A DNA stretch of 64,000 nucleotides from Mangrovibacterium marinum (GTDB lineage: Bacteria > Bacteroidota > Bacteroidia > Bacteroidales > Prolixibacteraceae), in assembly GCF_003046625.1 (NCBI RefSeq), contig NZ_QAAD01000005.1, positions 1 to 64,000 of the forward strand. The letters are read 5' to 3'. The notes beneath the pieces are model-generated. The model had not been told where the DNA came from, ran no database searches, and saw only the letters and a program-made list of their open reading frames with translations. The stretch's first letter is position 1, and each line of letters starts with the position of its first letter. The translations under genes were made by a program, and so were the position numbers. This document shows, in pieces, positions 1 through 64,000 of this stretch.

Positions 1-150
1 ATCCTGACGGCTGCTTACTTTGTTCTCTGGGAAAAAACACCTTACTTATTAAGTAGCCAGAACAAGGCAATTGAAGAACAACGAAGATTAAAAAGAATAC
101 AACGGTTAGAAAGACAATTAGCAGATTTAAAAAGCGTCTATCGAAATTAA
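1..150 (+). CDS. C-terminal end of an unidentified protein (partial, cut by window start)
   Basis: The window opens inside a reading frame read from base 1 and ending at TAA 148-150; 49 codons are visible. The fragment starts with a hydrophobic stretch (ILTAAYFVLW) that could be the end of a membrane helix and finishes with a charged Arg/Glu/Gln/Leu-rich tail, probably helical and cytoplasmic. No family can be named from so short a piece. Confidence 0.5.
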   Translation: MLTAAYFVLWEKTPYLLSSQNKAIEEQRRLKRIQRLERQLADLKSVYRN

Positions 151-804
151 AAGGTCGTGGTTTTTTTGGTGATTAAATCCCGTAGAAAAAACTGACATCA
201 GACGCTAAGAACCAACAGTTGTTGCCATTGTGAGCACGTAGAAAAAATTATAATTCTTTTATAACCGAACTATATTTTGGTGAGTGACTTTCAGAAAAAA
301 CCTTCATGATTCCCGGGAATCACCAACAGGGATGAAAGTTTACTATTTTTCGACGATGCTGTTGTCGTTGTTTTCAAAAGTTGTCGGGTTGTCGTTCCAC
401 CTCTAATCAAACCCAGTTATTGACATGACGCCTTAGCACCTCTGCCGAGTAAGACTTTTTCAGAAAAAAACCGTCCGGTAGTACAACGGTCCTTTGGTCG
501 TTAAAAGTCGACGAGCAAAAGACAGCTCTGAAGCGTCTGGGAAGGGACTTTCACGGAAAAACCTGGTTGCCGGGTGGACGGTATCTGGGATGAAAATGGA
601 TGGTGTGTTTGGGCTAATTGTTTAACTGTAGGTGGCTAGGTGTGAGCGTTAGTTTGAATGTTGGTGCTCGGTTGGCGAGTGTCCCGTGGTTTTTATAAAT
701 ATACGGGTGAAATGCTGGGCGAACTTAAAAAACAATTCATACGCAATTTCAAATTTGAATTTATCTGTTATCTTCAGCAGGAAAGTAAAAGCTGAAAAAC
801 GAGT
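151..804. other. Intergenic region without a recognisable gene
   Basis: About 650 bases with no convincing reading frame on either strand. The left half contains a degenerate dispersed repeat (296-440) that recurs near 1806 and 7636. Shorter echoes of the same words (AACAGTTGTTG, a tag like GAAAGTTTA) also lie around 205-230 and 540-600, so the spacer is partly built of decayed repeats. No clear TAnnTTTG promoter is visible just upstream of the gene at 805. Confidence 0.5.
296..440 (+). repeat. Dispersed intergenic repeat, copy 1
   Basis: About 145 bases closely matching 7636-7790. Shared blocks in the same order are CCAACAGG-ATGAAAGTTTA, a TTGTCGTT-rich middle, AAAAGTTGTCGGGTTGTCG, TTCCACCTCTAATCAAA, ACAGTT and GCGCCTTAG-like words. 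A more decayed relative lies at 1806-1950. It carries no open frame and sits only between genes. Confidence 0.7.
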
Positions 805-1803
805 ATGATGTGGTTCGAAGATTTAATGGGCTTTAAAGAGCAAAATCCGGATCAGGTGCGACGTAATATCGAGCTTGTCGGCGACAAACTCATCTCAAAA
901 GTCAACAAACAAGCTTACACGATTGGTCTGTTAACGACTCCCTCCTTGCATGAACTGCGGCTGGCTTCAACATACCCGGACGAGGGCGGCCAGACAATGC
1001 AGTTGTCTGAAGTTGTAGGCGATGTGCAAAAGCTTCATTGCTTAGCTCAAAATCAGGGCGCATTCTTTCAGGCGGCATCGCAGTTCAATTTACTCGAAAT
1101 GGTTGGTCCCGATGTTACGCCCGAGGAGGGCGTGGAAAGGTATGCCTACGATGGTACGCAAGGACCGGCCTGCGCCATTTCGTGTGGTGCCGGCACCATT
1201 TACCGAAATTATTTTGTTGATGTTAACGGAAGAAAAGGTCAGTATGTAGACAATCAGATTGACTGCCTGAAGGAACTCGGACAATATTTTGAAAACGACA
1301 AAAATCGATGGTGGACGATGACCAATGGTTATGCGCTAGCCACTTCTGAGGGGTTAAAATTCATTAGCCGGACTATCGGAAGCTTGTCGACCGATGAATA
1401 TGAGCAACTGAAAGCTTGTTTGCGAATCGGCGTGCAAGCCGACAGCCAGGTAACGATCAATAGCAGTTCAAACTTTGTTACCCAGGCTTATTGTTCCGCT
1501 TTGCCGGTTGCCTATTCAAGCATTGACGCAGCGCTGTGGGAACCATTTGCCCGATTGGTGTTGGAAGCCAGCTATGAGGCCACCTTGTTTGCTGCGCTCG
1601 AAAACCGAAACCGAACAGGTAACAAGCGCGTTTATTTGACCCTGCTGGGGGGCGGTGTTTTTGGAAACAAAATTGAATGGATTCTGGAGTCGCTTGAAAA
1701 AGCCTTGTCCCGGTTTCGGAATAGCTCGTTGGAGGTTATGCTTGTCAGCTACGGAAGCTCAAATCCTTCAGTAGGGCAGTTTATCGACAATTTCACCAGC
1801 TAG
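805..1803 (+). CDS. Conserved hypothetical protein, 332 aa
   Basis: A full-length frame starting at tandem ATG codons (805 and 808) and ending at TAG 1801-1803. The protein is soluble by appearance: no signal peptide and no membrane helix. The N-terminus (MMWFEDLMGFKEQNPDQVR) and blocks such as TPSLHELR, SCGAGTIYRNYF, TMTNGYA and LLGGGVFGN look strongly conserved. The glycine-rich GGGVFGN near residue 285 and the GAGTIYRN block near 130 would suit nucleotide or ADP-ribose binding, and a macro-domain-like fold is possible, but that is a guess from motif shape. It stands alone between two repeat-bearing spacers. Confidence 0.7.
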   Translation: MMWFEDLMGFKEQNPDQVRRNIELVGDKLISKVNKQAYTIGLLTTPSLHELRLASTYPDEGGQTMQLSEVVGDVQKLHCLAQNQGAFFQAASQFNLLEMVGPDVTPEEGVERYAYDGTQGPACAISCGAGTIYRNYFVDVNGRKGQYVDNQIDCLKELGQYFENDKNRWWTMTNGYALATSEGLKFISRTIGSLSTDEYEQLKACLRIGVQADSQVTINSSSNFVTQAYCSALPVAYSSIDAALWEPFARLVLEASYEATLFAALENRNRTGNKRVYLTLLGGGVFGNKIEWILESLEKALSRFRNSSLEVMLVSYGSSNPSVGQFIDNFTS

Positions 1804-1805
1804 CG

Positions 1806-1950
1806 TTTAGGTTTCTTGAGGTCACCAATAGCGATGAACGTTGAGGATTTTCTGTTATCCTGTAGACCTGCTTGTCATACGTTATCGGGTTGTCGTCCAA
1901 ACAAAGTCAAAATCTCGTGGCGATCTGGCGTCTATCGACTTTTACAGACA
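1806..1950 (+). repeat. Dispersed intergenic repeat, copy 2 (most degraded)
   Basis: This spacer keeps the order of motifs of the repeat at 296 and 7636: a CACCAATAGCGATGAA block, GTTATCGGGTTGTCGT, CAAA..GTC, and ATCGACTTTTACA as after the 7636 copy. Many substitutions and small indels separate it from the other two, so it is an old copy. Confidence 0.45.
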
Positions 1951-2020
1951 GAGCCCCGATCTCAAAACGAGATCGGAGCTCCGTCTAACATCTAACGTCT
2001 ATTTTGTCTGGTCTCTAAAA

Positions 2021-2560
2021 TTATTTTCCTTCAATCCAGCTGACGATTTTGGGACTGTCGGGAGCCGTTTTGGGACTTACCGATCCAACCAGGCGACCAT
2101 TTTCGTCGATCATATATTTTTGAAAGTTCCAGGCTACCGACGAATCTTCGAGGCCGTTCAGCGACTTTTCGGTAAGCCAGTGGTAGATGGGGGCCATATC
2201 GCTGCCTTTTACCGATATTTTGGCCATCATGGGGAAGCTTACTCCGTAGTTGCGTTGGCAAAACTCGGCGATCTCGTCGTTCGATCCGGGTTCCTGGCTC
2301 AAAAAGTTATTGGCCGGAAAGCCAATAATCACAAATTTTTCGCCTCCATACTTTTTGTACAAAGCTTCCAGTGCTTCGTACTGTGGCGTGAGACCACACT
2401 TGGAAGCGGTGTTGACGACTAGTACTTTTTGGCCTTTCAGATTGGCCATGTCGAAGTTATTTCCTTCAATATCTTTCACTGTAAAATCGTAAAACGACTT
2501 CTGCCCGAAGCCGAGCAGCGCCGTCAAAACAAAGATCAGCATCAAATTAAACTTTTTCAT
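2021..2560 (-). CDS. Secreted glutathione peroxidase-like thiol peroxidase
   Basis: 179 aa with an N-terminal signal peptide (MKKFNLMLIFVLTALLGFGQ), so probably periplasmic or exported. The glutathione peroxidase fold is recognised by [14 protein letters not shown] with the peroxidatic Cys at residue 55, by NFLSQEPG, and by VAWNFQKYMID carrying the conserved Trp. In the usual FPCNQFG motif the catalytic Gln is replaced (PANNF), a variant that may alter kinetics. Such non-selenium enzymes generally use thioredoxin rather than glutathione. A cytosolic paralogue lies at 8488-8964. It is transcribed divergently from dnaX. Confidence 0.9.
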   Translation of the reverse strand: MKKFNLMLIFVLTALLGFGQKSFYDFTVKDIEGNNFDMANLKGQKVLVVNTASKCGLTPQYEALEALYKKYGGEKFVIIGFPANNFLSQEPGSNDEIAEFCQRNYGVSFPMMAKISVKGSDMAPIYHWLTEKSLNGLEDSSVAWNFQKYMIDENGRLVGSVSPKTAPDSPKIVSWIEGK

Positions 2561-2750
2561 TTTATCTCAATTTTAGTTGACGATGTATTTGCAATAACAC
2601 GAAACAATAAACGCGCCGTTGGTCTGAAAATTTTCCTGGCGCAAATGATTTTGTATAAAACAGGCTGTTGTTGAAAATGTTTAGCAGACGAGCTCTCCCG
2701 ATTATCGGCAACTGTTAATAACTATGCTCCCCGAAATAGGGCAAAATGTT

Positions 2751-2758
2751 TATCTTTG
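2751..2758 (+). promoter_or_regulatory. -7 box (TATCTTTG) for dnaX
   Basis: TATCTTTG matches the Bacteroidota TAnnTTTG element and lies 19 bases before the dnaX ATG at 2778. It overlaps the upstream extension of the dnaX frame, which argues against any start before 2778. No clear -33 TTG was seen. Confidence 0.6.
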
Positions 2759-2777
2759 GACTCTCACAAGGAAAATT

Positions 2778-3881
2778 ATGGAGAATTTTATTGTTTCAGC
2801 ACGAAAATATCGTCCCGACACTTTTCACTCGGTTGTTGGTCAGGCATCCATTACTTCAACTCTGAAGAATGCCATCAAAAACCAGCAGTTGGCACATGCG
2901 TACCTGTTCTGTGGTCCGCGAGGGGTGGGAAAAACCACTTGTGCCCGTATTTTTGCCAAAACAATCAACTGCCAGAATCTGACAGCTGATACCGAGCCTT
3001 GCAACACTTGTGAGTCGTGCCAGGCCTTCAACAGCAACCGCTCGTACAACATTCACGAGCTGGATGCGGCCTCGAATAACTCGGTTGAAGATATTCGGAC
3101 CTTGACTGATCAGGTGCGTATTCCTCCGCAAATCGGGAAGTACAGCATCTATATCATCGATGAGGTTCACATGCTCTCGCAGGCAGCTTTCAATGCTTTT
3201 CTGAAAACACTGGAAGAACCGCCAAAGCATGCCTTGTTCATTCTGGCAACAACTGAAAAGCATAAAATCATCCCCACCATCTTGTCGCGCTGTCAGATTT
3301 TTGATTTTAACCGCATTAAAATCTCTGATATCGCCGGTCATCTGGGCTATGTTGCCCAAAGTGAGTCGGTAAACATCGAAGGTGAAGCCTTGAATGTGAT
3401 CGCTCAAAAGGCCGATGGAGCTATGCGCGATGCCTTGTCGATCTTCGACCAGATTGTGAGCTTCTCGGGGAAGGAAATTACCTATAAGAATGTGATCGCC
3501 AACCTGAATGTGTTGGATTACGACTACTACTTCAGACTGGTTGATGCCCTGTTGAAGAATGATGTTCCCGGCGCGCTGATGCTTTTTAGCGAGGTGCTCG
3601 ATCATGGTTTCGATGGCCACCATTTTATAACCGGACTGAGCAGTCACCTGCGCGACCTGCTGGTATGTAAAGACCCCATTACCGTGCAGCTGCTCGAGGT
3701 GGGAGGCGAGATTAAAGAGAAATACAAGCAACAGGCAACAGGCTGCGATCAGGCCTTTTTGTTTGAGGCGCTGAAAATCAGCAACGAATGTGACTTGCAG
3801 TACAAAATCAGCCAAAACAAACGTTTACTTGTCGAGCTGGCCGTGATCAAAATGGCACAGCTTACCTTAAAAAAAAAATAG
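2778..3881 (+). CDS. dnaX: DNA polymerase III clamp-loader subunit, gamma-length product
   Basis: 367 aa from ATG 2778; this start gives the usual MENFIVSARKYRPDTF N-terminus. It is the ATPase of the clamp loader that places the beta clamp on DNA. Visible are Walker A (GPRGVGKTT, about 46-54), the four zinc-binding cysteines C65, C75, C78 and C81, Walker B IIDEVHML, and the sensor region ILATTEKHKIIPTILSRCQ. The frame stops at TAG 3879-3881 straight after ten adenines, and the next frame continues as the tau-specific part to 4543. The stop therefore probably ends a short gamma form, as in other dnaX genes, and is not evidence of a dead gene. Confidence 0.92.
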   Translation: MENFIVSARKYRPDTFHSVVGQASITSTLKNAIKNQQLAHAYLFCGPRGVGKTTCARIFAKTINCQNLTADTEPCNTCESCQAFNSNRSYNIHELDAASNNSVEDIRTLTDQVRIPPQIGKYSIYIIDEVHMLSQAAFNAFLKTLEEPPKHALFILATTEKHKIIPTILSRCQIFDFNRIKISDIAGHLGYVAQSESVNIEGEALNVIAQKADGAMRDALSIFDQIVSFSGKEITYKNVIANLNVLDYDYYFRLVDALLKNDVPGALMLFSEVLDHGFDGHHFITGLSSHLRDLLVCKDPITVQLLEVGGEIKEKYKQQATGCDQAFLFEALKISNECDLQYKISQNKRLLVELAVIKMAQLTLKKK

Positions 3882-3907
3882 CTGACGAAACGGTAAGCGA
3901 TCAGCTG
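3869..3907 (+). promoter_or_regulatory. dnaX slippage site (A10) with adjoining stem-loop
   Basis: Ten adenines (3869-3878) precede the gamma stop TAG. Directly after them, AGCTGA (3880-3885) pairs with TCAGCT (3901-3906) around a 15-base loop, with a possible extra U-G pair outside. Homopolymer A-runs cause transcriptional slippage in Thermus dnaX and ribosomal slippage in Escherichia coli dnaX. The stem abuts the run instead of standing 5-9 bases away, which fits transcriptional slippage at least as well as ribosomal slippage. Confidence 0.6.
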
Positions 3908-4543
3908 GCTCCTATTTTTGAGGGGATAAAGCCGGCACCGCAGGCCTCAGCCGCTAACCGTCCTGCGGCCCCAGCTGCCCGGATGACCCAGGGAGCACCC
4001 GTTGCCGCTACTGTCGAAGAGCCAGCCCGAAAGGTAAGTAGCCGGCGTGTAATCAAACGCAAGGGAAGCGGTTTCACACCTTCTATCAAAGATGCTTTAG
4101 CCGGGAAATTTCAGGAGGAAAACCAGGAAGAAAATGCCATCGATAAGATGAAGTATTACAGTGGTGAACAGTTGAGCGAACCCTTTACCGCTGAAGTCTT
4201 TGCCCAAAAGTGGGAGGAGTATCTGCAACGTCTGTCCGACCGCCCGGTGTTGAAAGCCAGCTTGTCGCGCACACCACAGATCTTCGATAGCTGTAAACTG
4301 AAACTGCAAATCGATAGTGATATTGTGGATACTGAAATCAGCAAGATTAAGCCCGACCTGGTGTCGTGGTTGCGCAAAGAGCTGCGCAATACCGGGATTG
4401 AGCTGATTACCGAGATAAGCGAATTGGACGATACACGCGCAAGACCCTATTCCGAAACCGAAAAATTTGCCGAGATGCTTCGGAAGAATCCTCAGATTAG
4501 TTTGCTGAAACAAACCTTTAATCTTGACTTCAGTGATCATTGA
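3878..4543 (+). CDS. dnaX: dnaX tau-specific C-terminal part, reached by -1 slippage
   Basis: The frame one base back from the gamma frame is open from the A-run to TGA at 4543, about 221 codons, and has no natural start at its beginning; its first ATG is 3983. It begins with a Pro/Ala-rich linker (KPAPQASAANRPAAPAA) and then a folded domain, which is the layout of the tau C-terminus that binds polymerase alpha subunit and helicase. Joined to the upstream frame it gives a 588-residue tau. Alternatives are a sequencing error in the A10 run or a true frameshift mutation, but the intact coding character of both halves favours programmed slippage. Confidence 0.75.
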   Translation: MADETVSDQLAPIFEGIKPAPQASAANRPAAPAARMTQGAPVAATVEEPARKVSSRRVIKRKGSGFTPSIKDALAGKFQEENQEENAIDKMKYYSGEQLSEPFTAEVFAQKWEEYLQRLSDRPVLKASLSRTPQIFDSCKLKLQIDSDIVDTEISKIKPDLVSWLRKELRNTGIELITEISELDDTRARPYSETEKFAEMLRKNPQISLLKQTFNLDFSDH

Positions 4544-4617
4544 TAAAATCTATTTTAAATAGAATATTAAAAATGATTAAGGGGTGCGGTGAACTGGCAA
4601 TGATTCCCGAAATTCTT

Positions 4618-4625
4618 TATCTTTG
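4618..4625 (+). promoter_or_regulatory. -7 box (TATCTTTG) for ferritin
   Basis: TATCTTTG fits TAnnTTTG and lies 24 bases before the ferritin ATG at 4650. It overlaps a possible TTG start at 4623, so that longer start can be dismissed. Confidence 0.65.
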
Positions 4626-4649
4626 AAAAAAACACAAAAAATAACCATT

Positions 4650-5162
4650 ATGCTTAAAGAATCAGTTGAAAAAGCGTTGAACGCTCAAATTAATGCAGAG
4701 ATGCATTCTGCCTATTTATATCTGTCCATGTCGGCTTGGTTTCAGGCCAAAGGATTGTCTGGTTTTGCCAACTGGATGAAAATTCAGTACCAGGAAGAAT
4801 TAACACATGCCAATAAGTTCTTCGACTACGTACACGAACGCAATGGCCGGGTGTTGTTGGAACCCATCGCAGGTGTTGATCAGGAATTTGACAGTGTTAT
4901 TGATGCTTTTGAAAAAACATTGGCTCACGAGCAAAAAGTAACGGCCTTAATTGATAGCTTGGTGGATGTGGCTGTTGCTGCCAGCGACCATGCAACTCAA
5001 AGCTTCCTGCAATGGTTTGTCGACGAGCAGGTTGAAGAAGAAGCAACCGTGAATGGCATTCTCGACGATCTTCGTTTGATCAACGGTCAGGGCAATGGCT
5101 TGTTCATGTTAAATCGTGAATTGGCCTCGCGCACCTTTGTTGATTCAACAGCAGCCGAATAA
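4650..5162 (+). CDS. ftnA: Non-haem ferritin
   Basis: 170 aa, normal length for bacterial ferritin, which forms a 24-subunit shell that oxidises Fe(II) and stores ferric iron in the cytosol. The four-helix bundle shows the ferroxidase ligands in NAQINAEMHSAYLYL (Glu), YQEELTHANKFF (Glu, Glu, His), KTLAHEQKV (Glu) and WFVDEQVEEEA (Glu/Gln). The ATG at 4650 was chosen because the -7 box covers the region before it. The gene is monocistronic, followed by a strong terminator. No Fur-like box was recognised. Confidence 0.95.
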   Translation: MLKESVEKALNAQINAEMHSAYLYLSMSAWFQAKGLSGFANWMKIQYQEELTHANKFFDYVHERNGRVLLEPIAGVDQEFDSVIDAFEKTLAHEQKVTALIDSLVDVAVAASDHATQSFLQWFVDEQVEEEATVNGILDDLRLINGQGNGLFMLNRELASRTFVDSTAAE

Positions 5163-5183
5163 TTCTATTCTGAACGAATATAT

Positions 5184-5212
5184 AAAAGGCTGCCGGTTGG
5201 TAGCCTTTTTTT
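5184..5212 (+). terminator. Rho-independent terminator after ferritin
   Basis: AAAAGGCT (5184-5191) pairs with AGCCTTTT (5202-5209), ten-base loop, ending in a T-run. It lies 22 bases after the ferritin stop. Confidence 0.85.
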
Positions 5213-5414
5213 ATACTGTTTGATGTGCGCAAACACAGAACGAGGAGACGATGTGGATTTGCCTGACTTTGGCGGAATGTTTGATTGACAAGCCGACAGG
5301 TTGGGGGCTTCAGCACCGCAGGACGCTTGGAAAACGTTCCCGCTTTCACTCGGAGTGATGATTTGCAGGAAGCGAGAGTGGGTTTTATTAATGAGTTTAA
5401 CGATTGATTGAAAT

Positions 5415-7607
5415 ATGGACAAAAGTATTGAAAAAGCCTGGTTGGCGTTGGCTGAAGCCTGCAAAGAAAACCTGCAGGAAAATGAACGGCAGGAAGTTCG
5501 GCGGGCTTTCGATTATGCCTATGACATTTTGGAGGAGCGGAAGTGGAAAAGTGGAGAGACCATCATTTTGCACTCGCTCGAAGTGGCGGAGGTGGTAGCT
5601 CGGGAGATCGGTTTGGGAATGGATTCGATCATTGCCGGCCTGTTGCACAATGTGCCTTACGAAGATGTTCCGAAGCGTCCCGGTTTCAATGAAATTGAAG
5701 AAATGTTTGGCCCTTTTGTCCGCGCAATTCTGGAGGGGATGGCCAAGATCAATGCGCTGGGCACCGATACGGTCGACCTGCACTCGGAAAACTACCGTAA
5801 GCTGATGCTGGCGCTGGCCGGCGATGTTCGGGTAATTTTGGTGAAGATTGCTGATCGTTTGCACGTGATGCGCCACCTGGAGACTTATTCCGACGATTCG
5901 ATCCGCAAAATTGCGGTCGAAACCTCGCACCTGTATGCACCACTGGCTCACCGTTTAGGCCTGTATTATGTGAATTCGGAAATGCTCGATTTATGTCTCA
6001 AGTATCTTTCACCCGAGGCCTATCAGCACGTTTTCGACTGCCTGAAAGAGTCGGAAACAGAACGTAAAAACTTTGTTGCTGAGTTTGTAAAGCCGATTGA
6101 GGAAAAACTCAAATCCAAAGGGTTTAAGTTTGAGATGAAAGCCCGCACCAAGGCGATCAACTCCATCTGGAATAAGATGAAAAAGTCGGGCATTCCTTTC
6201 GAAGAGGTGTACGATATCTTTGCAATCCGGGTCATCCTGGACTCGGAGCCCCAAAGCGAAAAGTCGGACTGCTGGCAGGTGTACTCAATTGTAACTGAGG
6301 AGTATCAGGCCAATCCTGAACGGATGCGCGACTGGATAACGGTTCCAAAATCCAATGGTTACGAAAGCCTGCATGCCACCGTTTTGGGCCCCAATAAAAA
6401 GTGGGTCGAAATTCAAATCCGTACCCAACGGATGGATGAAGTAGCCGAAAAGGGGCTTGCCGCCCACTGGAAATATAAGGGCGGTTCGGCATCGGCAGAA
6501 ATGGAAAAATGGCTGGCCAGCGTTCGCGAGATTCTCGAGAACCCGGAGTTGAACGTGGTTGATTTCATCGACGAGTTCAATACCAATATCTATAAGGACG
6601 AGATTTTTGTATTTACCCCCAAAGGCGATTTAAAGCGACTGCCGGCGGGAGCCAGCTTGCTCGATTTTGCCTACGAAATTCACTCGGCCGTGGGCGATCA
6701 CTGCGTTGGCGGTATGGTGGATGGCCGTAAAGTTACGCTGCGCTATCAGCTGAAAAATGGCGAACAAATCGCTATCGACACGTCAAACAACCAAAAGCCC
6801 AAGCTCGACTGGTTGGATTTTGCGGTAACCAGCAAAGCCCGAAACCGGATTAAGGCGAGTTTGAACGAAGAACGCAAACGGGAGGCCGACAATGGAAAAG
6901 AAATACTGCTGCGCAAGCTGAAGAACTGGAAAATTGAGTATAACGATGAAGTGATCCGGACCTTGTTGAAGCATTATCGCCTGAAGCTAGCCCAGGATTT
7001 GTATTATAATATCTCGACCGAAAAAATCGATACGCTCAGCATTAAAGAGTTGCTCTCCGCAAAAGGGGAGACTGAGCAACAATCAGCCAGGCAAAAGCTG
7101 GCTGACAATATGGCTACCGATCAGTTTAAAGAGATGGACTTTTCGGGCGGCGACGATTACCTGGTGATTGATAACAACATTAAAGACGTTAATCACAAGC
7201 TGGCACAATGCTGTAACCCGATTTTTGGCGACGATATATTTGGCTTTGTTACCATCAGCGAAGGCATTAAAATTCATCGGAGAACATGCCCAAATGCCAA
7301 GCAGATGTTCGAGCGCTATCCTTACCGCATCATTCCGGCCAAATGGCGCGATTCGGATAAGAAAACCTCCTTTCAGGCAACCATTCGCCTTTCGGGAATC
7401 GAAGAGGTTGGCATTGTTGCGCAAATCTCAAATGTAATCTCGAAAGATGTTGGCGTCTCCATGCGATCCATTGCCATCGACAGTACCGGAGGTGAATTTT
7501 TGGGAACACTGCGTGTGTATGTTCAAAATATTGATCACCTCGAATTTTTAATGCGCAAACTCCAACATATTAAAGGTATTCAGCACGTGTCGCGTGCTGA
7601 TGGCTAG
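5415..7607 (+). CDS. relA: RelA/SpoT-family (p)ppGpp synthetase with degenerate hydrolase site
   Basis: 730 aa long-form RSH enzyme of the stringent response. Domains in order: HD region (about 45-190), synthetase (about 240-350), TGS (about 390-455), zinc-finger/CC region (KLAQCCNPIFGDDIFGF, about 605-640) and C-terminal ACT. The synthetase looks active: VYDIFAIRVI, PKSNGYESLHATV and VEIQIRT are present. In the HD region H53 is kept, but the HD pair reads HN (78-79), the usual HDVVED spacing has one extra residue (HNVPYED), and the conserved DRLHN reads DRLHV. The hydrolase is therefore probably inactive, making this the RelA-type enzyme, with a SpoT-type partner expected elsewhere. No promoter box was recognised. 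Confidence 0.93.
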   Translation: MDKSIEKAWLALAEACKENLQENERQEVRRAFDYAYDILEERKWKSGETIILHSLEVAEVVAREIGLGMDSIIAGLLHNVPYEDVPKRPGFNEIEEMFGPFVRAILEGMAKINALGTDTVDLHSENYRKLMLALAGDVRVILVKIADRLHVMRHLETYSDDSIRKIAVETSHLYAPLAHRLGLYYVNSEMLDLCLKYLSPEAYQHVFDCLKESETERKNFVAEFVKPIEEKLKSKGFKFEMKARTKAINSIWNKMKKSGIPFEEVYDIFAIRVILDSEPQSEKSDCWQVYSIVTEEYQANPERMRDWITVPKSNGYESLHATVLGPNKKWVEIQIRTQRMDEVAEKGLAAHWKYKGGSASAEMEKWLASVREILENPELNVVDFIDEFNTNIYKDEIFVFTPKGDLKRLPAGASLLDFAYEIHSAVGDHCVGGMVDGRKVTLRYQLKNGEQIAIDTSNNQKPKLDWLDFAVTSKARNRIKASLNEERKREADNGKEILLRKLKNWKIEYNDEVIRTLLKHYRLKLAQDLYYNISTEKIDTLSIKELLSAKGETEQQSARQKLADNMATDQFKEMDFSGGDDYLVIDNNIKDVNHKLAQCCNPIFGDDIFGFVTISEGIKIHRRTCPNAKQMFERYPYRIIPAKWRDSDKKTSFQATIRLSGIEEVGIVAQISNVISKDVGVSMRSIAIDSTGGEFLGTLRVYVQNIDHLEFLMRKLQHIKGIQHVSRADG

Positions 7608-7966
7608 CAAGGGGCATTCAATATGGAGGAATTATAAAAACTTTCACGATTCAGGGGAATCTCCAACAGGAATGAAAGTTTAGTATTTTCGACCAGGCTG
7701 TTGTCGTTTTTCTCAAAAGTTGTCGGGTTGTCGTTCCACCTCTAATCAAAAACAGTTGTTGGCATTGCGCCTTAGTGTCTTTGCGTGCATCGACTTTTAC
7801 CCAAAATAGTTGGCGCAAGGCCCACCAACAAGAGTTTGCGACAGAATGAGTCTTTGCTCTGGGTTGAAGCAGAACCGCTATTCAAAGCATTCCCGATGCG
7901 GTTGAAAACCCTGTCTACCGCAGGCAGGCGCATCACCCAAAGGCACTTTCACAAAAAAATGGCTGC
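7608..7966. other. Intergenic region before the ohr promoter
   Basis: No gene is seen. The left part is the best-preserved copy of the dispersed repeat (7636-7800); the remainder, 7800-7966, is GC-richer sequence with no supported frame. Confidence 0.5.
7636..7800 (+). repeat. Dispersed intergenic repeat, copy 3
   Basis: Closely matches 296-440 over about 145 bases, including identical stretches AAAAGTTGTCGGGTTGTCG and TTCCACCTCTAATCAAA. It ends with GCATCGACTTTTACC, which also resembles the end of the copy at 1806. It lies between relA and ohr, as another copy lies between the 805 gene and gpx. Confidence 0.7.
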
Positions 7967-7968
7967 TT

Positions 7969-8017
7969 TTTGTGTCGCGTGCGATATAATGCCTATATTT
8001 GTGTCGCTAACGATATA
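7969..8017 (+). promoter_or_regulatory. ohr promoter with two OhrR-type operator boxes
   Basis: The promoter reads TTTG (7969-7972), 21-base spacer, TATATTTG (7994-8001). Box 1 TGTGTCGCGTGCGATATA (7971-7988) and box 2 TGTGTCGCTAACGATATA (8000-8017) share 15 of 18 bases and are imperfect palindromes of the form TRTRTCGC-NN-GCGATATA. Box 1 begins at the -33 and fills the spacer; box 2 begins inside the -7 box. Occupancy of either would block transcription. The regulator is probably the OhrR-like protein at 9014, as ohrR products usually control neighbouring ohr genes. Confidence 0.75.
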
Positions 8018-8030
8018 AATTCAAACGAAT

Positions 8031-8468
8031 ATGTACACAACAAAAGTTACCGCAGACGGCGGCCGAAACGGTCGGGTCAGGAGTGAAGACGGCATTATAG
8101 ACCTGAATATTAAAATCCCCAAAGAGATGGGAGGTCCTGGTGGGGCATATACCAATCCCGAGCAGCTGTTTGCTGCTGGTTATGCGGCCTGCTTCGACAG
8201 TGCGCTTCAGTTCGTCATACTGAAAGAAGGCTTAAAGCAAAAAGCAAGTTCGGTTGAAGCCGAAGTGACTTTACATCGGAAGGAACTGGAGTTCGACTTG
8301 AGTGTGAAGCTCACTGTTCGTATCAAAGATGTCGATTTGGCTACGGCCAGGATGTTGGCCTCGCTTGCTCACGCTACTTGTCCGTATTCGAAAGCAACAA
8401 AAGGAAACATTAAGGTTGAATTGGAAGTTGTTGATTTTGTTTCTTCGGAAGTTCAATCAGAAAATTAA
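8031..8468 (+). CDS. ohr: Organic hydroperoxide resistance protein (Ohr/OsmC family)
   Basis: 145 aa, usual Ohr length. Ohr enzymes reduce organic and fatty-acid hydroperoxides with a pair of cysteines, recycled by lipoylated proteins. The two redox residues are in AACFDSAL (C54) and [13 protein letters not shown] (C117), the typical Ohr spacing. The start is the ATG 14 bases after the second operator box. It heads an apparent ohr-gpx-ohrR operon and is likely derepressed when OhrR is oxidised. Confidence 0.95.
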
Positions 8469-8487
8469 TCCAAATAAAGAAACAGCT

Positions 8488-8964
8488 ATGAAAACAATAT
8501 ATGACTACAAAGCCAAGTCGCTACAAGGGAAAGAAGTCGCCTTGGATGAGTTTAAAGGGAAAGTCGTGGTTATTGTCAATACGGCCAGTAAATGTGGTTT
8601 TACCCCGCAATACGCCGGCTTGGAACAGCTCTACGAGAAGTATAAAGACCAGGGGCTGGTGGTTTTAGGTTTTCCCTGTAATCAATTTGGAAACCAGGAA
8701 CCCGGTGGTGCGAAAGACATTCAAGAAGGCTGTCTGGTTAACTATGGCGTTTCGTTCCGGATGTTTGAAAAAATTGATGTCAACGGCGACCAGGAACATC
8801 CGTTGTATACTTTTCTGAAGGCGAGGCAACCCGGCATTCTGGGGCGCAAAATCAAGTGGAATTTCACCAAGTTCCTGATTGACCGGCAGGGTAACCCGGT
8901 GAAGCGGTTTGCCCCGATTAGCAAACCAGAAAAAATGGAAAAAGATATTTTAAAACTATTATAA
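8488..8964 (+). CDS. Cytosolic glutathione peroxidase-like peroxidase
   Basis: 158 aa. The full tetrad is present: [12 protein letters not shown] (C36), [12 protein letters not shown] (Gln) and [11 protein letters not shown] (Trp, Asn). There is no signal peptide, unlike the paralogue at 2021-2560. An upstream in-frame extension overlaps ohr and is not credible; ATG 8488, 19 bases after the ohr stop, is chosen. The position between ohr and ohrR suggests joint induction by organic peroxides. Confidence 0.93.
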
Positions 8965-9013
8965 AATGCTGGCTTGCAGGTAGCCCTGCAAGCTAGCTGC
9001 AACTTTCAACAAG

Positions 9014-9439
9014 ATGGAACAACTAAAACTCGACAATCAATTGTGTTTTCCGTTTTACTCCGTTTCGCGGATGATTATTCGAAAATATCAGCCGTTCCTG
9101 GACGAACTGGAGATCACTTATCCACAGTACCTGGTGTTGCTGGTTTTGTGGGAAAACGATGCCATGCCGGTAAACGACATTGCCAAGCGCTTATTTCTGC
9201 AAACAAACACGGTTACGCCCTTGCTAAAGCGTATGGAAAGCCAAGCGATTATCACGCGCGCAAAGGCGACAGACGACGAGCGCAAAGTGATTGTTCAGCT
9301 AACCGATAAAGGCAAAGGTATGGAGCAATTAGCTGCCGAAATTCCTTTTAAACTGGCCGAGACAATGAATAATTTCTCCGCTGACGAGCTAAAAGCACTG
9401 CACAGCACACTCTACCGCTTGATTGATGAGCTGAGATAG
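9014..9439 (+). CDS. ohrR: MarR-family organic peroxide sensor (OhrR-like)
   Basis: 141 aa winged-helix repressor. The N-terminus LDNQLCFPFYSVSR carries the reactive Cys (C11) that marks OhrR proteins and is oxidised by organic peroxides, releasing DNA. The recognition helix region is NDIAKRLFLQTNTVTPLLKRME and the wing is TDDERKVIVQLTDKG. It is the third gene of the ohr-gpx-ohrR cluster, 49 bases after gpx. Its probable targets are the two boxes at 7971-8017, so it would autoregulate if the operon is one transcript. Confidence 0.9.
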   Translation: MEQLKLDNQLCFPFYSVSRMIIRKYQPFLDELEITYPQYLVLLVLWENDAMPVNDIAKRLFLQTNTVTPLLKRMESQAIITRAKATDDERKVIVQLTDKGKGMEQLAAEIPFKLAETMNNFSADELKALHSTLYRLIDELR

Positions 9440-9491
9440 ACTTGTTTTCCTGTTTTTTAAGGCGTACTTATGGTTCTTCAACCTGAAATAA

Positions 9492-10088
9492 CTATTCCCG
9501 GATCCACTTTGTTTTTTGAGCCGCCGGAATGCGCATCCGCGGTGGACGTTGAAAACTCTCGTCGGCTTCACCTAAGATGAAGAAACCGATGGGCACATCT
9601 TCCTCTTCCAGCTCCAGAAAATCCCGCATTTGTTGCGCGTAGCAAATGCCGCCAGTGCTCAGGTATCCGGCGATATCGTAGGCTTGCAGGCTCAGGTAGA
9701 TATTTTCGACGGCACAGGCAACCGACACAACATCTTCCTGAACCGGAAAACGTTTATACGGATCGCGCTTTGCGACAATGGCAATAATGTGGGAAACCCG
9801 TTGGTGCTTTTGGGCGTAGGCATCGTACTTAAAATCGACAAATTTGTCGGCCGGCGTAATGGCTTTGTAAATTTCTTGCTGAACGCTAAAAAAGCGCTTC
9901 ACAGCATCGCCGGCAAACACGTTGAAATGCCAGGCCTGAACCAGTCCGTGCGATGGTGCCCAACTGGCATTTTCGAGCAGCTTCCCGATAATGGCATCGT
10001 CAATTTTACTGCCTTCTTTCAGTCCGTTTACGAAGGTTGATTTGCGGCTTTTAAGCCAGTTTTCAATGTTTTCTGCTTTGCTTGTCAT
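9492..10088 (-). CDS. Nitroreductase-family FMN oxidoreductase
   Basis: 198 aa, a usual length for the family; FMN-dependent reductases that use NAD(P)H to reduce nitro compounds, quinones or enones. Seen are the N-terminal helix with KSTFVNGL, the FMN-binding NASWAPSHGLVQAWHFNVF, and SLQAYDIAGYLSTGG, which corresponds to the family's GLGT-type segment. The C-terminus FFILGEADE is typical. It converges on ohrR and its true substrate cannot be told. Confidence 0.85.
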   Translation of the reverse strand: MTSKAENIENWLKSRKSTFVNGLKEGSKIDDAIIGKLLENASWAPSHGLVQAWHFNVFAGDAVKRFFSVQQEIYKAITPADKFVDFKYDAYAQKHQRVSHIIAIVAKRDPYKRFPVQEDVVSVACAVENIYLSLQAYDIAGYLSTGGICYAQQMRDFLELEEEDVPIGFFILGEADESFQRPPRMRIPAAQKTKWIRE

Positions 10089-10130
10089 TGGTGTTCACGT
10101 TTTAAACAGGAAGAACAAGCCGGAAGCCGA

Positions 10131-10138
10131 TAAGTTTG
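10131..10138 (+). promoter_or_regulatory. -7 box (TAAGTTTG) before the TPR gene
   Basis: TAAGTTTG matches TAnnTTTG, 45 bases before the ATG at 10184. No clear TTG is seen at the expected distance. Confidence 0.45.
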
Positions 10139-10183
10139 TATCTTCAGCATCTGTTTTAACACCCCTTAGCCACAACACGAACT

Positions 10184-10462
10184 ATGCAGACGAAAATTGA
10201 GCAGATACAGACCTTGCTGGATCAAAATAAAGTGGATGAAGCTTCGCAACTGCTGGAGCAGTCTTTGAAAATTGCCCCGCATTCGGCGGGTTTGCAGTAT
10301 CAAAAGGGGCAGATTCATCTGAAAAGGCAGGAGTGGGGCAAAGCAATCAATGCTTTTAACCGCGTGCTGGAAATTGATGCGCATTTTCCGGGTGCCCAAA
10401 ATCAAATCGATATGGTTCGGTCTATTTTGGGATTCTTTAATCCCGATTTAATCAATCCCTGA
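10184..10462 (+). CDS. Small TPR-repeat protein
   Basis: 92 aa consisting of about two tetratricopeptide repeats: DEASQLLEQSLKIAPHSA and WGKAINAFNRVLEIDAHFP carry the small/large residue pattern. Such proteins are protein-binding adaptors; no enzymatic motif or signal peptide is present. Its stop codon lies directly against the stop of the convergent tonB-like gene (10462/10463). The partner is unknown. Confidence 0.75.
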   Translation: MQTKIEQIQTLLDQNKVDEASQLLEQSLKIAPHSAGLQYQKGQIHLKRQEWGKAINAFNRVLEIDAHFPGAQNQIDMVRSILGFFNPDLINP

Positions 10463-11530
10463 TTAATCCAATACGAAGCGATAAGTGATGGTTCCGGTTT
10501 GGAATGCCGGAGCTTCCGGGTCGGCATTGAAGCTCGCTTTCAGGGCAGCCTGGCGCGCTGCCTCGAGCAAGCTGGTGTTGTAGGTATTGGTTCCGCGAAC
10601 ACCTGCTTTGGCATTGCTCACTTTTCCGTATTTGTCGACTGTGATGCTGACTACCACAACTCCTTCTTCGTTACCCGGGTAGTTTGGCTTGGGCAGTCCC
10701 AGCGCATGGCGTCCATCCAGACTGAATGAGGGGCCGTTGCCCGAGTTGCCGCTTCCGGTACCACCATCGCCATAGTTGTTCAAATTTCCGCCTGTTGGAC
10801 TGCCTTGGTTGCCACCGGGGTAGCTTACGCCCTGGCCGGTGCTTTTAGAGTCGTTGCTTCCGGCTCCCGAGCCAAAGGCACTTGCAGCGCGGTTGTTGAT
10901 TTGTGCGATCTTGGCAGCTTCGGCCTCGCGGCGTTTGCGCTCTTCTTCGGCAGCTTGGCGTTGTCGTTCAAGCTCAGCCTGTTTCTGCCGCTCTATTTCG
11001 GCCAGACGTTGTTTCTCGGCTTCAATCGCTTGTTGTTTCTTTATTTCTGCTTGTCGTTTTGCTTCCGCTTCGGCAGTCGCCTTACGTTCGCGTTCCAGCT
11101 CTTCTTTTTTCTTTTGATCAGCCAGCTGTTTTTGGCGTGCTATTTCTTCTTGTTTCTTCCGGTCTTCTTCTTGCTTTTTCTTTTTGGCGGCCTCGAGAGC
11201 GATGGTTTTTTCATAATCCTGGGTCATTAGCTCCTGCTTCGCTTCAACCGGTGTTGCCGGTGTTGATGAAGAGGATGCCGGGGGAGGTGTAGGGGCCTGT
11301 ACCGGCGGAGCCGCCGGTTCCTGTTTGGCTGGTGTACGCCGACGTGGTGCAGGAGCCGGTTCTTCTTTGCCCAGCCCTGTTTTACTATCGCCAAAGTTCA
11401 CCAACACGCCCTCTTCGCCGGGAAGTGGCAGGGGCGTGAAGAAGCCGAACAGCAGCAGCAGGATCAGGATGAGGCCGTGGAAAATAACTGTTCCCCAAAA
11501 ACCTTCTTTATGTTTGCCAATGAAGCTCAT
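10463..11530 (-). CDS. tonB: TonB/TolA-like energy transducer
   Basis: 355 aa. One N-terminal membrane anchor (GTVIFHGLILILLLLFGFF) is followed by a Pro/Ala linker, a long Lys/Glu/Gln/Ala coiled coil (about 120-210) spanning the periplasm, a Gly/Ser/Asn-rich hinge, and a C-terminal TonB-type domain (VVVSITVDKYGKVSNAKAG ... ITYRFVLD). The long coiled coil is more like TolA, the C-terminal domain more like TonB. It is third in exbB-exbD-tonB, overlapping exbD by one base (TAATG), so translational coupling is likely. It passes proton-motive force to outer-membrane receptors or to Tol-Pal-like envelope maintenance. Confidence 0.88.
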   Translation of the reverse strand: MSFIGKHKEGFWGTVIFHGLILILLLLFGFFTPLPLPGEEGVLVNFGDSKTGLGKEEPAPAPRRRTPAKQEPAAPPVQAPTPPPASSSSTPATPVEAKQELMTQDYEKTIALEAAKKKKQEEDRKKQEEIARQKQLADQKKKEELERERKATAEAEAKRQAEIKKQQAIEAEKQRLAEIERQKQAELERQRQAAEEERKRREAEAAKIAQINNRAASAFGSGAGSNDSKSTGQGVSYPGGNQGSPTGGNLNNYGDGGTGSGNSGNGPSFSLDGRHALGLPKPNYPGNEEGVVVVSITVDKYGKVSNAKAGVRGTNTYNTSLLEAARQAALKASFNADPEAPAFQTGTITYRFVLD

Positions 11531-11937
11531 TAGTTTTCCGGTGCTGTTGCCAGGATCATTTTATATTTATTGCGCTTGGCAATGTTCATTACTTTGACAA
11601 CCTGTTCAATTGGTACGGACTTATCGGCATGTAGCGATACGTAGGCATCCTCTTCGCTCCCCATAGCGCCTTGAAGAGCCGGTTCAATCTCGCCAAAGGA
11701 TACTCGCCGCGGATTACCATCGGTGTTGACATAGTATTTCAGGTCGGCGGTAATGGACACCGTTGTAATCGGTTTTGCCGCTGTTTGATTGTTGCTCTCG
11801 GGCAAAAGCAGTTTTAGTGCATTGGGCGCAATGAGCGTTGATGTGACCATGAAAAAGATCAGCAGCAAAAACACGATGTCGGTCATCGACGACATGCTGA
11901 AGCTGGCATCAACTTTATTTCTTCGTTTTAAAGCCAT
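11530..11937 (-). CDS. exbD: ExbD/TolR-family biopolymer transport protein
   Basis: 135 aa with one N-terminal membrane helix, SMTDIVFLLLIFFMVTSTLI, containing the essential Asp (TDIVF) that carries protons in ExbD/TolR. A periplasmic domain follows. The gene is 5 bases after exbB and overlaps tonB by one base. With ExbB it forms the proton-driven stator complex in the inner membrane. Confidence 0.92.
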   Translation of the reverse strand: MALKRRNKVDASFSMSSMTDIVFLLLIFFMVTSTLIAPNALKLLLPESNNQTAAKPITTVSITADLKYYVNTDGNPRRVSFGEIEPALQGAMGSEEDAYVSLHADKSVPIEQVVKVMNIAKRNKYKMILATAPEN

Positions 11938-11942
11938 TGTCC

Positions 11943-12650
11943 TTATTTTGCAGGTTCATTCAATAAATCCAGGAACTCCGAAGTCGCCGCTTCCATTTTG
12001 AAGACTACTTTTTCGACATTCGAAACCAGAATGTTGTAAGCAAAGTAGGCAATAATACCAACGGTAAGCCCCGCTACGGTGGTTACCATGGCTTGGTAAA
12101 TACCCGATGAGAGCAGCGTCACGTCAATATTATTTCCGGCATTTGCCATATCGTAGAAAGCCTGAATCATACCAATAACCGTGCCCAGGAAACCGATCAT
12201 GGGAGCACCACCGGCCACACTGGCCAAAACGGGCAAGCCTTTCTCCAGTTTCGAGATCTCCAGGTTACCCACCATCTCAATAGCTGTGTTAACATCGGCC
12301 ATTGGTCGGCCAATGCGTGTAATGCCTTTTTCAATCATGCGGGCCGTCGGGGTATCTTGTGAGCGGGCCAGGGTCAGAGCGGCATCAATTTTCCCTTGCA
12401 GGATGAAGTCTTTCACGCGTTCGAGCAGGGAATTGTCAACCTTGCCGGCTTTTTTAACCGCTAAGTAGCGGTCGATAAAGATGAATACGGCAACCAGCGA
12501 GAGAACCAGGATCGGGATCATGATCCATCCACCTTTTAAGGCCAGGTCAAAAAAGCGGGTGACAATTCCATCTTGTTGTGCAGCTTGAGCGATTGAGTCA
12601 GCACCTTCGGTAACGGGTGTACTCACTTGTAATAGGACGAAGTTCAGCAT
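11943..12650 (-). CDS. exbB: MotA/TolQ/ExbB proton channel family protein
   Basis: 235 aa from the ATG at 12650 (MLNFVLLQVSTPVTEG); a longer frame to 12764 runs through the terminator hairpin and the nhaD 3' end, so it is rejected. Three membrane helices are visible: GWIMIPILVLSLVAVFIFIDRY, then the family core PMIGFLGTVIGMIQAF and VAGLTVGIIAYFAYN. The cytoplasmic loop with DTPTARMIEKGI separates helices 1 and 2. First gene of exbB-exbD-tonB. Confidence 0.92.
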   Translation of the reverse strand: MLNFVLLQVSTPVTEGADSIAQAAQQDGIVTRFFDLALKGGWIMIPILVLSLVAVFIFIDRYLAVKKAGKVDNSLLERVKDFILQGKIDAALTLARSQDTPTARMIEKGITRIGRPMADVNTAIEMVGNLEISKLEKGLPVLASVAGGAPMIGFLGTVIGMIQAFYDMANAGNNIDVTLLSSGIYQAMVTTVAGLTVGIIAYFAYNILVSNVEKVVFKMEAATSEFLDLLNEPAK

Positions 12651-12687
12651 ATTGTTTTCTGTTTTTTGTAGACCGTGTAAAAATAAA

Positions 12688-12716
12688 CGAGGCACACTAA
12701 AATAAAGTATGCCTCG
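12688..12716 (-). terminator. Terminator between nhaD and exbB
   Basis: CGAGGCACACT (12688-12698) and AGTATGCCTCG (12706-12716) form an 11-base stem with one mismatch and a 7-base loop. Read on the minus strand it is followed by TTTATTTTT, so it ends nhaD transcription. It lies 28 bases after the nhaD stop. Confidence 0.8.
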
Positions 12717-12744
12717 CAAAAATAAGAATATTTTTAAGCTGAAC

Positions 12745-14127
12745 TTAACGAATGGCAAACTCAAAATAATAATAGGCCGCCCCGGCCAGATAGCCGATTA
12801 GTGCCAACCACGAAATTTTTTTCAGATACCAGATGAAGTCGATTTTTTCGAGCCCCATTGCGGCAACGCCTGCTGCCGATCCGATAATCAGCATGCTGCC
12901 GCCGGTTCCTGCTGTGTAGGCCAAAAACTTCCAAAACTCGCCATCCTGCACAAAGGAGGCCAGGTAACCGCTTGTTCCTACTTCGGCAATGGGGTACATA
13001 CCCATAGCACCGGCTACCAGAGGAACGTTGTCGACAATGGACGACAGCACACCGATGGCCAGGTCGATCAGGAAGATGTTGCCCAGATGTTTATCCAGAT
13101 ATTGCGACAGCAGATTCAGGTGGCCGGCTGACTGCAAGGCGGCAACAGCCGACAGGATTCCCAAAAAGAACAGAATCGTGGGCATGTCAATTTTACGAAG
13201 GACCGCTGTTACGCGCAACTTATTTTTTGTTTCAGCATCCAGGTCTTTGTGGATAATCTCGGAAATTACCCAGATGATGCCCAGTGACAGTAGCATTCCC
13301 ATATAAGGGGGCAGGTGAGTGGTGGTTTTGAAAAGCGGTACCAGCAGCAAACCGGCCACGCCTAAAATAAGCATCAGCGTTTGTTTGTTCGCACTGGTCA
13401 GGTCCGAGCTGTCCTCTTCGACCACCGGACGTTCGATGTTTCCTTTCAGGGTGAAGCTTAGAATAACCAAAGGAACCACCACGCAGATTAAGCTGGGAAT
13501 AAATACTCCTGCAACAATATTGGCCGCTGTAACCTGGCCGCCAATCCACAGCATGATGGTAGTAACATCGCCAATGGGCGACCAGGCACCACCGGCATTG
13601 GCTGCTAAAACGACCATGCTGGCAAAAAACCAGCGGGTTTGTTTGTCGTCAATCAGCTTGCGGAGCAGTGCAACCAGTACAATGGTGGTGGTTAAGTTAT
13701 CCAGCAAGGCTGACATGAAGAAGGTCAGAAAACTCAAAATCCAAAGTAGTTTTACTTTGTTGGTGGTGGTTATCTTGTCGGTAATGGCTTTAAATCCGTT
13801 GTGTTGGTCAACCATCTCGACGATGGTCATGGCGCCCATCAGGAAAAACAAGATCTCGGCAATCTCACCCAGGTGATGGATGATCTCGCGTTCCACGATA
13901 AACTCGTGCGCTGCCTGTATGGTAAGCCAAACGTTGTTGCTTTGCGAAAAGGACTCCCAGGCATGACTGAAGCCCAGCGATAAAATTTGTTTTGAACCAA
14001 TGATGTATACAACCCAACAAAGGGTGCCAATAATCAGGGCCGATGCAGCTTTGTCGACCTTCAGAGGATGTTCGAGTGCTATTGCCAGGTAACCCAGCAC
14101 AAACACTGCAACCATTAATAAGAACAT
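12745..14127 (-). CDS. nhaD: Na+/H+ antiporter, NhaD type
   Basis: 460 aa polytopic inner-membrane protein of the ion-transporter superfamily; NhaD exchanges Na+ or Li+ for H+ and is common in marine and alkaliphilic bacteria. About 11-12 hydrophobic segments are seen. Family marks include SALLDNLTTTIVLVALL, AANAGGAWSPIGDVTTIMLW and SSIVDNVPLVAGAMGMYP, two pseudo-symmetric DN-containing segments. The gene is alone, with a -7 box upstream and a terminator downstream. Confidence 0.93.
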   Translation of the reverse strand: MFLLMVAVFVLGYLAIALEHPLKVDKAASALIIGTLCWVVYIIGSKQILSLGFSHAWESFSQSNNVWLTIQAAHEFIVEREIIHHLGEIAEILFFLMGAMTIVEMVDQHNGFKAITDKITTTNKVKLLWILSFLTFFMSALLDNLTTTIVLVALLRKLIDDKQTRWFFASMVVLAANAGGAWSPIGDVTTIMLWIGGQVTAANIVAGVFIPSLICVVVPLVILSFTLKGNIERPVVEEDSSDLTSANKQTLMLILGVAGLLLVPLFKTTTHLPPYMGMLLSLGIIWVISEIIHKDLDAETKNKLRVTAVLRKIDMPTILFFLGILSAVAALQSAGHLNLLSQYLDKHLGNIFLIDLAIGVLSSIVDNVPLVAGAMGMYPIAEVGTSGYLASFVQDGEFWKFLAYTAGTGGSMLIIGSAAGVAAMGLEKIDFIWYLKKISWLALIGYLAGAAYYYFEFAIR

Positions 14128-14168
14128 AGTTGGAGTTTAAATTAAAAGTTTTGAAAAGGTTTTGACCA

Positions 14169-14176
14169 CAAAAATA
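14169..14176 (-). promoter_or_regulatory. -7 box (TATTTTTG) for nhaD
   Basis: On the minus strand TATTTTTG fits TAnnTTTG and lies about 41 bases before the nhaD ATG (14127). A matching -33 element is not evident. Confidence 0.4.
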
Positions 14177-14246
14177 AAAAACTTGACAAGCCGTGTCGCA
14201 TCATTAATCGATTTCAGCGTACAAATCACGTTTAGTTCATATCGGT

Positions 14247-17200
14247 TTATTTCTTCCGGCGAAATAGTTTGAGGAACTTTTGCCACAGTTCTTCGAAGCT
14301 GTCGTAATTTTCGCGGTAGCTCAGGCCAATGCCCTGTTTGTAGGGCGAGGTTTCGTAAATGATGTTGTTGTTGGAGTGGTTGTAGGCTTTCAGCTGAAGC
14401 TTCCCGTTGTTGGTCAGTTTAACATTCACATCAAAATCGCCTATAAAACTACTGTTGCTGTTGGTGGTCGTTGTTCCGGTTTGGTTGGTGTTATTGCTGA
14501 TGTTGCCATTTACCGTCACCCGGTCGTTAAAAAACTGTGTGCTTAGTGCCAGTTCAATCTCATCGTCGGTAATCTGGTTGCCGGGCCGATAATTAACACC
14601 GATGTCAAAATCGTTGCTGATCTGCGATAACCAGTTGCTCAGCTGATTTGAAAACAGCTCGCTGGCCGTGGTGCCCACCAGGTTGGGATTCTGTGCTTCG
14701 TAGCTTCCCCGAAGATATTCGGGAGTGTAGAAACGGCCCATAACCAGCAGCGAGAGGATCTGTTTGTTCATATCTTCATCGGTGCTCATAAATTGTTTTA
14801 CTTCTTCCTTGATCCGGTCTTCGGCCGATGGAAATTCAATTCCGAAACTGATGTCGGGGCTGTTCAGGTTGTCCTTCAGGCTGATGCGGCAAACAACCGG
14901 CACACGCTGTGTGTAATCAACGGTTTCGGTGGAGTTGACAAATAGCTCATTCAGCGAAGCTTTCAGCCGGTAAATGGCATTTACATCGATATTGGCATCG
15001 TAGGGATCGCCGTTCCATTGAATTTTACCACCCCGTTCGATTTCAAATTTCTTGTTGATCACGTTCTTCAGGGTAAACAAATAGTCGCCCCGGTCGACCA
15101 GGTAATCGCCATAGAGCTCGATGTTGAAGTCGGGATCAATTTTAAGCTGCATATTGCCGGTTCCCTGCGCCCGGATGACATCGCCAATGCTGGAGTTGTA
15201 AACCAGTTGAAAATGGGCGTCGGGCGTAAGGTTTAAGTTGAAATTCATGTTCACCGCCGATTCGTCCGGCCGTTGGCGGATAAAAACAGCTTTCTCCTCT
15301 TCGGCCTTGTGGCTCACAAAGCGGATGAAGTCGTATTCCTGGGCTTCCTCTTCGTAGTCCAGCGCAATATTGATGGCTGTTTGGCTTAGCGTGCGGGCTG
15401 TACCGTCGATAAAAACCCGGGCTCCGTGGCCGGTGATTTTTACAAGCCCGCTGGCGTAAGCTTTCCCGTAAAATCGCGGATTGATCTGAGGCGTTGTGTT
15501 CATCACCAGTAAGTCGTTGGAACGAATACTCAGGTTGTAATCCATATTCGAGAAATTATCGTGCCGTATCGACCCGTTAAAAATACCGGTATGTCCTTCA
15601 AAATCCTGAATTTCAATATTGTCGAAGATCATCGAGTCGCCCCGGAATTTCACCAGGTTGGTAAAATAATAACTTACCTGAAGGTGTTTGAGTGCCAGTC
15701 CGGCGTTGATACCCATCATGTCGCCGTACATCTCAATTTTGTCCAGCCCGCCCTTTATTTTGAGCTCACCGCTTGCACTGCCGTGAATGTTTTCGAAACT
15801 ACTGCCCATTACCGTATTCAGCAAGCTCAACGATAAGGCGTCGGCATTAATGGTAAAGTCGAGGCTGTCGTTTATGGGGAAGTAGCTGCCATAGCCATAC
15901 AGGGTTTGGCGGGTGTCGTTATCAACAATCAGCTCCGATTGGATCGACTGCGAGGGGCGGTCCCACTTACTGAGCATCGAAATATTGCCGGCAGGGGTGT
16001 TGTTGTAATTGAAATCCTTCAGTTTGATATCCGAGAGGAAGAGCGGACGCTTGTATAAGTCGATAAAGCTGATGGTGCCATCGAGCATGCCCTTCAGTTT
16101 ATTTTTATCGCCGGTTAAAAGATTCAGATTTTCCAGTTTAAACTGATTAATTCGCATATCAATCTGGTCTTCTTCGTTGTTGGAAATCACTCCGTTAAAC
16201 GAAATGAACTGGTTTTTGTGCGAAAGCATCAGGTTGTCAACTTCAATACGGCTCGAGTCGATGGCGATGGCGGCAGGCCTGATCTGCCAAAGGGTATCGG
16301 CGATATAGATTTTGCTGGGCGCAATTTTCAGGTCGATGTGGCTGGTGCCGTCTTCCTTTCGGCTAAAGTATACATCCGACTCCACTTCGCCGCTGTACGT
16401 GAGAATGTCGTAATTATTCCACACAAACTTGGCCTTCATTTGGTCGTCGTTAGCCGTGGCCAGCAATGCCAGGTTGTATAGTTTTTGCTTGTCGGCATAG
16501 TTCAACTCTTCCGCCCGGCTCTTGATCTCCAGTTGCTCGCCGCTGCGAACTGAAAGCGAATAGCCTTTGAGCGACAGATCGGCATACTGAATGGCGGCGA
16601 TCTCGGAATACAAATCGATTTTGTTTTGGCTTTCGTCGATACTTCCGGTAACATAGCCGCTGGTGATTTGCAGCTTGGGCGAAAAAACACGCATCAGCGG
16701 CTCCACATTTTTAATCTCGGCATCGACCTTAAAAATGTTGTTTGCCGCTGTTTGCCGCCAGCTGGCTCCGCTCGATGGCAGATAAAAATGCAGCAGGTTT
16801 TGCAGACTTTGGGGCAGCAAATTAAACCGGTAGGAGCCCTCAATATCCACATCCAGAAAGTCCGATTTCAGTTTCAGCGAATTTTGATCTCCCGAGCTGG
16901 TTTCAACGGCCAGACTATTCAGCAGGATGGTGTCTTGTCCACTGCTATAACTTCCATCGTTAACGTTTATTGTGCCTTTTATCTCATCAATATTCTTGCC
17001 CGAGAAGTTGGCGTTAACATGAAGCGATAGATCTGATTTTTGATGGCTTTTGTCCAGTTTCAGAGCTACCAGGTCGGCTTTGTTCAGCATCAGCTCAAAG
17101 TCGTAAGCCGGCTTGCCGGGATCGTTGTCGATTTTTCCGCTGAACAAACAATTCAGGTTGGGGTCGTCGATCGATACCTGACCTTCAAATTTTTGCTCTT

Positions 17201-18593
17201 GTATCAAGCCGTCCAGATTGATTTTCCGATAGCTGTAGTCTCTTATTGCAATGCTGTCAATTCGCCCTTTCACGGCGGCGTTGAACGCATTACGCCGACT
17301 GTTGTAGTTCCCGTCAACCTGACCGGCAAAGGTAAAGCGGCCAATCTGGGGCGACTGGGTAAACTTGCCAAGGTTGAAATTGTAGGTTCTCAGGTGTCCG
17401 GCAATGTTGACTTGCTGATGTTTGTTCTCGTCGGGCTTAAACGACAAGTCGGTGTCGATCCGCCCAAAATCGGACCGGATGGAGCCATAGGCGACAAAAT
17501 CGCTTAAAAAGCCGGTAAAATTACCGTGGTAACGAATCAGCCCGGCATCGTTGAAAATAGCCGCCAGCCTGGGGCTTTGGGCAATCAGTTGGTTCGTTGA
17601 AAGGATGCCGGAGATGTCGCGGAAGTCGATGGCCGAGTTTTGCAGGTCAAGCTGTATGAAAGTCTGCGCAAGGTCGGGTAGCCCGTTTAAGTAGAAGTTG
17701 CAGTTGATGGCTGTGGAGCGGCCCGTGCTGAAATGCAGGTTCCGTCCCCGCAGCTCGGTAATTTTCCCGAAAACATGCCCCGAAAGCTTCAACTCCTGCT
17801 GGTAACTTTTTAGTTGGGGAATAAAATTGCCCAGGTCGGCCAGGTTGATGGTTGCGGCTTCCAGGTTTAGGTCTATCTGGCTGTTGGCGAAGTCGTCTCC
17901 CTTTTTCAGCGCTCGCTGATCGAAGGTGAAATCGGCTTTTGTTATCTGCGATTGATTGGTTTTAACCCGCAGATTTGTAAGCTTTATGAGTCGCTTTCGT
18001 GAAGTGAATTCTGCATTCAGGTTTTCCAGCTTTAGCAGTTTGTTATCGTCCAGGTTCAGATGATTGATCCGAAAATAAATTGAATCTTTGTCCAGCGCAA
18101 AGTCTGAAATCTCGAGATGAATATTCCGTAAATCAATCAGGTTTTTGTCGTGTTGCCGGAAGTACGAGTAACCGACCTGTGCCCGGTCGAACAGAAAATT
18201 CCGACAGGTAATTTCCCAGCTTCCGGAGTCTTTTTTGGCCGATGTTTTTCGCAGATGATCGAGCAAAAAGCTGTAGTTGGGCAGATGTTCTTCATTGGTT
18301 GAAAGGCGAAACTTGGTGCCCAGCAGGCTGACCGACGAAAGATCGATTGTTTTCTTCTTGAACTTCAGGGCATCGATATTGGCAACCAAGTCGTCGATAT
18401 ACAGCAGGGTGTCCTGTTGCTGGTCGCCGATGTAAACGCCTTTGAGGATAACTTTGCTAAAAAAAGAAATATTAACCCGTTTTACACTGACCTCGGTGTT
18501 GAGCGTTTTGCTAAGCTCGGTGGTAATGTGGCGAACAATAAAGGTTTGAACAGCACTGGTTTGAAAAGCCAGATATGCCGCCAGCAGAAGCAC
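14247..18593 (-). CDS. tamB: TamB-like translocation/assembly protein (DUF490/AsmA-like)
   Basis: About 1448 aa, periplasm-spanning. It begins with a hydrophobic anchor (LLLAAYLAFQTSAVQTFIV), continues as long beta-rich repeats (AsmA-like; VKRVNISFFSKVILKGVYI near the N-terminus) and ends in the DUF490 domain (VNYRPGNQITDDEIELALSTQFF). TamB-like proteins form a lipid-conducting groove between inner and outer membranes or help insert outer-membrane proteins. The only start codon in frame is GTG at 18593, which cuts the anchor; the frame upstream encodes a plausible IIKKTLKIAVWFTGAIF but has no ATG, GTG or TTG. The true start is uncertain. Divergent from tsaD. Confidence 0.88.
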   Translation of the reverse strand: MLLLAAYLAFQTSAVQTFIVRHITTELSKTLNTEVSVKRVNISFFSKVILKGVYIGDQQQDTLLYIDDLVANIDALKFKKKTIDLSSVSLLGTKFRLSTNEEHLPNYSFLLDHLRKTSAKKDSGSWEITCRNFLFDRAQVGYSYFRQHDKNLIDLRNIHLEISDFALDKDSIYFRINHLNLDDNKLLKLENLNAEFTSRKRLIKLTNLRVKTNQSQITKADFTFDQRALKKGDDFANSQIDLNLEAATINLADLGNFIPQLKSYQQELKLSGHVFGKITELRGRNLHFSTGRSTAINCNFYLNGLPDLAQTFIQLDLQNSAIDFRDISGILSTNQLIAQSPRLAAIFNDAGLIRYHGNFTGFLSDFVAYGSIRSDFGRIDTDLSFKPDENKHQQVNIAGHLRTYNFNLGKFTQSPQIGRFTFAGQVDGNYNSRRNAFNAAVKGRIDSIAIRDYSYRKINLDGLIQEQKFEGQVSIDDPNLNCLFSGKIDNDPGKPAYDFELMLNKADLVALKLDKSHQKSDLSLHVNANFSGKNIDEIKGTINVNDGSYSSGQDTILLNSLAVETSSGDQNSLKLKSDFLDVDIEGSYRFNLLPQSLQNLLHFYLPSSGASWRQTAANNIFKVDAEIKNVEPLMRVFSPKLQITSGYVTGSIDESQNKIDLYSEIAAIQYADLSLKGYSLSVRSGEQLEIKSRAEELNYADKQKLYNLALLATANDDQMKAKFVWNNYDILTYSGEVESDVYFSRKEDGTSHIDLKIAPSKIYIADTLWQIRPAAIAIDSSRIEVDNLMLSHKNQFISFNGVISNNEEDQIDMRINQFKLENLNLLTGDKNKLKGMLDGTISFIDLYKRPLFLSDIKLKDFNYNNTPAGNISMLSKWDRPSQSIQSELIVDNDTRQTLYGYGSYFPINDSLDFTINADALSLSLLNTVMGSSFENIHGSASGELKIKGGLDKIEMYGDMMGINAGLALKHLQVSYYFTNLVKFRGDSMIFDNIEIQDFEGHTGIFNGSIRHDNFSNMDYNLSIRSNDLLVMNTTPQINPRFYGKAYASGLVKITGHGARVFIDGTARTLSQTAINIALDYEEEAQEYDFIRFVSHKAEEEKAVFIRQRPDESAVNMNFNLNLTPDAHFQLVYNSSIGDVIRAQGTGNMQLKIDPDFNIELYGDYLVDRGDYLFTLKNVINKKFEIERGGKIQWNGDPYDANIDVNAIYRLKASLNELFVNSTETVDYTQRVPVVCRISLKDNLNSPDISFGIEFPSAEDRIKEEVKQFMSTDEDMNKQILSLLVMGRFYTPEYLRGSYEAQNPNLVGTTASELFSNQLSNWLSQISNDFDIGVNYRPGNQITDDEIELALSTQFFNDRVTVNGNISNNTNQTGTTTTNSNSSFIGDFDVNVKLTNNGKLQLKAYNHSNNNIIYETSPYKQGIGLSYRENYDSFEELWQKFLKLFRRKK

Positions 18594-18736
18594 GAAAATG
18601 GCTCCTGTAAACCAAACTGCTATTTTGAGTGTTTTTTTAATAATTTTGTCCCCTTGTTTACACGCAAAATAAACTAAAATCGATGGATTTCTTAAATCCC
18701 CGGATGAAGTTTCCCATTTAAAAAGTAGCTAAAATT

Positions 18737-19774
18737 ATGGATCAGGAAAAAGATATCATCATACTCGGCATTGAGTCATCGTGCGACGACACCTCGGCAG
18801 CAGTACTGAAAAACGGTTTCCTTTTGTCAAACGTCATTGCCAGTCAGAAGGTTCACGAGGCTTACGGGGGCGTGGTTCCCGAGCTGGCTTCGCGGGCGCA
18901 CCAACAAAATATTGTGCCGGTGGTGGATCAGGCCATTAAGCAGGCCGGCATCGATCGCAAAAACATATCGGCGATTGCCTTTACCCGCGGACCGGGTTTG
19001 CTGGGCTCGCTGCTTGTTGGTACTTCCTTTGCCAAAGGTTATGCGCTGGCAGCCGGCATTCCGATGATCGAAATTAACCACCTGCAAGGACATGTTCTGG
19101 CACACTTTTTAAAAGAAGAAGGGGCCGAAAATCGTTCTCCGAAGTTTCCGCATTTGTGTTTGCTGGTGAGTGGCGGCAACTCGCAAATTATTTTGGTGAA
19201 AGACCACCTGACCATGGAGGTGATTGGCCAGACTATTGACGATGCGGCCGGCGAGGCCTTCGATAAATGTGCCAAAGTGATGGGGATGCCCTATCCCGGA
19301 GGCCCTTTGATCGATCGTTTGGCGAAGGAAGGAAATGCCGATGCTTATCAGTTTGCCAAGCCCCGGATTAAAGAACTCGACTATAGCTTTAGTGGTTTGA
19401 AAACAAGCTTCCTTTACTTTTTGCGCGATCAGTTAAAGGAAAACGAAAACTTTATTGAGCAGAATAAGGCCGATTTATGTGCCTCGCTTCAGAAAACAAT
19501 CATCGACATCCTGATGGCAAAGCTGGTGAAGGCTTGCAAACAAACCGGCATCCGCGAAGTGACCGTCGCTGGTGGGGTTTCAGCCAATTCGGGCTTGCAA
19601 AATGCACTGCGTGCCGAAGCCGAAAAACGCCACTGGAACCTTTTTATTCCCAAGTTTGCCTTTACCATGGACAACGCGGCAATGATTGCCATGACCGGAC
19701 ACTACAAGTACCTGAAAGGGGAATTTATCGGTCAGGATGCGGTACCTTTTGCCCGGATGAATATTCAGGAGTAG
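18737..19774 (+). CDS. tsaD: tRNA N6-adenosine threonylcarbamoyltransferase
   Basis: 345 aa, usual length. It transfers the threonylcarbamoyl group from TC-AMP to A37 of tRNAs reading ANN codons, with TsaB and TsaE. The ASKHA fold shows GIESSCDDTSAAVL at the N-terminus, SRAHQQNIVPVV, the metal-binding histidines in NHLQGHVLAH, the nucleotide-binding LLVSGGNSQIILV, and VAGGVSANSGL near the C-terminus. ATG 18737 is 143 bases from the divergent tamB start. Confidence 0.97.
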   Translation: MDQEKDIIILGIESSCDDTSAAVLKNGFLLSNVIASQKVHEAYGGVVPELASRAHQQNIVPVVDQAIKQAGIDRKNISAIAFTRGPGLLGSLLVGTSFAKGYALAAGIPMIEINHLQGHVLAHFLKEEGAENRSPKFPHLCLLVSGGNSQIILVKDHLTMEVIGQTIDDAAGEAFDKCAKVMGMPYPGGPLIDRLAKEGNADAYQFAKPRIKELDYSFSGLKTSFLYFLRDQLKENENFIEQNKADLCASLQKTIIDILMAKLVKACKQTGIREVTVAGGVSANSGLQNALRAEAEKRHWNLFIPKFAFTMDNAAMIAMTGHYKYLKGEFIGQDAVPFARMNIQE

Positions 19775-19870
19775 CAGGTTTCAAGTTCCAAATTTCAAGT
19801 TCCAAATTTCAAATTCCAAATTCCAAATTCCAAGTTCCAAATTCCAGGTTTCAAGTTTCAAATCAGGAAA
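19775..19870 (+). repeat. Short tandem words TTCCAAATTTCAA between tsaD and cobW
   Basis: Almost the whole spacer is made of 7-10-base words such as AAATTCC, AAGTTCC and AAATTTC in imperfect tandem array. The array happens to be open in the cobW frame, which joins cobW to a frame inside tsaD, but that long frame is not a gene. Confidence 0.75.
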
Positions 19871-19887
19871 TCAACTTTCGTCATTTA

Positions 19888-20865
19888 ATGCTATCCGAAA
19901 TTAAGAAAATACGTGTGATCCTGGTAACCGGCTTTTTGGGAGCCGGTAAAACAACCTTTATCAACGAGCTGATTAAAAAACACCAGCATCTGAAACTGGC
20001 GTTGGTTGAAAATGAGTTCGGTGAAAAATCCATCGACCAGGATTTGATTGTTGGCATGCGGGCTGACAATATTTTCGATTTGAGCAATGGCTGTATTTGC
20101 TGTACCATCTCGAACGAGTTTTCACTCACCTTACTCGATTTGGCCGATAAAGCCGGCGAGCTGGATTTCCTGTTGATTGAAACCACCGGCATTGCCGACC
20201 TGGCCAATGTGATTAAGCCATTTTTCGACGACGATGACCTGAAGGAACGCTTTCAGCTGGATGGAAGTATTTGCCTGGTTGATGCTCAAAATGCCACCCG
20301 GCAACTGACGGCAACCGAGCAACAGATGCAGCTTATCTTGAGCGACCTGCTTTTGGTCAATAAAGTCGACGAAATTGACGCGAAGAGCCTGTCGATACTG
20401 GAAAGGCAGCTTTTGGCTTTTAACGGATCAGCGCTGATCAGGCAGGCCAATTATGGTGTTTTAGCGGATTTCTCGCTCGAGAAATTCAGCGAGGCCGTGC
20501 AGGGGCAGATCGAGCAAAAACTGGCCCGACCGGTGATGTTTCGCATGGTGGAATCGAAGAAATACAGCACCTTTACCCATCAATTTGACGGTTTTATCAA
20601 TTTAGACCGTTTTAAATATTGGTTTAACTATTATGCAGCCATCAATCAGCGGGAAATTTACCGGATTAAAGGCCTGTTGTGTGCGCAGAACTCTCCTTTC
20701 AAAACCATTGTGCAATCGGTCGGAGGAGCGGTGTCCTATGCCGAAGGATCTTTTCTGGAACCCGGCGAAGAGCCCGTCAATACACTGGTTTTTATCGGCA
20801 GCGATATTGATCACGAACGCGTGGTTCACGAGTTGATGCACTATTTGGACGGGAAGGAAGTGTGA
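19888..20865 (+). CDS. CobW/COG0523-family metallochaperone GTPase
   Basis: 325 aa from ATG 19888. Walker A is GFLGAGKTTF, the metal-binding CxCC motif is NGCICCTI, the switch segment is ETTGIADL, and the guanine specificity motif is NKVD. A CobW C-terminal domain follows (MVESKKYSTFTHQF ... VFIGSDIDHE). These GTPases hand zinc, cobalt or other metals to client enzymes. The client is not revealed here: the neighbours are tsaD and, convergently, lrgAB. No Zur box was recognised. Confidence 0.9.
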   Translation: MLSEIKKIRVILVTGFLGAGKTTFINELIKKHQHLKLALVENEFGEKSIDQDLIVGMRADNIFDLSNGCICCTISNEFSLTLLDLADKAGELDFLLIETTGIADLANVIKPFFDDDDLKERFQLDGSICLVDAQNATRQLTATEQQMQLILSDLLLVNKVDEIDAKSLSILERQLLAFNGSALIRQANYGVLADFSLEKFSEAVQGQIEQKLARPVMFRMVESKKYSTFTHQFDGFINLDRFKYWFNYYAAINQREIYRIKGLLCAQNSPFKTIVQSVGGAVSYAEGSFLEPGEEPVNTLVFIGSDIDHERVVHELMHYLDGKEV

Positions 20866-20940
20866 AGGCGGAAGTAGAAAGTAAAAAGGCAAAAGGAAAA
20901 AGTGTAAAGTCAAAAGTGAAAAGTCAAAAGGTAGTTTCGC
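20866..20940 (+). repeat. Purine-rich tandem words AAAGTGAAAAGTCAAAAGG
   Basis: Directly after cobW, words AAAAGG, AAAGTG and AAAAGTC repeat in tandem with small changes for about 60 bases. No gene is encoded. Confidence 0.55.
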
Positions 20941-20976
20941 ATCAACCCATCACCAGACTGTGTAGCCCTTTGTAAA

Positions 20977-21196
20977 TTGTAATTTCCCTTTTTGGAATTT
21001 CCCTTTTTGGAATTTGGAATTTCTCTTTTTGGATTTTCCCTTTTTGGAATTTCATCCTTTGGGATTTGGACTTTCACCCTTTGGGATTTAGATTTTCCCT
21101 TTTTGGATTTTCTCTTTTTGGAATTTGGAATTTCACCCTTTGGGATTTGGATTTTCCCTTTTTGGAATTTCTCTTTTCACCCTTTGGAATTTTCCC
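20977..21196 (-). repeat. Tandem array of TTTTTGGAATTTCCC-type units
   Basis: About 220 bases of imperfect units 14-27 bases long, built from TTTTTGGAATTT, TCCC, CCTTTGGGATTT and GGATTTTCCC. Read on the minus strand the words are AAATTCC and AAAATCC, the same vocabulary as at 19775-19870 and 40650-40700. The array fills the space between the convergent cobW and lrgB genes and touches the lrgB stop. Confidence 0.8.
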
Positions 21197-21197
21197 C

Positions 21198-21893
21198 TTA
21201 GTACCAGCCCATCGTTTGCATAACAATTACCACGAGCACTGTTGTCAGTGCTGCCACACCAATGGCCAGGCTGCTCATGGCTGCTTCTGTTTCGCCCATC
21301 TCAATGGCTTTGGTGGTTCCCAATGCGTGCGACGAAGTACCAATACTCAGTCCTTTTGCAACCGGGTGTTTAATGCGCAGTAGTTTGAGTAAAACCGGAG
21401 CGATGGATCCCCCCAGTATGCCGGTAATGATGATCGAGATGATGGTGATTCCCTCGTTTGCCTCCAGCATGTTGCTGACACTAATACCGATGGGGGTCGT
21501 TACCGAGTGTGGGATAAGCGAGCGTTCGAGCAGTTCGTTCAAGCCCAGCAGGCGACTCAGTCCGACAACCGATAATACAGCTGAAGCGACGCCGGCAAGG
21601 ATGCCTCCAACGATGGAATATTTGTGTTCAACCAAAAGCTTGCGCTGACGATACAGCGGTAAAGCCAAAACAACCGTTACAGGCCCCAGAAAAGCATGGA
21701 TCACGCTTCCGCCTTTCATGTAGTGCTCAAAGGGGATCTCGGTCAACACAAGAATGCAGATGATGATGATCACGGACAACAACAGCGGATTCAGCCAGTT
21801 TTGCCGCGAACGATGTTTGATTAAAGTAATCAGGTAGAACAGCCCCACGGTCAGCAGGATGCCAAACAGATGGGTATTAGTGATGTTTTCCAT
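21198..21893 (-). CDS. lrgB: LrgB/CidB-family membrane protein
   Basis: 231 aa, six or seven hydrophobic segments. Family marks are FLGPVTVVLALPLYRQ, SVTTPIGISVS, GGSIAPVLLKLL and GTSSHALGTTKA. LrgB works with the holin-like LrgA; the pair modulates cell lysis or exports small organic acids such as pyruvate. The start overlaps the lrgA end by 17 bases, so the genes are coupled. Confidence 0.92.
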   Translation of the reverse strand: MENITNTHLFGILLTVGLFYLITLIKHRSRQNWLNPLLLSVIIIICILVLTEIPFEHYMKGGSVIHAFLGPVTVVLALPLYRQRKLLVEHKYSIVGGILAGVASAVLSVVGLSRLLGLNELLERSLIPHSVTTPIGISVSNMLEANEGITIISIIITGILGGSIAPVLLKLLRIKHPVAKGLSIGTSSHALGTTKAIEMGETEAAMSSLAIGVAALTTVLVVIVMQTMGWY

Positions 21894-22245
21894 TTTTCTT
21901 TTCGTTTAAACGAATAAACAATTGCGTGGCCAGTGCTGTGACAGCCATCACCAGGATGGTGGATAGAACCACCACCAACACCGTTTCAAAATAAAAGCCG
22001 TCGAGAGCATGGTACGAGATCATAACGCTCACCCCGGCGGGGATGAAGAAAAAACCCATATTTTGAAGCATGAAATCGGCGGTGTCGCGAATTTCGCGTT
22101 CTTTCAAAACCCCCGTTAGCAACAAAATCAGCAGCAGCAACATTCCGGTAATCGGGCCGGGCAGGGGGAGGTGCAGGTACCTGCTGATTAAATCACCCGC
22201 CAAATTGATGGCCAGGATGATGAAAAGCTGTTTGAAAATCTTCAT
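21877..22245 (-). CDS. lrgA: LrgA/CidA-family holin-like protein
   Basis: 122 aa, four membrane helices, with the family signature LPLPGPITGMLLLLILL and FFFIPAGVSVM. It precedes lrgB with a 17-base overlap and follows the HAD gene by 17 bases, so HAD-lrgA-lrgB may be one operon. Confidence 0.92.
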   Translation of the reverse strand: MKIFKQLFIILAINLAGDLISRYLHLPLPGPITGMLLLLILLLTGVLKEREIRDTADFMLQNMGFFFIPAGVSVMISYHALDGFYFETVLVVVLSTILVMAVTALATQLFIRLNEKKNGKHH

Positions 22246-22262
22246 GTCAAAATGTACAATGC

Positions 22263-22871
22263 TTAATCAGCGATGCTAAAGTTTTCGTAAGTGATTGGCC
22301 GCACATCAATCAGATACATGCCTGCTGTTTTGGCGGCCTCCATACCCAGAACACCGTCTTCCAATACCTGGCAGTTTTCGGCTTTTACACCAACCATCTC
22401 GGCACAGCGAAGGAAGGTCTCCGGCTCGGGTTTATGATGGCTGACATCGTCGGCCGTAACAATGGCATCGAAATAATGGGTCAGTCCCAGGGTTTTCAAC
22501 TGCACTTCGGCACTTCGGCGGCTGGCTCCTGTACCTACGGCCAGTGGAATTTTACCGTGGAAGCTTTTCATGAAATCAACGACGGCCTGGTGCGGTTTTA
22601 GCAGCGAGGCATGTTTCCAGAAGGTTTCCTGCTTCATTTTCACCATTTCGTGCGGATCGACCCCGCGCAGTCCGTTTTCCTCGATAATGCGTTCGGCAAA
22701 GCGGATGGTCGGCATGCCGGTCAGCTCATCGATAATCTTCTCGTTAAATTTACAGTTGTAATGCGCGCACACCTGATGCCAGGTGGCAATGTGCACCGGA
22801 AGCGAGTCGGACAGGGTTCCGTCCAGATCAAAGATCAGCGCTTCGGCTTTCGGATGTTTTTCCAATACCAT
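22263..22871 (-). CDS. HAD-superfamily phosphatase/phosphoglucomutase-like hydrolase
   Basis: 202 aa, subfamily IA. Motif I is IFDLDGTLSDS with the nucleophile Asp, motif II is GTGASR, the motif III Lys is in HHKPEPETFL, and motif IV is LEDGVLGMEAAKTAGM. The cap domain resembles beta-phosphoglucomutase and 2-deoxyglucose-6-phosphatase families. The substrate is unknown. It seems to head an operon with lrgA and lrgB. Confidence 0.88.
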   Translation of the reverse strand: MVLEKHPKAEALIFDLDGTLSDSLPVHIATWHQVCAHYNCKFNEKIIDELTGMPTIRFAERIIEENGLRGVDPHEMVKMKQETFWKHASLLKPHQAVVDFMKSFHGKIPLAVGTGASRRSAEVQLKTLGLTHYFDAIVTADDVSHHKPEPETFLRCAEMVGVKAENCQVLEDGVLGMEAAKTAGMYLIDVRPITYENFSIAD

Positions 22872-22888
22872 AATTCAAAATTGAGCCG

Positions 22889-22896
22889 CAAAGGTA
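22889..22896 (-). promoter_or_regulatory. -7 box (TACCTTTG) for the HAD-lrgAB operon
   Basis: On the minus strand TACCTTTG fits TAnnTTTG, 17 bases before the ATG at 22871. The nearest TTG upstream is about 24 bases away, slightly long. Confidence 0.5.
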
Positions 22897-23016
22897 ACAA
22901 ACAAAATCGAAGGCTTATTTCAATTCATTCGTAAGAACAGCGGAATGGCAGCAAACTTAAAATTGGCTTGAGATGCGTGAAAATAAGCTGTCGGTTGCTT
23001 TTCTTTCGGAAAATGG

Positions 23017-23047
23017 TTTGTGAAAAACTAAAATATTCCTAATTTTG
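23017..23047 (+). promoter_or_regulatory. Promoter of rpsF-rpsR-rplI
   Basis: TTTG (23017-23020), 19-base spacer, TAATTTTG (23040-23047): a near-ideal Bacteroidota housekeeping promoter, 53 bases before the rpsF ATG. Confidence 0.8.
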
Positions 23048-23051
23048 CGCG

Positions 23052-23076
23052 ACCTAAAAGATAGGTGTAATTTTTT
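23052..23076 (+). promoter_or_regulatory. Leader hairpin before rpsF
   Basis: ACCTA (23052-23056) pairs with TAGGT (23062-23066) around AAAGA, and six T residues follow at 23071-23076. It could be a weak attenuator or the site where S6:S18 controls its own mRNA, as known in several phyla, but the known CCG-type protein-binding element was not recognised. Confidence 0.3.
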
Positions 23077-23100
23077 AATGTTTAATAAATTAGATGTTTT

Positions 23101-23448
23101 ATGAAAAACCAGTATGAAACCGTTTTCATTGCAACTCCCGTTTTATCTGACGTACAGATAAAGGAAGCGGTACAGAAATTCAAAGACATCATCACCGAAA
23201 ACGGTGGCGAAATTGTCAATGAAGAGCACTGGGGATTACGCAAATTAGCTTATCCCATTCAGAAAAAAAGTACAGGTTTCTATCAGATGTTCGAGTTCAA
23301 AGCTGAACCCGAATTGATCGAAAAAATGGAAATCCAGTACCGTCGCGACGAGCGTATTATTCGTTTCCTGACTTTCAAACAGGACAAATACGCAGCAGAG
23401 TATGCAGAGAAAAGAAGAAACAAAACTAAAGCTGAAAAGGAGAATTAA
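23101..23448 (+). CDS. rpsF: 30S ribosomal protein S6
   Basis: 115 aa. Starts [17 protein letters not shown], contains [18 protein letters not shown] and [11 protein letters not shown], and ends with the basic/acidic tail usual for S6. It binds 16S rRNA with S18. First gene of rpsF-rpsR-rplI behind a strong promoter. Confidence 0.98.
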
Positions 23449-23451
23449 GCT

Positions 23452-23721
23452 ATGGCAAGTAATCAAGGTGAAATCCGTTATCTGACTCCCCCGTCAGTAG
23501 AAATCAAAAAGAAAAAATACTGCCGTTTCAAAAAGAACAAAATCAAGTATGTGGATTATAAAGATCCTGAGTTCTTGAAAAAGTTCTTGAACGAACAAGG
23601 TCGCATTCTTCCTCGCCGTATTACCGGTACTTCACTGAAGTATCAGCGTAAAGTGGCAAAAGCAGTAAAACGTGCCCGTCACTTAGCATTGCTGCCCTTC
23701 GTAACTGATATGTTGAAATAA
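23452..23721 (+). CDS. rpsR: 30S ribosomal protein S18
   Basis: 89 aa. The S18 core is [22 protein letters not shown] and [27 protein letters not shown]. It forms a heterodimer with S6 on 16S rRNA. It starts 3 bases after rpsF, indicating coupling. Confidence 0.98.
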
Positions 23722-23737
23722 GAAAAAGAAAGACACA

Positions 23738-24184
23738 ATGGAAATCATTTTATTGCAAGATATTAACAACCTGGGGAGCAAAGACGATATCGTTAAAGTA
23801 AAAGACGGTTATGGCCGTAACTACTTGATTCCTCAGAAAATGGCTATCGTAGCCAACGAATCAACCAAGAAGATTTTGGCTGAAAACATCAAGCAACGTG
23901 CCCACAAAGAAGCGAAACTGAAAGAAGAAGCTTTGGCATTGGCTGCTCAGATGGAAGGCAAATCAGTAACTATTGGTGCAAAAACCAGCTCGTCTGGTAA
24001 AATTTTCGGTTCGGTTAACACCATTCAATTGGCTGAAGCAATCAACGCATTGGGCTTCAACATCGACCGCAAACAAATCCGTTTGGCTGAAGACAACATC
24101 AAAGAAGTTGGTCAGTTTACAGCAAAAATCAAATTGCACAAAGAAGTTATTGTTGATTTCAACTTCGAAGTTGTTTCAGAATAA
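23738..24184 (+). CDS. rplI: 50S ribosomal protein L9
   Basis: 148 aa. N-domain MEIILLQDINNLGSKDDIVKVKDGYGRNYLIP, a long connecting helix rich in Lys/Ala/Glu, and the C-domain SGKIFGSVNTIQLAEAI. Last gene of the operon, followed by a strong terminator. The ssb or priB gene that lies within this operon in Proteobacteria is absent. Confidence 0.98.
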   Translation: MEIILLQDINNLGSKDDIVKVKDGYGRNYLIPQKMAIVANESTKKILAENIKQRAHKEAKLKEEALALAAQMEGKSVTIGAKTSSSGKIFGSVNTIQLAEAINALGFNIDRKQIRLAEDNIKEVGQFTAKIKLHKEVIVDFNFEVVSE

Positions 24185-24230
24185 TTAAATTTTTTCAAAC
24201 ACACACAGAATCACGTTTTTTTCAAACAAT

Positions 24231-24272
24231 AAAAGCCGGCAGCTTCACACACTGCCGGCTTTCTTGGTTTTT
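24231..24272 (+). terminator. Terminator after rplI
   Basis: AAAGCCGGCAG (24232-24242) pairs perfectly with CTGCCGGCTTT (24252-24262) around CTTCACACA, followed by TCTTGGTTTTT. The flanking A-run on the other side lets it also act for the convergent hicAB transcript. Confidence 0.9.
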
Positions 24273-24284
24273 ATCGAGGAAATC

Positions 24285-24635
24285 TTAATCAACTTCGTTT
24301 TCTTCGTGCAGTTCGCGCTTCAAAGCATGTTTTACCAGTTGGTTTAAGGTAATGCCTTTGGCGGCTGCCATTTGTGCGGCTCTTTTGTGTAGCTCGCTGC
24401 TCAGTCGTACGTTAAAACTTCCTTTATACGATTTCTCAAGCGGCTTTCCTTCGCGTTCACAATCTTCAATATGGCCATCCACCATTTCTTTAAAGGCGGC
24501 CTCCAATTCGTCAACGGTAGTCCCCTCAAAAGTTACCAGATCATTTATTCCCTCTACTTTGCCAAAGAAAACCCGGTCATCGGCGCTGTAATTCACCGTG
24601 CCCAAAAAACCTTTATATTCCAATACATTTTTCAT
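24285..24635 (-). CDS. hicB: HicB-family antitoxin
   Basis: 116 aa. The N-terminal half is a HicB_lk/partial RNase H-like fold (LEYKGFLGTVNYSADDRVFFGKVEG, TFEGTTVDELEAAFKEMVDGHIEDC) and the C-terminal half is an Arc/ribbon-helix-helix DNA-binding domain (GSFNVRLSSELHKRAAQMAAAKGITLNQLV). It neutralises HicA and represses the pair. It overlaps hicA by 4 bases (ATGA). Confidence 0.93.
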   Translation of the reverse strand: MKNVLEYKGFLGTVNYSADDRVFFGKVEGINDLVTFEGTTVDELEAAFKEMVDGHIEDCEREGKPLEKSYKGSFNVRLSSELHKRAAQMAAAKGITLNQLVKHALKRELHEENEVD

Positions 24636-24880
24636 AGTGCATTCGTATTTTTTAGTTCCTGCTCAATTAAATCGAACTGGTAGCGTTTTAAGATGTTTCC
24701 CGGATGTGGCTTGTGTAGTTTCATTTTGTGCCCGCTTTTCTCGTTGGCAAATACGACTCTCGATCCGGCTCCCTGGGCTTGCTTGTACCCAAAATAAGCC
24801 AGTAGCGTTACCAGCTCGTTATAAGTAAAATCTTTGGGTTTACTCTTAAACCGGCTAATCAGCTTCTCAATTTTGCTCAT
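24632..24880 (-). CDS. hicA: HicA-family mRNA interferase toxin
   Basis: 82 aa. HicA toxins are small dsRBD-like ribonucleases that cut mRNA without the ribosome. Marks are FTYNELVTLLAYFGYKQAQGAGSRVVF and LHKPHPGNILKRYQ with the catalytic His region. Upstream of hicB in the usual toxin-first order. A -7 box ends 5 bases before its ATG, so its mRNA is probably nearly leaderless. Confidence 0.93.
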   Translation of the reverse strand: MSKIEKLISRFKSKPKDFTYNELVTLLAYFGYKQAQGAGSRVVFANEKSGHKMKLHKPHPGNILKRYQFDLIEQELKNTNAL

Positions 24881-24884
24881 AATA

Positions 24885-24919
24885 CAAATATATAAAAATG
24901 CAACTAAAAAACAGTTGCA
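24885..24919 (-). promoter_or_regulatory. hicAB promoter with TGCAACT palindrome
   Basis: On the minus strand TATATTTG occupies 24885-24892, next to the hicA start (24880). Just upstream, TGCAACT (24899-24905) and AGTTGCA (24913-24919) form a perfect 7-base inverted repeat with a 7-base spacer. Its place in the core promoter suits an operator for HicB autorepression. Confidence 0.55.
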
Positions 24920-24927
24920 AGAATTTG

Positions 24928-25045
24928 CTATAATAGTTTTCTATTCAATTCGTCCAGCTAACTATCTGCAAAGCTTCTCAGGTAGATTGTCGTCGTTTTT
25001 TCGTTGCTATGCCCCATGCCTTCACTAATGGCGCAATTTTCAACC
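24928..25045 (-). pseudogene. Remnant of a tyrosine recombinase (integrase), C-terminal end
   Basis: Translating the minus strand gives VENCAISEGMGHSNEKTT, then TIYLRSFADS, an amber codon, then LDELNRKLL and a stop at 24928-24930. This is the end of a Bacteroidota phage-type integrase: the GH of the HxxH region and the catalytic Tyr in the TIYLRSF context are recognisable. TAG stands where such proteins usually have a sense codon such as Gln. Nothing upstream continues the domain, so it is a decayed fragment marking an old integration. Confidence 0.7.
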
Positions 25046-25660
25046 AACCAGCACCTCTTTAACCTTCGTAGAGAACCGAAAGATCGGCAATCAACCTTAT
25101 TCCCTCATTTTTGGAATAAACAACGGATGCCAGATCGTAAACGCTGTCAGGACCTGCGGACGCTGACAGGTTGTAATCAGCAAGCTTTTTAATCGCAACG
25201 TTCGCGGAGACGACGCGGAGAACTGATTGACGATCGAAGTCCGGAGGGGAGCATATTTATAGAAAAGAAACGCTCCCTACCAACATACGATGTGGGGAAA
25301 AGCGATGATGCTGCTGGCTTCGAATTTCCAATAACCAATATTCAAGATCGAATAAACATGTGGGTTTCGAGCAAATACTCATCTTGGTCAATCGTAAATG
25401 GTCAATCGTCCAATCGTAAATTGTCTCAGACTGCGATTGATCACTGAATCCTGATCCCTGTGTGTTCGGACTTATGACTAACTGTACTTACAGCCTGTTT
25501 TCTCTACTCAAGACTCTCTACTCAATACTCTCTACTCAAGACTTACGACTCACTACTCACGACTCAATACTTAACTCGTTAGTAGATGATGCCATGGAGG
25601 TACTTTTGTGAGTGTCCTTTGATAATCAAACAGAGCATGGTCTCAGGGTGTAAACAAATT
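25046..25660. other. Intergenic region with simple repeats, no gene
   Basis: No supported gene. Around 25146-25170 a CTGTCAG...CTGACAG inverted repeat occurs. From 25497 to 25580 the sequence is a string of words like CTACTCAAGACT, ACGACTCACT and CTCACGACTC, also found at 27168-27228. Small frames here have no family resemblance. Confidence 0.5.
25497..25580 (+). repeat. ACTC-word tandem repeat, copy 1
   Basis: Words of 8-12 bases (CTCTACTCAAGA, CTCTACTCAATA, CTTACGACTCACTACTCACG) repeat in imperfect tandem. The same vocabulary recurs at 27168-27228. Both flank the AbiEii-like pair and the MITE-like element. Confidence 0.6.
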
Positions 25661-25664
25661 TGTT

Positions 25665-25672
25665 TATATTTG
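25665..25672 (+). promoter_or_regulatory. -7 box (TATATTTG) of the antitoxin gene
   Basis: TATATTTG lies only 8 bases before ATG 25681, implying a very short leader, and overlaps the longer alternative start at 25660, which is therefore rejected. Confidence 0.6.
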
Positions 25673-25680
25673 TTACTGCG

Positions 25681-26196
25681 ATGGATTCAATAGATAAAAA
25701 TATTACAATTTTAAAGGGGATACATCCCGGTTTTATTCTTGACAGGGAATTAAAAAAAAGAAGATTGCCTAAAAGACGATTGGCGATGTTGATTGATGAA
25801 TATCCTCAGCTTTTGGGAGATATTACGAAGGGGAAACGTCGCATCAATCCCTCATTGTCCATAAGACTTGGTGATGCTTTGGGTATTGATGAAAGTTTCT
25901 TTGCCGTATTACAAGCGTATTACGATATTGAGCAACAAAAGAAAAAACAAACCCAGCATGAACATCCTAATTTAAAACTTTTGCGACCTGTTTTGTTTTG
26001 GGATACAGCTATAAATTCGATTAATTGGGCGAAGAGTAAAACCAGTGTTATTAGGCGCGTATTCGAACGGGGGAATGAACAGGAAATTGGAGAAATAATT
26101 CGTTTCTATGGCGAACAGGAAGTGCAGGCTATTTTGGCCCAGCTCTCAAACCGTTCGTCAATACTGGAAAATAATATACAGAAATATCTCCGATAA
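25681..26196 (+). CDS. HTH (HigA-like) antitoxin with C-terminal DUF6922-like domain
   Basis: 171 aa. The N-terminal part (IHPGFILDRELKKRRLPKRRLAML ... LSIRLGDALGIDESFF) is a HigA/VapI-like helix-turn-helix as in plasmid-maintenance antitoxins. The C-terminal part (LLRPVLFWDTAINSINWAKSKTSVIRRVFERG) resembles the small domain (named DUF6922, from memory) often encoded beside AbiEii-type nucleotidyltransferases. It stands 4 bases before the toxin-like gene. It probably neutralises and autoregulates the pair. Confidence 0.75.
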   Translation: MDSIDKNITILKGIHPGFILDRELKKRRLPKRRLAMLIDEYPQLLGDITKGKRRINPSLSIRLGDALGIDESFFAVLQAYYDIEQQKKKQTQHEHPNLKLLRPVLFWDTAINSINWAKSKTSVIRRVFERGNEQEIGEIIRFYGEQEVQAILAQLSNRSSILENNIQKYLR

Positions 26197-26200
26197 GTAG

Positions 26201-26803
26201 ATGACCAAACAATTAAAATACAATACGGTAACGCCTCAGCTACGAGAAATCTTGTCCTGGCTGATGGGGGAAAAAATCTTCGATCCTTTTCGGCTGGTTG
26301 GTGGAACCGCTTTAAGTTTGCAGTTAGGTCATCGTGAATCCGTCGATATTGACTTATTTACCGAGACTCCTTATGGCGAAATTGATTTTGATTTAATCGA
26401 TAAGCATCTAAAAGTTAGTTTTGAATATATTGATTCATTTGACGGACCTGTTGCAATGGGTAAATCCTACTTTATAGGAAATTCGGCGGATGATTGTATT
26501 AAACTTGATTTGTTTTATACCGATCCTTTTATTCGGCCTGTTTTAAATGTTGACAATATACGGTTAGCTAGTCTCGACGATATAACGGCAATGAAAATCG
26601 ACCTTGTAAGTCGCATAGCGCGGAAAAAGCACTTTTGGGATTTGCACGAATTATTAGAATATTATTCGATTCCACAAATGATTTTGTTGCATGAAGAACG
26701 CTATCCCTACTCCCATGAACCCACTGAGATACTCAAGAATTTTACCAATTTTGAAGCAGCCGATAATGATTTTGAGCCCATCTGCCTAAGGAGCAAACAT
26801 TGA
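26201..26803 (+). CDS. AbiEii/AbiGii-type nucleotidyltransferase toxin, truncated at C-terminus
   Basis: 200 aa. The DUF1814/AbiEii fold is clear: LVGGTALSLQLGHRESVDIDLF (GG and DxD catalytic motif), SLDDITAMKIDLVSRIARKKHFWDLHELL (Lys and Asp motifs). AbiEii and MenT-like toxins add nucleotides to tRNA acceptor ends and arrest growth or abort phage infection. The frame ends at TGA 26801-26803 where relatives usually continue with Trp; past it the same frame reads ELIKLDFVEAIEKLTGE and stops at 26855-26857. A TGG-to-TGA change would explain this. The catalytic core is kept, so activity is possible. Confidence 0.85.
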   Translation: MTKQLKYNTVTPQLREILSWLMGEKIFDPFRLVGGTALSLQLGHRESVDIDLFTETPYGEIDFDLIDKHLKVSFEYIDSFDGPVAMGKSYFIGNSADDCIKLDLFYTDPFIRPVLNVDNIRLASLDDITAMKIDLVSRIARKKHFWDLHELLEYYSIPQMILLHEERYPYSHEPTEILKNFTNFEAADNDFEPICLRSKH

Positions 26804-26862
26804 GAACTCATTAAGCTGGATTTTGTGGAAGCAATCGAGAAGCTAACTGGTGAATGATTGTT

Positions 26863-27100
26863 GGGGCTGTCTAAAAAGTCGATAAGAAGAAACTCAGACT
26901 TACAAATTGAAAGCTCTAGCTGATTTTACCCTCCCTGCCCACCGGCAGGCGGGCAAAGCTCTCCGTCAGCTGCCGGATGGCTTAAAGTCCCCTTCAGAGC
27001 CCGTCCCCAACTTTTCGGGAGGATTTAGGGGGCATGTAGTTTGAACGGACTTACAATTTGATAGCTTTGAAAAATCTCTTCATACTTTTTGGACAGCCTC
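26863..27100. mobile_element. MITE-like element with 17-base inverted ends
   Basis: GGGGCTGTCTAAAAAGT (26863-26879) and, reversed, GAGGCTGTCCAAAAAGT (27084-27100) are 17-base terminal inverted repeats with 15 matches, typical of transposase ends of the GGCTGTC-AAAAAGT kind. The 238-base interior has no gene; GACTTACAAATTGAAAGCT near the left end recurs almost unchanged as a direct copy near the right end. No clear target duplication is visible. It sits just after the toxin gene's ancestral end (26857). Confidence 0.6.
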
Positions 27101-27167
27101 TTTCATGATGCTGTAGCCCTGTTTTATGAATGGTTGCTGAGCCGTAGTGCTTTTGGTTATCTGGTCT

Positions 27168-27228
27168 CACTACTCAAGACTCACGACTCGCTACTCACGA
27201 CTCGCTACTCAAGACTCACTACTAAACC
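27168..27228 (+). repeat. ACTC-word tandem repeat, copy 2
   Basis: CTACTCAAGACTCACGACT, CGCTACTCACGACT and CGCTACTCAAGACT follow each other in imperfect tandem. The vocabulary is that of 25497-25580. Confidence 0.6.
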
Positions 27229-27245
27229 TCTGCTTTTCCCGCGTT

Positions 27246-27878
27246 TCAGACCAGAAAACAGCGATCCGGAGAATAGGCGGAACGATCATCGCGCCGGAAA
27301 AACAAGTGGATATGAAATTGCCTGGTAATTTGCCACTCTTTCAGGGGGAGCAATGCTTCGCCTTGCCCACGCGTTGCACCGATTTCAAAAGGCTGGCTGC
27401 CATCCCGGGAGTAATAAATCCCCATCAGGCAATCGTTCGTTTGGGCTTGCCGGCTCAGCTGGTCGGTGCTCCAGCTAATCCGAACAACAGCCGGGTCGTC
27501 GGCCGACCGCTCCACCCGAAGCTCTTGCGGCAAGGGAACCGGGCCTGTTGAAAAATGCAACAAGTCGGGATCCGTCAGTGCTCCGTAACGACCAAAAGCC
27601 GGCATATTGGCCTGGACAAACAGGTTATAGCCGGTATATTTCACGGTTGCCGACAGATTCCAGATCGGCTTAACAACATTTTCGCGGTAAGCTTTATAAA
27701 AAAAGCTCAAGGCCCGGAAACGCATCCGGTGTTCCTGTTGCTTCGGGCTCCAGCTATCGCGCTTACGCTTTTCCGGCGCCGAGCGAACAATCACTTCATC
27801 GCCATAAGGAACAAAAACCAGCGTGTTCCCCAATTTACCACTTAACTGAAATCCTCCTGCTACCTTCGCCTTTGCCAT
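27246..27878 (-). CDS. Conserved hypothetical protein, DUF6266-like
   Basis: 210 aa, no signal peptide or membrane helix. The start (MAKAKVAGGFQLSGKLGNTLVFVPYGDEVIVRSAP) matches, from memory, the N-terminal pattern GG..G..GN.V.Y...G...VR..P of the Bacteroidota DUF6266 family, whose function is unknown. The rest contains a beta-rich domain (VVRISWSTDQLS, CLMGIYYSRDG) like a fibronectin or structural-protein fold. It lies inside the accessory island, upstream of 11-base direct repeats. Confidence 0.65.
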   Translation of the reverse strand: MAKAKVAGGFQLSGKLGNTLVFVPYGDEVIVRSAPEKRKRDSWSPKQQEHRMRFRALSFFYKAYRENVVKPIWNLSATVKYTGYNLFVQANMPAFGRYGALTDPDLLHFSTGPVPLPQELRVERSADDPAVVRISWSTDQLSRQAQTNDCLMGIYYSRDGSQPFEIGATRGQGEALLPLKEWQITRQFHIHLFFRRDDRSAYSPDRCFLV

Positions 27879-27937
27879 AGAGATTCTTCTTGAAAGGTTC
27901 GTACTTCTTACTTTTTAACTCTAAGGTTTATACTAGT

Positions 27938-27995
27938 TTTCTGTATAAAAAGATACAGTAAGCATACAGAAACCATACAGAAACCTTACAGAAAC
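27938..27995. repeat. 11-base direct repeats (CATACAGAAAC x3) with inverted partner
   Basis: CATACAGAAAC occurs at 27963-27973 and 27974-27984, then CTTACAGAAAC at 27985-27995, exactly one helical turn apart; TTTCTGTAT at 27938-27946 is the inverted form. Such phasing is typical of protein-binding arrays (regulator sites or iterons). The array lies about 85 bases before the DUF6266-like start. Confidence 0.6.
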
Positions 27996-28186
27996 CCCGA
28001 ACTTTCCAAGAAGGATCTCCGAAGGAATCGTATAGGGGGAGTAGGCCTATATCACCAAGCGGATAAATAAAACAGAGAGCGGATAAAAATTCCGACGAAA
28101 GTTGCAGATTGGATCGGATGGTTCCTGAAGTCGGATGTGGTTCTCATACGGAAATAAAATATCGTAAATAAAGCCTTGTTAAACGA

Positions 28187-28194
28187 TAATTTTG
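28187..28194 (+). promoter_or_regulatory. -7 box (TAATTTTG) for the PLD/HNH/methyltransferase-HIT genes
   Basis: TAATTTTG fits TAnnTTTG, 19 bases before the ATG at 28214. No TTG is found at 19-21 bases upstream. Confidence 0.5.
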
Positions 28195-28213
28195 TAAATT
28201 TGGATTTTAACAA

Positions 28214-28555
28214 ATGCCAAATACTAAAGTGCCTATCGCTATGCTAAGAGATATTGTATATCCGCTAACCCTAGAATATAGCTCTGATGGAAATCATCTT
28301 CCAATCGAGTTTTTTATGCTGACTATACCAAATTGCAAGCATATCGACTTGAAACTTGGCTATTTTAGTTCCAACGCAATTCGCACTTTGTCGTATGGTT
28401 TTGCACAATTCATCCACAAAGGCGGTACTCTTCGGATTATTACTAACCATTTTCTTTCTTATCAGGACAAAATGCTTTTGGATGAAGCAAATTCAGATTC
28501 TGCGGTTGAAGAGGCCGAGATGAAGCGATTAACCTCGTTATTTGTATCTCGGTGA
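28214..28555 (+). CDS. PLD-like nuclease N-terminal domain, probably a truncated helicase/nuclease
   Basis: 113 aa. LPIEFFMLTIPNCKHIDLKLGYFSSNAIRTLSYGFAQFIHKGGTLRIITNHFLS is the first half of a phospholipase-D-like domain, as found at the N-terminus of large PLD-helicase proteins in bacterial defence loci. The HKD catalytic motif and any helicase part are missing: the frame ends at TGA 28553-28555, 11 bases before the next gene. Internal deletion of a longer gene is the simplest explanation. Base composition is AT-rich, as in the next two genes. Confidence 0.6.
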   Translation: MPNTKVPIAMLRDIVYPLTLEYSSDGNHLPIEFFMLTIPNCKHIDLKLGYFSSNAIRTLSYGFAQFIHKGGTLRIITNHFLSYQDKMLLDEANSDSAVEEAEMKRLTSLFVSR

Positions 28556-28566
28556 ATTACTATTGA

Positions 28567-29688
28567 ATGAAGGAATATGTATTAACCAATATTAGCAGAA
28601 TTATTGAACGGGAAAGCAAAACTTCGACTTATAAGTTTGCCTTGCTTCGTGCTGTCATTGATCTTATACAAGATAATTCTCCGTTTATTGTTGTAGAAGG
28701 GGATCGTGTCATTTTTCCTACAGGGCTGTTGGTTGAAAAATGGTTACTTTATTACTATCCAATTTTCGATTCATCTCTGAGTATTCCACAGATAGGAGGA
28801 GAAACTGAATTGGCATTTGGCAAACAGTTGCTGGAATTTACGGATAAGTATAAGTTGAGAGGTGGATTTTCTGCGTTTTATAATGATTTAAAGACTAGAG
28901 GAATACCAGTAGATTTAGAGGATGACTTTAAAGCGCTGGCAAGTAAAATCAAAGACACGGTCACGAAAATGCCCATGCGGTATATCGGTCGATCACTTAG
29001 CAAAGAGTATTATTCCATTTTTAGGGTTGAGAAACGAAGTGAAGCCAGTAAGCGGATTAATATAATAGATGCAGAATATCTGATAAATAGGCTGGGTAGC
29101 TTTTCCATCCCCCGAGAATACTATGATGCCTTTCGGGTTTTTGGTTCGTTTATCGCGGGTAAGGATTCTATCTTGTTTAAGTGGGCTGAGTTTTCGGTGC
29201 GGATGTCTTCGGATAACCTGTCGGTGAGTCAAGTATTGAATGATGTTTTGCGAAGTCCGGTCACAGAAAGGGAGGTGAACGAATCAAAAAAGATTTTCAA
29301 TAACTATCTGCAGGAGCAGGGGAATGTATATTGCGTGTGGACAGGAAGGAAACTTAGGAAGTATGATCTTGACCACTTGATTCCATTTTCAGTGTGGAAA
29401 AATAACGACTTGTGGAATCTACTTCCAAGTGATTCAATTACAAATAGTCGGAAGAGAGACAAAATTCCGTCTGCTGCACTAATCGAATCGCAAAAAGAAC
29501 TGATCATCCAGTATTGGGATATACTGAATCAGTTTCAACATGAACGTTTCAGAAAGGAGATCGGTGTCACATTGCTTGGTGACACTAATTTTGATTCTTG
29601 GGAAACAACTGCCATTACTCAGCTAAAAAGTACGTGTGATTATCTAATTTCTCAACGCGGATTCGACCAATGGGACGGACGAAATTAA
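28567..29688 (+). CDS. HNH endonuclease domain protein
   Basis: 373 aa. The N-terminal 240 residues are unfamiliar and helix-rich. The C-terminal region CVWTGRKLRKYDLDHLIPFSVWKNNDLWNLLPSDSITNSRKRDKIPS is an HNH nuclease: DH dyad, NDLWNLLP with the conserved Asn, and the later Asn/Lys. Proteins of this shape occur as putative restriction nucleases. It follows the PLD fragment by 11 bases and overlaps the methyltransferase-HIT gene by 19, so the genes are co-translated. Likely role: DNA cleavage in a defence system (inference). Confidence 0.8.
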   Translation: MKEYVLTNISRIIERESKTSTYKFALLRAVIDLIQDNSPFIVVEGDRVIFPTGLLVEKWLLYYYPIFDSSLSIPQIGGETELAFGKQLLEFTDKYKLRGGFSAFYNDLKTRGIPVDLEDDFKALASKIKDTVTKMPMRYIGRSLSKEYYSIFRVEKRSEASKRINIIDAEYLINRLGSFSIPREYYDAFRVFGSFIAGKDSILFKWAEFSVRMSSDNLSVSQVLNDVLRSPVTEREVNESKKIFNNYLQEQGNVYCVWTGRKLRKYDLDHLIPFSVWKNNDLWNLLPSDSITNSRKRDKIPSAALIESQKELIIQYWDILNQFQHERFRKEIGVTLLGDTNFDSWETTAITQLKSTCDYLISQRGFDQWDGRN

Positions 29689-30545
29689 ATCAATATCATT
29701 ATCTCACTGCTAAAGAGCGCGATCGTCTTTCGTTTCCTGCTCGACTGGCCATAGAGCGTGGCTGGCTCAAAGGAGAAATTCTCGATTTTGGGTGCGGCTT
29801 TGGATCTGATGTTCAATTGCTATCTGAATTGGGCATGAATGTGAAAGGATATGATGTCCACTATTTCCCGGAGTATCCTCAAAAGAAGTTCGATACAATA
29901 CTTTGTTTCTATGTATTGAACGTGTTATTGCCAGAGGAGCAAGCAAAAGTCTTGGTCGAGATCTCTCGACTGTTGAGGCCTACTGGGAAAGCTTATTTCG
30001 CAGTACGTCGTGATCTTCAGTTTGAAGGATACCGTACTCACAAATTACATAAAAAGAAAACCTATCAGTGTAATGTCAAGCTTCCGTTCCGGTCTGTCTT
30101 CGTCAACGGGAATTGTGAAATTTACGAGTATCAGCATTTCAACCGTATTGAAAAAACGATTAATATCAGTTGCCCATTTTGTAATTCAACCCCGGAGCAA
30201 GCTTTTATTGCAGAAACGGCTACTGCATTTGCTATTTTTGATAAATTTCCGGTCAATCCCGGCCATGCTTTAATTATTCCTAAACGTCATTGTGCTGACT
30301 ATTTTGAATTAAGCATAAAAGAACAACAGGCTTGTTGGTTTTTGCTTAATCATGTTAAGTGCATTATAGCGAGTGAATTTAATCCTAATGGTTTCAACGT
30401 GGGAGTAAATATTAATCAGGCCGGGGGGCAAACGATTCCTCATGTTCACATTCATTTAATTCCCCGATATGCTGGTGATATTGAAAATCCAACTGGAGGT
30501 GTTCGCGGAGTGATTCCAGAGAAGCGGGATTATACTATAGATTGA
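29670..30545 (+). CDS. SAM-dependent methyltransferase fused to HIT-family hydrolase
   Basis: 291 aa. Residues about 1-140 are a class I methyltransferase: ILDFGCGFGSDVQLL (motif I), GYDVHYFPEYP, and FDTILCFYVLNVLLPEEQ ... LLRPTGKAYFAVRRD. The N-terminal style resembles methyltransferases associated with DNA phosphorothioation loci (from memory). Residues about 165-291 are a HIT domain: CPFCN..P, FPVNPGHALIIPKRH, and the catalytic HVHIHLIPRY. HIT enzymes hydrolyse or transfer nucleotide adducts such as AMP from phosphoramidates. It is third in the AT-rich trio, overlapping the HNH gene by 19 bases. The joint reaction is unknown. Confidence 0.85.
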   Translation: MGRTKLNQYHYLTAKERDRLSFPARLAIERGWLKGEILDFGCGFGSDVQLLSELGMNVKGYDVHYFPEYPQKKFDTILCFYVLNVLLPEEQAKVLVEISRLLRPTGKAYFAVRRDLQFEGYRTHKLHKKKTYQCNVKLPFRSVFVNGNCEIYEYQHFNRIEKTINISCPFCNSTPEQAFIAETATAFAIFDKFPVNPGHALIIPKRHCADYFELSIKEQQACWFLLNHVKCIIASEFNPNGFNVGVNINQAGGQTIPHVHIHLIPRYAGDIENPTGGVRGVIPEKRDYTID

Positions 30546-31130
30546 ATAAAACCCTTTTTAAGAGAACAAAAGTATCATGTCCACTGAATCGAAGCTTACT
30601 CATAATGAGCAAAAATAAGGAAAGTAAATTCAATAACTAAATGTTCCTTTTTCAAATTATTTGCAATGATTCAAGTTCTTTATTTTGAGTTGAATAAAGA
30701 GCTCTTTTTTTGTGAATTATTCCTTTGCTTGTAGACGGAGGTGCTGCAAAGTGAGGGGTTCAGGGCTACCAACAGGGTTATTCTCATCACGAATTAAATC
30801 GTATTGATAAGAAAAAGAGGAAAGCAAATCAATCACTTTCCTCTACAGGGGTGCGAAAGCCATCATCAAATGACCAATCCCACCTTTTTATACTGGATTT
30901 GCCAGTTTCAATTGATGTCGGATGATAAAATTAATCGTTTTTATTGGGAAATCACTCCTTTATATCAGTTAGTTGCTGGCAGTTATCCCGAGCAATGGGC
31001 GGGAACACTGGTTTGTGGTTTAAAAAGGCACCAAACTGGCACCGGAAATTACTGTCGATGCCTACTGGATCTGCTACATTGGCGAGGACACAAAGTTAAG
31101 CCCCTATCTCTAGAGTATGAAAGAGAGAAC
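30546..31130. other. Intergenic, decayed sequence without a supported gene
   Basis: AT-rich sequence after the trio, then a longer open frame from 30804 whose first 109 codons resemble no family and have unusual composition; it is open mainly by chance until it meets the IS3 remnant at 31131. A second frame around 31045-31115 reads APEITVDAYWICYIGEDTK and could be a scrap of another gene. No promoter or RNA was recognised. Confidence 0.4.
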
Positions 31131-31256
31131 ATGAAAGAGAAAACACGAAAGAAGTGCGACAAAGAGTTTAAAATGATGGTTGTCAATCTCTGTCTAAGTG
31201 GCAGGAGATCTCTGGATGTAGGCAACGAACTTGGTTTAGATCGAAGCTTGGTTTAA
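31131..31256 (+). pseudogene. Truncated IS3-family OrfA-like transposase fragment
   Basis: 41 codons MKEKTRKKCDKEFK ... VVNLCLSGRRSLDVGNELGLDRSLV match the helix-turn-helix start of an IS3-type OrfA (charged start, EFK..VV.LCLSG, then V..ELG.DRS.V). The frame stops just where the next helix (usually SRWR) should come. No OrfB is present, so the element is dead. Confidence 0.65.
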
Positions 31257-31440
31257 CGCCGGGTTCGGGATCCGTTTCCGGGCTTGTTTTATCACTGGCA
31301 AGTCGGCATAACTGGATGAAACCTTTCGGTTTGCAAAACCGGAGCCGGATGACGGGAGACTGTCAACGCTTGTCCCGATTAGTCGGGGGGAGGTGCTGTG
31401 AGGAGCTTAGGGCGAAACTCCCTTTGTCGGCTCGACCAAG
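31257..31440 (+). mobile_element. Group II intron remnant
   Basis: GGAGCCGGATGAC followed by GGGAGACTGTC (31341-31364), then GTGCTGTGAGGAGC, GGGCGAAACTCCC and GGCTCGACC (ending about 31438), reproduces the order of conserved words in the RNA part just before the reverse transcriptase gene of bacterial group II introns. No reverse transcriptase follows, so this is a fragment. It abuts the truncated IS3 piece. The match is from memory of intron sequences. Confidence 0.5.
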
Positions 31441-31735
31441 AAAACGGCCGTATTGGCGGTTGGGCGTTAACTTCCGGTTTTAAAGCGGAGGGTTTCGAAA
31501 GGTAAGCGCAAATTCCAGTCCCGTCGGGACGGCTGGGCGTAGAGATACAGGAGCTCCGTAGGAGCGCAACTGCCCCCAACAGCCTCGTATGTGCCGCTCC
31601 TCCGGAGCTCGGATTTCTGCTTATGGCGATTTTGCTACAACGATTTCGCTACTCCGGAGCTGGAGGAGTGCTGGTTTTTTTCGCGAAGTCGCTGGGTTTG
31701 TTAACTTGCATTGTCAAACTGCTAAAAAAATAACG
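31441..31735. other. Spacer with GGAGCTCC-type palindromic words
   Basis: Short palindromic words such as GGAGCTCCGTAGGAGC, CTCCTCCGGAGCT and CTCCGGAGCTGGAGGAG occur between 31549 and 31670, as often seen in Bacteroidota intergenic repeats. The frame of the following oxidoreductase is open back to 31589 through them, but this part does not look coding. Confidence 0.4.
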
Positions 31736-32776
31736 ATGAAGATTCAAACGGCGATAGCTTCTTATGGTATGTCGGGCATGGTGTTTCACGGCCCTTCGCT
31801 GAAGGCAAATCCTGATTTCGAAGTCAGATCGATTTTGGAACGATCGAAGAACCGCTCGGCCGCACTTTTCTCCGAGGCCACCATTGTGCGTAACTATGCT
31901 GCTTTGCTGGATGATCCCCGGATTAAGCTGGTGGTGGTTAATACGCCCGATTATTTGCATTACGAGATGTGCAAACAAGCTTTGCTGGCCGGAAAGCATG
32001 TTGTTGTTGAGAAGCCATTCACCCAAACGGTGGAGCAGGCCAACGAGCTCATTGCCCTGGCCAACGAAAAAGGACTGGTGCTAACCGTTTACCAGAACCG
32101 GCGTTGGGACGGCGATTTCCTGACCGTGAAAAAAATCATAACCGAAGGCCTTTTAGGACGTTTGGTGGAGTTTGAGTCGCACTTCGATCGCTACCGCAAT
32201 TTCATTCAAGCCGATACCTGGAAGGAAGAAGGCATTGATCGGGTAGGCGTGTTGTACAATTTAGGTTCGCATGCGGTTGATCAGGCGCTGAATTTATTTG
32301 GTATGCCCGGGGCGGTAACGGCTCATCTGGCCACTTTGCGTACCGGAGGACGTGTTCCGGATTATTACGATATTCGCTTGCAGTACGACGGCTTTGCTGC
32401 GCTGCTGAAAAGCTCGTACCTGGTGCGTGAGCCGGGCCCTCGTTACTCGCTGCATGGCACCCTGGGCTCGTATCAGAAGTGGGGCATCGATCCGCAGGAG
32501 GAAGCCCTGAAAGCCGGACAACTACCCGGTGGATCAGGCTGGGGCGAAGAGCCGGAAAGTGCCTGGGGAATGCTGCATACCGAAAAGGACGGGCAGCCAA
32601 TACGCCAAAAGATGGAAACCATTCGGGGTAACTATGCGCTGTTCTACGAAAATGTGTACGGCGCAATTACAAATGGCGAAAGCTTGCTGGTGAAGCCCGA
32701 GGAAAGCCGCGACTGTTTGCGTGTTCTGGAGGCCTGTTTGCTGAGCGATCAGGAACAGCGTACTATTCGTCTGTAA
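31736..32776 (+). CDS. Gfo/Idh/MocA-family NAD(P)-dependent oxidoreductase
   Basis: 346 aa from ATG 31736. The Rossmann part begins IQTAIASYGMSG and contains VVVNTPDYLHYEMCKQALLAGKHVVVEKPFTQTVEQA, the family's EKP motif. The C-terminal part holds YNLGSHAVDQALNLFG with the catalytic region (H of GSHAVD). Such enzymes oxidise or reduce sugars, inositols or bile pigments; the substrate is unknown. The glycine motif near the N-terminus (ASYGMSG) differs from the common GxGxxG. It overlaps the convergent DUF6807 gene by 14 bases. Confidence 0.9.
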   Translation: MKIQTAIASYGMSGMVFHGPSLKANPDFEVRSILERSKNRSAALFSEATIVRNYAALLDDPRIKLVVVNTPDYLHYEMCKQALLAGKHVVVEKPFTQTVEQANELIALANEKGLVLTVYQNRRWDGDFLTVKKIITEGLLGRLVEFESHFDRYRNFIQADTWKEEGIDRVGVLYNLGSHAVDQALNLFGMPGAVTAHLATLRTGGRVPDYYDIRLQYDGFAALLKSSYLVREPGPRYSLHGTLGSYQKWGIDPQEEALKAGQLPGGSGWGEEPESAWGMLHTEKDGQPIRQKMETIRGNYALFYENVYGAITNGESLLVKPEESRDCLRVLEACLLSDQEQRTIRL

Positions 32777-33704
32777 GGGCCGAATCGTCGGCCTGAATAT
32801 CCCGGAGCACGTAGCGTTCTTTTAGTTTTCCGGTAAACAACACGATGGTGTAGTTCAGCTCCAGCGGAACATCTTTCTCCAGCGCAATGGGGTAGCGCCC
32901 GGGAAAAACGGCATTCTGCATACTGTCTTTATCGCGCAGGATCCAGCTTTGTGAATTTAGCGGGTTGTTGGGATCGGCGTAAAGCATCACCCCGCCGGGA
33001 CCGTTTCCGTTTTTGGCCATCGAGCCGCTAACAATCACATAATTACCGGCCTGCACGGCTGTGTTGGTGGCTTTGATGGTTCCCTCGGCCGACTTCAGCA
33101 CAACATCGGCGGGAAGTTTCAGGCGGGCCGAAAAGCCGCCGTAGCCTTTTTCGTCGTTCGAGCCACCAAGTTTAAGCCCTTCGACCAGCGGAACCAGGCG
33201 AATCTTAAAGTGAATCAGGCGGTAGTTGCCCTTCTTCTGGTGGAAGGTATAGGTGGTTGTTTCTTCCAGGTAGGCTTCGGTGCCATCTTTGTAAAGCGGC
33301 GATTTCCAGAACGAGCCGGTTTTCAGTAAGCCATCGCCGTTGGGTGTACGCTGAAACTCGATGCTTTTCACATCGACCATAAAGTTTTTCAGGTCCCAGC
33401 CATCGCTAACCTGCTGATCGCCGATAAAAATCTGGTGCCAGGCCCAAAATATTCCCCGGTGATGCGGGTGGTCGTCCGGAATATTTTCGGTGACCGTTGT
33501 GCCATCGGGGAGCATAACCGGGTGAAGAAAGTTATTGCGTTTTTCGGTCGCGTTAAGGCTCATCGGCTCCTTTTGGTAAAAAGCAATGTTTTGTCCGGCA
33601 TCGGTAATCCAAATGCCTCCCAGCTCCTTTTTAAGGCTGATTTGGGCCGAAAGTTGAGAAACGGAAAACAGTAAAATTGCCGTGATAAGTCGCGTTTTAT
33701 TCAT
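32763..33704 (-). CDS. Secreted DUF6807 (PmoA-like) family protein
   Basis: 313 aa with a signal peptide (MNKTRLITAILLFSVSQLSAQ). Marks of the family are LHPVMLPDGTTVTENIPDDHPHHRGIFWAWHQI near residues 60-95, a His-rich segment that could bind metal, and GFSARLKLP. These proteins are common in Bacteroidota polysaccharide loci, usually with Gfo/Idh/MocA oxidoreductases, as here on the opposite strand. Function unknown; periplasmic by the signal. Confidence 0.8.
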   Translation of the reverse strand: MNKTRLITAILLFSVSQLSAQISLKKELGGIWITDAGQNIAFYQKEPMSLNATEKRNNFLHPVMLPDGTTVTENIPDDHPHHRGIFWAWHQIFIGDQQVSDGWDLKNFMVDVKSIEFQRTPNGDGLLKTGSFWKSPLYKDGTEAYLEETTTYTFHQKKGNYRLIHFKIRLVPLVEGLKLGGSNDEKGYGGFSARLKLPADVVLKSAEGTIKATNTAVQAGNYVIVSGSMAKNGNGPGGVMLYADPNNPLNSQSWILRDKDSMQNAVFPGRYPIALEKDVPLELNYTIVLFTGKLKERYVLRDIQADDSALTDE

Positions 33705-33881
33705 AGTGGGTTTGGTCGTTATTGGTTTTCAATTCATCAAATCATTCCGGCATTTGTTGCGAGGCAGTATGGACACGGCCTCGATCTATTCGATCCGGAA
33801 TAGCTTGATGAAGCGTTCTAAGATAAAAAATGAATGCCATTTTGAAACAGGATTTCGTGATTTTATTTCGTTCAGTTCTTA

Positions 33882-35870
33882 TTACTGCAAGCCTTTCTTG
33901 AAGTTGAAAACAGTTGACGGTTGTATGGCCTGCCCGGAGCGGTAGTTCAAAAACAGCTTTTTGATTAACCGCGGATTGGGCTCCTGGTGTTTCAGGTCGA
34001 ACATAAAACGTATGAAGCCTGCACCGAGCAGCTGCTTTTTATACGGAAACAAGTTCACCGGCCGGTCGGGCAGCACCATGGTTATTCCTTCCTTGCTTTC
34101 TTTCAGGTATGTTTTGTTGAACTCGTCTTTGAAGGTATTTTCCTTGTTTTCAACTTTTACAGGCATACGCGAATAAAACAGCTCGGGGATGCTGTGCAGC
34201 AACACAATGCCCTGTTTGTTTTGAAGTTTCTGCAAGTTGTCCGAATCATTCTCGAGCGAATAGCAGAAATGGTTGATGTGCTGACTTTTCAGGAACTTCG
34301 AAGCGGCATCGTTATACACGTAAACCTGCTCGTTGCAGCTCACGGTGCTTGATGGCGACAGGAGCAGCTTTTGCGACAGATGGCTCACAAAAAAGTGCCT
34401 GATGCCTTTATCTTCGGCCTTTGCGATCAGCTTTTTCCACTCTTCCAAGTGCCCCTGGGCAATAAACTTGGGAAGTTCAATGGCTATTTTGGCGCGGTTT
34501 TTCTGAATGAATTTCTGATCCAGGTTCAGCGCCTCCAGTTGATGGCGCCCCAGCGACAGCAGGATGCACTCCACTTCCTCGGTTCGGATAAACGGGAACC
34601 AGCCGCTGTCGTCCACGCGGATAAAAAGACTCTCGCGGTCGGGCGTGCGGTCAGGGATTGCCAGTTGCTGCAAGTACTTATTCTTTTGCTGCAAGCTGAG
34701 CCTCACCTGTGGCGCTGCGACCTTGGGCAGCCGCGAAGGGAACGACTGCTCCCGGCGTCCGATTAAATACAGCTCGTCGCCGGCTGCGACCGCTTGCTTC
34801 CCATCGAAGGGAATGGTATAGCGGCCTTTTTCTTCCCACAGATCCTCCACCTTGAGGTTAAATGTTTGGTTGGTTTTAGCGTGGCGAATGCGCAGGCGGT
34901 CGTTGTTTTTCAACTCGCGACTACTGTAAAAGGTGATTTCGTTTTTACCAACACGCGTAATTGGCCCCAGCAAAATGCCCGTGTTGGAGTTGTCGGCAAT
35001 GGCTCCCGATACATTTTGAGCCAGGAAGTAACCGGTTTTCTCGCGGCCAAAATCCATCTGGAGCATAGCTTCGGCATCGTTGGTTTTCTCCGGATGATCC
35101 AGCGCCAGCCGGTAAGCCGAGGCCACCTGGTACACGTAATCGGCCGATTTCATTCGCCCTTCAACCTTTAAGGAATGAATGCCGTACTCGCGCAGTTGGC
35201 CGAGGGTAGCCAGCTGCTGGTTGTCCTTCAGGTTAAACAGGTACTTCTTTTCCTGCCGGTCCTGGTAAACCATGCGGCAGGGCTGGCTGCACATTCCCCG
35301 GTTGGCCCCGCGGCCACCAATATAGCTGCTGAAGAAACACTGCCCCGAGAAGGAGTAACACAGTGCCCCGTGAATAAAAATCTCGAGCTCGCAGGCCGGC
35401 TTGTCAGCCACTGCTTCCACCTCGGGCAGTGTGAGCTCGCGCGCCAGCACCACGCGCTTTATGCCAAGCTGCGCTGCATAGTCGACCCCCACCGAATTGT
35501 GCGTACCCATCTGGGTGCTGGCATGGATGGTTAAGCGGGGAAAGTGCTGGCGTGCCAGTGCAAAAACGCCCCAGTCCTGCACAATAATTGCATCAACGCC
35601 AACGCGCTCCAGGTAGGCCATAAAATCGAGCAAACTCGGCAGTTCGGCATTTTTAACTACCGTGTTTAGGGTGATGTACACTTTGGCACCATGCTTACGA
35701 GCCTCTTGCAGGATGGCCGGCAGCTGCTCCTCGCTGAAATTGTTAGCCCGAACCCGGGCGTTAAAGCGCTTTAATCCGAGGTAAACGGCATCGGCACCAC
35801 CACGAAGGGCTGCCCGGAACGAATCGACACTTCCGGCCGGAACCAGTAACTCAGTTTTGTTTTTATGCAT
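33882..35870 (-). CDS. Peptidase U32-family protein with DUF3656 (RlhA-like)
   Basis: 662 aa from ATG 35870 (MHKNKTELLVPAGS); a longer frame to 35924 adds an Arg/Phe-rich stretch that looks non-coding. N-terminal U32 barrel: AALRGGADAVYLGLKRFNAR and the signature GALCYSFSGQCFFSSYIGGRGANRGMCSQPCR, whose Cys residues fit an Fe-S or structural site. Length and C-terminal part fit E. coli RlhA (YdcP), which hydroxylates C2501 of 23S rRNA using prephenate-derived chemistry. TrhP-type tRNA hydroxylation is the alternative. Confidence 0.85.
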   Translation of the reverse strand: MHKNKTELLVPAGSVDSFRAALRGGADAVYLGLKRFNARVRANNFSEEQLPAILQEARKHGAKVYITLNTVVKNAELPSLLDFMAYLERVGVDAIIVQDWGVFALARQHFPRLTIHASTQMGTHNSVGVDYAAQLGIKRVVLARELTLPEVEAVADKPACELEIFIHGALCYSFSGQCFFSSYIGGRGANRGMCSQPCRMVYQDRQEKKYLFNLKDNQQLATLGQLREYGIHSLKVEGRMKSADYVYQVASAYRLALDHPEKTNDAEAMLQMDFGREKTGYFLAQNVSGAIADNSNTGILLGPITRVGKNEITFYSSRELKNNDRLRIRHAKTNQTFNLKVEDLWEEKGRYTIPFDGKQAVAAGDELYLIGRREQSFPSRLPKVAAPQVRLSLQQKNKYLQQLAIPDRTPDRESLFIRVDDSGWFPFIRTEEVECILLSLGRHQLEALNLDQKFIQKNRAKIAIELPKFIAQGHLEEWKKLIAKAEDKGIRHFFVSHLSQKLLLSPSSTVSCNEQVYVYNDAASKFLKSQHINHFCYSLENDSDNLQKLQNKQGIVLLHSIPELFYSRMPVKVENKENTFKDEFNKTYLKESKEGITMVLPDRPVNLFPYKKQLLGAGFIRFMFDLKHQEPNPRLIKKLFLNYRSGQAIQPSTVFNFKKGLQ

Positions 35871-36495
35871 GGTGTAAAGTTTGCGCAAAAATAGCAAAAA
35901 CCGGCGGATAAATCGAAAAACCATAAGTATATGATCATAATAAAAATGCGCTTCGTATAGCCGGAAGCCCTGTTGGTCATCGAAAACCAGTCGTTCGTAA
36001 AAAAGTTATGGAAATAGAACCATTGCTCGACTAAAAATTATAAATTGAAAAATCTTTTTGCTAAGCCTGCTGCCAACTGCCGGCGATCGATGATGATCAG
36101 TTCTAATAGGCCAACAGCTATCAATGGTTTAAAAAAGAAAACTCCCACCGAAGCGGGAGTACAGGTTTTAACACCTTCGGCATATAGCCTTATTGTGATA
36201 AGATGTAAAATGAGCGCGACTTTCAACGGCATCTGCTGATTTTATTTCCTTTTTTGGGGAGCGAGCCCGATAAAAAATCGGGCGGCAATATTGAGGAGAG
36301 GCTGTTGAGGCATAGTCAGAACCGGTCGAATAGGTGACTTTTGCAATAAACTCATTCCCGAATAGTTGCATTATCGGGATCGGAGGCACGAAACAAGTGC
36401 AACTAAAGATCGGCGGAGGAAAAGTGAAAAGGAACAATTTATTTTGCTATCTTGACTTTGATTTCGCGATTTTGATTAGAGTAGAAAGAGAAAAA
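35871..36495. other. 625-base region without protein gene; possible minus-strand small RNA
   Basis: No frame resembles a protein. A hairpin with a minus-strand T-tract at 36125-36160 and another stem CCCGAT...ATCGGG at 36267-36283 stand out. The U32 gene lies downstream of the hairpin on the minus strand and anSME starts to the right on the plus strand, so the terminator has no obvious gene to serve. Confidence 0.45.
36125..36160 (-). terminator. Orphan minus-strand terminator
   Basis: ACTCCC (36141-36146) pairs with GGGAGT (36155-36160) around eight bases; read on the minus strand it is followed by TTTTCTTTTTT. The stem is short but GC-rich. No gene precedes it on this strand, since the next gene to the right is on the plus strand. 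Confidence 0.6.
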
Positions 36496-37695
36496 ATGGC
36501 AGTAAGACGAAAACCTTTAACATCAGTTTTAATAAAACCCTCGGGGCCGGATTGCAACCTGGGATGCACCTATTGTTTTTATTTGGAAAAAGCCGAATTG
36601 TTTGGTAAGGAGCAAGCCCACCGAATGAGTGAGCAGACACTGGAGGAAACAATTCGCCAGGTGATGCAGCAGTCGGGCGAGCAGGTCACCATTAGCTGGC
36701 AGGGGGGAGAGCCCACTTTGATGGGACTGGATTTTTACCGCAAAGCGGTTGAGCTGGAGCAAAAATACGGACACAGCCAAACGGTGGGCAATGGCTTGCA
36801 AACCAATGGGCTTTTGTTGAACCGGGAATGGGCTAAATTTCTGAAAAAGTACGATTGGCTGGTTGGCCTCTCGCTCGATGGCCCGGAGTTTATTCATAAT
36901 CATTTCAGGTTAGATCGGGCAGGCCAAGGATCGCACCGACGGGTGGAGGACAATGCCCGGATGTTGCTCGAAGAAGGGGTGGCGGTAAATGCCATGTGTT
37001 GTGTGACCAGTCATTCGGTGAAATACCCGGAGGAGTTATATGCTTATTACAAATCGTTGGGCCTGAATTTTATGCAGTTTATTCCGGTTGTGGAGACCGA
37101 TAAAAATGATCCGACACGGGCAGCGGGTTTTTCGGTTTCGGCTGTCGATTACGGTCATTTCCTGAATAAGCTTTTCGACCTGTGGCTGGCGGATTTTGAA
37201 AATGGGCAGCCAACCACTTCAATCCGTCACTTCGAGTCGGTTTTTTACAGTTATGTGGGCCTTGAAGCACCGGAATGCACCATGATGAAGGAATGTGCGC
37301 CCTATGTGGTTGTTGAGCATAACGGCAATATTTACAGTTGCGACTTCTTTGTGGAGCCGAAGTGGAAACTGGGAAATCTTCAGCACGATAAGTTGATTAA
37401 TATGCTGAATTCGAAAAAGCAAACGGCCTTTGGTCAGGCCAAGTCGGTTTTACCGCGCGAATGTCGCCAGTGCCGTTGGCTGACTAAATGTTTTGGCGGT
37501 TGTACGAAAGACCGGATTAAAGACCCGCAGGATCACCGGAAACCGCGCTTTTGTGCCTCTTATAAATTGTTTTTTGAGCATGCCGATGCCACCTTGAGCG
37601 AGCTTGCCCTGCAATGGCAGCAACAGCAACACGATCAGCAGCAGGCTCAGCAAACAAACGGAAACTATCATGCCTATAATGACCTTATCAAATAA
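36496..37695 (+). CDS. Anaerobic sulfatase-maturating enzyme (radical SAM/SPASM)
   Basis: 399 aa from ATG 36496. Radical SAM Cys motif PDCNLGCTYCFYLEK, then SWQGGEPTLMGLDFY, QTNGLLLN, SLDGPEF, and a C-terminal SPASM domain with many Cys (CTMMKECAPYVVVEHNGNIYSCDFFVE, CRQCRWLTKCFGGC). It turns a Ser or Cys of sulfatases into formylglycine without oxygen, using three 4Fe-4S clusters. No sulfatase lies in the window, so its targets are elsewhere. It points to use of sulfated polysaccharides. YjbQ follows 26 bases downstream. Confidence 0.93.
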   Translation: MAVRRKPLTSVLIKPSGPDCNLGCTYCFYLEKAELFGKEQAHRMSEQTLEETIRQVMQQSGEQVTISWQGGEPTLMGLDFYRKAVELEQKYGHSQTVGNGLQTNGLLLNREWAKFLKKYDWLVGLSLDGPEFIHNHFRLDRAGQGSHRRVEDNARMLLEEGVAVNAMCCVTSHSVKYPEELYAYYKSLGLNFMQFIPVVETDKNDPTRAAGFSVSAVDYGHFLNKLFDLWLADFENGQPTTSIRHFESVFYSYVGLEAPECTMMKECAPYVVVEHNGNIYSCDFFVEPKWKLGNLQHDKLINMLNSKKQTAFGQAKSVLPRECRQCRWLTKCFGGCTKDRIKDPQDHRKPRFCASYKLFFEHADATLSELALQWQQQQHDQQQAQQTNGNYHAYNDLIK

Positions 37696-37721
37696 AACGT
37701 TTAACTTAAAAATTTAAACTT

Positions 37722-38141
37722 ATGATTCAGCAAAAAGAAATAAAGTTGCCTGCTTTCCGTCGGGGCTATCATTTAATTACGGATGTTGTTGAAACGGAGT
37801 TGGCTGGCTTGCCCGATTTGCCGGAGGCTGGTTTGTTGCATATTTTGGTAAAACACACCTCGGCTGGGATTACCCTGAATGAAAATGTGGATCCGGCTGT
37901 TCGTCGCGACTTTGAGTCGACGATGAATATCATTGTCCCGGAGAATAACCGGATATATACGCATACTTCGGAGGGGGGCGACGATATGCCTGCACATATC
38001 AAAGCAGCATTGATCGGCTGCGAAGTAACCATCCCGATTACCGGCGGGAAGATGAACCTGGGAAGCTGGCAAGGCATTTATATGTGCGAGTTTCGCGATC
38101 ATGGTGGCCCCCGCCAACTGGTTTTAACGGTTTATTCCTGA
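37722..38141 (+). CDS. YjbQ/UPF0047 family protein
   Basis: 139 aa, usual length. Conserved blocks are LLHILVKHTSAGITLNENVDP, YTHTSEGGDDMPAHIKAALIG, GSWQGIYMCEFRDHGGPRQLVLT; the His/Glu/Asp residues in these form a metal-binding pocket in known structures. Some members have weak thiamine-phosphate synthase activity, but the physiological role is unsettled. It follows anSME by 26 bases and may be co-transcribed. Confidence 0.92.
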   Translation: MIQQKEIKLPAFRRGYHLITDVVETELAGLPDLPEAGLLHILVKHTSAGITLNENVDPAVRRDFESTMNIIVPENNRIYTHTSEGGDDMPAHIKAALIGCEVTIPITGGKMNLGSWQGIYMCEFRDHGGPRQLVLTVYS

Positions 38142-38207
38142 AATAGAAGGGAAGTAGATTCCTGTTTTAGATAGTTGATAGCCTGGGTGAACAAGCGATT
38201 TTACGAT

Positions 38208-39071
38208 TTATTTTCTCAGTTCACTCGGGCTAATTCCTGTTTTGCTTTTAAAGATGCGGCTGAAATAGTGAATGGACTGAAAGCCCAACTCAAAGCTGAT
38301 TTCCTTCACACTCTTATCGGTTGACAGTAGCAGTTCCCTGGCGCGCATAATCTTCAACTCCAAATAATATTGGTGCGGCGCCACACCCGTGTAGCTTTTA
38401 AACATCTTCCGGAAGTAGGAGTAGCCAATGTTGTAGTGGTCGGCAAGTTCCTTCAAATCGATGTTGCCGTCAACAGCAGCCCGCATTTTAAATCGCACTT
38501 CCTCAATGATATGTGCAATTCGCTTTCCCGTAAATTCTTTTTGCATCTCGATGGAAAGCAGATACCCCAATAGTTTGACAATCATGCCCGAGGCAATTTG
38601 CTGGTAGCCGGGTTTTTCGTCGCGCACTAAATCAAAAATCTTCAAATAAGTGTCCAGCACCTCTTCGTGCATGCCAATTTGCATTAGCGGCAGTTTGCTC
38701 GAAAACAGGTTGTGACCTAAAAACTGATCGGCAATGGAACCGCTAAAGCCGATAAATTGCTCTTTCCATCCGGTATTTTTTAAGGGGCGGTACCGATGCC
38801 AGAAGTTGGGCCTGATTAACAGGATGCTCCCGGGCTTTATCTGCTGCTTTCCCGCTTCTGTTTCAATAATGCCTTTGCCCTCGGTAATGTAGTTTATCTG
38901 GTACTCATTCAATAAACGTCCTTGTTCCCAATTAAAGTGATATCCCGACGGATGTTGCGGCGACGGATAAACACTATTGGGCTGTACCCGTGATGATCCG
39001 GCTACATTCAGATAAATTCCCCAGGCTTTGTCGCGTTCCCCCGGTGTTAGGTATTTTAAAAAGTCAGCCAT
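38208..39071 (-). CDS. rhaR: AraC-family transcriptional regulator of the rhamnose operon
   Basis: 287 aa. The N-terminal cupin-like sensor (GYHFNWEQGRLLNEYQINYITEGKGIIETEAGKQQIKPGSILLIRPNFWHRY) is followed by two helix-turn-helix motifs (DLKELADHYNIGYSYFRKMFKSYTGVAPHQYY; SVKEISFELGFQSIHYFSRIFKSKTGISPSELR). It is divergent from rhaT across 148 bases. In Bacteroides thetaiotaomicron an AraC-type RhaR activates the rhamnose genes; position here suggests the same role, with rhamnose as effector. Confidence 0.85.
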   Translation of the reverse strand: MADFLKYLTPGERDKAWGIYLNVAGSSRVQPNSVYPSPQHPSGYHFNWEQGRLLNEYQINYITEGKGIIETEAGKQQIKPGSILLIRPNFWHRYRPLKNTGWKEQFIGFSGSIADQFLGHNLFSSKLPLMQIGMHEEVLDTYLKIFDLVRDEKPGYQQIASGMIVKLLGYLLSIEMQKEFTGKRIAHIIEEVRFKMRAAVDGNIDLKELADHYNIGYSYFRKMFKSYTGVAPHQYYLELKIMRARELLLSTDKSVKEISFELGFQSIHYFSRIFKSKTGISPSELRK

Positions 39072-39116
39072 TCAAATATAGGGTCAAAAAGTGTAACTAA
39101 ATTGCCATTTTGTGTA

Positions 39117-39147
39117 TTGATGATTTCTGCATCTGCCGTTAATTTTG
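39117..39147 (+). promoter_or_regulatory. Promoter of rhaT and the rhamnose operon
   Basis: TTG (39117-39119), 20-base spacer, TAATTTTG (39140-39147), about 72 bases before the rhaT ATG. The space upstream of the -33 up to the regulator start (39072-39116) is where an activator of the AraC type would bind; no clear direct repeat was identified. Confidence 0.65.
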
Positions 39148-39219
39148 ACATGCTGTAATGAAATAGAATCAAACCAAAAGTATAATAATCATTTTAAACC
39201 GGATTAAATCGAATAAACT

Positions 39220-40320
39220 ATGCAAGCTATTTTAGGAATTATTTTTCACTCTTTGGGAGGGGCTTCCTCGGGAAGCTGGTATATGCCCTACAATTTGGTC
39301 AAAAAGTGGCGCTGGGAAGTGTACTGGATCATTGGCGGGCTTTTCTCATGGCTGATTATGCCTTTCATCGCCGTATTGTTAACCACTCCCGGCTGGCAAA
39401 ACATTCTTGCGGAAGCCGATCCGGCTGTTGTTCGTACTACCTATATTTTGGGTGTTCTTTGGGGAGTGGGGGGCTTAACTTACGGGCTTGGCATTCGCTA
39501 CCTGGGTATGTCGCTTGGTAACTCGGTACTGCTGGGTATTACCTCCCTGGTGGGCTCGCTGGGATTACCCGTTTTGCGGAATGTTGGCAACCTGGCTGAA
39601 GTACTGCCGGCCGGAGATTCATTTACCGATATGCTTGGAACGTCCAGTGGCCAGGTAATTCTCTTCGGTATCCTGGTGCTGATGATTGGTATCGTGTTTT
39701 GCGGTAAAGCCGGGTTGATGAAAGATAAAGATCTGCTGGGCCAAAAAGAAGGGGTAAATACTGAGTTTAAACTGACAGTCGGTTTAATTATTGCGGGAAT
39801 ATCCGGAATCTTAAGTGCCTTCTTTAGCTTCGGAATTGATGCCGGTAAACAAATGGGCGAAGCTGTTCGCGAAATAGCAGTGGCTAACAATTTGTCGTTC
39901 GTGAGCAATGGAACCTACCTGTTCGAGAACAATATCATCTTTCTGGTTATTCTTTGGGGGGGCTTAACAACCAACCTGATTTGGTCGGTTGCTCTGATTT
40001 TGAAAAATAAAACCGGTGGTGATCTGATCGACTCGTCAACTCCCTTGCTGAAAAACTACCTGTTTTGTGCCTTGGCCGGAACAACCTGGTTCCTGCAGTT
40101 TTTCTTCTACGGAATGGGCGAAACCAAAATCGGGAATGGTGCCAGTTCGTGGATCCTCCACATGTCGACCATCATCCTCACGGCCAACTTTTGGGGCTTC
40201 TACCGCAAAGAGTGGGCTGGCGTTTCCAGCAAAACACGGACTACCATTTTCCTGGGAATTGGTTTGATCTTGTTATCCATCATCATTATGGGGATTGCCA
40301 AAAGCGACTTCTTAAACTAA
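39220..40320 (+). CDS. rhaT: L-rhamnose/H+ symporter
   Basis: 366 aa, about ten membrane helices, usual RhaT length (E. coli 344). Marks: FHSLGGASSGSWYMPYNLVKKWRWEVYWIIGG at the N-terminus, GVLWGVGGLTYGLGIRYLGMSLGNSVLLG, and YGMGETKIGNGASSWILHMS. It imports L-rhamnose with protons. First gene of the rha cluster. Confidence 0.95.
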   Translation: MQAILGIIFHSLGGASSGSWYMPYNLVKKWRWEVYWIIGGLFSWLIMPFIAVLLTTPGWQNILAEADPAVVRTTYILGVLWGVGGLTYGLGIRYLGMSLGNSVLLGITSLVGSLGLPVLRNVGNLAEVLPAGDSFTDMLGTSSGQVILFGILVLMIGIVFCGKAGLMKDKDLLGQKEGVNTEFKLTVGLIIAGISGILSAFFSFGIDAGKQMGEAVREIAVANNLSFVSNGTYLFENNIIFLVILWGGLTTNLIWSVALILKNKTGGDLIDSSTPLLKNYLFCALAGTTWFLQFFFYGMGETKIGNGASSWILHMSTIILTANFWGFYRKEWAGVSSKTRTTIFLGIGLILLSIIIMGIAKSDFLN

Positions 40321-40333
40321 AAACACAGCTAAA

Positions 40334-40648
40334 ATGAATCGCTTAGCATTCAAAATGTACCTGAACGAAGGACAGAAAGAGGCCTACAAAAAGCGCCACG
40401 ATGAAATCTGGCCTGAGCTGAAAAAACTCCTGAAAGACGCCGGAGTGAGTGAATATTCCATCTTTCTGGACGAAGAAACCAACATCCTTTTTGCTTTTCA
40501 AAAGGTTAGCGGCGACGGAGGATCACAGGATTTGGGAAAAACCGAAATCGTGCAAAAGTGGTGGGCCTTCATGGCCGATGTGATGAAAACCAACCCCGAC
40601 AATTCGCCGGTGAGCGTACCGTTGGAGGAACTGTTTTATATGGAATAA
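40334..40648 (+). CDS. rhaM: L-rhamnose mutarotase
   Basis: 104 aa, family length. MNRLAFKMYLNEGQKEAYKKRHDEIWPELKKLLKDAGVSEYSIFLDEETNILFAF shows the catalytic His (KRHDEIWPEL) and ferredoxin-like fold. It interconverts alpha and beta L-rhamnose. It starts 13 bases after rhaT. Confidence 0.95.
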   Translation: MNRLAFKMYLNEGQKEAYKKRHDEIWPELKKLLKDAGVSEYSIFLDEETNILFAFQKVSGDGGSQDLGKTEIVQKWWAFMADVMKTNPDNSPVSVPLEELFYME

Positions 40649-40649
40649 G

Positions 40650-40705
40650 GAGGACAAAATCCAAATTCCAAAATCCAAAATCCAGATTCCAAAATTCGGA
40701 AGACA
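40650..40705 (+). repeat. AAATCCAAATTCC words between rhaM and rhaA
   Basis: AAAATCC, AAATTCC, AAAATCC, AAAATCC, AGATTCC, AAAATTCGG in tandem, 7-base spaced. It is the same vocabulary as between tsaD and cobW and, inverted, before lrgB. It sits inside an operon, so it is transcribed. Confidence 0.6.
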
Positions 40706-40759
40706 AGTTCCAAAGAGAGGAATCTAAAAATCGAAAGTATAAAATCTAATATCTATAAA

Positions 40760-42025
40760 ATGAACAAGAACGAATTGATCAAAAAAGCTTATGAATTAGC
40801 GAAAGAGCAGTATGCTGCACTGGGCGTGGATACCGACGCTGCCATGAAAAAAATGGGCGAATTAGCGATTTCGTTGCACTGCTGGCAAACCGACGACGTG
40901 TCGGGTACCGAGAATCCGGATGGGCAATTGTCGGGCGGTATTCAGGCTACCGGCAACTACCCGGGAAAGGCACGCAATATTGCCGAAATTACAGCCGACC
41001 TGGAGAAAGTAATGTCTCTGCTTCCGGGTAAGCAACGTGTGAATGTACATGCTTTGTACGGCGATTTTTCTGACGGGATGGTTGATCGCGACGCAATTAG
41101 CGTGAAGCAATTCCAGGGATGGATCGACTGGTGTAAGAAAATGGGAATCGGTATGGACTTCAACGGCTCATTCTTCTCTCACCCAAAAGCCGACAGTGGT
41201 TTTACACTTTCGTCAAAAGATGAAGAAGTGCGTAAATTTTGGGTTGAACACCTGAAGCGTTCCCGCGAAATCGCCAACGAAATCGGTAAACAATTGGGAA
41301 CTCCCTGTGTGTTGAACACCTGGATTCCTGACGGATCAAAAGACACTCCGGTTGACCGTAACGGCATGCGTGCGCAGTTGACAAAATCGTTGGACGAAGG
41401 TTTTGCGACAGAATACCCGAAAGAAAACATGAAAGATGCTGTTGAAAGTAAAGTGTTCGGTATTGGTGCCGAGTCGATGACAGTTGGTTCTCACGATTAC
41501 TATTTGGGCTACGCCATCAAGAATAACAAATTGATCTGTTTGGACAACGGTCACTTCCATCCAACAGAAGTTGTTGGCGATAAGATTTCATCATGCCTTC
41601 AGTTTGTTGACGAAGTGTTGTTGCACGTAACCCGCCCAATTCGCTGGGACTCGGACCACGTTGTAACACTGAACGAAGAAGTTCAGCTGATTGCTTCGGA
41701 AATCGTGCGTAACGACTTCATGAAACGTGTCAATGTAGGCCTCGACTTCTTCGACGCTTCAATTAACCGTATCGGTGCTTATGTCGTTGGAACTCGTGCT
41801 GCTCAAAAAGCATTCCTGATCGCGATGCTGGAGCCGACAAAAACATTGGTTGAGTTGGAAGAAGCGGGTCAAAACTTCGAACGTTTGGCAATGTTGGAAG
41901 AACTGAAAACAATGCCTTTCGCCGCTGTTTGGGATTACTACTGTCTGCAGGAAGGCGTTCCGACCGGAGCCGATTATATCGCTGAAATTCAGCAATACGA
42001 AAAAGACGTTCTAAGCAATCGATAA
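40760..42025 (+). CDS. rhaA: L-rhamnose isomerase
   Basis: 421 aa, very close to the E. coli RhaA type: ISLHCWQTDDVSGTENPDGQLSGGIQATGNYPGKARN, FNGSFFSHPKADSGFTLSSKDE, IWDSDHV-type segment RWDSDHVVTLNEE, and GLDFFDASINRIGAYVVGTR. Metal-binding Glu, Asp and His residues (NTWIPDGSKD, CLDNGHFHPTEV) are present. It converts L-rhamnose to L-rhamnulose. A hairpin terminator lies right after it, before rhaB. Confidence 0.97.
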   Translation: MNKNELIKKAYELAKEQYAALGVDTDAAMKKMGELAISLHCWQTDDVSGTENPDGQLSGGIQATGNYPGKARNIAEITADLEKVMSLLPGKQRVNVHALYGDFSDGMVDRDAISVKQFQGWIDWCKKMGIGMDFNGSFFSHPKADSGFTLSSKDEEVRKFWVEHLKRSREIANEIGKQLGTPCVLNTWIPDGSKDTPVDRNGMRAQLTKSLDEGFATEYPKENMKDAVESKVFGIGAESMTVGSHDYYLGYAIKNNKLICLDNGHFHPTEVVGDKISSCLQFVDEVLLHVTRPIRWDSDHVVTLNEEVQLIASEIVRNDFMKRVNVGLDFFDASINRIGAYVVGTRAAQKAFLIAMLEPTKTLVELEEAGQNFERLAMLEELKTMPFAAVWDYYCLQEGVPTGADYIAEIQQYEKDVLSNR

Positions 42026-42036
42026 CTACATTTCTG

Positions 42037-42070
42037 AAATTACCGGTTCTGCCATGAACCGGTAATTTTT
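42037..42070 (+). terminator. Hairpin between rhaA and rhaB
   Basis: AAATTACCGGTT (42038-42049) pairs perfectly with AACCGGTAATTT (42057-42068) around CTGCCAT, with T residues after. It is placed inside the rha operon, so it probably causes partial termination or protects the upstream mRNA end. Confidence 0.75.
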
Positions 42071-42120
42071 GATTTGACCACTTTCAATACCAATTGAGGC
42101 TATTGCCAACAAACCAACCT

Positions 42121-43473
42121 ATGAAGAAAGTTATTGCTGTATTCGATATCGGAAAAACGAATAAAAAAGTCCTGCTCTTCGACGAGAGCTTGAAATTGGT
42201 TTTTCAGCACGAACAAAAATTCCCGGTCATTGCCGACGAAGATGGATTTGAGTGTGACGACATTGACCGGATTACCGACTGGATTAAAACAGAATTGACA
42301 ACCATCGCGAAAGTCGGAGAGTATGATTTGAAGGCTGTTAACTTTTCAACTTACGGTGCTTCGCTGATGTTCCTGGATGCGAAGGGACAACGATTGACAC
42401 CGGTGTACAACTATTTGAAGGACGTTCCTTCAGCAATCTCCGAAAGCTTATTTGCAAACTACGGTGGCAAAGACGAGTTCTGCCGTCGTACAGCAAGCCC
42501 GGCGCTGGGCTTGTTGCTGAATTCCGGTATTCAAATCCTGTGGTTGAAACAGGAAAAACCGGAGGTGTTCGCGAAGACAGCATCAATCCTGCACTTTCCG
42601 CAATATTTGGCTTACACCTTAAATGGCAAAGTAGTTTCTGAGCCCACATCAATTGGCTGCCACACCTTCCTGTGGGACTACGATAATAGGACTTACCATC
42701 CGTGGATTGGGGATCACAAAATTGAATTACCACAGCCGGTAACCAACGACCTTGTTTTCGAAAGTGAAATTGGCGGAAAAAATGTGTTGGTGGGAACCGG
42801 TATCCACGATAGTTCTTCTTCACTCGTGCCTTATTTAAAAGGAAGTGAAGAACCGTTTATTTTGGTTTCAACCGGAACCTGGTGCATCACCATGAATCCT
42901 TTCAATAGCGAGCCTTTAACCGCTGACCAGTTGGAACAGGATTGCCTTTGTTTCCTGAGTCCGGATAAGCAGCAAGTAAAATCTTCGCGCTTGTTTATGG
43001 GGCACTTCCACGAAGTTTGGGCCGAAAAACTGGCGACACATTTCAAAACTGAAGGTTCCTATTTCAAACAGGTGAAATGTGGTGAAAGCTTGTTGGCAAA
43101 ACAGGAAGAAACGTTTGGCTCGACTTCCGTTTTCTTCCCAGCCGGGAAAGAAAGCTTCGAAGATGGCTTGAAGTCGGTTGATCTGAGCATTTTCGACAAC
43201 TACGAAGAGGCTTACACGAAACTGATGATCGACTTAACAAATCTGTGTATTACTGCAATTAACCTGGTTATCCCTCAAAACGATTCAACCAGCAAACTGT
43301 ACATCTCCGGAGGTTTCGCCCGTAACCCGATCTACATTCACTTATTGAAAGAATATTTCACTCAAAAAGAAATTATTACATCCGAGATTGACAATGCCAG
43401 TGCATTGGGTGCCGCTTTGGTGGTGGCCGATGTGGTTGGATTCAAGCCGGAAATTAAATTGGCTTTAGATTAA
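42121..43473 (+). CDS. rhaB: Rhamnulokinase (FGGY family)
   Basis: 450 aa from ATG 42121 (MKKVIAVFDIGKTNKKVLLFDE). FGGY carbohydrate kinase with the N-terminal phosphate loop DIGKTNKK, FSTYGASLMFLD, GTGIHDSSSSLVPYL with the catalytic Asp, LVSTGTWCITMNPF and the C-terminal LYISGGFARNPIYIHLL. It phosphorylates L-rhamnulose at C1. An alternative start at 42094 lies next to the terminator and is less likely. Confidence 0.93.
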   Translation: MKKVIAVFDIGKTNKKVLLFDESLKLVFQHEQKFPVIADEDGFECDDIDRITDWIKTELTTIAKVGEYDLKAVNFSTYGASLMFLDAKGQRLTPVYNYLKDVPSAISESLFANYGGKDEFCRRTASPALGLLLNSGIQILWLKQEKPEVFAKTASILHFPQYLAYTLNGKVVSEPTSIGCHTFLWDYDNRTYHPWIGDHKIELPQPVTNDLVFESEIGGKNVLVGTGIHDSSSSLVPYLKGSEEPFILVSTGTWCITMNPFNSEPLTADQLEQDCLCFLSPDKQQVKSSRLFMGHFHEVWAEKLATHFKTEGSYFKQVKCGESLLAKQEETFGSTSVFFPAGKESFEDGLKSVDLSIFDNYEEAYTKLMIDLTNLCITAINLVIPQNDSTSKLYISGGFARNPIYIHLLKEYFTQKEIITSEIDNASALGAALVVADVVGFKPEIKLALD

Positions 43474-43507
43474 AAAACACACGATAAAATCAACAAATTA
43501 AAAACAA

Positions 43508-44662
43508 ATGGAAACTGCAAAACGCATTTATTTACCTCCTTTGAGCTTGGTTGGCCCGAATGCCTTGCAAGAACTGAAAGAGGATCTGAAAACGAGTTCA
43601 TACAAACAAGTTTTATTTGTAACCGACCCGATGTTGGTGCAAATTGGCTTGGCCGCTAAAGTTGAAGAAATCCTGAAAGAAGCGGGTTTGAAATACTTGA
43701 TTTTCGACCAGGTAAAACAAAACCCGACGGTCTCGAATGTGAACGAAGGCTTAAAGGTTTATCAAGATAACAAGTGCGACGCGATCGTAACGTTGGGCGG
43801 TGGTTCACCTCAGGACTGCGGTAAAGCAATTGCAATCCTGGCAACAAACGGTGGCGACATCGAATCGTATGAAGGTATTCACAAATCAGCTAAAAAATCG
43901 GCTCCGTTGATTGCAATTAACACAACGGCCGGAACAGCCAGCGAAATCACCATCAACTACGTAATCACTGACGAAAAACGGAAAGTGAAAATGGTGATGG
44001 TCGACAAAAACTGTTTGGTTGACATCGCTGTTAATGATCCGGTTTTGATGGTGAACATGCCGAAAGGCTTGACCGCTGCAACCGGTATGGATGCATTGAC
44101 TCACGCTGTTGAAGCTTATGTAACTGCCGGTGCTTACGATTGGTCGGATACCCTGGCTTTGAAGGCAATCAAATTGATTGGCGAAAGCTTGCGCGACGCT
44201 GTTGCCGATGGCCAAAATCTGGAAGCCCGCAACAAAATGGCCTGGGGCCAATTCATCGCCGGACAAGCTTTTTCAAACTGTGGTTTAGGTTACGTACACT
44301 CCATGGCTCACCAGTTGGGCGCTGTTTACGATTTGCCTCACGGTGTTTGTAACGCAGTTCTTCTTCCTTACGTTGAAGAGTTTAATGCTCCGGTTTGCGG
44401 CGATAAATTCCGCGATGTTGCTGAAGCTTTAGGTGTTGACACAACAGGTATGTCGACCGAAGAAGCCAACAAGGCAGCGATCGGTGCCATCAAAAAATTA
44501 TCTGCTGATGTTGGTATCCCAACAGGTTTGAAAGAATTGGGTGCTAAACCGGAAGATTTCGAAACAATGGCGAAAAAAGCATTGGCTGATGTTTGTACCG
44601 GCGGAAATCCCCGCCCGGTGAACTTGGAAGAAACGGTGAAAATTTACGAAGCAGCTTATTAA
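43508..44662 (+). CDS. fucO: Lactaldehyde reductase (iron-dependent alcohol dehydrogenase)
   Basis: 384 aa, group III alcohol dehydrogenase as FucO. Seen: IVTLGGGSPQDCGKAIAI (NAD binding), NTTAGTASEITINYVITD, GMDALTHAVEAYV and HSMAHQLGAVYDLPHGVCNAVLLP with the metal-binding histidines. It reduces L-lactaldehyde from rhamnulose-1-phosphate cleavage to L-1,2-propanediol, disposing of reducing power in anaerobic growth. 34 bases after rhaB. Confidence 0.94.
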   Translation: METAKRIYLPPLSLVGPNALQELKEDLKTSSYKQVLFVTDPMLVQIGLAAKVEEILKEAGLKYLIFDQVKQNPTVSNVNEGLKVYQDNKCDAIVTLGGGSPQDCGKAIAILATNGGDIESYEGIHKSAKKSAPLIAINTTAGTASEITINYVITDEKRKVKMVMVDKNCLVDIAVNDPVLMVNMPKGLTAATGMDALTHAVEAYVTAGAYDWSDTLALKAIKLIGESLRDAVADGQNLEARNKMAWGQFIAGQAFSNCGLGYVHSMAHQLGAVYDLPHGVCNAVLLPYVEEFNAPVCGDKFRDVAEALGVDTTGMSTEEANKAAIGAIKKLSADVGIPTGLKELGAKPEDFETMAKKALADVCTGGNPRPVNLEETVKIYEAAY

Positions 44663-44687
44663 TATTCCATAATAAATTTAGTTAGAA

Positions 44688-45983
44688 ATGAGAAAATTAG
44701 ACACCAAATTGATGCATCCGCGTGACCAGATCACGATGATCATTGATAAGATTTACCGCAGTGGTTTGACAACTACCTCAGGTGGTAACATTTCAATTAT
44801 CGATGAAAACGGAGACATCTGGGTTACTCCTTCTGCAATCGACAAGGGAACTTTGCGTGCATCTGATATCGTATGCGTACGTAAAGATGGTACGATTGAT
44901 GGTCGTCACAAACCGTCCTCTGAATTCCCTTTCCATAAAGCGATTTACGAATGCCGCCCTGAAATTAAAGCGGTTATTCACGCTCACCCGCCGGCACTGG
45001 TTTCACTCAGTATCGTGCGTCAAATTCCAAACACCAACATCATCCCACAGGCCAAATACATCTGTGGCGATATCGGTTATGCTGATTACGCGCTACCAGG
45101 TAGTGATGAGTTAGGTGAAGTGATCGCCAAAGAATTTGAAAAAGGATTCAACGGTGTCATCATGGAAAACCACGGAACTGTTGTTGGTGGCACCGACATG
45201 GTTGACGCTTATCAACGTTTTGAAACGCTGGAGTTCTGCTGCCGCACCATCATCTACGGTAGCCAGATTGGTACGCCCAACTATTTGTCGGACGAGCAAA
45301 TTGAAGCGTTTGAATCTCAAATTCCTCGCTTGTTGCCCGAAATGGACGCCGTAGAGCATCCTTCTGACGAACGTGCCATTCGCGAAGACATCTGTAAAAT
45401 TGTTCACCGAGCCTGCGATCAAGGATTGATGATCAGCTCCTACGGAACAGTTTCTGTGCGTTGGAGAGGCGACGACTTCCTGATCACTCCTCCGCAAGTT
45501 TCGCGTTGGGATATTCAACACGAGGATATCGTGCAGATTAAAGGTGGAAAACGCGAGCCGGGAAAAGTTCCAAGCCGTTCAACCTGGTTGCACCAGGAAA
45601 TCTACAAGCGTAACCCGCACATCAACTCAATCATCTTGACACAAACACCTTATTTGATGGCGTACAGTGTCACCAATGAAAAGTTGGATGTTCGTACAAT
45701 TCCGGAAAGCTGGATCTTCCTGCAAGATATTCCAAACATGCCGTTTGGTTCACACTTTGCCGGTGAGGAAGGAATTTTGAATACCATTTCAAAAGACACT
45801 CCTGCCGTATTGGTGAACAACGATTCAGTAATTGTTACCGGCGACAAGTTGCTGGGAACTTTCGATAAACTGGAAGTAGCCGAATTTAGCGCGAAATCAC
45901 TGGTAATGGGCGCTTCATTGGGTAAACTTGTTCCAATTAACGACGAACAAGTTGAAGACCTTCGCAAGAAATTCTTAAGCTAG
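44688..45983 (+). CDS. rhaD: Class II aldolase, tandem-domain, likely rhamnulose-1-phosphate aldolase
   Basis: 431 aa, about twice a single class II aldolase domain. The first half (1-215) has the zinc ligands IHAHPPAL and ENHGTVVGG and the SSEFPFHKAIY segment with its Glu. The second half (about 225-431) has the same order of blocks (SSYGTVSVRW, PSRSTWLHQEIYKRNPHINSIILTQTPYLMAYS, AVLVNNDSVIVTG), but HAHPP is TQTPY and NHG is NND, so zinc binding is lost. In this operon the substrate should be rhamnulose-1-phosphate, giving DHAP and lactaldehyde. Last gene of the operon. Confidence 0.85.
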   Translation: MRKLDTKLMHPRDQITMIIDKIYRSGLTTTSGGNISIIDENGDIWVTPSAIDKGTLRASDIVCVRKDGTIDGRHKPSSEFPFHKAIYECRPEIKAVIHAHPPALVSLSIVRQIPNTNIIPQAKYICGDIGYADYALPGSDELGEVIAKEFEKGFNGVIMENHGTVVGGTDMVDAYQRFETLEFCCRTIIYGSQIGTPNYLSDEQIEAFESQIPRLLPEMDAVEHPSDERAIREDICKIVHRACDQGLMISSYGTVSVRWRGDDFLITPPQVSRWDIQHEDIVQIKGGKREPGKVPSRSTWLHQEIYKRNPHINSIILTQTPYLMAYSVTNEKLDVRTIPESWIFLQDIPNMPFGSHFAGEEGILNTISKDTPAVLVNNDSVIVTGDKLLGTFDKLEVAEFSAKSLVMGASLGKLVPINDEQVEDLRKKFLS

Positions 45984-46018
45984 TAAGCTTAGTAAATACA
46001 GGGTTAGATTAATTATGA

Positions 46019-46053
46019 AGCAGGTCGGCGGTTTGTCGGCCTGCTTTTTTTTT
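46019..46053 (+). terminator. Terminator of the rhamnose operon
   Basis: GCAGG (46020-46024) pairs with CCTGC (46040-46044), with additional CG pairs inside, followed by nine T residues. It touches the stop of the convergent MFS gene. Confidence 0.85.
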
Positions 46054-47212
46054 ATGCCTTAACTAATCGAGCCTCGTACTTTCGGATGTATTGGGTGAAA
46101 AATAAGGAACAAACAGCGATTGCAGCTCCGCCTACAAACGGAATCCGCCAGTCGATCGTCCACAATACCCCCCCAACAACCGGCAGAATGACCGCTGAAA
46201 TATGGTTGATGGCAAAGCCAACACCCATGGAGGGCGCAATATCCTGCGGCTCGGCGTATTTGCGGAAAAAGCTGTTGATGGCAATCGAAAAGCTGAAGAA
46301 AAAGTTATTGACAATGTACAGTCCGGAAGCAACGTCTTTATTTTCAATGAGGGCATAGCAAAGGAAAATGATGATCAGGCCTCCGTATTCAATGCTTAGC
46401 ATCGTCCGTTCTCCAAAGCGGTTGATTGCCCGTCCAACGTAAGGGCTCAGGAAATAGGTGATGATGTTGTTGATCACAAATAAGGTGGTGATATGGCCGA
46501 CCGAGAAGTGGTATTTTTCAACCAGGATGAAGACGGCAAAAACAACAAAAATTTGTCGGCGAGCTCCGGCCAGAAAGTTCAGGGTGTAAAAAAGCCAGTA
46601 TTTCTTTTTCAGAATTAACTTCTTTTGCTGAACAGGCAGGCTGTGGTCGACCGGGTTGCGGGTCAACGCATAAAAGCCTAAGACGATAACTACAGCACCG
46701 ATGATGTAAAAGATAGCATGCAGTTGCAGATACTTCGATACAATCCAGATAAAAGCACCAACCGAGACATTGGTGAGCGCTCCGATGCTTTTGAGCTTGG
46801 CCAGTACCTGCGGCACCCGGTCGCCCTGGAAATATTGGAGTGAAAGTGACTGGTTGCAGGTTTCGAAGAAGTGAAAGCCGACCGACATGACCACGATTGT
46901 AAACAGCAGGCCGTGAAAGCTGGGAAACATGCCGGATAATGCCACTCCAATCCCTAAAACAATGACAGACAGTGCGGCAAAGCGGTGTTCCGCAAAAATA
47001 AGCAGCAGGTAAATCACAAAAAAGGTGAGAAAACCGGGAATTTCGCGAACCGACTGGAGGATGCCGATTTCGACCGAATTGACGCCGGCAACGTCCACTG
47101 CAAAGTTATTGAACAGCGTACGCCAGCCCTGAAATCCCATGGCCGATGCAACAGCCAGCAGGATCAGATATTTGTACATCGGGTTTTCCCGATAACTTTT
47201 GTATAAACCCAT
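46052..47212 (-). CDS. MFS transporter
   Basis: 386 aa, about 11-12 membrane helices, major facilitator superfamily. Recognisable are GWRTLFNNFAVDVAGVNSVEIGILQSVREIPGFL at the start, VGFHFFETCNQSLSLQYF, and YVGRAINRFGERTMLSIEYGG as the A-like motif between halves. The N-terminus resembles a group of uncharacterised Bacteroidota MFS proteins; the substrate is unknown. It converges on the rhamnose operon and is separate from it. Confidence 0.88.
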   Translation of the reverse strand: MGLYKSYRENPMYKYLILLAVASAMGFQGWRTLFNNFAVDVAGVNSVEIGILQSVREIPGFLTFFVIYLLLIFAEHRFAALSVIVLGIGVALSGMFPSFHGLLFTIVVMSVGFHFFETCNQSLSLQYFQGDRVPQVLAKLKSIGALTNVSVGAFIWIVSKYLQLHAIFYIIGAVVIVLGFYALTRNPVDHSLPVQQKKLILKKKYWLFYTLNFLAGARRQIFVVFAVFILVEKYHFSVGHITTLFVINNIITYFLSPYVGRAINRFGERTMLSIEYGGLIIIFLCYALIENKDVASGLYIVNNFFFSFSIAINSFFRKYAEPQDIAPSMGVGFAINHISAVILPVVGGVLWTIDWRIPFVGGAAIAVCSLFFTQYIRKYEARLVKA

Positions 47213-47318
47213 CTGTTTTTTTTTGACTTAAGGGATGCAAACTTAACACCCGATCGTTACGATTGGTGCCGGATTGTGCTGCAACGTGCAAAGCTTCACG
47301 TTGGGGAAATATTGGCCG

Positions 47319-48113
47319 TTACAGGAAAAACTGTGGTTCCTTTCGCTGTGCGCAATTCTGAAATAAACGTTCGCGAATCGACTGGATTATTGCCACATCG
47401 AACGTGCGTGCTTGCTCCGGACATTGCTTGAGGCAGGCGCAGCACCAGATACATTTCTCCGGGTCGGTTACGATGCTGCTTCCGACGCGGATGGCATCTG
47501 TTGGGCAGCTTGCGGCACAAAGCCCGCACAGCGTGCACGTTTCGGTATCTGTTGCAGGAGCAGCTGCGGGGTGTTCTTTCCGCTTTACAAAGGGTCGGTT
47601 TCCCGGAATTTGGGAGCTGTCGAAGGATATGCCGGAGTCCGGCCCTGCTAGTTTTTGGTGAATGCGGTCGGCAAAGTCAGCAACCTTTTGCATATCCCCG
47701 GCATCGGGGCGGTTGGCAGCAATGGGCTTGTGGACAGTGGAGTAGGAGTGTTCGCCAATAAAAGCAGCAGCGGCAACGACTTCAAAGTTTGCTTTTTCGG
47801 CCAGCTCGGTCAGCTCCAGCAGAGCGTCGTCAAACTCGCGATTGCCGTAAACAACCACAACAACGGCCTTCGAGCCTTTGCCATCGATATTCAGAAAACG
47901 CACCACCGCATCGAGCGGCAAACGACCTGCGTAAACAGGCATGCCAATAACGGACAGGGATTCGTTGCTGAAATTGTCGGGCTCGAAGAGGAAGTCCGAC
48001 TTGGTCAGATTAACTTCATGAACGGTGTTTGAGCTCAGCTTTTCGGCGATTGTTTTGGCAATGCTGGCTGTTGTATGGGTTGGTGAAAAGTAAATACAGT
48101 TGGTTGTTTTCAT
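47319..48113 (-). CDS. EFR1-type flavodoxin-ferredoxin protein
   Basis: 264 aa. The N-terminal flavodoxin-like domain (NCIYFSPTHTTASIAKTIAEKL, IGMPVYAGRLPLDAVVRFL, VVVVVYGNREFDDAL) is followed by a bacterial 2[4Fe-4S] ferredoxin domain (CTLCGLCAASCP and CIWCCACLKQCP). It would shuttle electrons from FMN to the Fe-S clusters. It lies at the far end of the minus-strand Fe-S array, 100 bases after the CoA-disulfide reductase gene. Confidence 0.93.
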   Translation of the reverse strand: MKTTNCIYFSPTHTTASIAKTIAEKLSSNTVHEVNLTKSDFLFEPDNFSNESLSVIGMPVYAGRLPLDAVVRFLNIDGKGSKAVVVVVYGNREFDDALLELTELAEKANFEVVAAAAFIGEHSYSTVHKPIAANRPDAGDMQKVADFADRIHQKLAGPDSGISFDSSQIPGNRPFVKRKEHPAAAPATDTETCTLCGLCAASCPTDAIRVGSSIVTDPEKCIWCCACLKQCPEQARTFDVAIIQSIRERLFQNCAQRKEPQFFL

Positions 48114-48213
48114 AGCGGTAAAATTAAAAAATATCCGGCAGCCATTGGTATCACGCTAAAGCTGAATACGCCCGACTGCCGGAGTTAATCGAAAAATGAC
48201 TAATCTTCCCCCT

Positions 48214-49908
48214 TTATTTTTCTTTTTCGAACGGCCAGCCGGCGATACCACCTTCCATCACTTTCACGTTGGTGTAGCCATGTGCCTTGATCAACATGGC
48301 AGCTTCGTAGCCACGCAGCGATATCTTGCAATAGGTGACAATCGTTTTGTTTTTGTCGGCCGGAAGTTCGTTGATCCGTTTCCGAAGAACGCCCAGCGGG
48401 ATTAGCGTTTCACCAACACCGAGGCGGGTTTGTTCGTATTCGTCGGCACCGCGAACATCCAGGATGTAGAGGTCTTCGCCGCTATCAAGCATTGTTTTCA
48501 GATCCAGCGAAGAGATGCCATCAAACAGACCGTGCATCTTGTTTTGAAGGATGTGTGCCGTCGCGATACTGTGGTCGATAGCCAGCGAAAAGGGAGGCGC
48601 GTACGGAAGATCGGCATTCACCATATCGTCAACGGTTAATTTCCCCTTGATGGCAGTTGCCCAGATGGCCAGTTGTTTGCTCACATCGCCCGGTCCCAGG
48701 CATTGTGCGCCCAGGATTCGCCCGGTTTTTTTCTCTGCAATTAGTTTGGTGAATAGCAATTTGCCCTCCATGAAGCCCGGTTTGTCGGGACTGGCATTGA
48801 CTGCTTTCACGTAGTCAATGTCGGCATCAATCGCTTTGGCTTCCGATAAGCCGGTGATGCCAACGCCATAATCAAATATTTTACAAACTCCGGTCTGAAT
48901 CGTTCCCGGGAAGGTAGCTACGTTCCCTTTGATGATGTTTTCGCCGGCGGCACGTCCTTCCAGGTTTGCCAGGTCGCCGTAGGGGGCCAAAACATTTTTG
49001 CCGGTAATCAGGTTGGGAATTTCGCAGCAATCGCCGGCAGCGTAAATGTCCGGATCGCTGGTTTGCATGTATTGGTTGACAAGGATGCCGCCAAGCTGGC
49101 CAATTTCGAGCCCGGCAGCTTTGGCTAAGTCAACCCGGGGACGTACGCCGATGGCCACAACCGCCAGCTCGCAAGGGATCTCGGTGCCGTTTTGCAACTT
49201 AACACCGGTTAGTTTGCCATCTTCGCCAATGAATTGGGCAACACCGTTTTTCGTTACCACATTGGCTTTCGACTTCAGGTAATTCTCAACCAGTTTCGCC
49301 ATTTTCCAGTCGAGAAAAGTAAGAAGTTGCGGCAGCAATTCAATCATGGTTAATTCAATACCTGCCAGGTGAAGCGCTTCCAGGGTTTCGATGCCGATCA
49401 AGCCGCCACCGATCACAACTGCTTTCTGTATTTTCTTTTCGTCCCTGATTTTACGCAGGTAATCAGCATCCTGCATCGATTGCAGTGTGGTGATGCCGTC
49501 AAGCTCAATCCCTGGAATTGGCGGCATGTTCGCTGTGGCTCCGGTCGCAATAACCAGCTTGTCGTACTCCTGCGTGCCGGTTTCACCGGTCAGCAAATCT
49601 TTGTATTCAATCTGCTTTTTAGCCCGATCTATCTTCGTTACTTCGGTGTTGATCTTGCACACAATTCCCTTGGCATTCCAATAAAAATTGGGGTCGCGAA
49701 CCACGCCCGTCGGTGTACAAAGCAGTTTGTTGCGATCGTCGAAAAAACCGCCCACATAATATGGAAAACCACAGGAGGCCATCGATAGGTCGGGACCTTT
49801 TTGAAACATGGTTATTTCGGCAAATTCGTCCATGCGTCGTGCGCGCGCAGCAGCTTTGGGCCCCGCAGCCGATCCTCCGATAACGATTATTTTTTTGCGT
49901 GTATTCAT
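48214..49908 (-). CDS. CoA-disulfide reductase-like flavoprotein fused to rhodanese
   Basis: 564 aa. Residues about 1-450 are an FAD/NAD(P)H pyridine nucleotide-disulfide oxidoreductase: VIGGSAAGPKAAARARR, the CoADR active-site Cys in SMASCGFPYYVGG, second dinucleotide site VVIGGGLIGIETLEAL, and IYAAGDCCEI. About 475-564 is a rhodanese domain with active-site Cys in IVTYCKISLRGYEAA. CoADR-Rhd proteins reduce CoA disulfide, persulfide or polysulfide. It suggests sulfur redox work for the array. 20 bases after the MBL gene. Confidence 0.94.
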   Translation of the reverse strand: MNTRKKIIVIGGSAAGPKAAARARRMDEFAEITMFQKGPDLSMASCGFPYYVGGFFDDRNKLLCTPTGVVRDPNFYWNAKGIVCKINTEVTKIDRAKKQIEYKDLLTGETGTQEYDKLVIATGATANMPPIPGIELDGITTLQSMQDADYLRKIRDEKKIQKAVVIGGGLIGIETLEALHLAGIELTMIELLPQLLTFLDWKMAKLVENYLKSKANVVTKNGVAQFIGEDGKLTGVKLQNGTEIPCELAVVAIGVRPRVDLAKAAGLEIGQLGGILVNQYMQTSDPDIYAAGDCCEIPNLITGKNVLAPYGDLANLEGRAAGENIIKGNVATFPGTIQTGVCKIFDYGVGITGLSEAKAIDADIDYVKAVNASPDKPGFMEGKLLFTKLIAEKKTGRILGAQCLGPGDVSKQLAIWATAIKGKLTVDDMVNADLPYAPPFSLAIDHSIATAHILQNKMHGLFDGISSLDLKTMLDSGEDLYILDVRGADEYEQTRLGVGETLIPLGVLRKRINELPADKNKTIVTYCKISLRGYEAAMLIKAHGYTNVKVMEGGIAGWPFEKEK

Positions 49909-49928
49909 TTCAATTTCGGTTTAAGGTT

Positions 49929-50711
49929 TTAAAATTGATATGTTTGCCCGGTTTTGACAAACCGGTTTGAAAACGGGTTTTGAAAGGCAGCCAATGCCGG
50001 TAAGTCAGTGCAATGTGAAGGGAGTAGGGTTTCAACTTTTTCCCGCATGAAATAGTTGATGGTTTCTTTGGTTTGAAGGTTGTTTTGTTTCAGGTGGAAG
50101 CCGCCAATCACGGCTTTGATGTGGCTAAGCCCGGTAATCTTTTTGGCGTATTCGCAGATGTTGCAGATGCCGGAATGGCTGCAGCCGGTAACGATGATCA
50201 ACGCCTCGTTTTCGACAAAAGCCAAAGCCGAATCGTCGGGGACAAAGTCGTCATTTCCGTTTTCATCAACAAAGGCGGTTGTCTGCGCTTCGAAGCTGTT
50301 TGTTCGTGGAATTTCACCCAGAAAAAAGATGTGTTCGGAAATTTGAACAGGAGCCGACGAAAGCTGAAGGTCAAATTGTTCTTCAATTTCCAGAGGGCTT
50401 AAACTCAGGCCTAAGTTTGTTTGATCGCGTTTCCGAAAACGTTTCATAAACGATTTGGGATGTGTCAACAGGGGCTTGTTTTGGATGTATCGCAATCCAT
50501 CGCCGTGGTCCCAATGCCCATGGCTGAGAACGATTTGGTCAACTTGATCGATCAGGTTGATGCCCAGATGATTGGCGTTTTTCAGGAAAACATCGCTGTG
50601 CCCTGCATCCAGCAGGATGTTTTTTTCATCGTGCTCAATCAGGTACGACAAGCCATGTTCTGCGCAGCAATATCCACCGGCTATGTTTTCAGTTAGAATG
50701 GTTATTTTCAT
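49929..50711 (-). CDS. Metallo-beta-lactamase-fold hydrolase
   Basis: 260 aa. The zinc motif is VLSHGHWDHGDGLRYI (HxHxDH), with NILLDAGHSDVFLKNA before and VTGCSHSGICNICEYAKKI, GGFHL, later His. It resembles the family of dihydropterin phosphate synthase-like and MBL hydrolases widespread in anaerobes. Substrate unknown. The start overlaps the thioesterase end by 4 bases. Confidence 0.88.
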   Translation of the reverse strand: MKITILTENIAGGYCCAEHGLSYLIEHDEKNILLDAGHSDVFLKNANHLGINLIDQVDQIVLSHGHWDHGDGLRYIQNKPLLTHPKSFMKRFRKRDQTNLGLSLSPLEIEEQFDLQLSSAPVQISEHIFFLGEIPRTNSFEAQTTAFVDENGNDDFVPDDSALAFVENEALIIVTGCSHSGICNICEYAKKITGLSHIKAVIGGFHLKQNNLQTKETINYFMREKVETLLPSHCTDLPALAAFQNPFSNRFVKTGQTYQF

Positions 50712-51154
50712 GCCATTGCATTTTCAAAAATCAGGTCGAATTTTTCTTTTACGAATCGGGGGACCCGCATGGGCTTTCGGGTCTTGCTGTCAACAAAAAC
50801 AACGGTTGAGTCGGCCGAGCACACCAGTTGGTTTTGTTCATTTCGCACTTCAAACTGAAAGCTTAAGCGGGTTACGGGATTCTCCAAAACGAGCGTGTGA
50901 ATTGTGAGTAGTTCGTCGTAACCGGCCGGGCGATGATACTGCAAATTCATGCTGATGACGGGCATCATAATTTGTTGAGCCTCCAGTTTGCTGTCTTCAA
51001 TGCCCAATTCGCGCATCAGCTCGGTGCGGGCCTGGTGAAAATAGTTGACGTAGTTGCCATGGTACACGTAGCCCATTTGGTCGACTTCGCCGTAGCGTGG
51101 GCGCAGGCTTATTTTTCCTCTAATCATGCTTTTCGGTTCAATTTTGTTTGACAT
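50708..51154 (-). CDS. Hotdog-fold acyl-CoA thioesterase (YbgC/4HBT type)
   Basis: 148 aa. LRPRYGEVDQMGYVYHGNYVNYFHQARTELMRELG holds the Asp nucleophile region (VDQMGYVYHGNY) of 4-hydroxybenzoyl-CoA thioesterases; PVISMNLQYHRPAGYDELL and STVVFVDSKTRKPMRVP complete the hotdog fold. It cleaves acyl-CoA; the acyl group is unknown. It overlaps the Mrp gene by 17 bases and the MBL gene by 4. Confidence 0.92.
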   Translation of the reverse strand: MSNKIEPKSMIRGKISLRPRYGEVDQMGYVYHGNYVNYFHQARTELMRELGIEDSKLEAQQIMMPVISMNLQYHRPAGYDELLTIHTLVLENPVTRLSFQFEVRNEQNQLVCSADSTVVFVDSKTRKPMRVPRFVKEKFDLIFENAMA

Positions 51155-51974
51155 ATCTGAATCCCCAGGCTTTGTCCGACACCGATTTCTGAATGGAATC
51201 GGCCAAGCCCCGGAATTTCTCAGCCAGAATTGGGTTGGTGCTTATTTTGAAGGTCTCGGGCGAACTCACGTCATTTTCGCAGATGAGCGGCAGCTGAGCC
51301 AACAGTGGTACATTAAGCTGGTTCGCCAGCTGCTGGCCTCCTCCGCTGCCGAACACAAAATAGCGCTCGTCGGGGTGTTGTGCCGGCGTAAAATAGGCCA
51401 TGTTCTCAACCACGCCCAAAAGCGGTACGTGGAGGTGCTCATTTTCGAACATGTCGGCAGCTTTCTCGGCATCGGCCAGGGCCAGCTGTTGGGGCGTGGT
51501 TACAATTAGCGCTCCCGTAAGTGCCAGTTTCTGGATGGTTGTCAGCTGAATATCGCCGGTGCCCGGAGGAAAGTCAATGATCAGATAGTCTGTTTCGCCC
51601 CATTCGGTTGACGAGAGCAGCTGGGTTAAAACGCCCGAGGCTGCGGGCCCGCGCCAGATCAGCGATTTTTTCTTCGCAACGAAGAACCCGACCGACATGA
51701 GTTTAACCCCGTATTTTTCGACAGGGAAATATTTTTCACCTTCCGGATATTTAAAAACCTGTGGCTTTTCATCCTGAACATCAAAAAGAATCGGGCTCGA
51801 CGGGCCGTATAGGTCGGCATCAAACAGGGCGGTTTTGTAGCCTTCGGATGCCAATGCAACGGCCAGGTTGGCTGCCACGGTTGATTTGCCAACGCCCCCT
51901 TTACCCGATGCCACAACGATGATGTTTTTTACGCCGGGCAGTTTTATTTTTTCGATTGCTGTTTGCTTATTCAT
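51138..51974 (-). CDS. Mrp/NBP35-family Fe-S cluster carrier ATPase
   Basis: 278 aa from ATG 51974 (MNKQTAIEKIKLPGVKNIIVV); a TTG at 51980 is the only reason for a longer frame. Deviant Walker A VASGKGGVGKSTVAANLAVAL, DADLYGPSSPILF, DYLIIDFPPGTGDIQLT, and VVENMAYFTP with the C-terminal region. The CxxC of many Mrp proteins is not seen in ENMAYFTP, so cluster binding may differ. It overlaps the preceding MinD-ferredoxin gene by 8 bases. Confidence 0.92.
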   Translation of the reverse strand: MNKQTAIEKIKLPGVKNIIVVASGKGGVGKSTVAANLAVALASEGYKTALFDADLYGPSSPILFDVQDEKPQVFKYPEGEKYFPVEKYGVKLMSVGFFVAKKKSLIWRGPAASGVLTQLLSSTEWGETDYLIIDFPPGTGDIQLTTIQKLALTGALIVTTPQQLALADAEKAADMFENEHLHVPLLGVVENMAYFTPAQHPDERYFVFGSGGGQQLANQLNVPLLAQLPLICENDVSSPETFKISTNPILAEKFRGLADSIQKSVSDKAWGFRYVKQN

Positions 51975-52836
51975 TTCCAATTAATTGATTCCAAATCACT
52001 CTTATCTCATTACTTAGCGCTGACTCCGGGGCCCAGTCGACAATGCTTTTGCAGTTGATCATTGCTTCAACCCAAACTTCAGAGAACGGGATTTTGCTGA
52101 TCACCGGAATTTGTTTTCCAGCCGCCCATTTTTCAATCTCTTCTGTCATTTCCATGTTGATGTCGCATTTGTTGATCACCAGGAATACTTCTAGTTTGTA
52201 CTGGTTGACCAACTCGGTGATGCGTTTTAAATCGTGTATGCCCGAGACAGTTGGTTCTGTCACCAGCAGCACTTTGTTGATTCCACTCAACGTTGAAATG
52301 ACCGGGCAGCCAATTCCCGGGGGGCCGTCAATCAGGATCAGATCCGATTGAATATCGTGCGCCTCCTTGCGTGCATGGTCGCGCACCAGGTTGACCAGCT
52401 TGCCCGAATTATCCTCGCCGGGAGCCAGGCGCGCATGTACCATTTTCCCATTCCGGATGTCACCGGCAAACCAGCGACTTTCGTTTTGATCAATCATGGT
52501 GATCGCGCCGGTGGGGCAAACGCGCGCACAGAGCTGACATCCATCGCAGGCGGTTCCAACAACCGTAAATTCCCCGTCAGAGATTTTAATAGCATCAAAA
52601 CGGCAGTAGTCGATACACTTGCCGCAGCTTGTACATTTGTCGGCATCAATTTGCGCCTTTTGCCCGGAGGTGTAAACTTCTTCGAGATAGTTCTCCGGCT
52701 CTAAAATCAAGTGTAGGTTCGCGGCATCCACGTCGCAGTCGGCCACAACAACTTTGGAGGCCAAACTGGCTAGTGCAGCGCTAATGCCGGATTTTCCTGT
52801 TCCTCCTTTTCCACTTAAAACGGCTATTTCTGTCAT
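51967..52836 (-). CDS. MinD-superfamily P-loop ATPase with inserted ferredoxin (1)
   Basis: 289 aa. Walker A LSGKGGTGKSGISAALA, then two 4Fe-4S motifs inserted after about residue 60 (CTSCGKCIDYCRFDAIKI and CDGCQLCARVCPTGAI), then LILIDGPPGIGCPVIS and LLVTEPTVSGIHDLKR. This COG1149 architecture is common in anaerobes and archaea, function unknown. It overlaps its paralogue (52833) by 4 bases. Confidence 0.93.
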   Translation of the reverse strand: MTEIAVLSGKGGTGKSGISAALASLASKVVVADCDVDAANLHLILEPENYLEEVYTSGQKAQIDADKCTSCGKCIDYCRFDAIKISDGEFTVVGTACDGCQLCARVCPTGAITMIDQNESRWFAGDIRNGKMVHARLAPGEDNSGKLVNLVRDHARKEAHDIQSDLILIDGPPGIGCPVISTLSGINKVLLVTEPTVSGIHDLKRITELVNQYKLEVFLVINKCDINMEMTEEIEKWAAGKQIPVISKIPFSEVWVEAMINCKSIVDWAPESALSNEIRVIWNQLIGNE

Positions 52837-53690
52837 GCCTGAACTTGTTTCATGATGTTTTGATATAATTTCCCGAATAAGTCGTGGTATTCGGGCAGCT
52901 CTTCGGTGATAAGCTCTCCTTTGGCATAAACCCGGGCGATGCGTTTATCAAAAGGAATGTGTTCCAACAGGGCAATTCCTTCGCGCTTGAGGTAGTCTTC
53001 AATTAGTTCTTTTCCCAGGCCGAAACGATTGATCACAACACCGAATTTCTTCTTCAACCGGCGCAGTGTTTCAACCGAAAGCTTTAAGTCATTCAACCCG
53101 AAAGGAGTGGGTTCAGTTACCAGAACAACGTAATCGGCCCGCTCCACAGTTGCAATAAAGGGGCACGAGGTTCCCGGGGGCGAGTCCAACAAGGTCAGTG
53201 CCTCAGCTTCGGCCATGTTGATGGTTTGCCCGATAATCGGGACAGGCGAGTAAATGCCGATTTCGGTCTGACTTTCCAGCAAATCAGCATTCGAGCCAAT
53301 TGCGTATTGGGTAATGCTGCCGGTAACCTTTTCTTTTTCGGTAATGGCATCGTACTGGCAGGCATAAACGCAGGCGCCGCAGTCGTGGCACAAATCTTCG
53401 ACAACCTGAATGGTTTTAATGGCCGGCAGCATGATGATGGCATTGTAGCTGCAATACTCCTGGCACTTGCCGCAAAAAGTACATTTCCGCGCGTCGATAA
53501 CCGGGATATGCGTTGTTGTGAGGGTTTCTTCTTCAACCTTGCCCCGAATAAATTCGCATACATTGGGCTCCTCGGCGTCGCAGTCGATCAACTGGGTTTT
53601 CTGCCCGGTTTGACGGATGACATTGAAAAGGTTGGTTGAAACCAAGGTTTTACCGGTGCCACCTTTGCCGCTGGCAATCGCTATTTTCAT
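52833..53690 (-). CDS. MinD-superfamily P-loop ATPase with inserted ferredoxin (2)
   Basis: 285 aa from ATG 53690 (MKIAIASGKGGTGKT); the longer frame to 53765 runs into the DUF89 gene. Same layout as the paralogue: Walker A ASGKGGTGKTLVSTNLF, two cluster motifs (CTFCGKCQEYCSYNAIIM and CHDCGACVYACQYDAI), LLDSPPGTSCPFIA and VLVTEPTPFGLNDLK. The two probably form a heterodimer, as such pairs are always adjacent (inference). 11 bases after DUF89. Confidence 0.93.
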   Translation of the reverse strand: MKIAIASGKGGTGKTLVSTNLFNVIRQTGQKTQLIDCDAEEPNVCEFIRGKVEEETLTTTHIPVIDARKCTFCGKCQEYCSYNAIIMLPAIKTIQVVEDLCHDCGACVYACQYDAITEKEKVTGSITQYAIGSNADLLESQTEIGIYSPVPIIGQTINMAEAEALTLLDSPPGTSCPFIATVERADYVVLVTEPTPFGLNDLKLSVETLRRLKKKFGVVINRFGLGKELIEDYLKREGIALLEHIPFDKRIARVYAKGELITEELPEYHDLFGKLYQNIMKQVQA

Positions 53691-53701
53691 TCGTAAATAA
53701 T

Positions 53702-54547
53702 TTAATTCATTTTGACAACAAAATCGCCTTTTGCTACCTGAAGCTTTTCGGCAATAACCGGACATTTCACCATAAGTAAAAAGGCGATGTTGTGGCTTTT
53801 GTCATCGAGTAATCCTTCCAGGTTACCTTGGCCCTTCGAGATAATCAGATCGGCAGATTCGAAATGCGCCTTGAATTGGGGTGAGCACAAATCGGGCAGG
53901 GTGGAAGGAGCATCGTAACCATTTGAAATGACGTTGACAAGCTCATCCATCCCCACCGATTGTGCATCAGTTATGGTAACATCGTTAATTACAGCATCGC
54001 CCCGAACGGCATAAATCAGGTTCGGATGGTTGATCGTCTCAATGAACAATTTGTCAAAAACGACCTCGCCGTTGTTGTCGCCCAAATACAATACTTTGTT
54101 CGCTTTGGCGATTTCTGCTTTTAGCCGCGCAGCATGGTTTATCGCAAAATCCGATTGCACGACATGGGCAATTGTTTCCGGCAAATTGTATTCATCATGG
54201 ACTGCATAATCAATAATATTGCCGGCAATAGCCAGCCTTAAGGCCATTTCAAAAGGATCTGTTGCTTCCGAAACCTTTTGTTTCAGGTCGGCATACATGG
54301 CCAGCACCTGCCGGTTGCTCTGCGCTTTTATTTCGCTGTAAGGATCGAGCTGGCCCGTAATCTGCTTGATGCGGGCATGAAGTTCCCGGGCAAATTGCGG
54401 AGTCGAGAACCTGTCTTTCTCCGAAGCATAAATCTCAATCAGCTCAGCGGTGAGCGTGTTGGCTTGTTGTTCCGTTAATTGCATTTGGCTGATGAGCCTG
54501 TCGCAGGCCCGGCAAAAGCAATAAAAGCAACGATAATCGAAAGCCAT
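53702..54547 (-). CDS. DUF89/ARMT1-like family protein (metal-dependent phosphatase)
   Basis: 281 aa. The DUF89 core shows VLYLGDNNGEVVFDKLFIE, IYAVRGDAVINDVTITDA and DLIISKGQGNLEGLLD, with Asp, Asn and Gly residues binding metal. DUF89 proteins include damage-control phosphatases that clear faulty sugar phosphates or pantothenate phosphates. The N-terminus has four Cys (CFYCFCRACDR), usual for the archaeal/bacterial branch and perhaps a metal site. Confidence 0.88.
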   Translation of the reverse strand: MAFDYRCFYCFCRACDRLISQMQLTEQQANTLTAELIEIYASEKDRFSTPQFARELHARIKQITGQLDPYSEIKAQSNRQVLAMYADLKQKVSEATDPFEMALRLAIAGNIIDYAVHDEYNLPETIAHVVQSDFAINHAARLKAEIAKANKVLYLGDNNGEVVFDKLFIETINHPNLIYAVRGDAVINDVTITDAQSVGMDELVNVISNGYDAPSTLPDLCSPQFKAHFESADLIISKGQGNLEGLLDDKSHNIAFLLMVKCPVIAEKLQVAKGDFVVKMN

Positions 54548-54550
54548 AGC

Positions 54551-54886
54551 TTAATGATCGCAAGCATTAGTGCCGGTGGCCAGTTTATTTTGAATTAAGT
54601 CGGAAACTAATTCTTTGGCCGGCTTGTTTGGGGCGCCTGCATGAACAACAATCCGGTTTGCATTGAACAGGTTCACGGCTTTTTGGCCGATACCACCTGA
54701 AATAATTTCAGTGACACCTCTTTCGGCCAGCCACTTGGGTAATAAGCCTGGTTCGTGTGGCGGCGCTTCAACAACGGTTTCGTTTGTCATGGTGTTCTCC
54801 TGAACTTCAATCAATGTGAAGTTTTTACAATGTCCGAAATGGGTACTTAAAACACCGTTTTCGGTTGGGATCGCTATTTTTCTCAT
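54551..54886 (-). CDS. NifX/NifB-like dinitrogenase cofactor-binding family protein (1)
   Basis: 111 aa. MRKIAIPTENGVLSTHFGHCKNFTLIEV, PGLLPKWLAERGVTEIISGGIGQKAVNLF and HAGAPNKPAKELVSDL fit the NifX/NafY/MTH1175 fold that binds iron or iron-molybdenum-type clusters. No nif gene is near, so the role is not nitrogen fixation as such. 3 bases before the DUF89 gene. Confidence 0.9.
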   Translation of the reverse strand: MRKIAIPTENGVLSTHFGHCKNFTLIEVQENTMTNETVVEAPPHEPGLLPKWLAERGVTEIISGGIGQKAVNLFNANRIVVHAGAPNKPAKELVSDLIQNKLATGTNACDH

Positions 54887-54892
54887 TCTTCG

Positions 54893-55141
54893 TTATTTAT
54901 CGGTTGAAAATCTTCCTCTTCTGCCTCCGAATCCACCGCCGTTCGACTGGCAGCGTTGGCGGCCGCGGCCTCTGTTCCTGAACATTGGGCTCATCTGCTG
55001 TTGATCACCATTGTTTTCTGAAGGCACATCGTTGTTTGCCGGACCGTTCATCCGGTTTCCTTGTTTGTTTCCGCATTTGCCCATGGAACGACCGGTCATC
55101 GGTCCTTCGCCTTGTGGGCCTTTTCTGTTAAATCCTGGCAT
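54893..55141 (-). CDS. DUF5320-like small Gly/Arg-rich protein
   Basis: 82 aa. Starts MPGFNRKGPQGEGPMTGRSMGKCGN, the pattern of DUF5320 proteins found next to NifX-like and MinD-ferredoxin genes; the tail is Gly, Arg, Gln rich (RNRGRGRQRC, GGGFGGRRGRF). Composition suggests nucleic-acid or cluster binding, but nothing is proven. Between the two NifX-like genes. Confidence 0.8.
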   Translation of the reverse strand: MPGFNRKGPQGEGPMTGRSMGKCGNKQGNRMNGPANNDVPSENNGDQQQMSPMFRNRGRGRQRCQSNGGGFGGRRGRFSTDK

Positions 55142-55155
55142 AACGTTTTAATTTA

Positions 55156-55476
55156 TTAGTTTTTAGAAAATTGTTGTACGATCTCCGCGATGGTACTATC
55201 CGGCTGTCCATGGATCACCATCTGGATTTTAAGACCATTTAGAATATCTTTTACTTTGCCCCCGAATTCTCCCGATATAATCCGGTTAACACCTTTGGAC
55301 GCGATAAACTGCACGGATGCCGGTCCGGCGCCTTCTGCGCTTGCTTTAGCCGGGTTTTCGTGATACTCGGTTTGTTGTAACTCGGTATCGTAAATCGCAA
55401 AATAGGCGCAACGGCCAAAACGGTTGTCCAGTTTTGCTTTGCTATTGTTCGCGGTTGCAGTGATGGCTATTTTCAT
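55156..55476 (-). CDS. NifX/NifB-like dinitrogenase cofactor-binding family protein (2)
   Basis: 106 aa. MKIAITATANNSKAKLDNRFGRCAYFAIYD, GPASVQFIASKGVNRIISGEFGGKVKDIL, MVIHGQPDSTIAEIV. Same fold as the protein at 54551. It is the first gene of the minus-strand array that runs to 47319 with gaps of at most 100 bases, behind a possible palindromic promoter. Confidence 0.9.
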   Translation of the reverse strand: MKIAITATANNSKAKLDNRFGRCAYFAIYDTELQQTEYHENPAKASAEGAGPASVQFIASKGVNRIISGEFGGKVKDILNGLKIQMVIHGQPDSTIAEIVQQFSKN

Positions 55477-55498
55477 ACGATGTTAATTTTTGTTCGTT

Positions 55499-55537
55499 TA
55501 TATTTGCACTAATGTGCGATTTGTTAATGCAAATATA
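55499..55537 (-). promoter_or_regulatory. Palindromic TATATTTGCA pair before the Fe-S array
   Basis: TATATTTGCA (55499-55508) and TGCAAATATA (55528-55537) form a perfect 10-base inverted repeat with 19 bases between. The right arm on the minus strand is a TAnnTTTG -7 box about 54 bases before the NifX-like start. GCAC/GTGC (55506-55517) is nested inside. It may be promoter plus operator. Confidence 0.5.
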
Positions 55538-55787
55538 TAGAACAAATGATCGTTAATAGCTGTTTTTTCAAAATATTTTTCGAAATTGTTGAAAATTGAA
55601 TGTGGGGTGTCATTTGTGGAGTGTAATAAATCCACAAGAAGGTGTAGCAGACAAGCCATGAGCAGGGAAATAGTAAGGAGGTGGATGTAATGCCGATTTG
55701 TAGTTGAAATGACCCCCTAAATGCAGTTCTCGTTGCAGGGCTTTAGCGATCTGTCGGCATGGTGCCTGGAGGTTTCGGCCTGCGGTT

Positions 55788-55812
55788 TAATACCAACTGT
55801 TAATCGGTATAA
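55788..55812. repeat. REP-like TAATACC-N11-GGTATAA element
   Basis: TAATACC and GGTATAA are an imperfect inverted pair, 11 bases apart. The right half, with CTAATCGGTATAA, recurs at 61815-61827. It is a small dispersed palindromic element. Confidence 0.5.
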
Positions 55813-55953
55813 CCCGTGACAAGGTATCGGTGGTTGCTCTTCCGGCTGTTCAGGGAGCGTTGGTGTACAGGTAGCTGCGCGGGCCTGAAATACGGGCCGT
55901 GAGGCCCCGCAACAGAGCCTTCGGATGAATTTAATCGAAAATAGGAGGGCGTT

Positions 55954-56982
55954 TTAACGGATTCGCGACGATGATTCGCGTTGAATCAACTCGGTTGGCA
56001 TCGTAATGGTCAGGTGTTTGCTTAGCCTGTTTTTACTTTCAATTTCCTGAATGAGTAGCTCCGCAGCTTTCAGTCCCATTTCAAAGGCCGGCTGTTTTAA
56101 TGTTGAAATAGAAGGGGTAACCACTTCCGAGAACGGTTCGTCGCTAAAGCCAATTAGGCCGAAGTCCTGCGGGATTTTCATCCCGATTTTTTTCAGGTAT
56201 ACCATCATGGCAAGTGCCGAGGTGTCGTTTCCGCAAAAAGCAGCGTCGGGCGGCTGTGGAAGTGCCAAAAGTTGTTGAATGGCATCGCGCCCGTCGATGC
56301 GGGTCAGTCGGCTGTAAATAATCAGTTCTTCGTCAATGGGCATGTTGTTTTTCTCCAGGGCTGCGCGGTAGCCGGCCATGCGGTCGCGGTAGGTGTGCAG
56401 CACGGTCGGTCCGGCCAGATGGGCAATTCGCTTGTAGCCTTGTTGAATCAGATGTTCGGTTGCCTTAAATCCAACCATAAAATCATCCACGACAATTTTG
56501 TGCGCTTCCAGCTCCGGAACAACCCGGTCGAAAAAGACAATAGGGATTTCCTTTTTCGAGAAAAGCTGAAAGTGATCAAATTCGTCGGTTTGCATACTTA
56601 ACGAAGCAATCAACCCGTCAACACGGTTCGAAAACAGGGAATGTACAATTTGCTTTTCTTTTTCCAGCAGATCGTTCGATTGCGAGATAATGACATTGTA
56701 GCCCGCTGCGAAGGCGACATCTTCAACACCACTGATAAAGCTCGAGAAGAAGTGCCGGTTAATCAGAGGCACAACGATCCCGATGGTGTTTGTTTTCTGA
56801 TTGCGCAGGTTCGATGCAATCGTATTGGGCTGATAGCCCATTTCCAGCGCTTTGGCTTTTATCTTTTCTTTGGTCGCCTTGCTAATTCGGGGGTTATCGT
56901 TTAGTGCTCTGGAAACTGTTGATGCCGAGATGTTTAATTCTCGTGCTATGTCGTGTATTGTTATTGAAGACTTCTGATCCAT
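55954..56982 (-). CDS. LacI-family transcriptional regulator
   Basis: 342 aa. N-terminal LacI HTH: ITIHDIARELNISASTVSRALNDNPRISKATKEKI; hinge LEMGYQPNTIASNLR; periplasmic-binding-like sensor (IGIVVPLINRHFFSSFISGVEDVA, AFCGNDTSALAMMVYLKKIGMKIPQDFGLIGFSDEPFSEVVTPSISTL). It is divergent from kduI, and the intergenic palindrome GCAATCGATTGC is a LacI-type operator. The likely effector is an intermediate such as KDG or DKI (inference). Confidence 0.92.
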   Translation of the reverse strand: MDQKSSITIHDIARELNISASTVSRALNDNPRISKATKEKIKAKALEMGYQPNTIASNLRNQKTNTIGIVVPLINRHFFSSFISGVEDVAFAAGYNVIISQSNDLLEKEKQIVHSLFSNRVDGLIASLSMQTDEFDHFQLFSKKEIPIVFFDRVVPELEAHKIVVDDFMVGFKATEHLIQQGYKRIAHLAGPTVLHTYRDRMAGYRAALEKNNMPIDEELIIYSRLTRIDGRDAIQQLLALPQPPDAAFCGNDTSALAMMVYLKKIGMKIPQDFGLIGFSDEPFSEVVTPSISTLKQPAFEMGLKAAELLIQEIESKNRLSKHLTITMPTELIQRESSSRIR

Positions 56983-57046
56983 ATTGAATATTTCGCGGCA
57001 AAGATGCGAATAATTTTTTTACAGGGGCTAAATTACAACTTTTTGC

Positions 57047-57058
57047 GCAATCGATTGC
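57047..57058. promoter_or_regulatory. LacI-type operator (GCAATCGATTGC)
   Basis: A perfect 12-base palindrome with the central CG expected of LacI-family sites, in the LacI-kduI intergenic region. It covers the TTG (57055-57057) of the kduI promoter, so binding would repress kduI and perhaps the LacI gene. Confidence 0.65.
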
Positions 57059-57085
57059 ATCTTTTTGATTTTAATTTTATATTTG
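57055..57085 (+). promoter_or_regulatory. Promoter of kduI-kduD
   Basis: TTG (57055-57057), 20-base spacer, TATATTTG (57078-57085). The leader to the kduI ATG is about 120 bases. Confidence 0.7.
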
Positions 57086-57212
57086 CCCATGAAATCAGAA
57101 CGTCGGAAGAGTTGGCTGACGGCTAACTGATACCTTTCAGTATAAAGTTTGGCTGCCGGTTTTTCGATATATTTTTGAAATATTGAATTTGAAACCAATT
57201 AAATAAAACACT

Positions 57213-58055
57213 ATGGCTATTATTTTTGAAGAGCGTTATGCATACAATCCTCAGGATTTTAAAACTTATGATACGGATCGCATCCGGAAAGAATTTCTGG
57301 TTGAAAAATTGATGGAAGAGGGTAATATTCACATGGTATACTCTCATATCGAACGCTATATTACCGGGGGTGCAGTTCCCGGTGCCGAGCCTTTGACGCT
57401 GGAAACCGTTGATGCGTTGAAATCCGAATATTTCTGTAAACGCCGCGAAGTGGGTATTATTAATGTTGGCAATACCGGTTCGGTTACGGTTGACGGAAAA
57501 GAATATGTGTTAGCGTTTAAAGATGCTTTATATATTGGTCGTGGTGCCAAAGAGGTTGTTTTCAGCTCGAAAGATGCTTCAGCTCCGGCTCGTTTCTATT
57601 TCAACTCCGCTCCGGCACACAAGGAATATCCAACAAAACATGTGACAATGGGCGACGCCAATGTATTGCATTTAGGGGCGCTTGAAACATCAAACGAACG
57701 CAATATCAATCAGTTGTTGATCAATACTGTTGTTGAAACCTGTCAGTTGCAAATGGGGATGACCGAGTTGAAGCCGGGTAGCGTTTGGAATACCATGCCG
57801 GCACATACACACAGCCGCCGTAACGAAGTTTATTTCTACTTTAACGTACCGGAAGGGCAGGCTGTTTGCCACTTCATGGGCGAACCATCAGAAACACGTC
57901 ACATCTGGATGCAGAACGAGCAAGCGGTGATTTCGCCAACCTGGTCGATTCACTCGGCTGCCGGAACAAGCAACTACATCTTTATTTGGGGTATGGCCGG
58001 CGAAAACCTGGATTACACCGATATGGATGTGATTAAGCCAACAGAATTGAGATAA
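57213..58055 (+). CDS. kduI: 5-dehydro-4-deoxy-D-glucuronate isomerase
   Basis: 280 aa, usual length. KduI converts DKI (5-keto-4-deoxyuronate) from unsaturated uronates to [29 protein letters not shown] and the zinc site [17 protein letters not shown] (His, His, Glu) with the later [10 protein letters not shown] His are present. First gene of the kdu set. Confidence 0.97.
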
Positions 58056-58095
58056 TCAAAAACATAAAATCAAACTATCTAATTAAGTTTAAATC

Positions 58096-58890
58096 ATGAA
58101 CGAATTATTTGATTTGTCGGGTAAAGTAGCATTGGTTACCGGTGGTACGCATGGTATCGGTATGGCAATTGCCAAAACATTGGGTCAGGCCGGTGCAAAA
58201 ATTTGTGTGAACGACCTTTCGGAAGAGAAACTTGCTCAGGCAAAAGAAGAATATAAAGCAGCCGGAATTGATGCTTTCACGGTTAAATTTGATGTGACCA
58301 ACGAAGAAGATGTCGACAGAGGGATTACAGCCATTGAAAACGCGGTTGGCTCAATCGACATTCTGGTGAATAATGCGGGTATCATTAAGCGTGTTCCTAT
58401 TTTGGATATGCCGGTTGCCGATTATAAACAAGTAATTGATGTTGATTTGGTTGCTCCGTTGATTGTGGCCAAGCGTGTTGCTCCCAAAATGATTGAGAAA
58501 CGTTTTGGTAAGATCATCAACATGTGTTCGATGATGAGCGTTTACGGACGTAATTCTGTTTCAGCTTATGCATCAGCAAAAGGTGGATTGAAACTGTTGA
58601 CGGCAAACATGTGCTGCGAGTGGGCAAAATACAATTTGCAAATCAATGGTATCGGGCCTGGTTATATTGCTACATCGCAAACGGCGCCGATTCGTGAAGG
58701 TGGTCACCCGTTTAACGATTTGGTGATGATGCGTACACCGGCAGCCCGCTGGGGAGAACCCGAAGATATTGGTAACGCGGCTCTGTTCCTGGCGTCGAAA
58801 GCGGCCGATTTTGTGAACGGCCACGTGCTGTACGTTGATGGTGGTATTTTGGCCAACTTCGGCTATGTAAAAGGCGAAAACGATATCTAA
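58096..58890 (+). CDS. kduD: 2-dehydro-3-deoxy-D-gluconate 5-dehydrogenase (SDR)
   Basis: 264 aa short-chain dehydrogenase. NAD-binding TGGTHGIGMAIAKTLGQAGA, NNAGI, and catalytic Ser...YASAKGG are present. It reduces DKII to KDG. Some SDRs of this shape instead oxidise other sugars, but placement 40 bases after kduI supports KduD. Confidence 0.93.
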   Translation: MNELFDLSGKVALVTGGTHGIGMAIAKTLGQAGAKICVNDLSEEKLAQAKEEYKAAGIDAFTVKFDVTNEEDVDRGITAIENAVGSIDILVNNAGIIKRVPILDMPVADYKQVIDVDLVAPLIVAKRVAPKMIEKRFGKIINMCSMMSVYGRNSVSAYASAKGGLKLLTANMCCEWAKYNLQINGIGPGYIATSQTAPIREGGHPFNDLVMMRTPAARWGEPEDIGNAALFLASKAADFVNGHVLYVDGGILANFGYVKGENDI

Positions 58891-58899
58891 TTGGTGGGC

Positions 58900-60177
58900 A
58901 TGAAAAGAAATCTGCTCATTGCATTAGCCGCCACAACACTGCTGTTCGGATCGTGTGCCAAAGAGAAGCAGTTGGTTGTTGAAAATCCAATCGATAGATC
59001 CCGTACCGACGAGCTATTGGTGTTGGACCGACAACAGATCGACAGTTCGTTTCCGGCACCCGAAGCCGGAATGCTTCCCTTGGTTTTAAACGGAAACGAT
59101 ACCCTGGCATCGCAGGTTGACGATTTGGATGGCGATGGTACTTGGGACGAGCTGGCCTTCCTGGTTAATTTTCAACCCAACGAAAAGTTGACTTTGCAGC
59201 TGGCTTATGTGCCGGCGGATGCTTATCCTCGGTTTGAGAAACGCACCAATATGCGTTTGGGAATTGAACAGGAGGATGGTACTTACAAAGAGGTTGACTA
59301 TTACAGGGCACCATCGGCGAGCGAGCCCTTTAAAATTATTGCTCAGGGCGAAAGCGTGAGCTGGGAAAACGACAAGATGGGGTTCAGAACCTATTTTGAT
59401 TGCCGTAATGTGAAAGACTTGTTTGGTAAACTGAAACCGGGCTTGATCATCGATAAAATTCATACGCCGGCCATGGGGAGCTATCACCAATTGGCCGATT
59501 GGGGAATGGATGTACTGCACTGCGGCAATTCGCTGGGATCGGGCGGTTTGGCCATGCTCGAAAATGATTCGCTGTATCGTTTAGGATCAACGGAGACTTA
59601 CGAATATCAGAAAATCACGGAAGGCCCTGTACGTTCGGTTTGCGAGCTGAAATACGGGGGCTGGAAGGTGGCTGATCAGAACCTTGCGGCTGTTGAGCGT
59701 ATTTCGGTTTTCCCGGGCAAATACTGGTTTCAGTCGGATGTGACGGTGTCCGGTTTCGAAGGCCAAAAGCAGTTGGTGACCGGTATTGTTACCAGCTATT
59801 TGACCACCGAGCCGGAGCATTTCAAAGCGAATGCCGACTACGATGCGATCGCCACCCTGGATCAGCAATCGGAAAATAAGGATGAGCTGGGAATGGCTGT
59901 TGTACTGAAAGCGGATGAAGTGACCACGGTTGCTCGTTCAACCGATGTGAACTATTTCGATCAGTATCCGACTGTTCCGGAAAAGGGCTTTAGCAATGTC
60001 ATTTCGGAAACCTACTATGTAGCACAAAAAATTTCGAACGATAATCCGGCCAGGCACTATTTTGCTGCCGTGTGGGGGCTGGAGAATCCAGAGTGGAAAG
60101 AGATGGCCAATTTTAAAGCCTACCTTTCTTCTGAGGCTGAGAAATGGAGTAATCCCATTGTTGTTACGATTCAATAA
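58900..60177 (+). CDS. DUF4861-family lipoprotein
   Basis: 425 aa from ATG 58900. A lipoprotein signal peptide (MKRNLLIALAATTLLFGSC, lipobox LFGSC) predicts membrane anchoring. The DUF4861 mark VDDLDGDGTWDELAFLVNFQ is followed by MGSYHQLADWGMDVLHCGNSLGSGGLAM and later strand-rich parts. DUF4861 proteins are common beside kduI/kduD and uronate lyases; function unknown, probably carbohydrate processing. It starts 9 bases after kduD. Confidence 0.88.
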   Translation: MKRNLLIALAATTLLFGSCAKEKQLVVENPIDRSRTDELLVLDRQQIDSSFPAPEAGMLPLVLNGNDTLASQVDDLDGDGTWDELAFLVNFQPNEKLTLQLAYVPADAYPRFEKRTNMRLGIEQEDGTYKEVDYYRAPSASEPFKIIAQGESVSWENDKMGFRTYFDCRNVKDLFGKLKPGLIIDKIHTPAMGSYHQLADWGMDVLHCGNSLGSGGLAMLENDSLYRLGSTETYEYQKITEGPVRSVCELKYGGWKVADQNLAAVERISVFPGKYWFQSDVTVSGFEGQKQLVTGIVTSYLTTEPEHFKANADYDAIATLDQQSENKDELGMAVVLKADEVTTVARSTDVNYFDQYPTVPEKGFSNVISETYYVAQKISNDNPARHYFAAVWGLENPEWKEMANFKAYLSSEAEKWSNPIVVTIQ

Positions 60178-60199
60178 TTACTTTTTTCTTGAAAAGCAG

Positions 60200-60231
60200 G
60201 AAGGTTGCTCTTTACGGGCAGCCTTCTTTTC
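60200..60231 (+). terminator. Terminator after the kdu operon
   Basis: GAAGGTTGC (60200-60208) pairs with GCAGCCTTC (60218-60226), one mismatch, then TTTT. Confidence 0.8.
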
Positions 60232-60263
60232 GTTTGGGGAACGCGGCATACCGCAGGGATTGG

Positions 60264-60294
60264 TTTGCAGCCCCCGGCAAGCGCGATATGTTTG
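60264..60294 (+). promoter_or_regulatory. Promoter of the SpmA-SpmB fusion gene
   Basis: TTTG (60264-60267), 19-base spacer, TATGTTTG (60287-60294), 48 bases before the ATG. Confidence 0.75.
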
Positions 60295-60342
60295 GGCATT
60301 TTTTTGTAGCTTCACGCCACAAACTCTTATTTCACCCCGGTT

Positions 60343-61575
60343 ATGGCTCTAAATTATATCTGGATATTCTTCTTTCTGATTGCTTTTGTTGTTGGTTTGG
60401 CCAAGCTCATTTTTATGGGCGATACCGAAGTTTTTACGGCAATGATGAACTCAACCATGGAGATGGCCAAAACAGGTTTCGAAATTTCGTTGGGACTAAC
60501 CGGCGTGTTGGCGCTTTGGATGGGCATTATGAAAGTGGGCGAGGATGGTGGCGTAGTTCGCGTGTTTTCAAAACTCATTGGCCCGTTTTTCCGCAAGCTG
60601 TTTCCCGAACTGGACGAAAATCACCCGGCCAATGCGTCGATTATGATGAACATTGCCGCCAATATGCTCAATCTCGACAACGCGGCAACGCCCATGGGCC
60701 TGAAAGCCATGCAGGAGATGCAGGCCACAAATTTGAAGAAAGACACCGCAAGCAATGCCCAGATCATGTTCCTGGTGCTCAATACCTCGGGCCTGACCTT
60801 GCTGCCCATTAGCATTATGGTGTACCGTGCTCAACTGGGGGCGGTAAACCCCAGCGATATTTTTATCCCCATCATGCTGGCTACCTTCTTTTCAACCCTG
60901 GCCGGTTTGCTGGCCGTGGCCTACTATCAAAAAATAAACCTGCTGGATAAGGTTATTTTAGCCTATTTGGGCGGATTAACGGCCATTATTGCCGGATTGA
61001 TCTGGTATTTTTCATCCATCCCGCAGGATCAGATTACCCTGATCTCGAGTGTTGCCAGTAACCTGATCCTTTTTACGGTCATCATCTCTTTCATTTTGCT
61101 GGGCCTTCGTGCCCGCATCAACGTGTACGAATCGTTTATCGATGGCGCCAAAGATGGTTTCAAAGTAGCCATCAAAATCATTCCTTATTTGGTGGCCATC
61201 CTGGTTGCAATCGGTGTGTTTCGTACTTCGGGAGCCATGACTTGGTTTATCGACGGCATTTCGTGGATGCTCACCGGGATGGGCGTAAATACCGATTTTG
61301 TTGAAGCCCTGCCAACGGCCTTGATGAAGCCCCTGAGTGGCAGCGGAGCCCGTGGAATGATGGTGGATGCCATGACAACTTACGGAGCCGACTCGTTTGT
61401 TGGGCGTGTAGCCAGCACTGTGCAGGGCGCAACCGATACAACCTTCTATATTATTGCCGTTTATTTCGGATCGGTAGGCATTAAGAAAACCCGCCATGCC
61501 TTGGTTTGCGGCTTGTTTGCCGATTTTGTGGGTATTGTAGCCGCTATTGCAATGGCTTATTTATTCTTTCACTAA
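60343..61575 (+). CDS. SpmA-SpmB fusion (nucleoside-recognition/gate-domain) membrane protein
   Basis: 410 aa. Two copies of the gate domain are fused: an SpmA-like half (ASIMMNIAANMLNLDNAATPMGLKAMQEMQ) and an SpmB-like half (IPYLVAILVAIGVFRTSGAMTWFIDGIS; PLSGSGARGMMVDAMTTYGADSFVGR). About 8-9 membrane helices. In sporeformers the separate proteins act in core dehydration; in non-sporulating bacteria the function is unknown, perhaps transport. Confidence 0.9.
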   Translation: MALNYIWIFFFLIAFVVGLAKLIFMGDTEVFTAMMNSTMEMAKTGFEISLGLTGVLALWMGIMKVGEDGGVVRVFSKLIGPFFRKLFPELDENHPANASIMMNIAANMLNLDNAATPMGLKAMQEMQATNLKKDTASNAQIMFLVLNTSGLTLLPISIMVYRAQLGAVNPSDIFIPIMLATFFSTLAGLLAVAYYQKINLLDKVILAYLGGLTAIIAGLIWYFSSIPQDQITLISSVASNLILFTVIISFILLGLRARINVYESFIDGAKDGFKVAIKIIPYLVAILVAIGVFRTSGAMTWFIDGISWMLTGMGVNTDFVEALPTALMKPLSGSGARGMMVDAMTTYGADSFVGRVASTVQGATDTTFYIIAVYFGSVGIKKTRHALVCGLFADFVGIVAAIAMAYLFFH

Positions 61576-61832
61576 ACCGGTATCGGACTCGACCTGCTGC
61601 CTTTGGAGTTGTCCCCACTGCTTTCGCAGCAGTGTGACGGGCTATGGAGTGAGCTCCGTGGCTTGCAACAACGAGTGGTCGTGCAAGCCGCGAAGCTAAT
61701 ACAATTGTTTTTCAGACTGAGTCGTAAGCGAAACGCTGAAATCAGAAGGACAAATGCCGATAGTCAATTGAAGAGGCTTAAAGAGTGAAATGAATTGACG
61801 CCTCAATTCAATTGCTAATCGGTATAAACAGT
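61576..61832. other. Intergenic region with three consecutive stem-loops
   Basis: CACTGCT/AGCAGTG (61616-61634, loop TTCGC), GGAG/CTCC (61645-61656) and GCTTGCA/TGCAAGC (61661-61688) follow one another. The right end has the CTAATCGGTATAA word. No protein gene. It may be an untranslated RNA or an intergenic palindromic element. Confidence 0.5.
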
Positions 61833-62639
61833 TTAAAGGGAATCGACAGTTTGTTTCAGTTTAACCAGCTTGGTTAACAGTCCTTCCAGTAAATCCAGAC
61901 GAAGCATATTGGCGCCGTCCGACTTGGCAACAGCCGGGTTCGGATGCGTTTCGATGAAAATACCATCGGCACCAACGGCAATGGCTGCACGGGCAATGGT
62001 TTCAATCAGTTCCGGTTTTCCACCGGTTACACCACTGCTCTGGTTGGGCTGTTGCAGCGAGTGAGTGATGTCCATGATCACCGGACAGCCGTTTGCCTTC
62101 ATCACCGGAATACCGCGGTAGTCAACCACCAGATCCTGATAGCCGAAAGTGGTTCCCCGTTCAGTCAGCATCACCTGGTTGTTGCCACAGTCCTTCACTT
62201 TATTCACGGCAAACTGCATGGCTTCGGCCGATAGGAATTGTCCTTTTTTAATGTTGACGACTTTTCCGGTTTCCGCAGCAGCAATCAGTAAGTCGGTTTG
62301 GCGACACAGGAAGGCCGGAATTTGCAGTACATCAACATATTGTGCAGCGATGGCTGCCTCGGCTGCCGAGTGAATGTCGGTAACCGTAGGGATGTTGAAT
62401 TTTTCGCCAACAGCTTGCAGAATGCTCAACGCTTTTTCGTCGCCAATGCCCTGAAACGAGTCAATGCGGCTGCGGTTGGCCTTACGGTACGAGCCTTTGA
62501 AGACGAATGGAATATGAAGCTTATTGGTTATCTCAAGTATTTTTTCGGCAATTTCGAATGCCATATCATTGCCTTCAATCACGCAGGGGCCTGCCATCAG
62601 CAGGAAATTTTCACCCGGAAAGTTCAATTTTGGAATCAT
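61833..62639 (-). CDS. kdsA: 3-deoxy-8-phosphooctulonate synthase
   Basis: 268 aa from ATG 62639 (MIPKLNFPGENFLLMAGPCVIEG). It makes KDO-8-phosphate from arabinose-5-phosphate and PEP for lipid A/core. Marks: GPCVIEG, FKGSYRKANRSRIDSFQG, TDIHS, QIPAFLCRQTDLL, NIKKGQFLS, ERGTTFGY, MDITHSLQQPN, GIFIETHPNP. The MDITHS Asn-lacking and Cys/His context would need alignment to tell metal-dependence. Confidence 0.97.
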   Translation of the reverse strand: MIPKLNFPGENFLLMAGPCVIEGNDMAFEIAEKILEITNKLHIPFVFKGSYRKANRSRIDSFQGIGDEKALSILQAVGEKFNIPTVTDIHSAAEAAIAAQYVDVLQIPAFLCRQTDLLIAAAETGKVVNIKKGQFLSAEAMQFAVNKVKDCGNNQVMLTERGTTFGYQDLVVDYRGIPVMKANGCPVIMDITHSLQQPNQSSGVTGGKPELIETIARAAIAVGADGIFIETHPNPAVAKSDGANMLRLDLLEGLLTKLVKLKQTVDSL

Positions 62640-62709
62640 GTTATCAATTAAATTTATGCGAATATACAACAATCGGGATAAGATTTAAAAGCTGAAGGAA
62701 CCTTCCAAA

Positions 62710-63336
62710 TCAGGGAGCCAGGCGTTGTACAGTCCATTGTTTTGCCTCGAGTTTGTAGCAAAAGCGATCGTGAAGCCGGTTGGGGCGTCCCTGCCAAAAC
62801 TCCACAACCGCTGGTTTCACAAGGTAACCTCCCCAGTGTGGTGGCTTTTCAATTTCCAGGTTTTCAAAATGCTTATCGAACTGTGCAAAACGCTCATCCA
62901 GTTCTTCGCGCGAGCTAATTTCGCGGCTTTGCGGCGATGCCCAGGCCCCAAGCTGGCTGTCGCGCGGGCGCGACTTGAAGTATTCGGCAGAACGGCTGTC
63001 CGGAAGCTTTTCAACCCGGCCTTTCACCCGAACCTGGCGCTCCAGCCGGGGCCAGAAAAAATTCACGGCAACCTGATTATTTTGTTCCAGTTGCGCACCT
63101 TTATGGCTGTGGTAATTGGTGAAAAACACCAGACCAGCCTCGTCGGCCTGTTTCAGTAGCACAATTCGCGAATCGGGCTGCCCGTCGACCACCGTTGAGA
63201 GGGTCATGGCTGTGGGCTCTTCTTCGTGCTGAATGGCCTCGTCAAGCCAGCGCTGAAAAAGTTGAAGCGGATGACCGGTCAGCTTGCTTTCGTCCAGAAA
63301 ATCGTGCCGGTAGTTTTTTCGAATATCTCGTAGCAT
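62710..63336 (-). CDS. pdxH: Pyridoxamine 5'-phosphate oxidase
   Basis: 208 aa, usual length. It oxidises PNP and PMP to PLP using FMN and oxygen. FMN/PLP segments: SRIVLLKQADEAGLVFFTNYHSHKGAQLEQN, NFFWPRLERQVRVKGRVEKL, SRPRDSQLGAWASPQS, VEFWQGRPNRLHDR. It requires oxygen, so the organism is at least oxygen-tolerant or facultative. Confidence 0.97.
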   Translation of the reverse strand: MLRDIRKNYRHDFLDESKLTGHPLQLFQRWLDEAIQHEEEPTAMTLSTVVDGQPDSRIVLLKQADEAGLVFFTNYHSHKGAQLEQNNQVAVNFFWPRLERQVRVKGRVEKLPDSRSAEYFKSRPRDSQLGAWASPQSREISSREELDERFAQFDKHFENLEIEKPPHWGGYLVKPAVVEFWQGRPNRLHDRFCYKLEAKQWTVQRLAP

Positions 63337-63425
63337 TTCAATTTATTTAGTATTTCTGAATCTATGCCGATAAACAATGTTGAAAAGCGGATTGTTCCAT
63401 CTTGCATAACCAATTCAGAAAATTT

Positions 63426-64000
63426 ATGAAACTTTTATCCACGATTGCCTTTTTCCTGTTAGCGGCCGCGATGACCATGGCTGCGAACAAACAACTCAAC
63501 ATCGGAGAGCAGGCGACACACACCGAGGTGAAAATGCTTGGAATTACCGACGATTATGCCTCGCTGCAGGATTTGAAGCTCGACAACGGTTTGGTCGTCA
63601 TTTTTTCGTGCAATACCTGTCCTTTTGTTGTGGCCTGGGAAGATCGGTACAACGAAATTTTTGATCTGGCGAAACAAAATAAGATCGGTGTGGTGCTCGT
63701 GAATTCCAATTATATGAAGCGCGAGGGCGACGACTCGTTGGAGGCCATGAAGAAGCACGCCCAGGAGAAAGGCTATAAGCTGCCTTACCTGATTGATCGG
63801 GAAAGTTTGCTTGCCAACGCGTGGGGCGGACAGACAACGCCGCATGTTTTCTTCTTCGATACCAACTTTAAACTGGTTTATAAAGGAGCGATCGATGATA
63901 ATTACAAGTCGGCCTCCGATGTCAAAGAAAGCTATCTGAAAGATGCCATTCAGAGCGTAGCTGCCGGCGATGCAATTGCAGTGCCCGAAACAAAACCGCT
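63426..64000 (+). CDS. Exported thioredoxin-family protein (partial, cut by window end)
   Basis: ATG 63426 opens a frame that runs off the window after about 191 codons. It has a signal peptide (MKLLSTIAFFLLAAAMTMA) and an AhpC/TSA-like thioredoxin fold with CxxC in VIFSCNTCPFVVAWEDRY, then LPYLIDRESLLANAWGGQTTPHVFFFD (cis-Pro segment TTPHV). It resembles periplasmic thioredoxin-like proteins that reduce disulfides or peroxides. The C-terminus is missing. Confidence 0.85.
   Translation, partial: MKLLSTIAFFLLAAAMTMAANKQLNIGEQATHTEVKMLGITDDYASLQDLKLDNGLVVIFSCNTCPFVVAWEDRYNEIFDLAKQNKIGVVLVNSNYMKREGDDSLEAMKKHAQEKGYKLPYLIDRESLLANAWGGQTTPHVFFFDTNFKLVYKGAIDDNYKSASDVKESYLKDAIQSVAAGDAIAVPETKP

Follow-up and report, generated by a model that had tools for sequence, protein, structure and literature searches.

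Among the closest described relatives of the locus analysed here are the SBD-HNH restriction enzymes of phosphorothioated (PT) DNA (ScoMcrA-like, NF045808), which likewise combine an N-terminal recognition domain with a C-terminal HNH domain and one member of which (in locus L075) directly partners a methyltransferase-HIT fusion protein (MT-HIT) of the kind described below. In contrast with their SBD and HNH_2 domains, the HNH protein of our locus has an unrelated helical domain with a TYK motif (TYK domain) and an HNH_4 domain; the latter shares the HNH core of Cas9-type nucleases, but without RuvC and with no evidence of an RNA guide. PbeABCD/CxC ABC-ATPase systems are co-located with the HNH/MT-HIT pair in a few islands and have left a PbeA remnant at our locus, but the pair has neither an ABC ATPase nor a DndE partner and is independent of them. 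MT-HIT has its N-terminal methyltransferase domain in common with TIGR04096 (dnd_rel_methyl) proteins, whereas its C-terminal part is replaced by a HIT domain. This domain has the fold and triad of bacterial HIT proteins, Ap4A phosphorylase and Fhit, from which MT-HIT differs by a C-terminal GGVR signature, the methyltransferase fusion, and the linkage to HNH. A HIT protein, ThsC, is likewise an accessory in the Thoeris defence locus, but our pair has no TIR gene and its HIT domain is tied to HNH nucleases. ThsC was the only HIT protein in defence that we found in the open-licence literature (PMC8565338), and neither this literature nor the PADLOC and NCBIfam models include an HNH-HIT or MT-HIT system. 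These comparisons point to a restriction-like nuclease module with an unusual constant partner, apparently undescribed.

The window analysed, a stretch of 64,000 nucleotides of Mangrovibacterium marinum (host genome of 4.6 Mb in 61 contigs), contains three consecutive ORFs (113, 373, and 291 aa, Table 1) separated by a gap of 11 bases and then overlapping by 19 bases, with a GC content of 0.37–0.41 against mostly 0.45–0.50 in the surroundings, in line with a sequence-only reading of this DNA that described a packed AT-rich trio. They belong to an island of ~7.4 kb for which the same-genus genomes G003 and G001 have an empty site: their rplI and oxidoreductase sides are only ~100–114 bp apart, and the backbone match to them ends at window positions ~24265–24275 and starts again at 31742. 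Besides the trio, the island contains a HicBA pair and an HTH/DUF6922-AbiEii pair (the two toxin–antitoxin pairs that had been reported beside the trio), a lone hypothetical gene, and an apparent transposase fragment. The latter, a truncated ORF at the right end (31130–31256), resembles the beginning of a transposase OrfA. The hypothetical gene (27246–27878, reverse strand) is GC-rich within the AT-rich island and has no Pfam match; the genome holds a second copy, 42% identical, plus a broken one. Upstream of the trio there are two Bacteroidota-type TAnnTTTG elements (at 28187 and 28195) and a scan found no sigma-70-like site, the sigma-70 consensus being uninformative for Bacteroidota. The AbiEii region is flanked by repeats of 14-nt period (CTACTCAAGACTCAC..., at 25481–25585 and 27147–27244) that belong to a dispersed family, as their pattern occurs at 16 genome sites and at none for the reversed control. 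Inverted and direct repeats (TACAGAAACC units, 27919–27991) lie a short way 5' of the first ORF of the trio.

Table 1. Position of the island and of its main genes, domains, and motifs in the window.
Feature	Positions	Strand	Basis
Accessory island, between rplI and a Gfo/Idh-type oxidoreductase gene	24276–31741	.	Backbone breaks and low GC
HicBA toxin–antitoxin pair	24285–24880	-	Domain scan
HTH/DUF6922 regulator and AbiEii	25660–26803		Domain scan
pbeA remnant (N-terminal ~100 of ~720 aa)	28214–28555	+	PADLOC PbeA profile; alignment to PbeA of L009 and L030
HNH endonuclease type A: helical N-terminal domain with TYK motif, C-terminal HNH_4	28567–29688	+	
TYK motif, KTSTYKFALLRAVIDLIQ	28618–28671	+	Alignments of type A, type B, and other HNH proteins
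HNH core, DH...LWNL...N..KR	29356–29469	+	Catalytic residues invariant
Methyltransferase-HIT fusion, constant partner	29670–30545	+	Pfam, NCBIfam
Class I SAM-dependent methyltransferase domain, motif I LDFGCGFGSD	29703–30134	+	Domain scan, alignment, sequence read
HIT domain: CxxC, HVHIH triad (30441–30455), C-terminal GDxxNPxGGVRxVIP signature	30171–30533	+	

The 113-aa ORF matches the PADLOC profile of the PLD-helicase PbeA (E 5e-24; identity of PbeA taken from PMC10853773 and PMC6459918) along profile residues 2–86 only and is the sole PbeA match in the host genome. Its alignment to PbeA from loci L009 and L030 ends ahead of the region of the HKD catalytic motif and of the helicase, which confirms the loss of the catalytic and helicase parts suspected before. 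The island has no PbeC-sized ORF, and neither the HNH protein nor MT-HIT matches PbeB–D. Elsewhere, intact PbeA is found near the pair in 3 of 37 wide loci (L009, L027, and L030), a lower bound as many of these loci end at contig ends, and an HKD-DUF3427 helicase in L015. The earlier proposal to look for homologous loci was answered in two ways: the pair is conserved in other genomes, and a full-length PLD-helicase does not always accompany it. With most pairs devoid of PbeA, we rule out the PLD-helicase as a member of the system, contrary to the initial reading, and the trio is an HNH/MT-HIT pair plus decayed pbeA debris from a neighbour. Since pairs normally occur without PbeA, the one in the window is probably intact, and not disabled as had been considered possible.

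The HNH protein, 47–62% identical over its full length to 13 relatives, has an HNH_4 domain above the Pfam cut-off (E 1.2e-6), and residues D269, H270, N284, and N293 are invariant across the 14 proteins. The nearest solved relatives of this core are the HNH domains of Cas9, related along a stretch of only ~95 residues. For the N-terminal domain we found no solved relative, a PDB fold search with the AlphaFold model (pLDDT 72) gave no meaningful match, and SBD matches were limited to the partner HNH proteins of L075 and L081; we therefore infer its role in target recognition from the exchange pattern described below. The TYK motif is common to otherwise unrelated N-terminal domains, namely those of type A and type B proteins, which share only this short motif and the HNH core, and those of HNH proteins encoded in Pseudomonadota and Persicobacter plasmids.

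MT-HIT (AlphaFold model with pLDDT 80) is 56–73% identical to 33 relatives and contains Methyltransf_23/11 and HIT (E 4.5e-19) domains. The methyltransferase domain has an invariant VRRD...GxR...TYQ...NENCEIYEY segment and, both in sequence and in alignment, lacks the PPY or PC motif of DNA methylases that would be found in the partner of a Type II restriction enzyme. Its likeness to methyltransferases of phosphorothioation loci, noted before, holds for the N-terminal domain of TIGR04096 (56.9 bits, positions 7–82 of 478), well below the cut-off of 150. No TIGR04096 protein scored above this cut-off in 392 genomes of the phylum, nor did the host genome have a match to a dndC-type sulfurtransferase, so we reject a phosphorothioation link and retain a mere shared methyltransferase domain. 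In the HIT domain the triad (H258, H260, and H262) is invariant in 34 sequences and the zinc cysteines are kept. Its fold matches 3imi (E 9.7e-9), and by both sequence and fold it is closest to bacterial HIT proteins, Fhit, and Ap4A phosphorylase, with aprataxin marginal. It matches ThsC only weakly, and the scanned island genes have no TIR or ThsA match that would indicate a type II Thoeris. A viral fold search with MT-HIT retrieved nothing but low-specificity matches to either the methyltransferase or the HIT domain, and a scan of IMG/VR only relatives of the methyltransferase domain without HIT, among them solo domains of the MT-HIT kind on phage contigs (L121–L128). The Streptomyces phage phiSASD1 encodes a GGVR-type HIT protein after a PAPS-reductase-like gene (L145, 2560–3887), and in the Chroococcidiopsis plasmid pB (L135) a related solo methyltransferase precedes a GGVR-type HIT gene.

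The association of the two proteins extends well beyond this genome. A genome scan with MT-HIT yielded 38 loci, 37 of them with an HNH gene directly upstream (the exception, L039, is a HIT fragment), which is far from chance. Whole-genome searches extended this first scan to 59 full-length MT-HIT loci (55 different MT-HIT sequences), all with a same-strand HNH gene directly upstream, of TYK type in 58 and SBD-HNH in one, mostly overlapping by 1–49 bases; the HNH/MT-HIT coupling proposed in the sequence-only reading is thus genuine. The MT-HIT relatives from the genome scan are nearly all from Bacteroidota, where their occurrence is patchy: we found the full-length fusion in 6 of 61 relatives (window genome included) and in none of three other same-genus genomes, and the HNH and MT-HIT pair in 17 of 392 genomes of the phylum, as would be expected for mobile accessory genes. 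The pairs have neighbours such as Wadjet JetA/B/C (following the pair in L018 and L020), PbeACD, YhcG (PDC-S02), AbiE, HKD-DUF3427 helicase, and SF1/SF2 helicases. The defence-like setting initially proposed is thereby supported, the pair being conserved across genomes and located in defence islands instead of being restricted to nucleotide metabolism contexts.

What the earlier reading had missed is the mobility of the HNH half. On the MT-HIT tree, which was built quickly and includes some long branches, at least 15 changes of HNH type are required (mean of 19 when shuffled), 5–6 of them forced by well-supported branches. The MT-HIT protein nearest to that of the window (L002, 73% identity) is coupled to a type B HNH protein. 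Two Algoriphagus loci (L010 and L022) share 94% identity along the 8.85 kb that precede the HNH gene and 91% along the 10.8 kb that follow it, but the HNH genes themselves are unrelated (26% identity) and the breaks fall at their edges. Likewise, L073 and L075 have 90%-identical MT-HIT proteins, with a TYK-HNH protein in the former and, in the latter, an SBD-HNH protein of PT-DNA-binding type that matches NF045808 (phosphorothioated-DNA-binding restriction endonuclease) below the family cut-off. These sequences show that the HNH half is exchanged wholesale while the partner is kept, a pattern that corresponds to the behaviour of recognition modules. As the partner remains constant through these swaps, its role should be generic and not tied to one target sequence, unless the HNH protein itself carries the specificity for both; MT-HIT is therefore probably a generic partner and not a sequence-specific modification enzyme.

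The methyltransferase half is absent from some pairs. HIT-only proteins with the GDxxNPxGGVR signature occur by TYK-HNH genes (L046, L084, L086, L088, and L089) and by SBD-HNH genes near Dcm-type methylase genes (L081 and L085, the second also with Vsr), the N-terminal domain of the L081 HNH protein matching the solved sulfur-binding domain SBDHga1 (E 2.6e-9). In L090 HNH and HIT form one polypeptide. Within the phylum sample, 6 of 11 interpretable HIT-only relatives adjoin an HNH gene and one is fused, compared with none of 20 control housekeeping HIT loci examined with the same profiles. No HNH gene lies beside the HIT relatives L080, L082, L083, and L091, and such cases count against the cassette reading favoured below. 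TYK-HNH and HIT pairs are carried, in either order, by plasmids of Pseudomonadota and Bacteroidota: Hymenobacter canadensis and Persicobacter have the gene order of the window, and in the Betaproteobacteria Polaromonas and Aromatoleum a TYK-HNH gene follows the HIT gene. This distribution, also overlooked before, makes HNH plus HIT the core and the methyltransferase an add-on. TYK-HNH domains also occur beside a MazG-like gene or fused behind another methyltransferase (L104–L109; Azospirillum, Roseomonas, and Pseudoalteromonas plasmids). Single MT-TYK-HNH proteins of ~555–600 aa (L104–L109, L129, L130, and L137, in Bacteroidota and Pseudomonadota) often have no HIT neighbour and are annotated merely as methyltransferases.

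On balance, we favour the view that HNH and MT-HIT act together against invaders as a mobile, restriction-like cassette of two genes, in which HNH recognition is interchangeable and the nucleotidyl-processing partner stays constant. An anti-phage role of the pair is quite probable, and it is almost as likely that the HNH protein is the target-recognising cutter, its N-terminal part recognising a foreign DNA target that its C-terminal domain would cleave. That MT-HIT is a generic nucleotidyl processor has about an even chance of being right. Working with unrelated HNH recognition parts, it would act on something common to them all, most likely a nucleotidyl-phosphate compound that arises when DNA is cleaved and repaired, such as a dinucleoside polyphosphate or the AMP that ligases place on 5' ends. 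The HIT domain would take the nucleotide off or pass it on, and the same product would be modified by the methyltransferase domain, with capping in the case of a DNA end. The DNA-end version, in which AMP added by ligases is stripped, would fit the independence from specificity and the fixed HIT partner and is one of several that the sequences accommodate; its DNA-5'-AMP form is weakened in that aprataxin is more distant from the HIT domain than Fhit/Ap4A-type and bacterial HIT proteins are, and we regard this specific model as unlikely. Equally speculative is a bolder possibility, in which HNH and HIT, with or without methyltransferase, would be an undescribed form of immunity where a single nucleotidyl-processing enzyme, common to interchangeable DNA-targeting HNH modules, acts on cut ends or ligase intermediates to make cleavage irreparable, turning aprataxin-like chemistry into a weapon.

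The HIT protein could instead be the off-switch of a suicide nuclease, destroying a nucleotide signal that activates HNH, as PADLOC authors proposed for ThsC (PMC8565338). HIT proteins do hydrolyse nucleotide conjugates and some pairs have MazG or NUDIX genes in their vicinity, but the neighbour families include no recurrent signal-making enzyme beside the pair and a single HIT partner would have to serve unrelated HNH sensors, which makes this scenario improbable. Restriction-modification, with the methyltransferase domain marking host DNA that HNH then spares, would account for the adjacency or fusion of nuclease and methyltransferase, including the MT-TYK-HNH proteins of Alphaproteobacteria and Pseudoalteromonas plasmids, and for the Dcm-type methylase genes adjoining two SBD-HNH and HIT loci. 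We nevertheless hold it to be decidedly improbable given the missing PPY and PC motifs, the 90–94%-identical MT-HIT proteins serving HNH proteins with unrelated recognition parts, the HIT-only pairs entirely devoid of methyltransferase, and the lack of a recurrent DNA methylase among 89 neighbour genes. Overlapping genes that always occur together, in an island holding two toxin–antitoxin pairs, could also suggest that MT-HIT shields the cell from the HNH protein; the reversed order in Betaproteobacteria and the association of one MT-HIT type with barely similar HNH_4 and HNH_2 partners, difficult for a binding inhibitor, leave little room for this idea. Finally, the locus might be a broken PbeABCD/phosphorothioation system with visible parts, the PbeA remnant and the PbeA/PbeC genes near the pairs of L009, L027, and L030 being in its favour. 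The independence of the pair, as deduced from its gene content elsewhere, largely refutes this reading, which the absence of DndC and of PbeB–D matches renders extremely improbable.

The natural swap pairs L010/L022 and L073/L075 make the role of the constant partner directly testable. If the cassette reading is correct, a widespread undescribed nuclease and HIT module would be added to bacterial immunity, and it would help to explain the presence of HIT and TIGR04096-type methyltransferase genes in defence islands.
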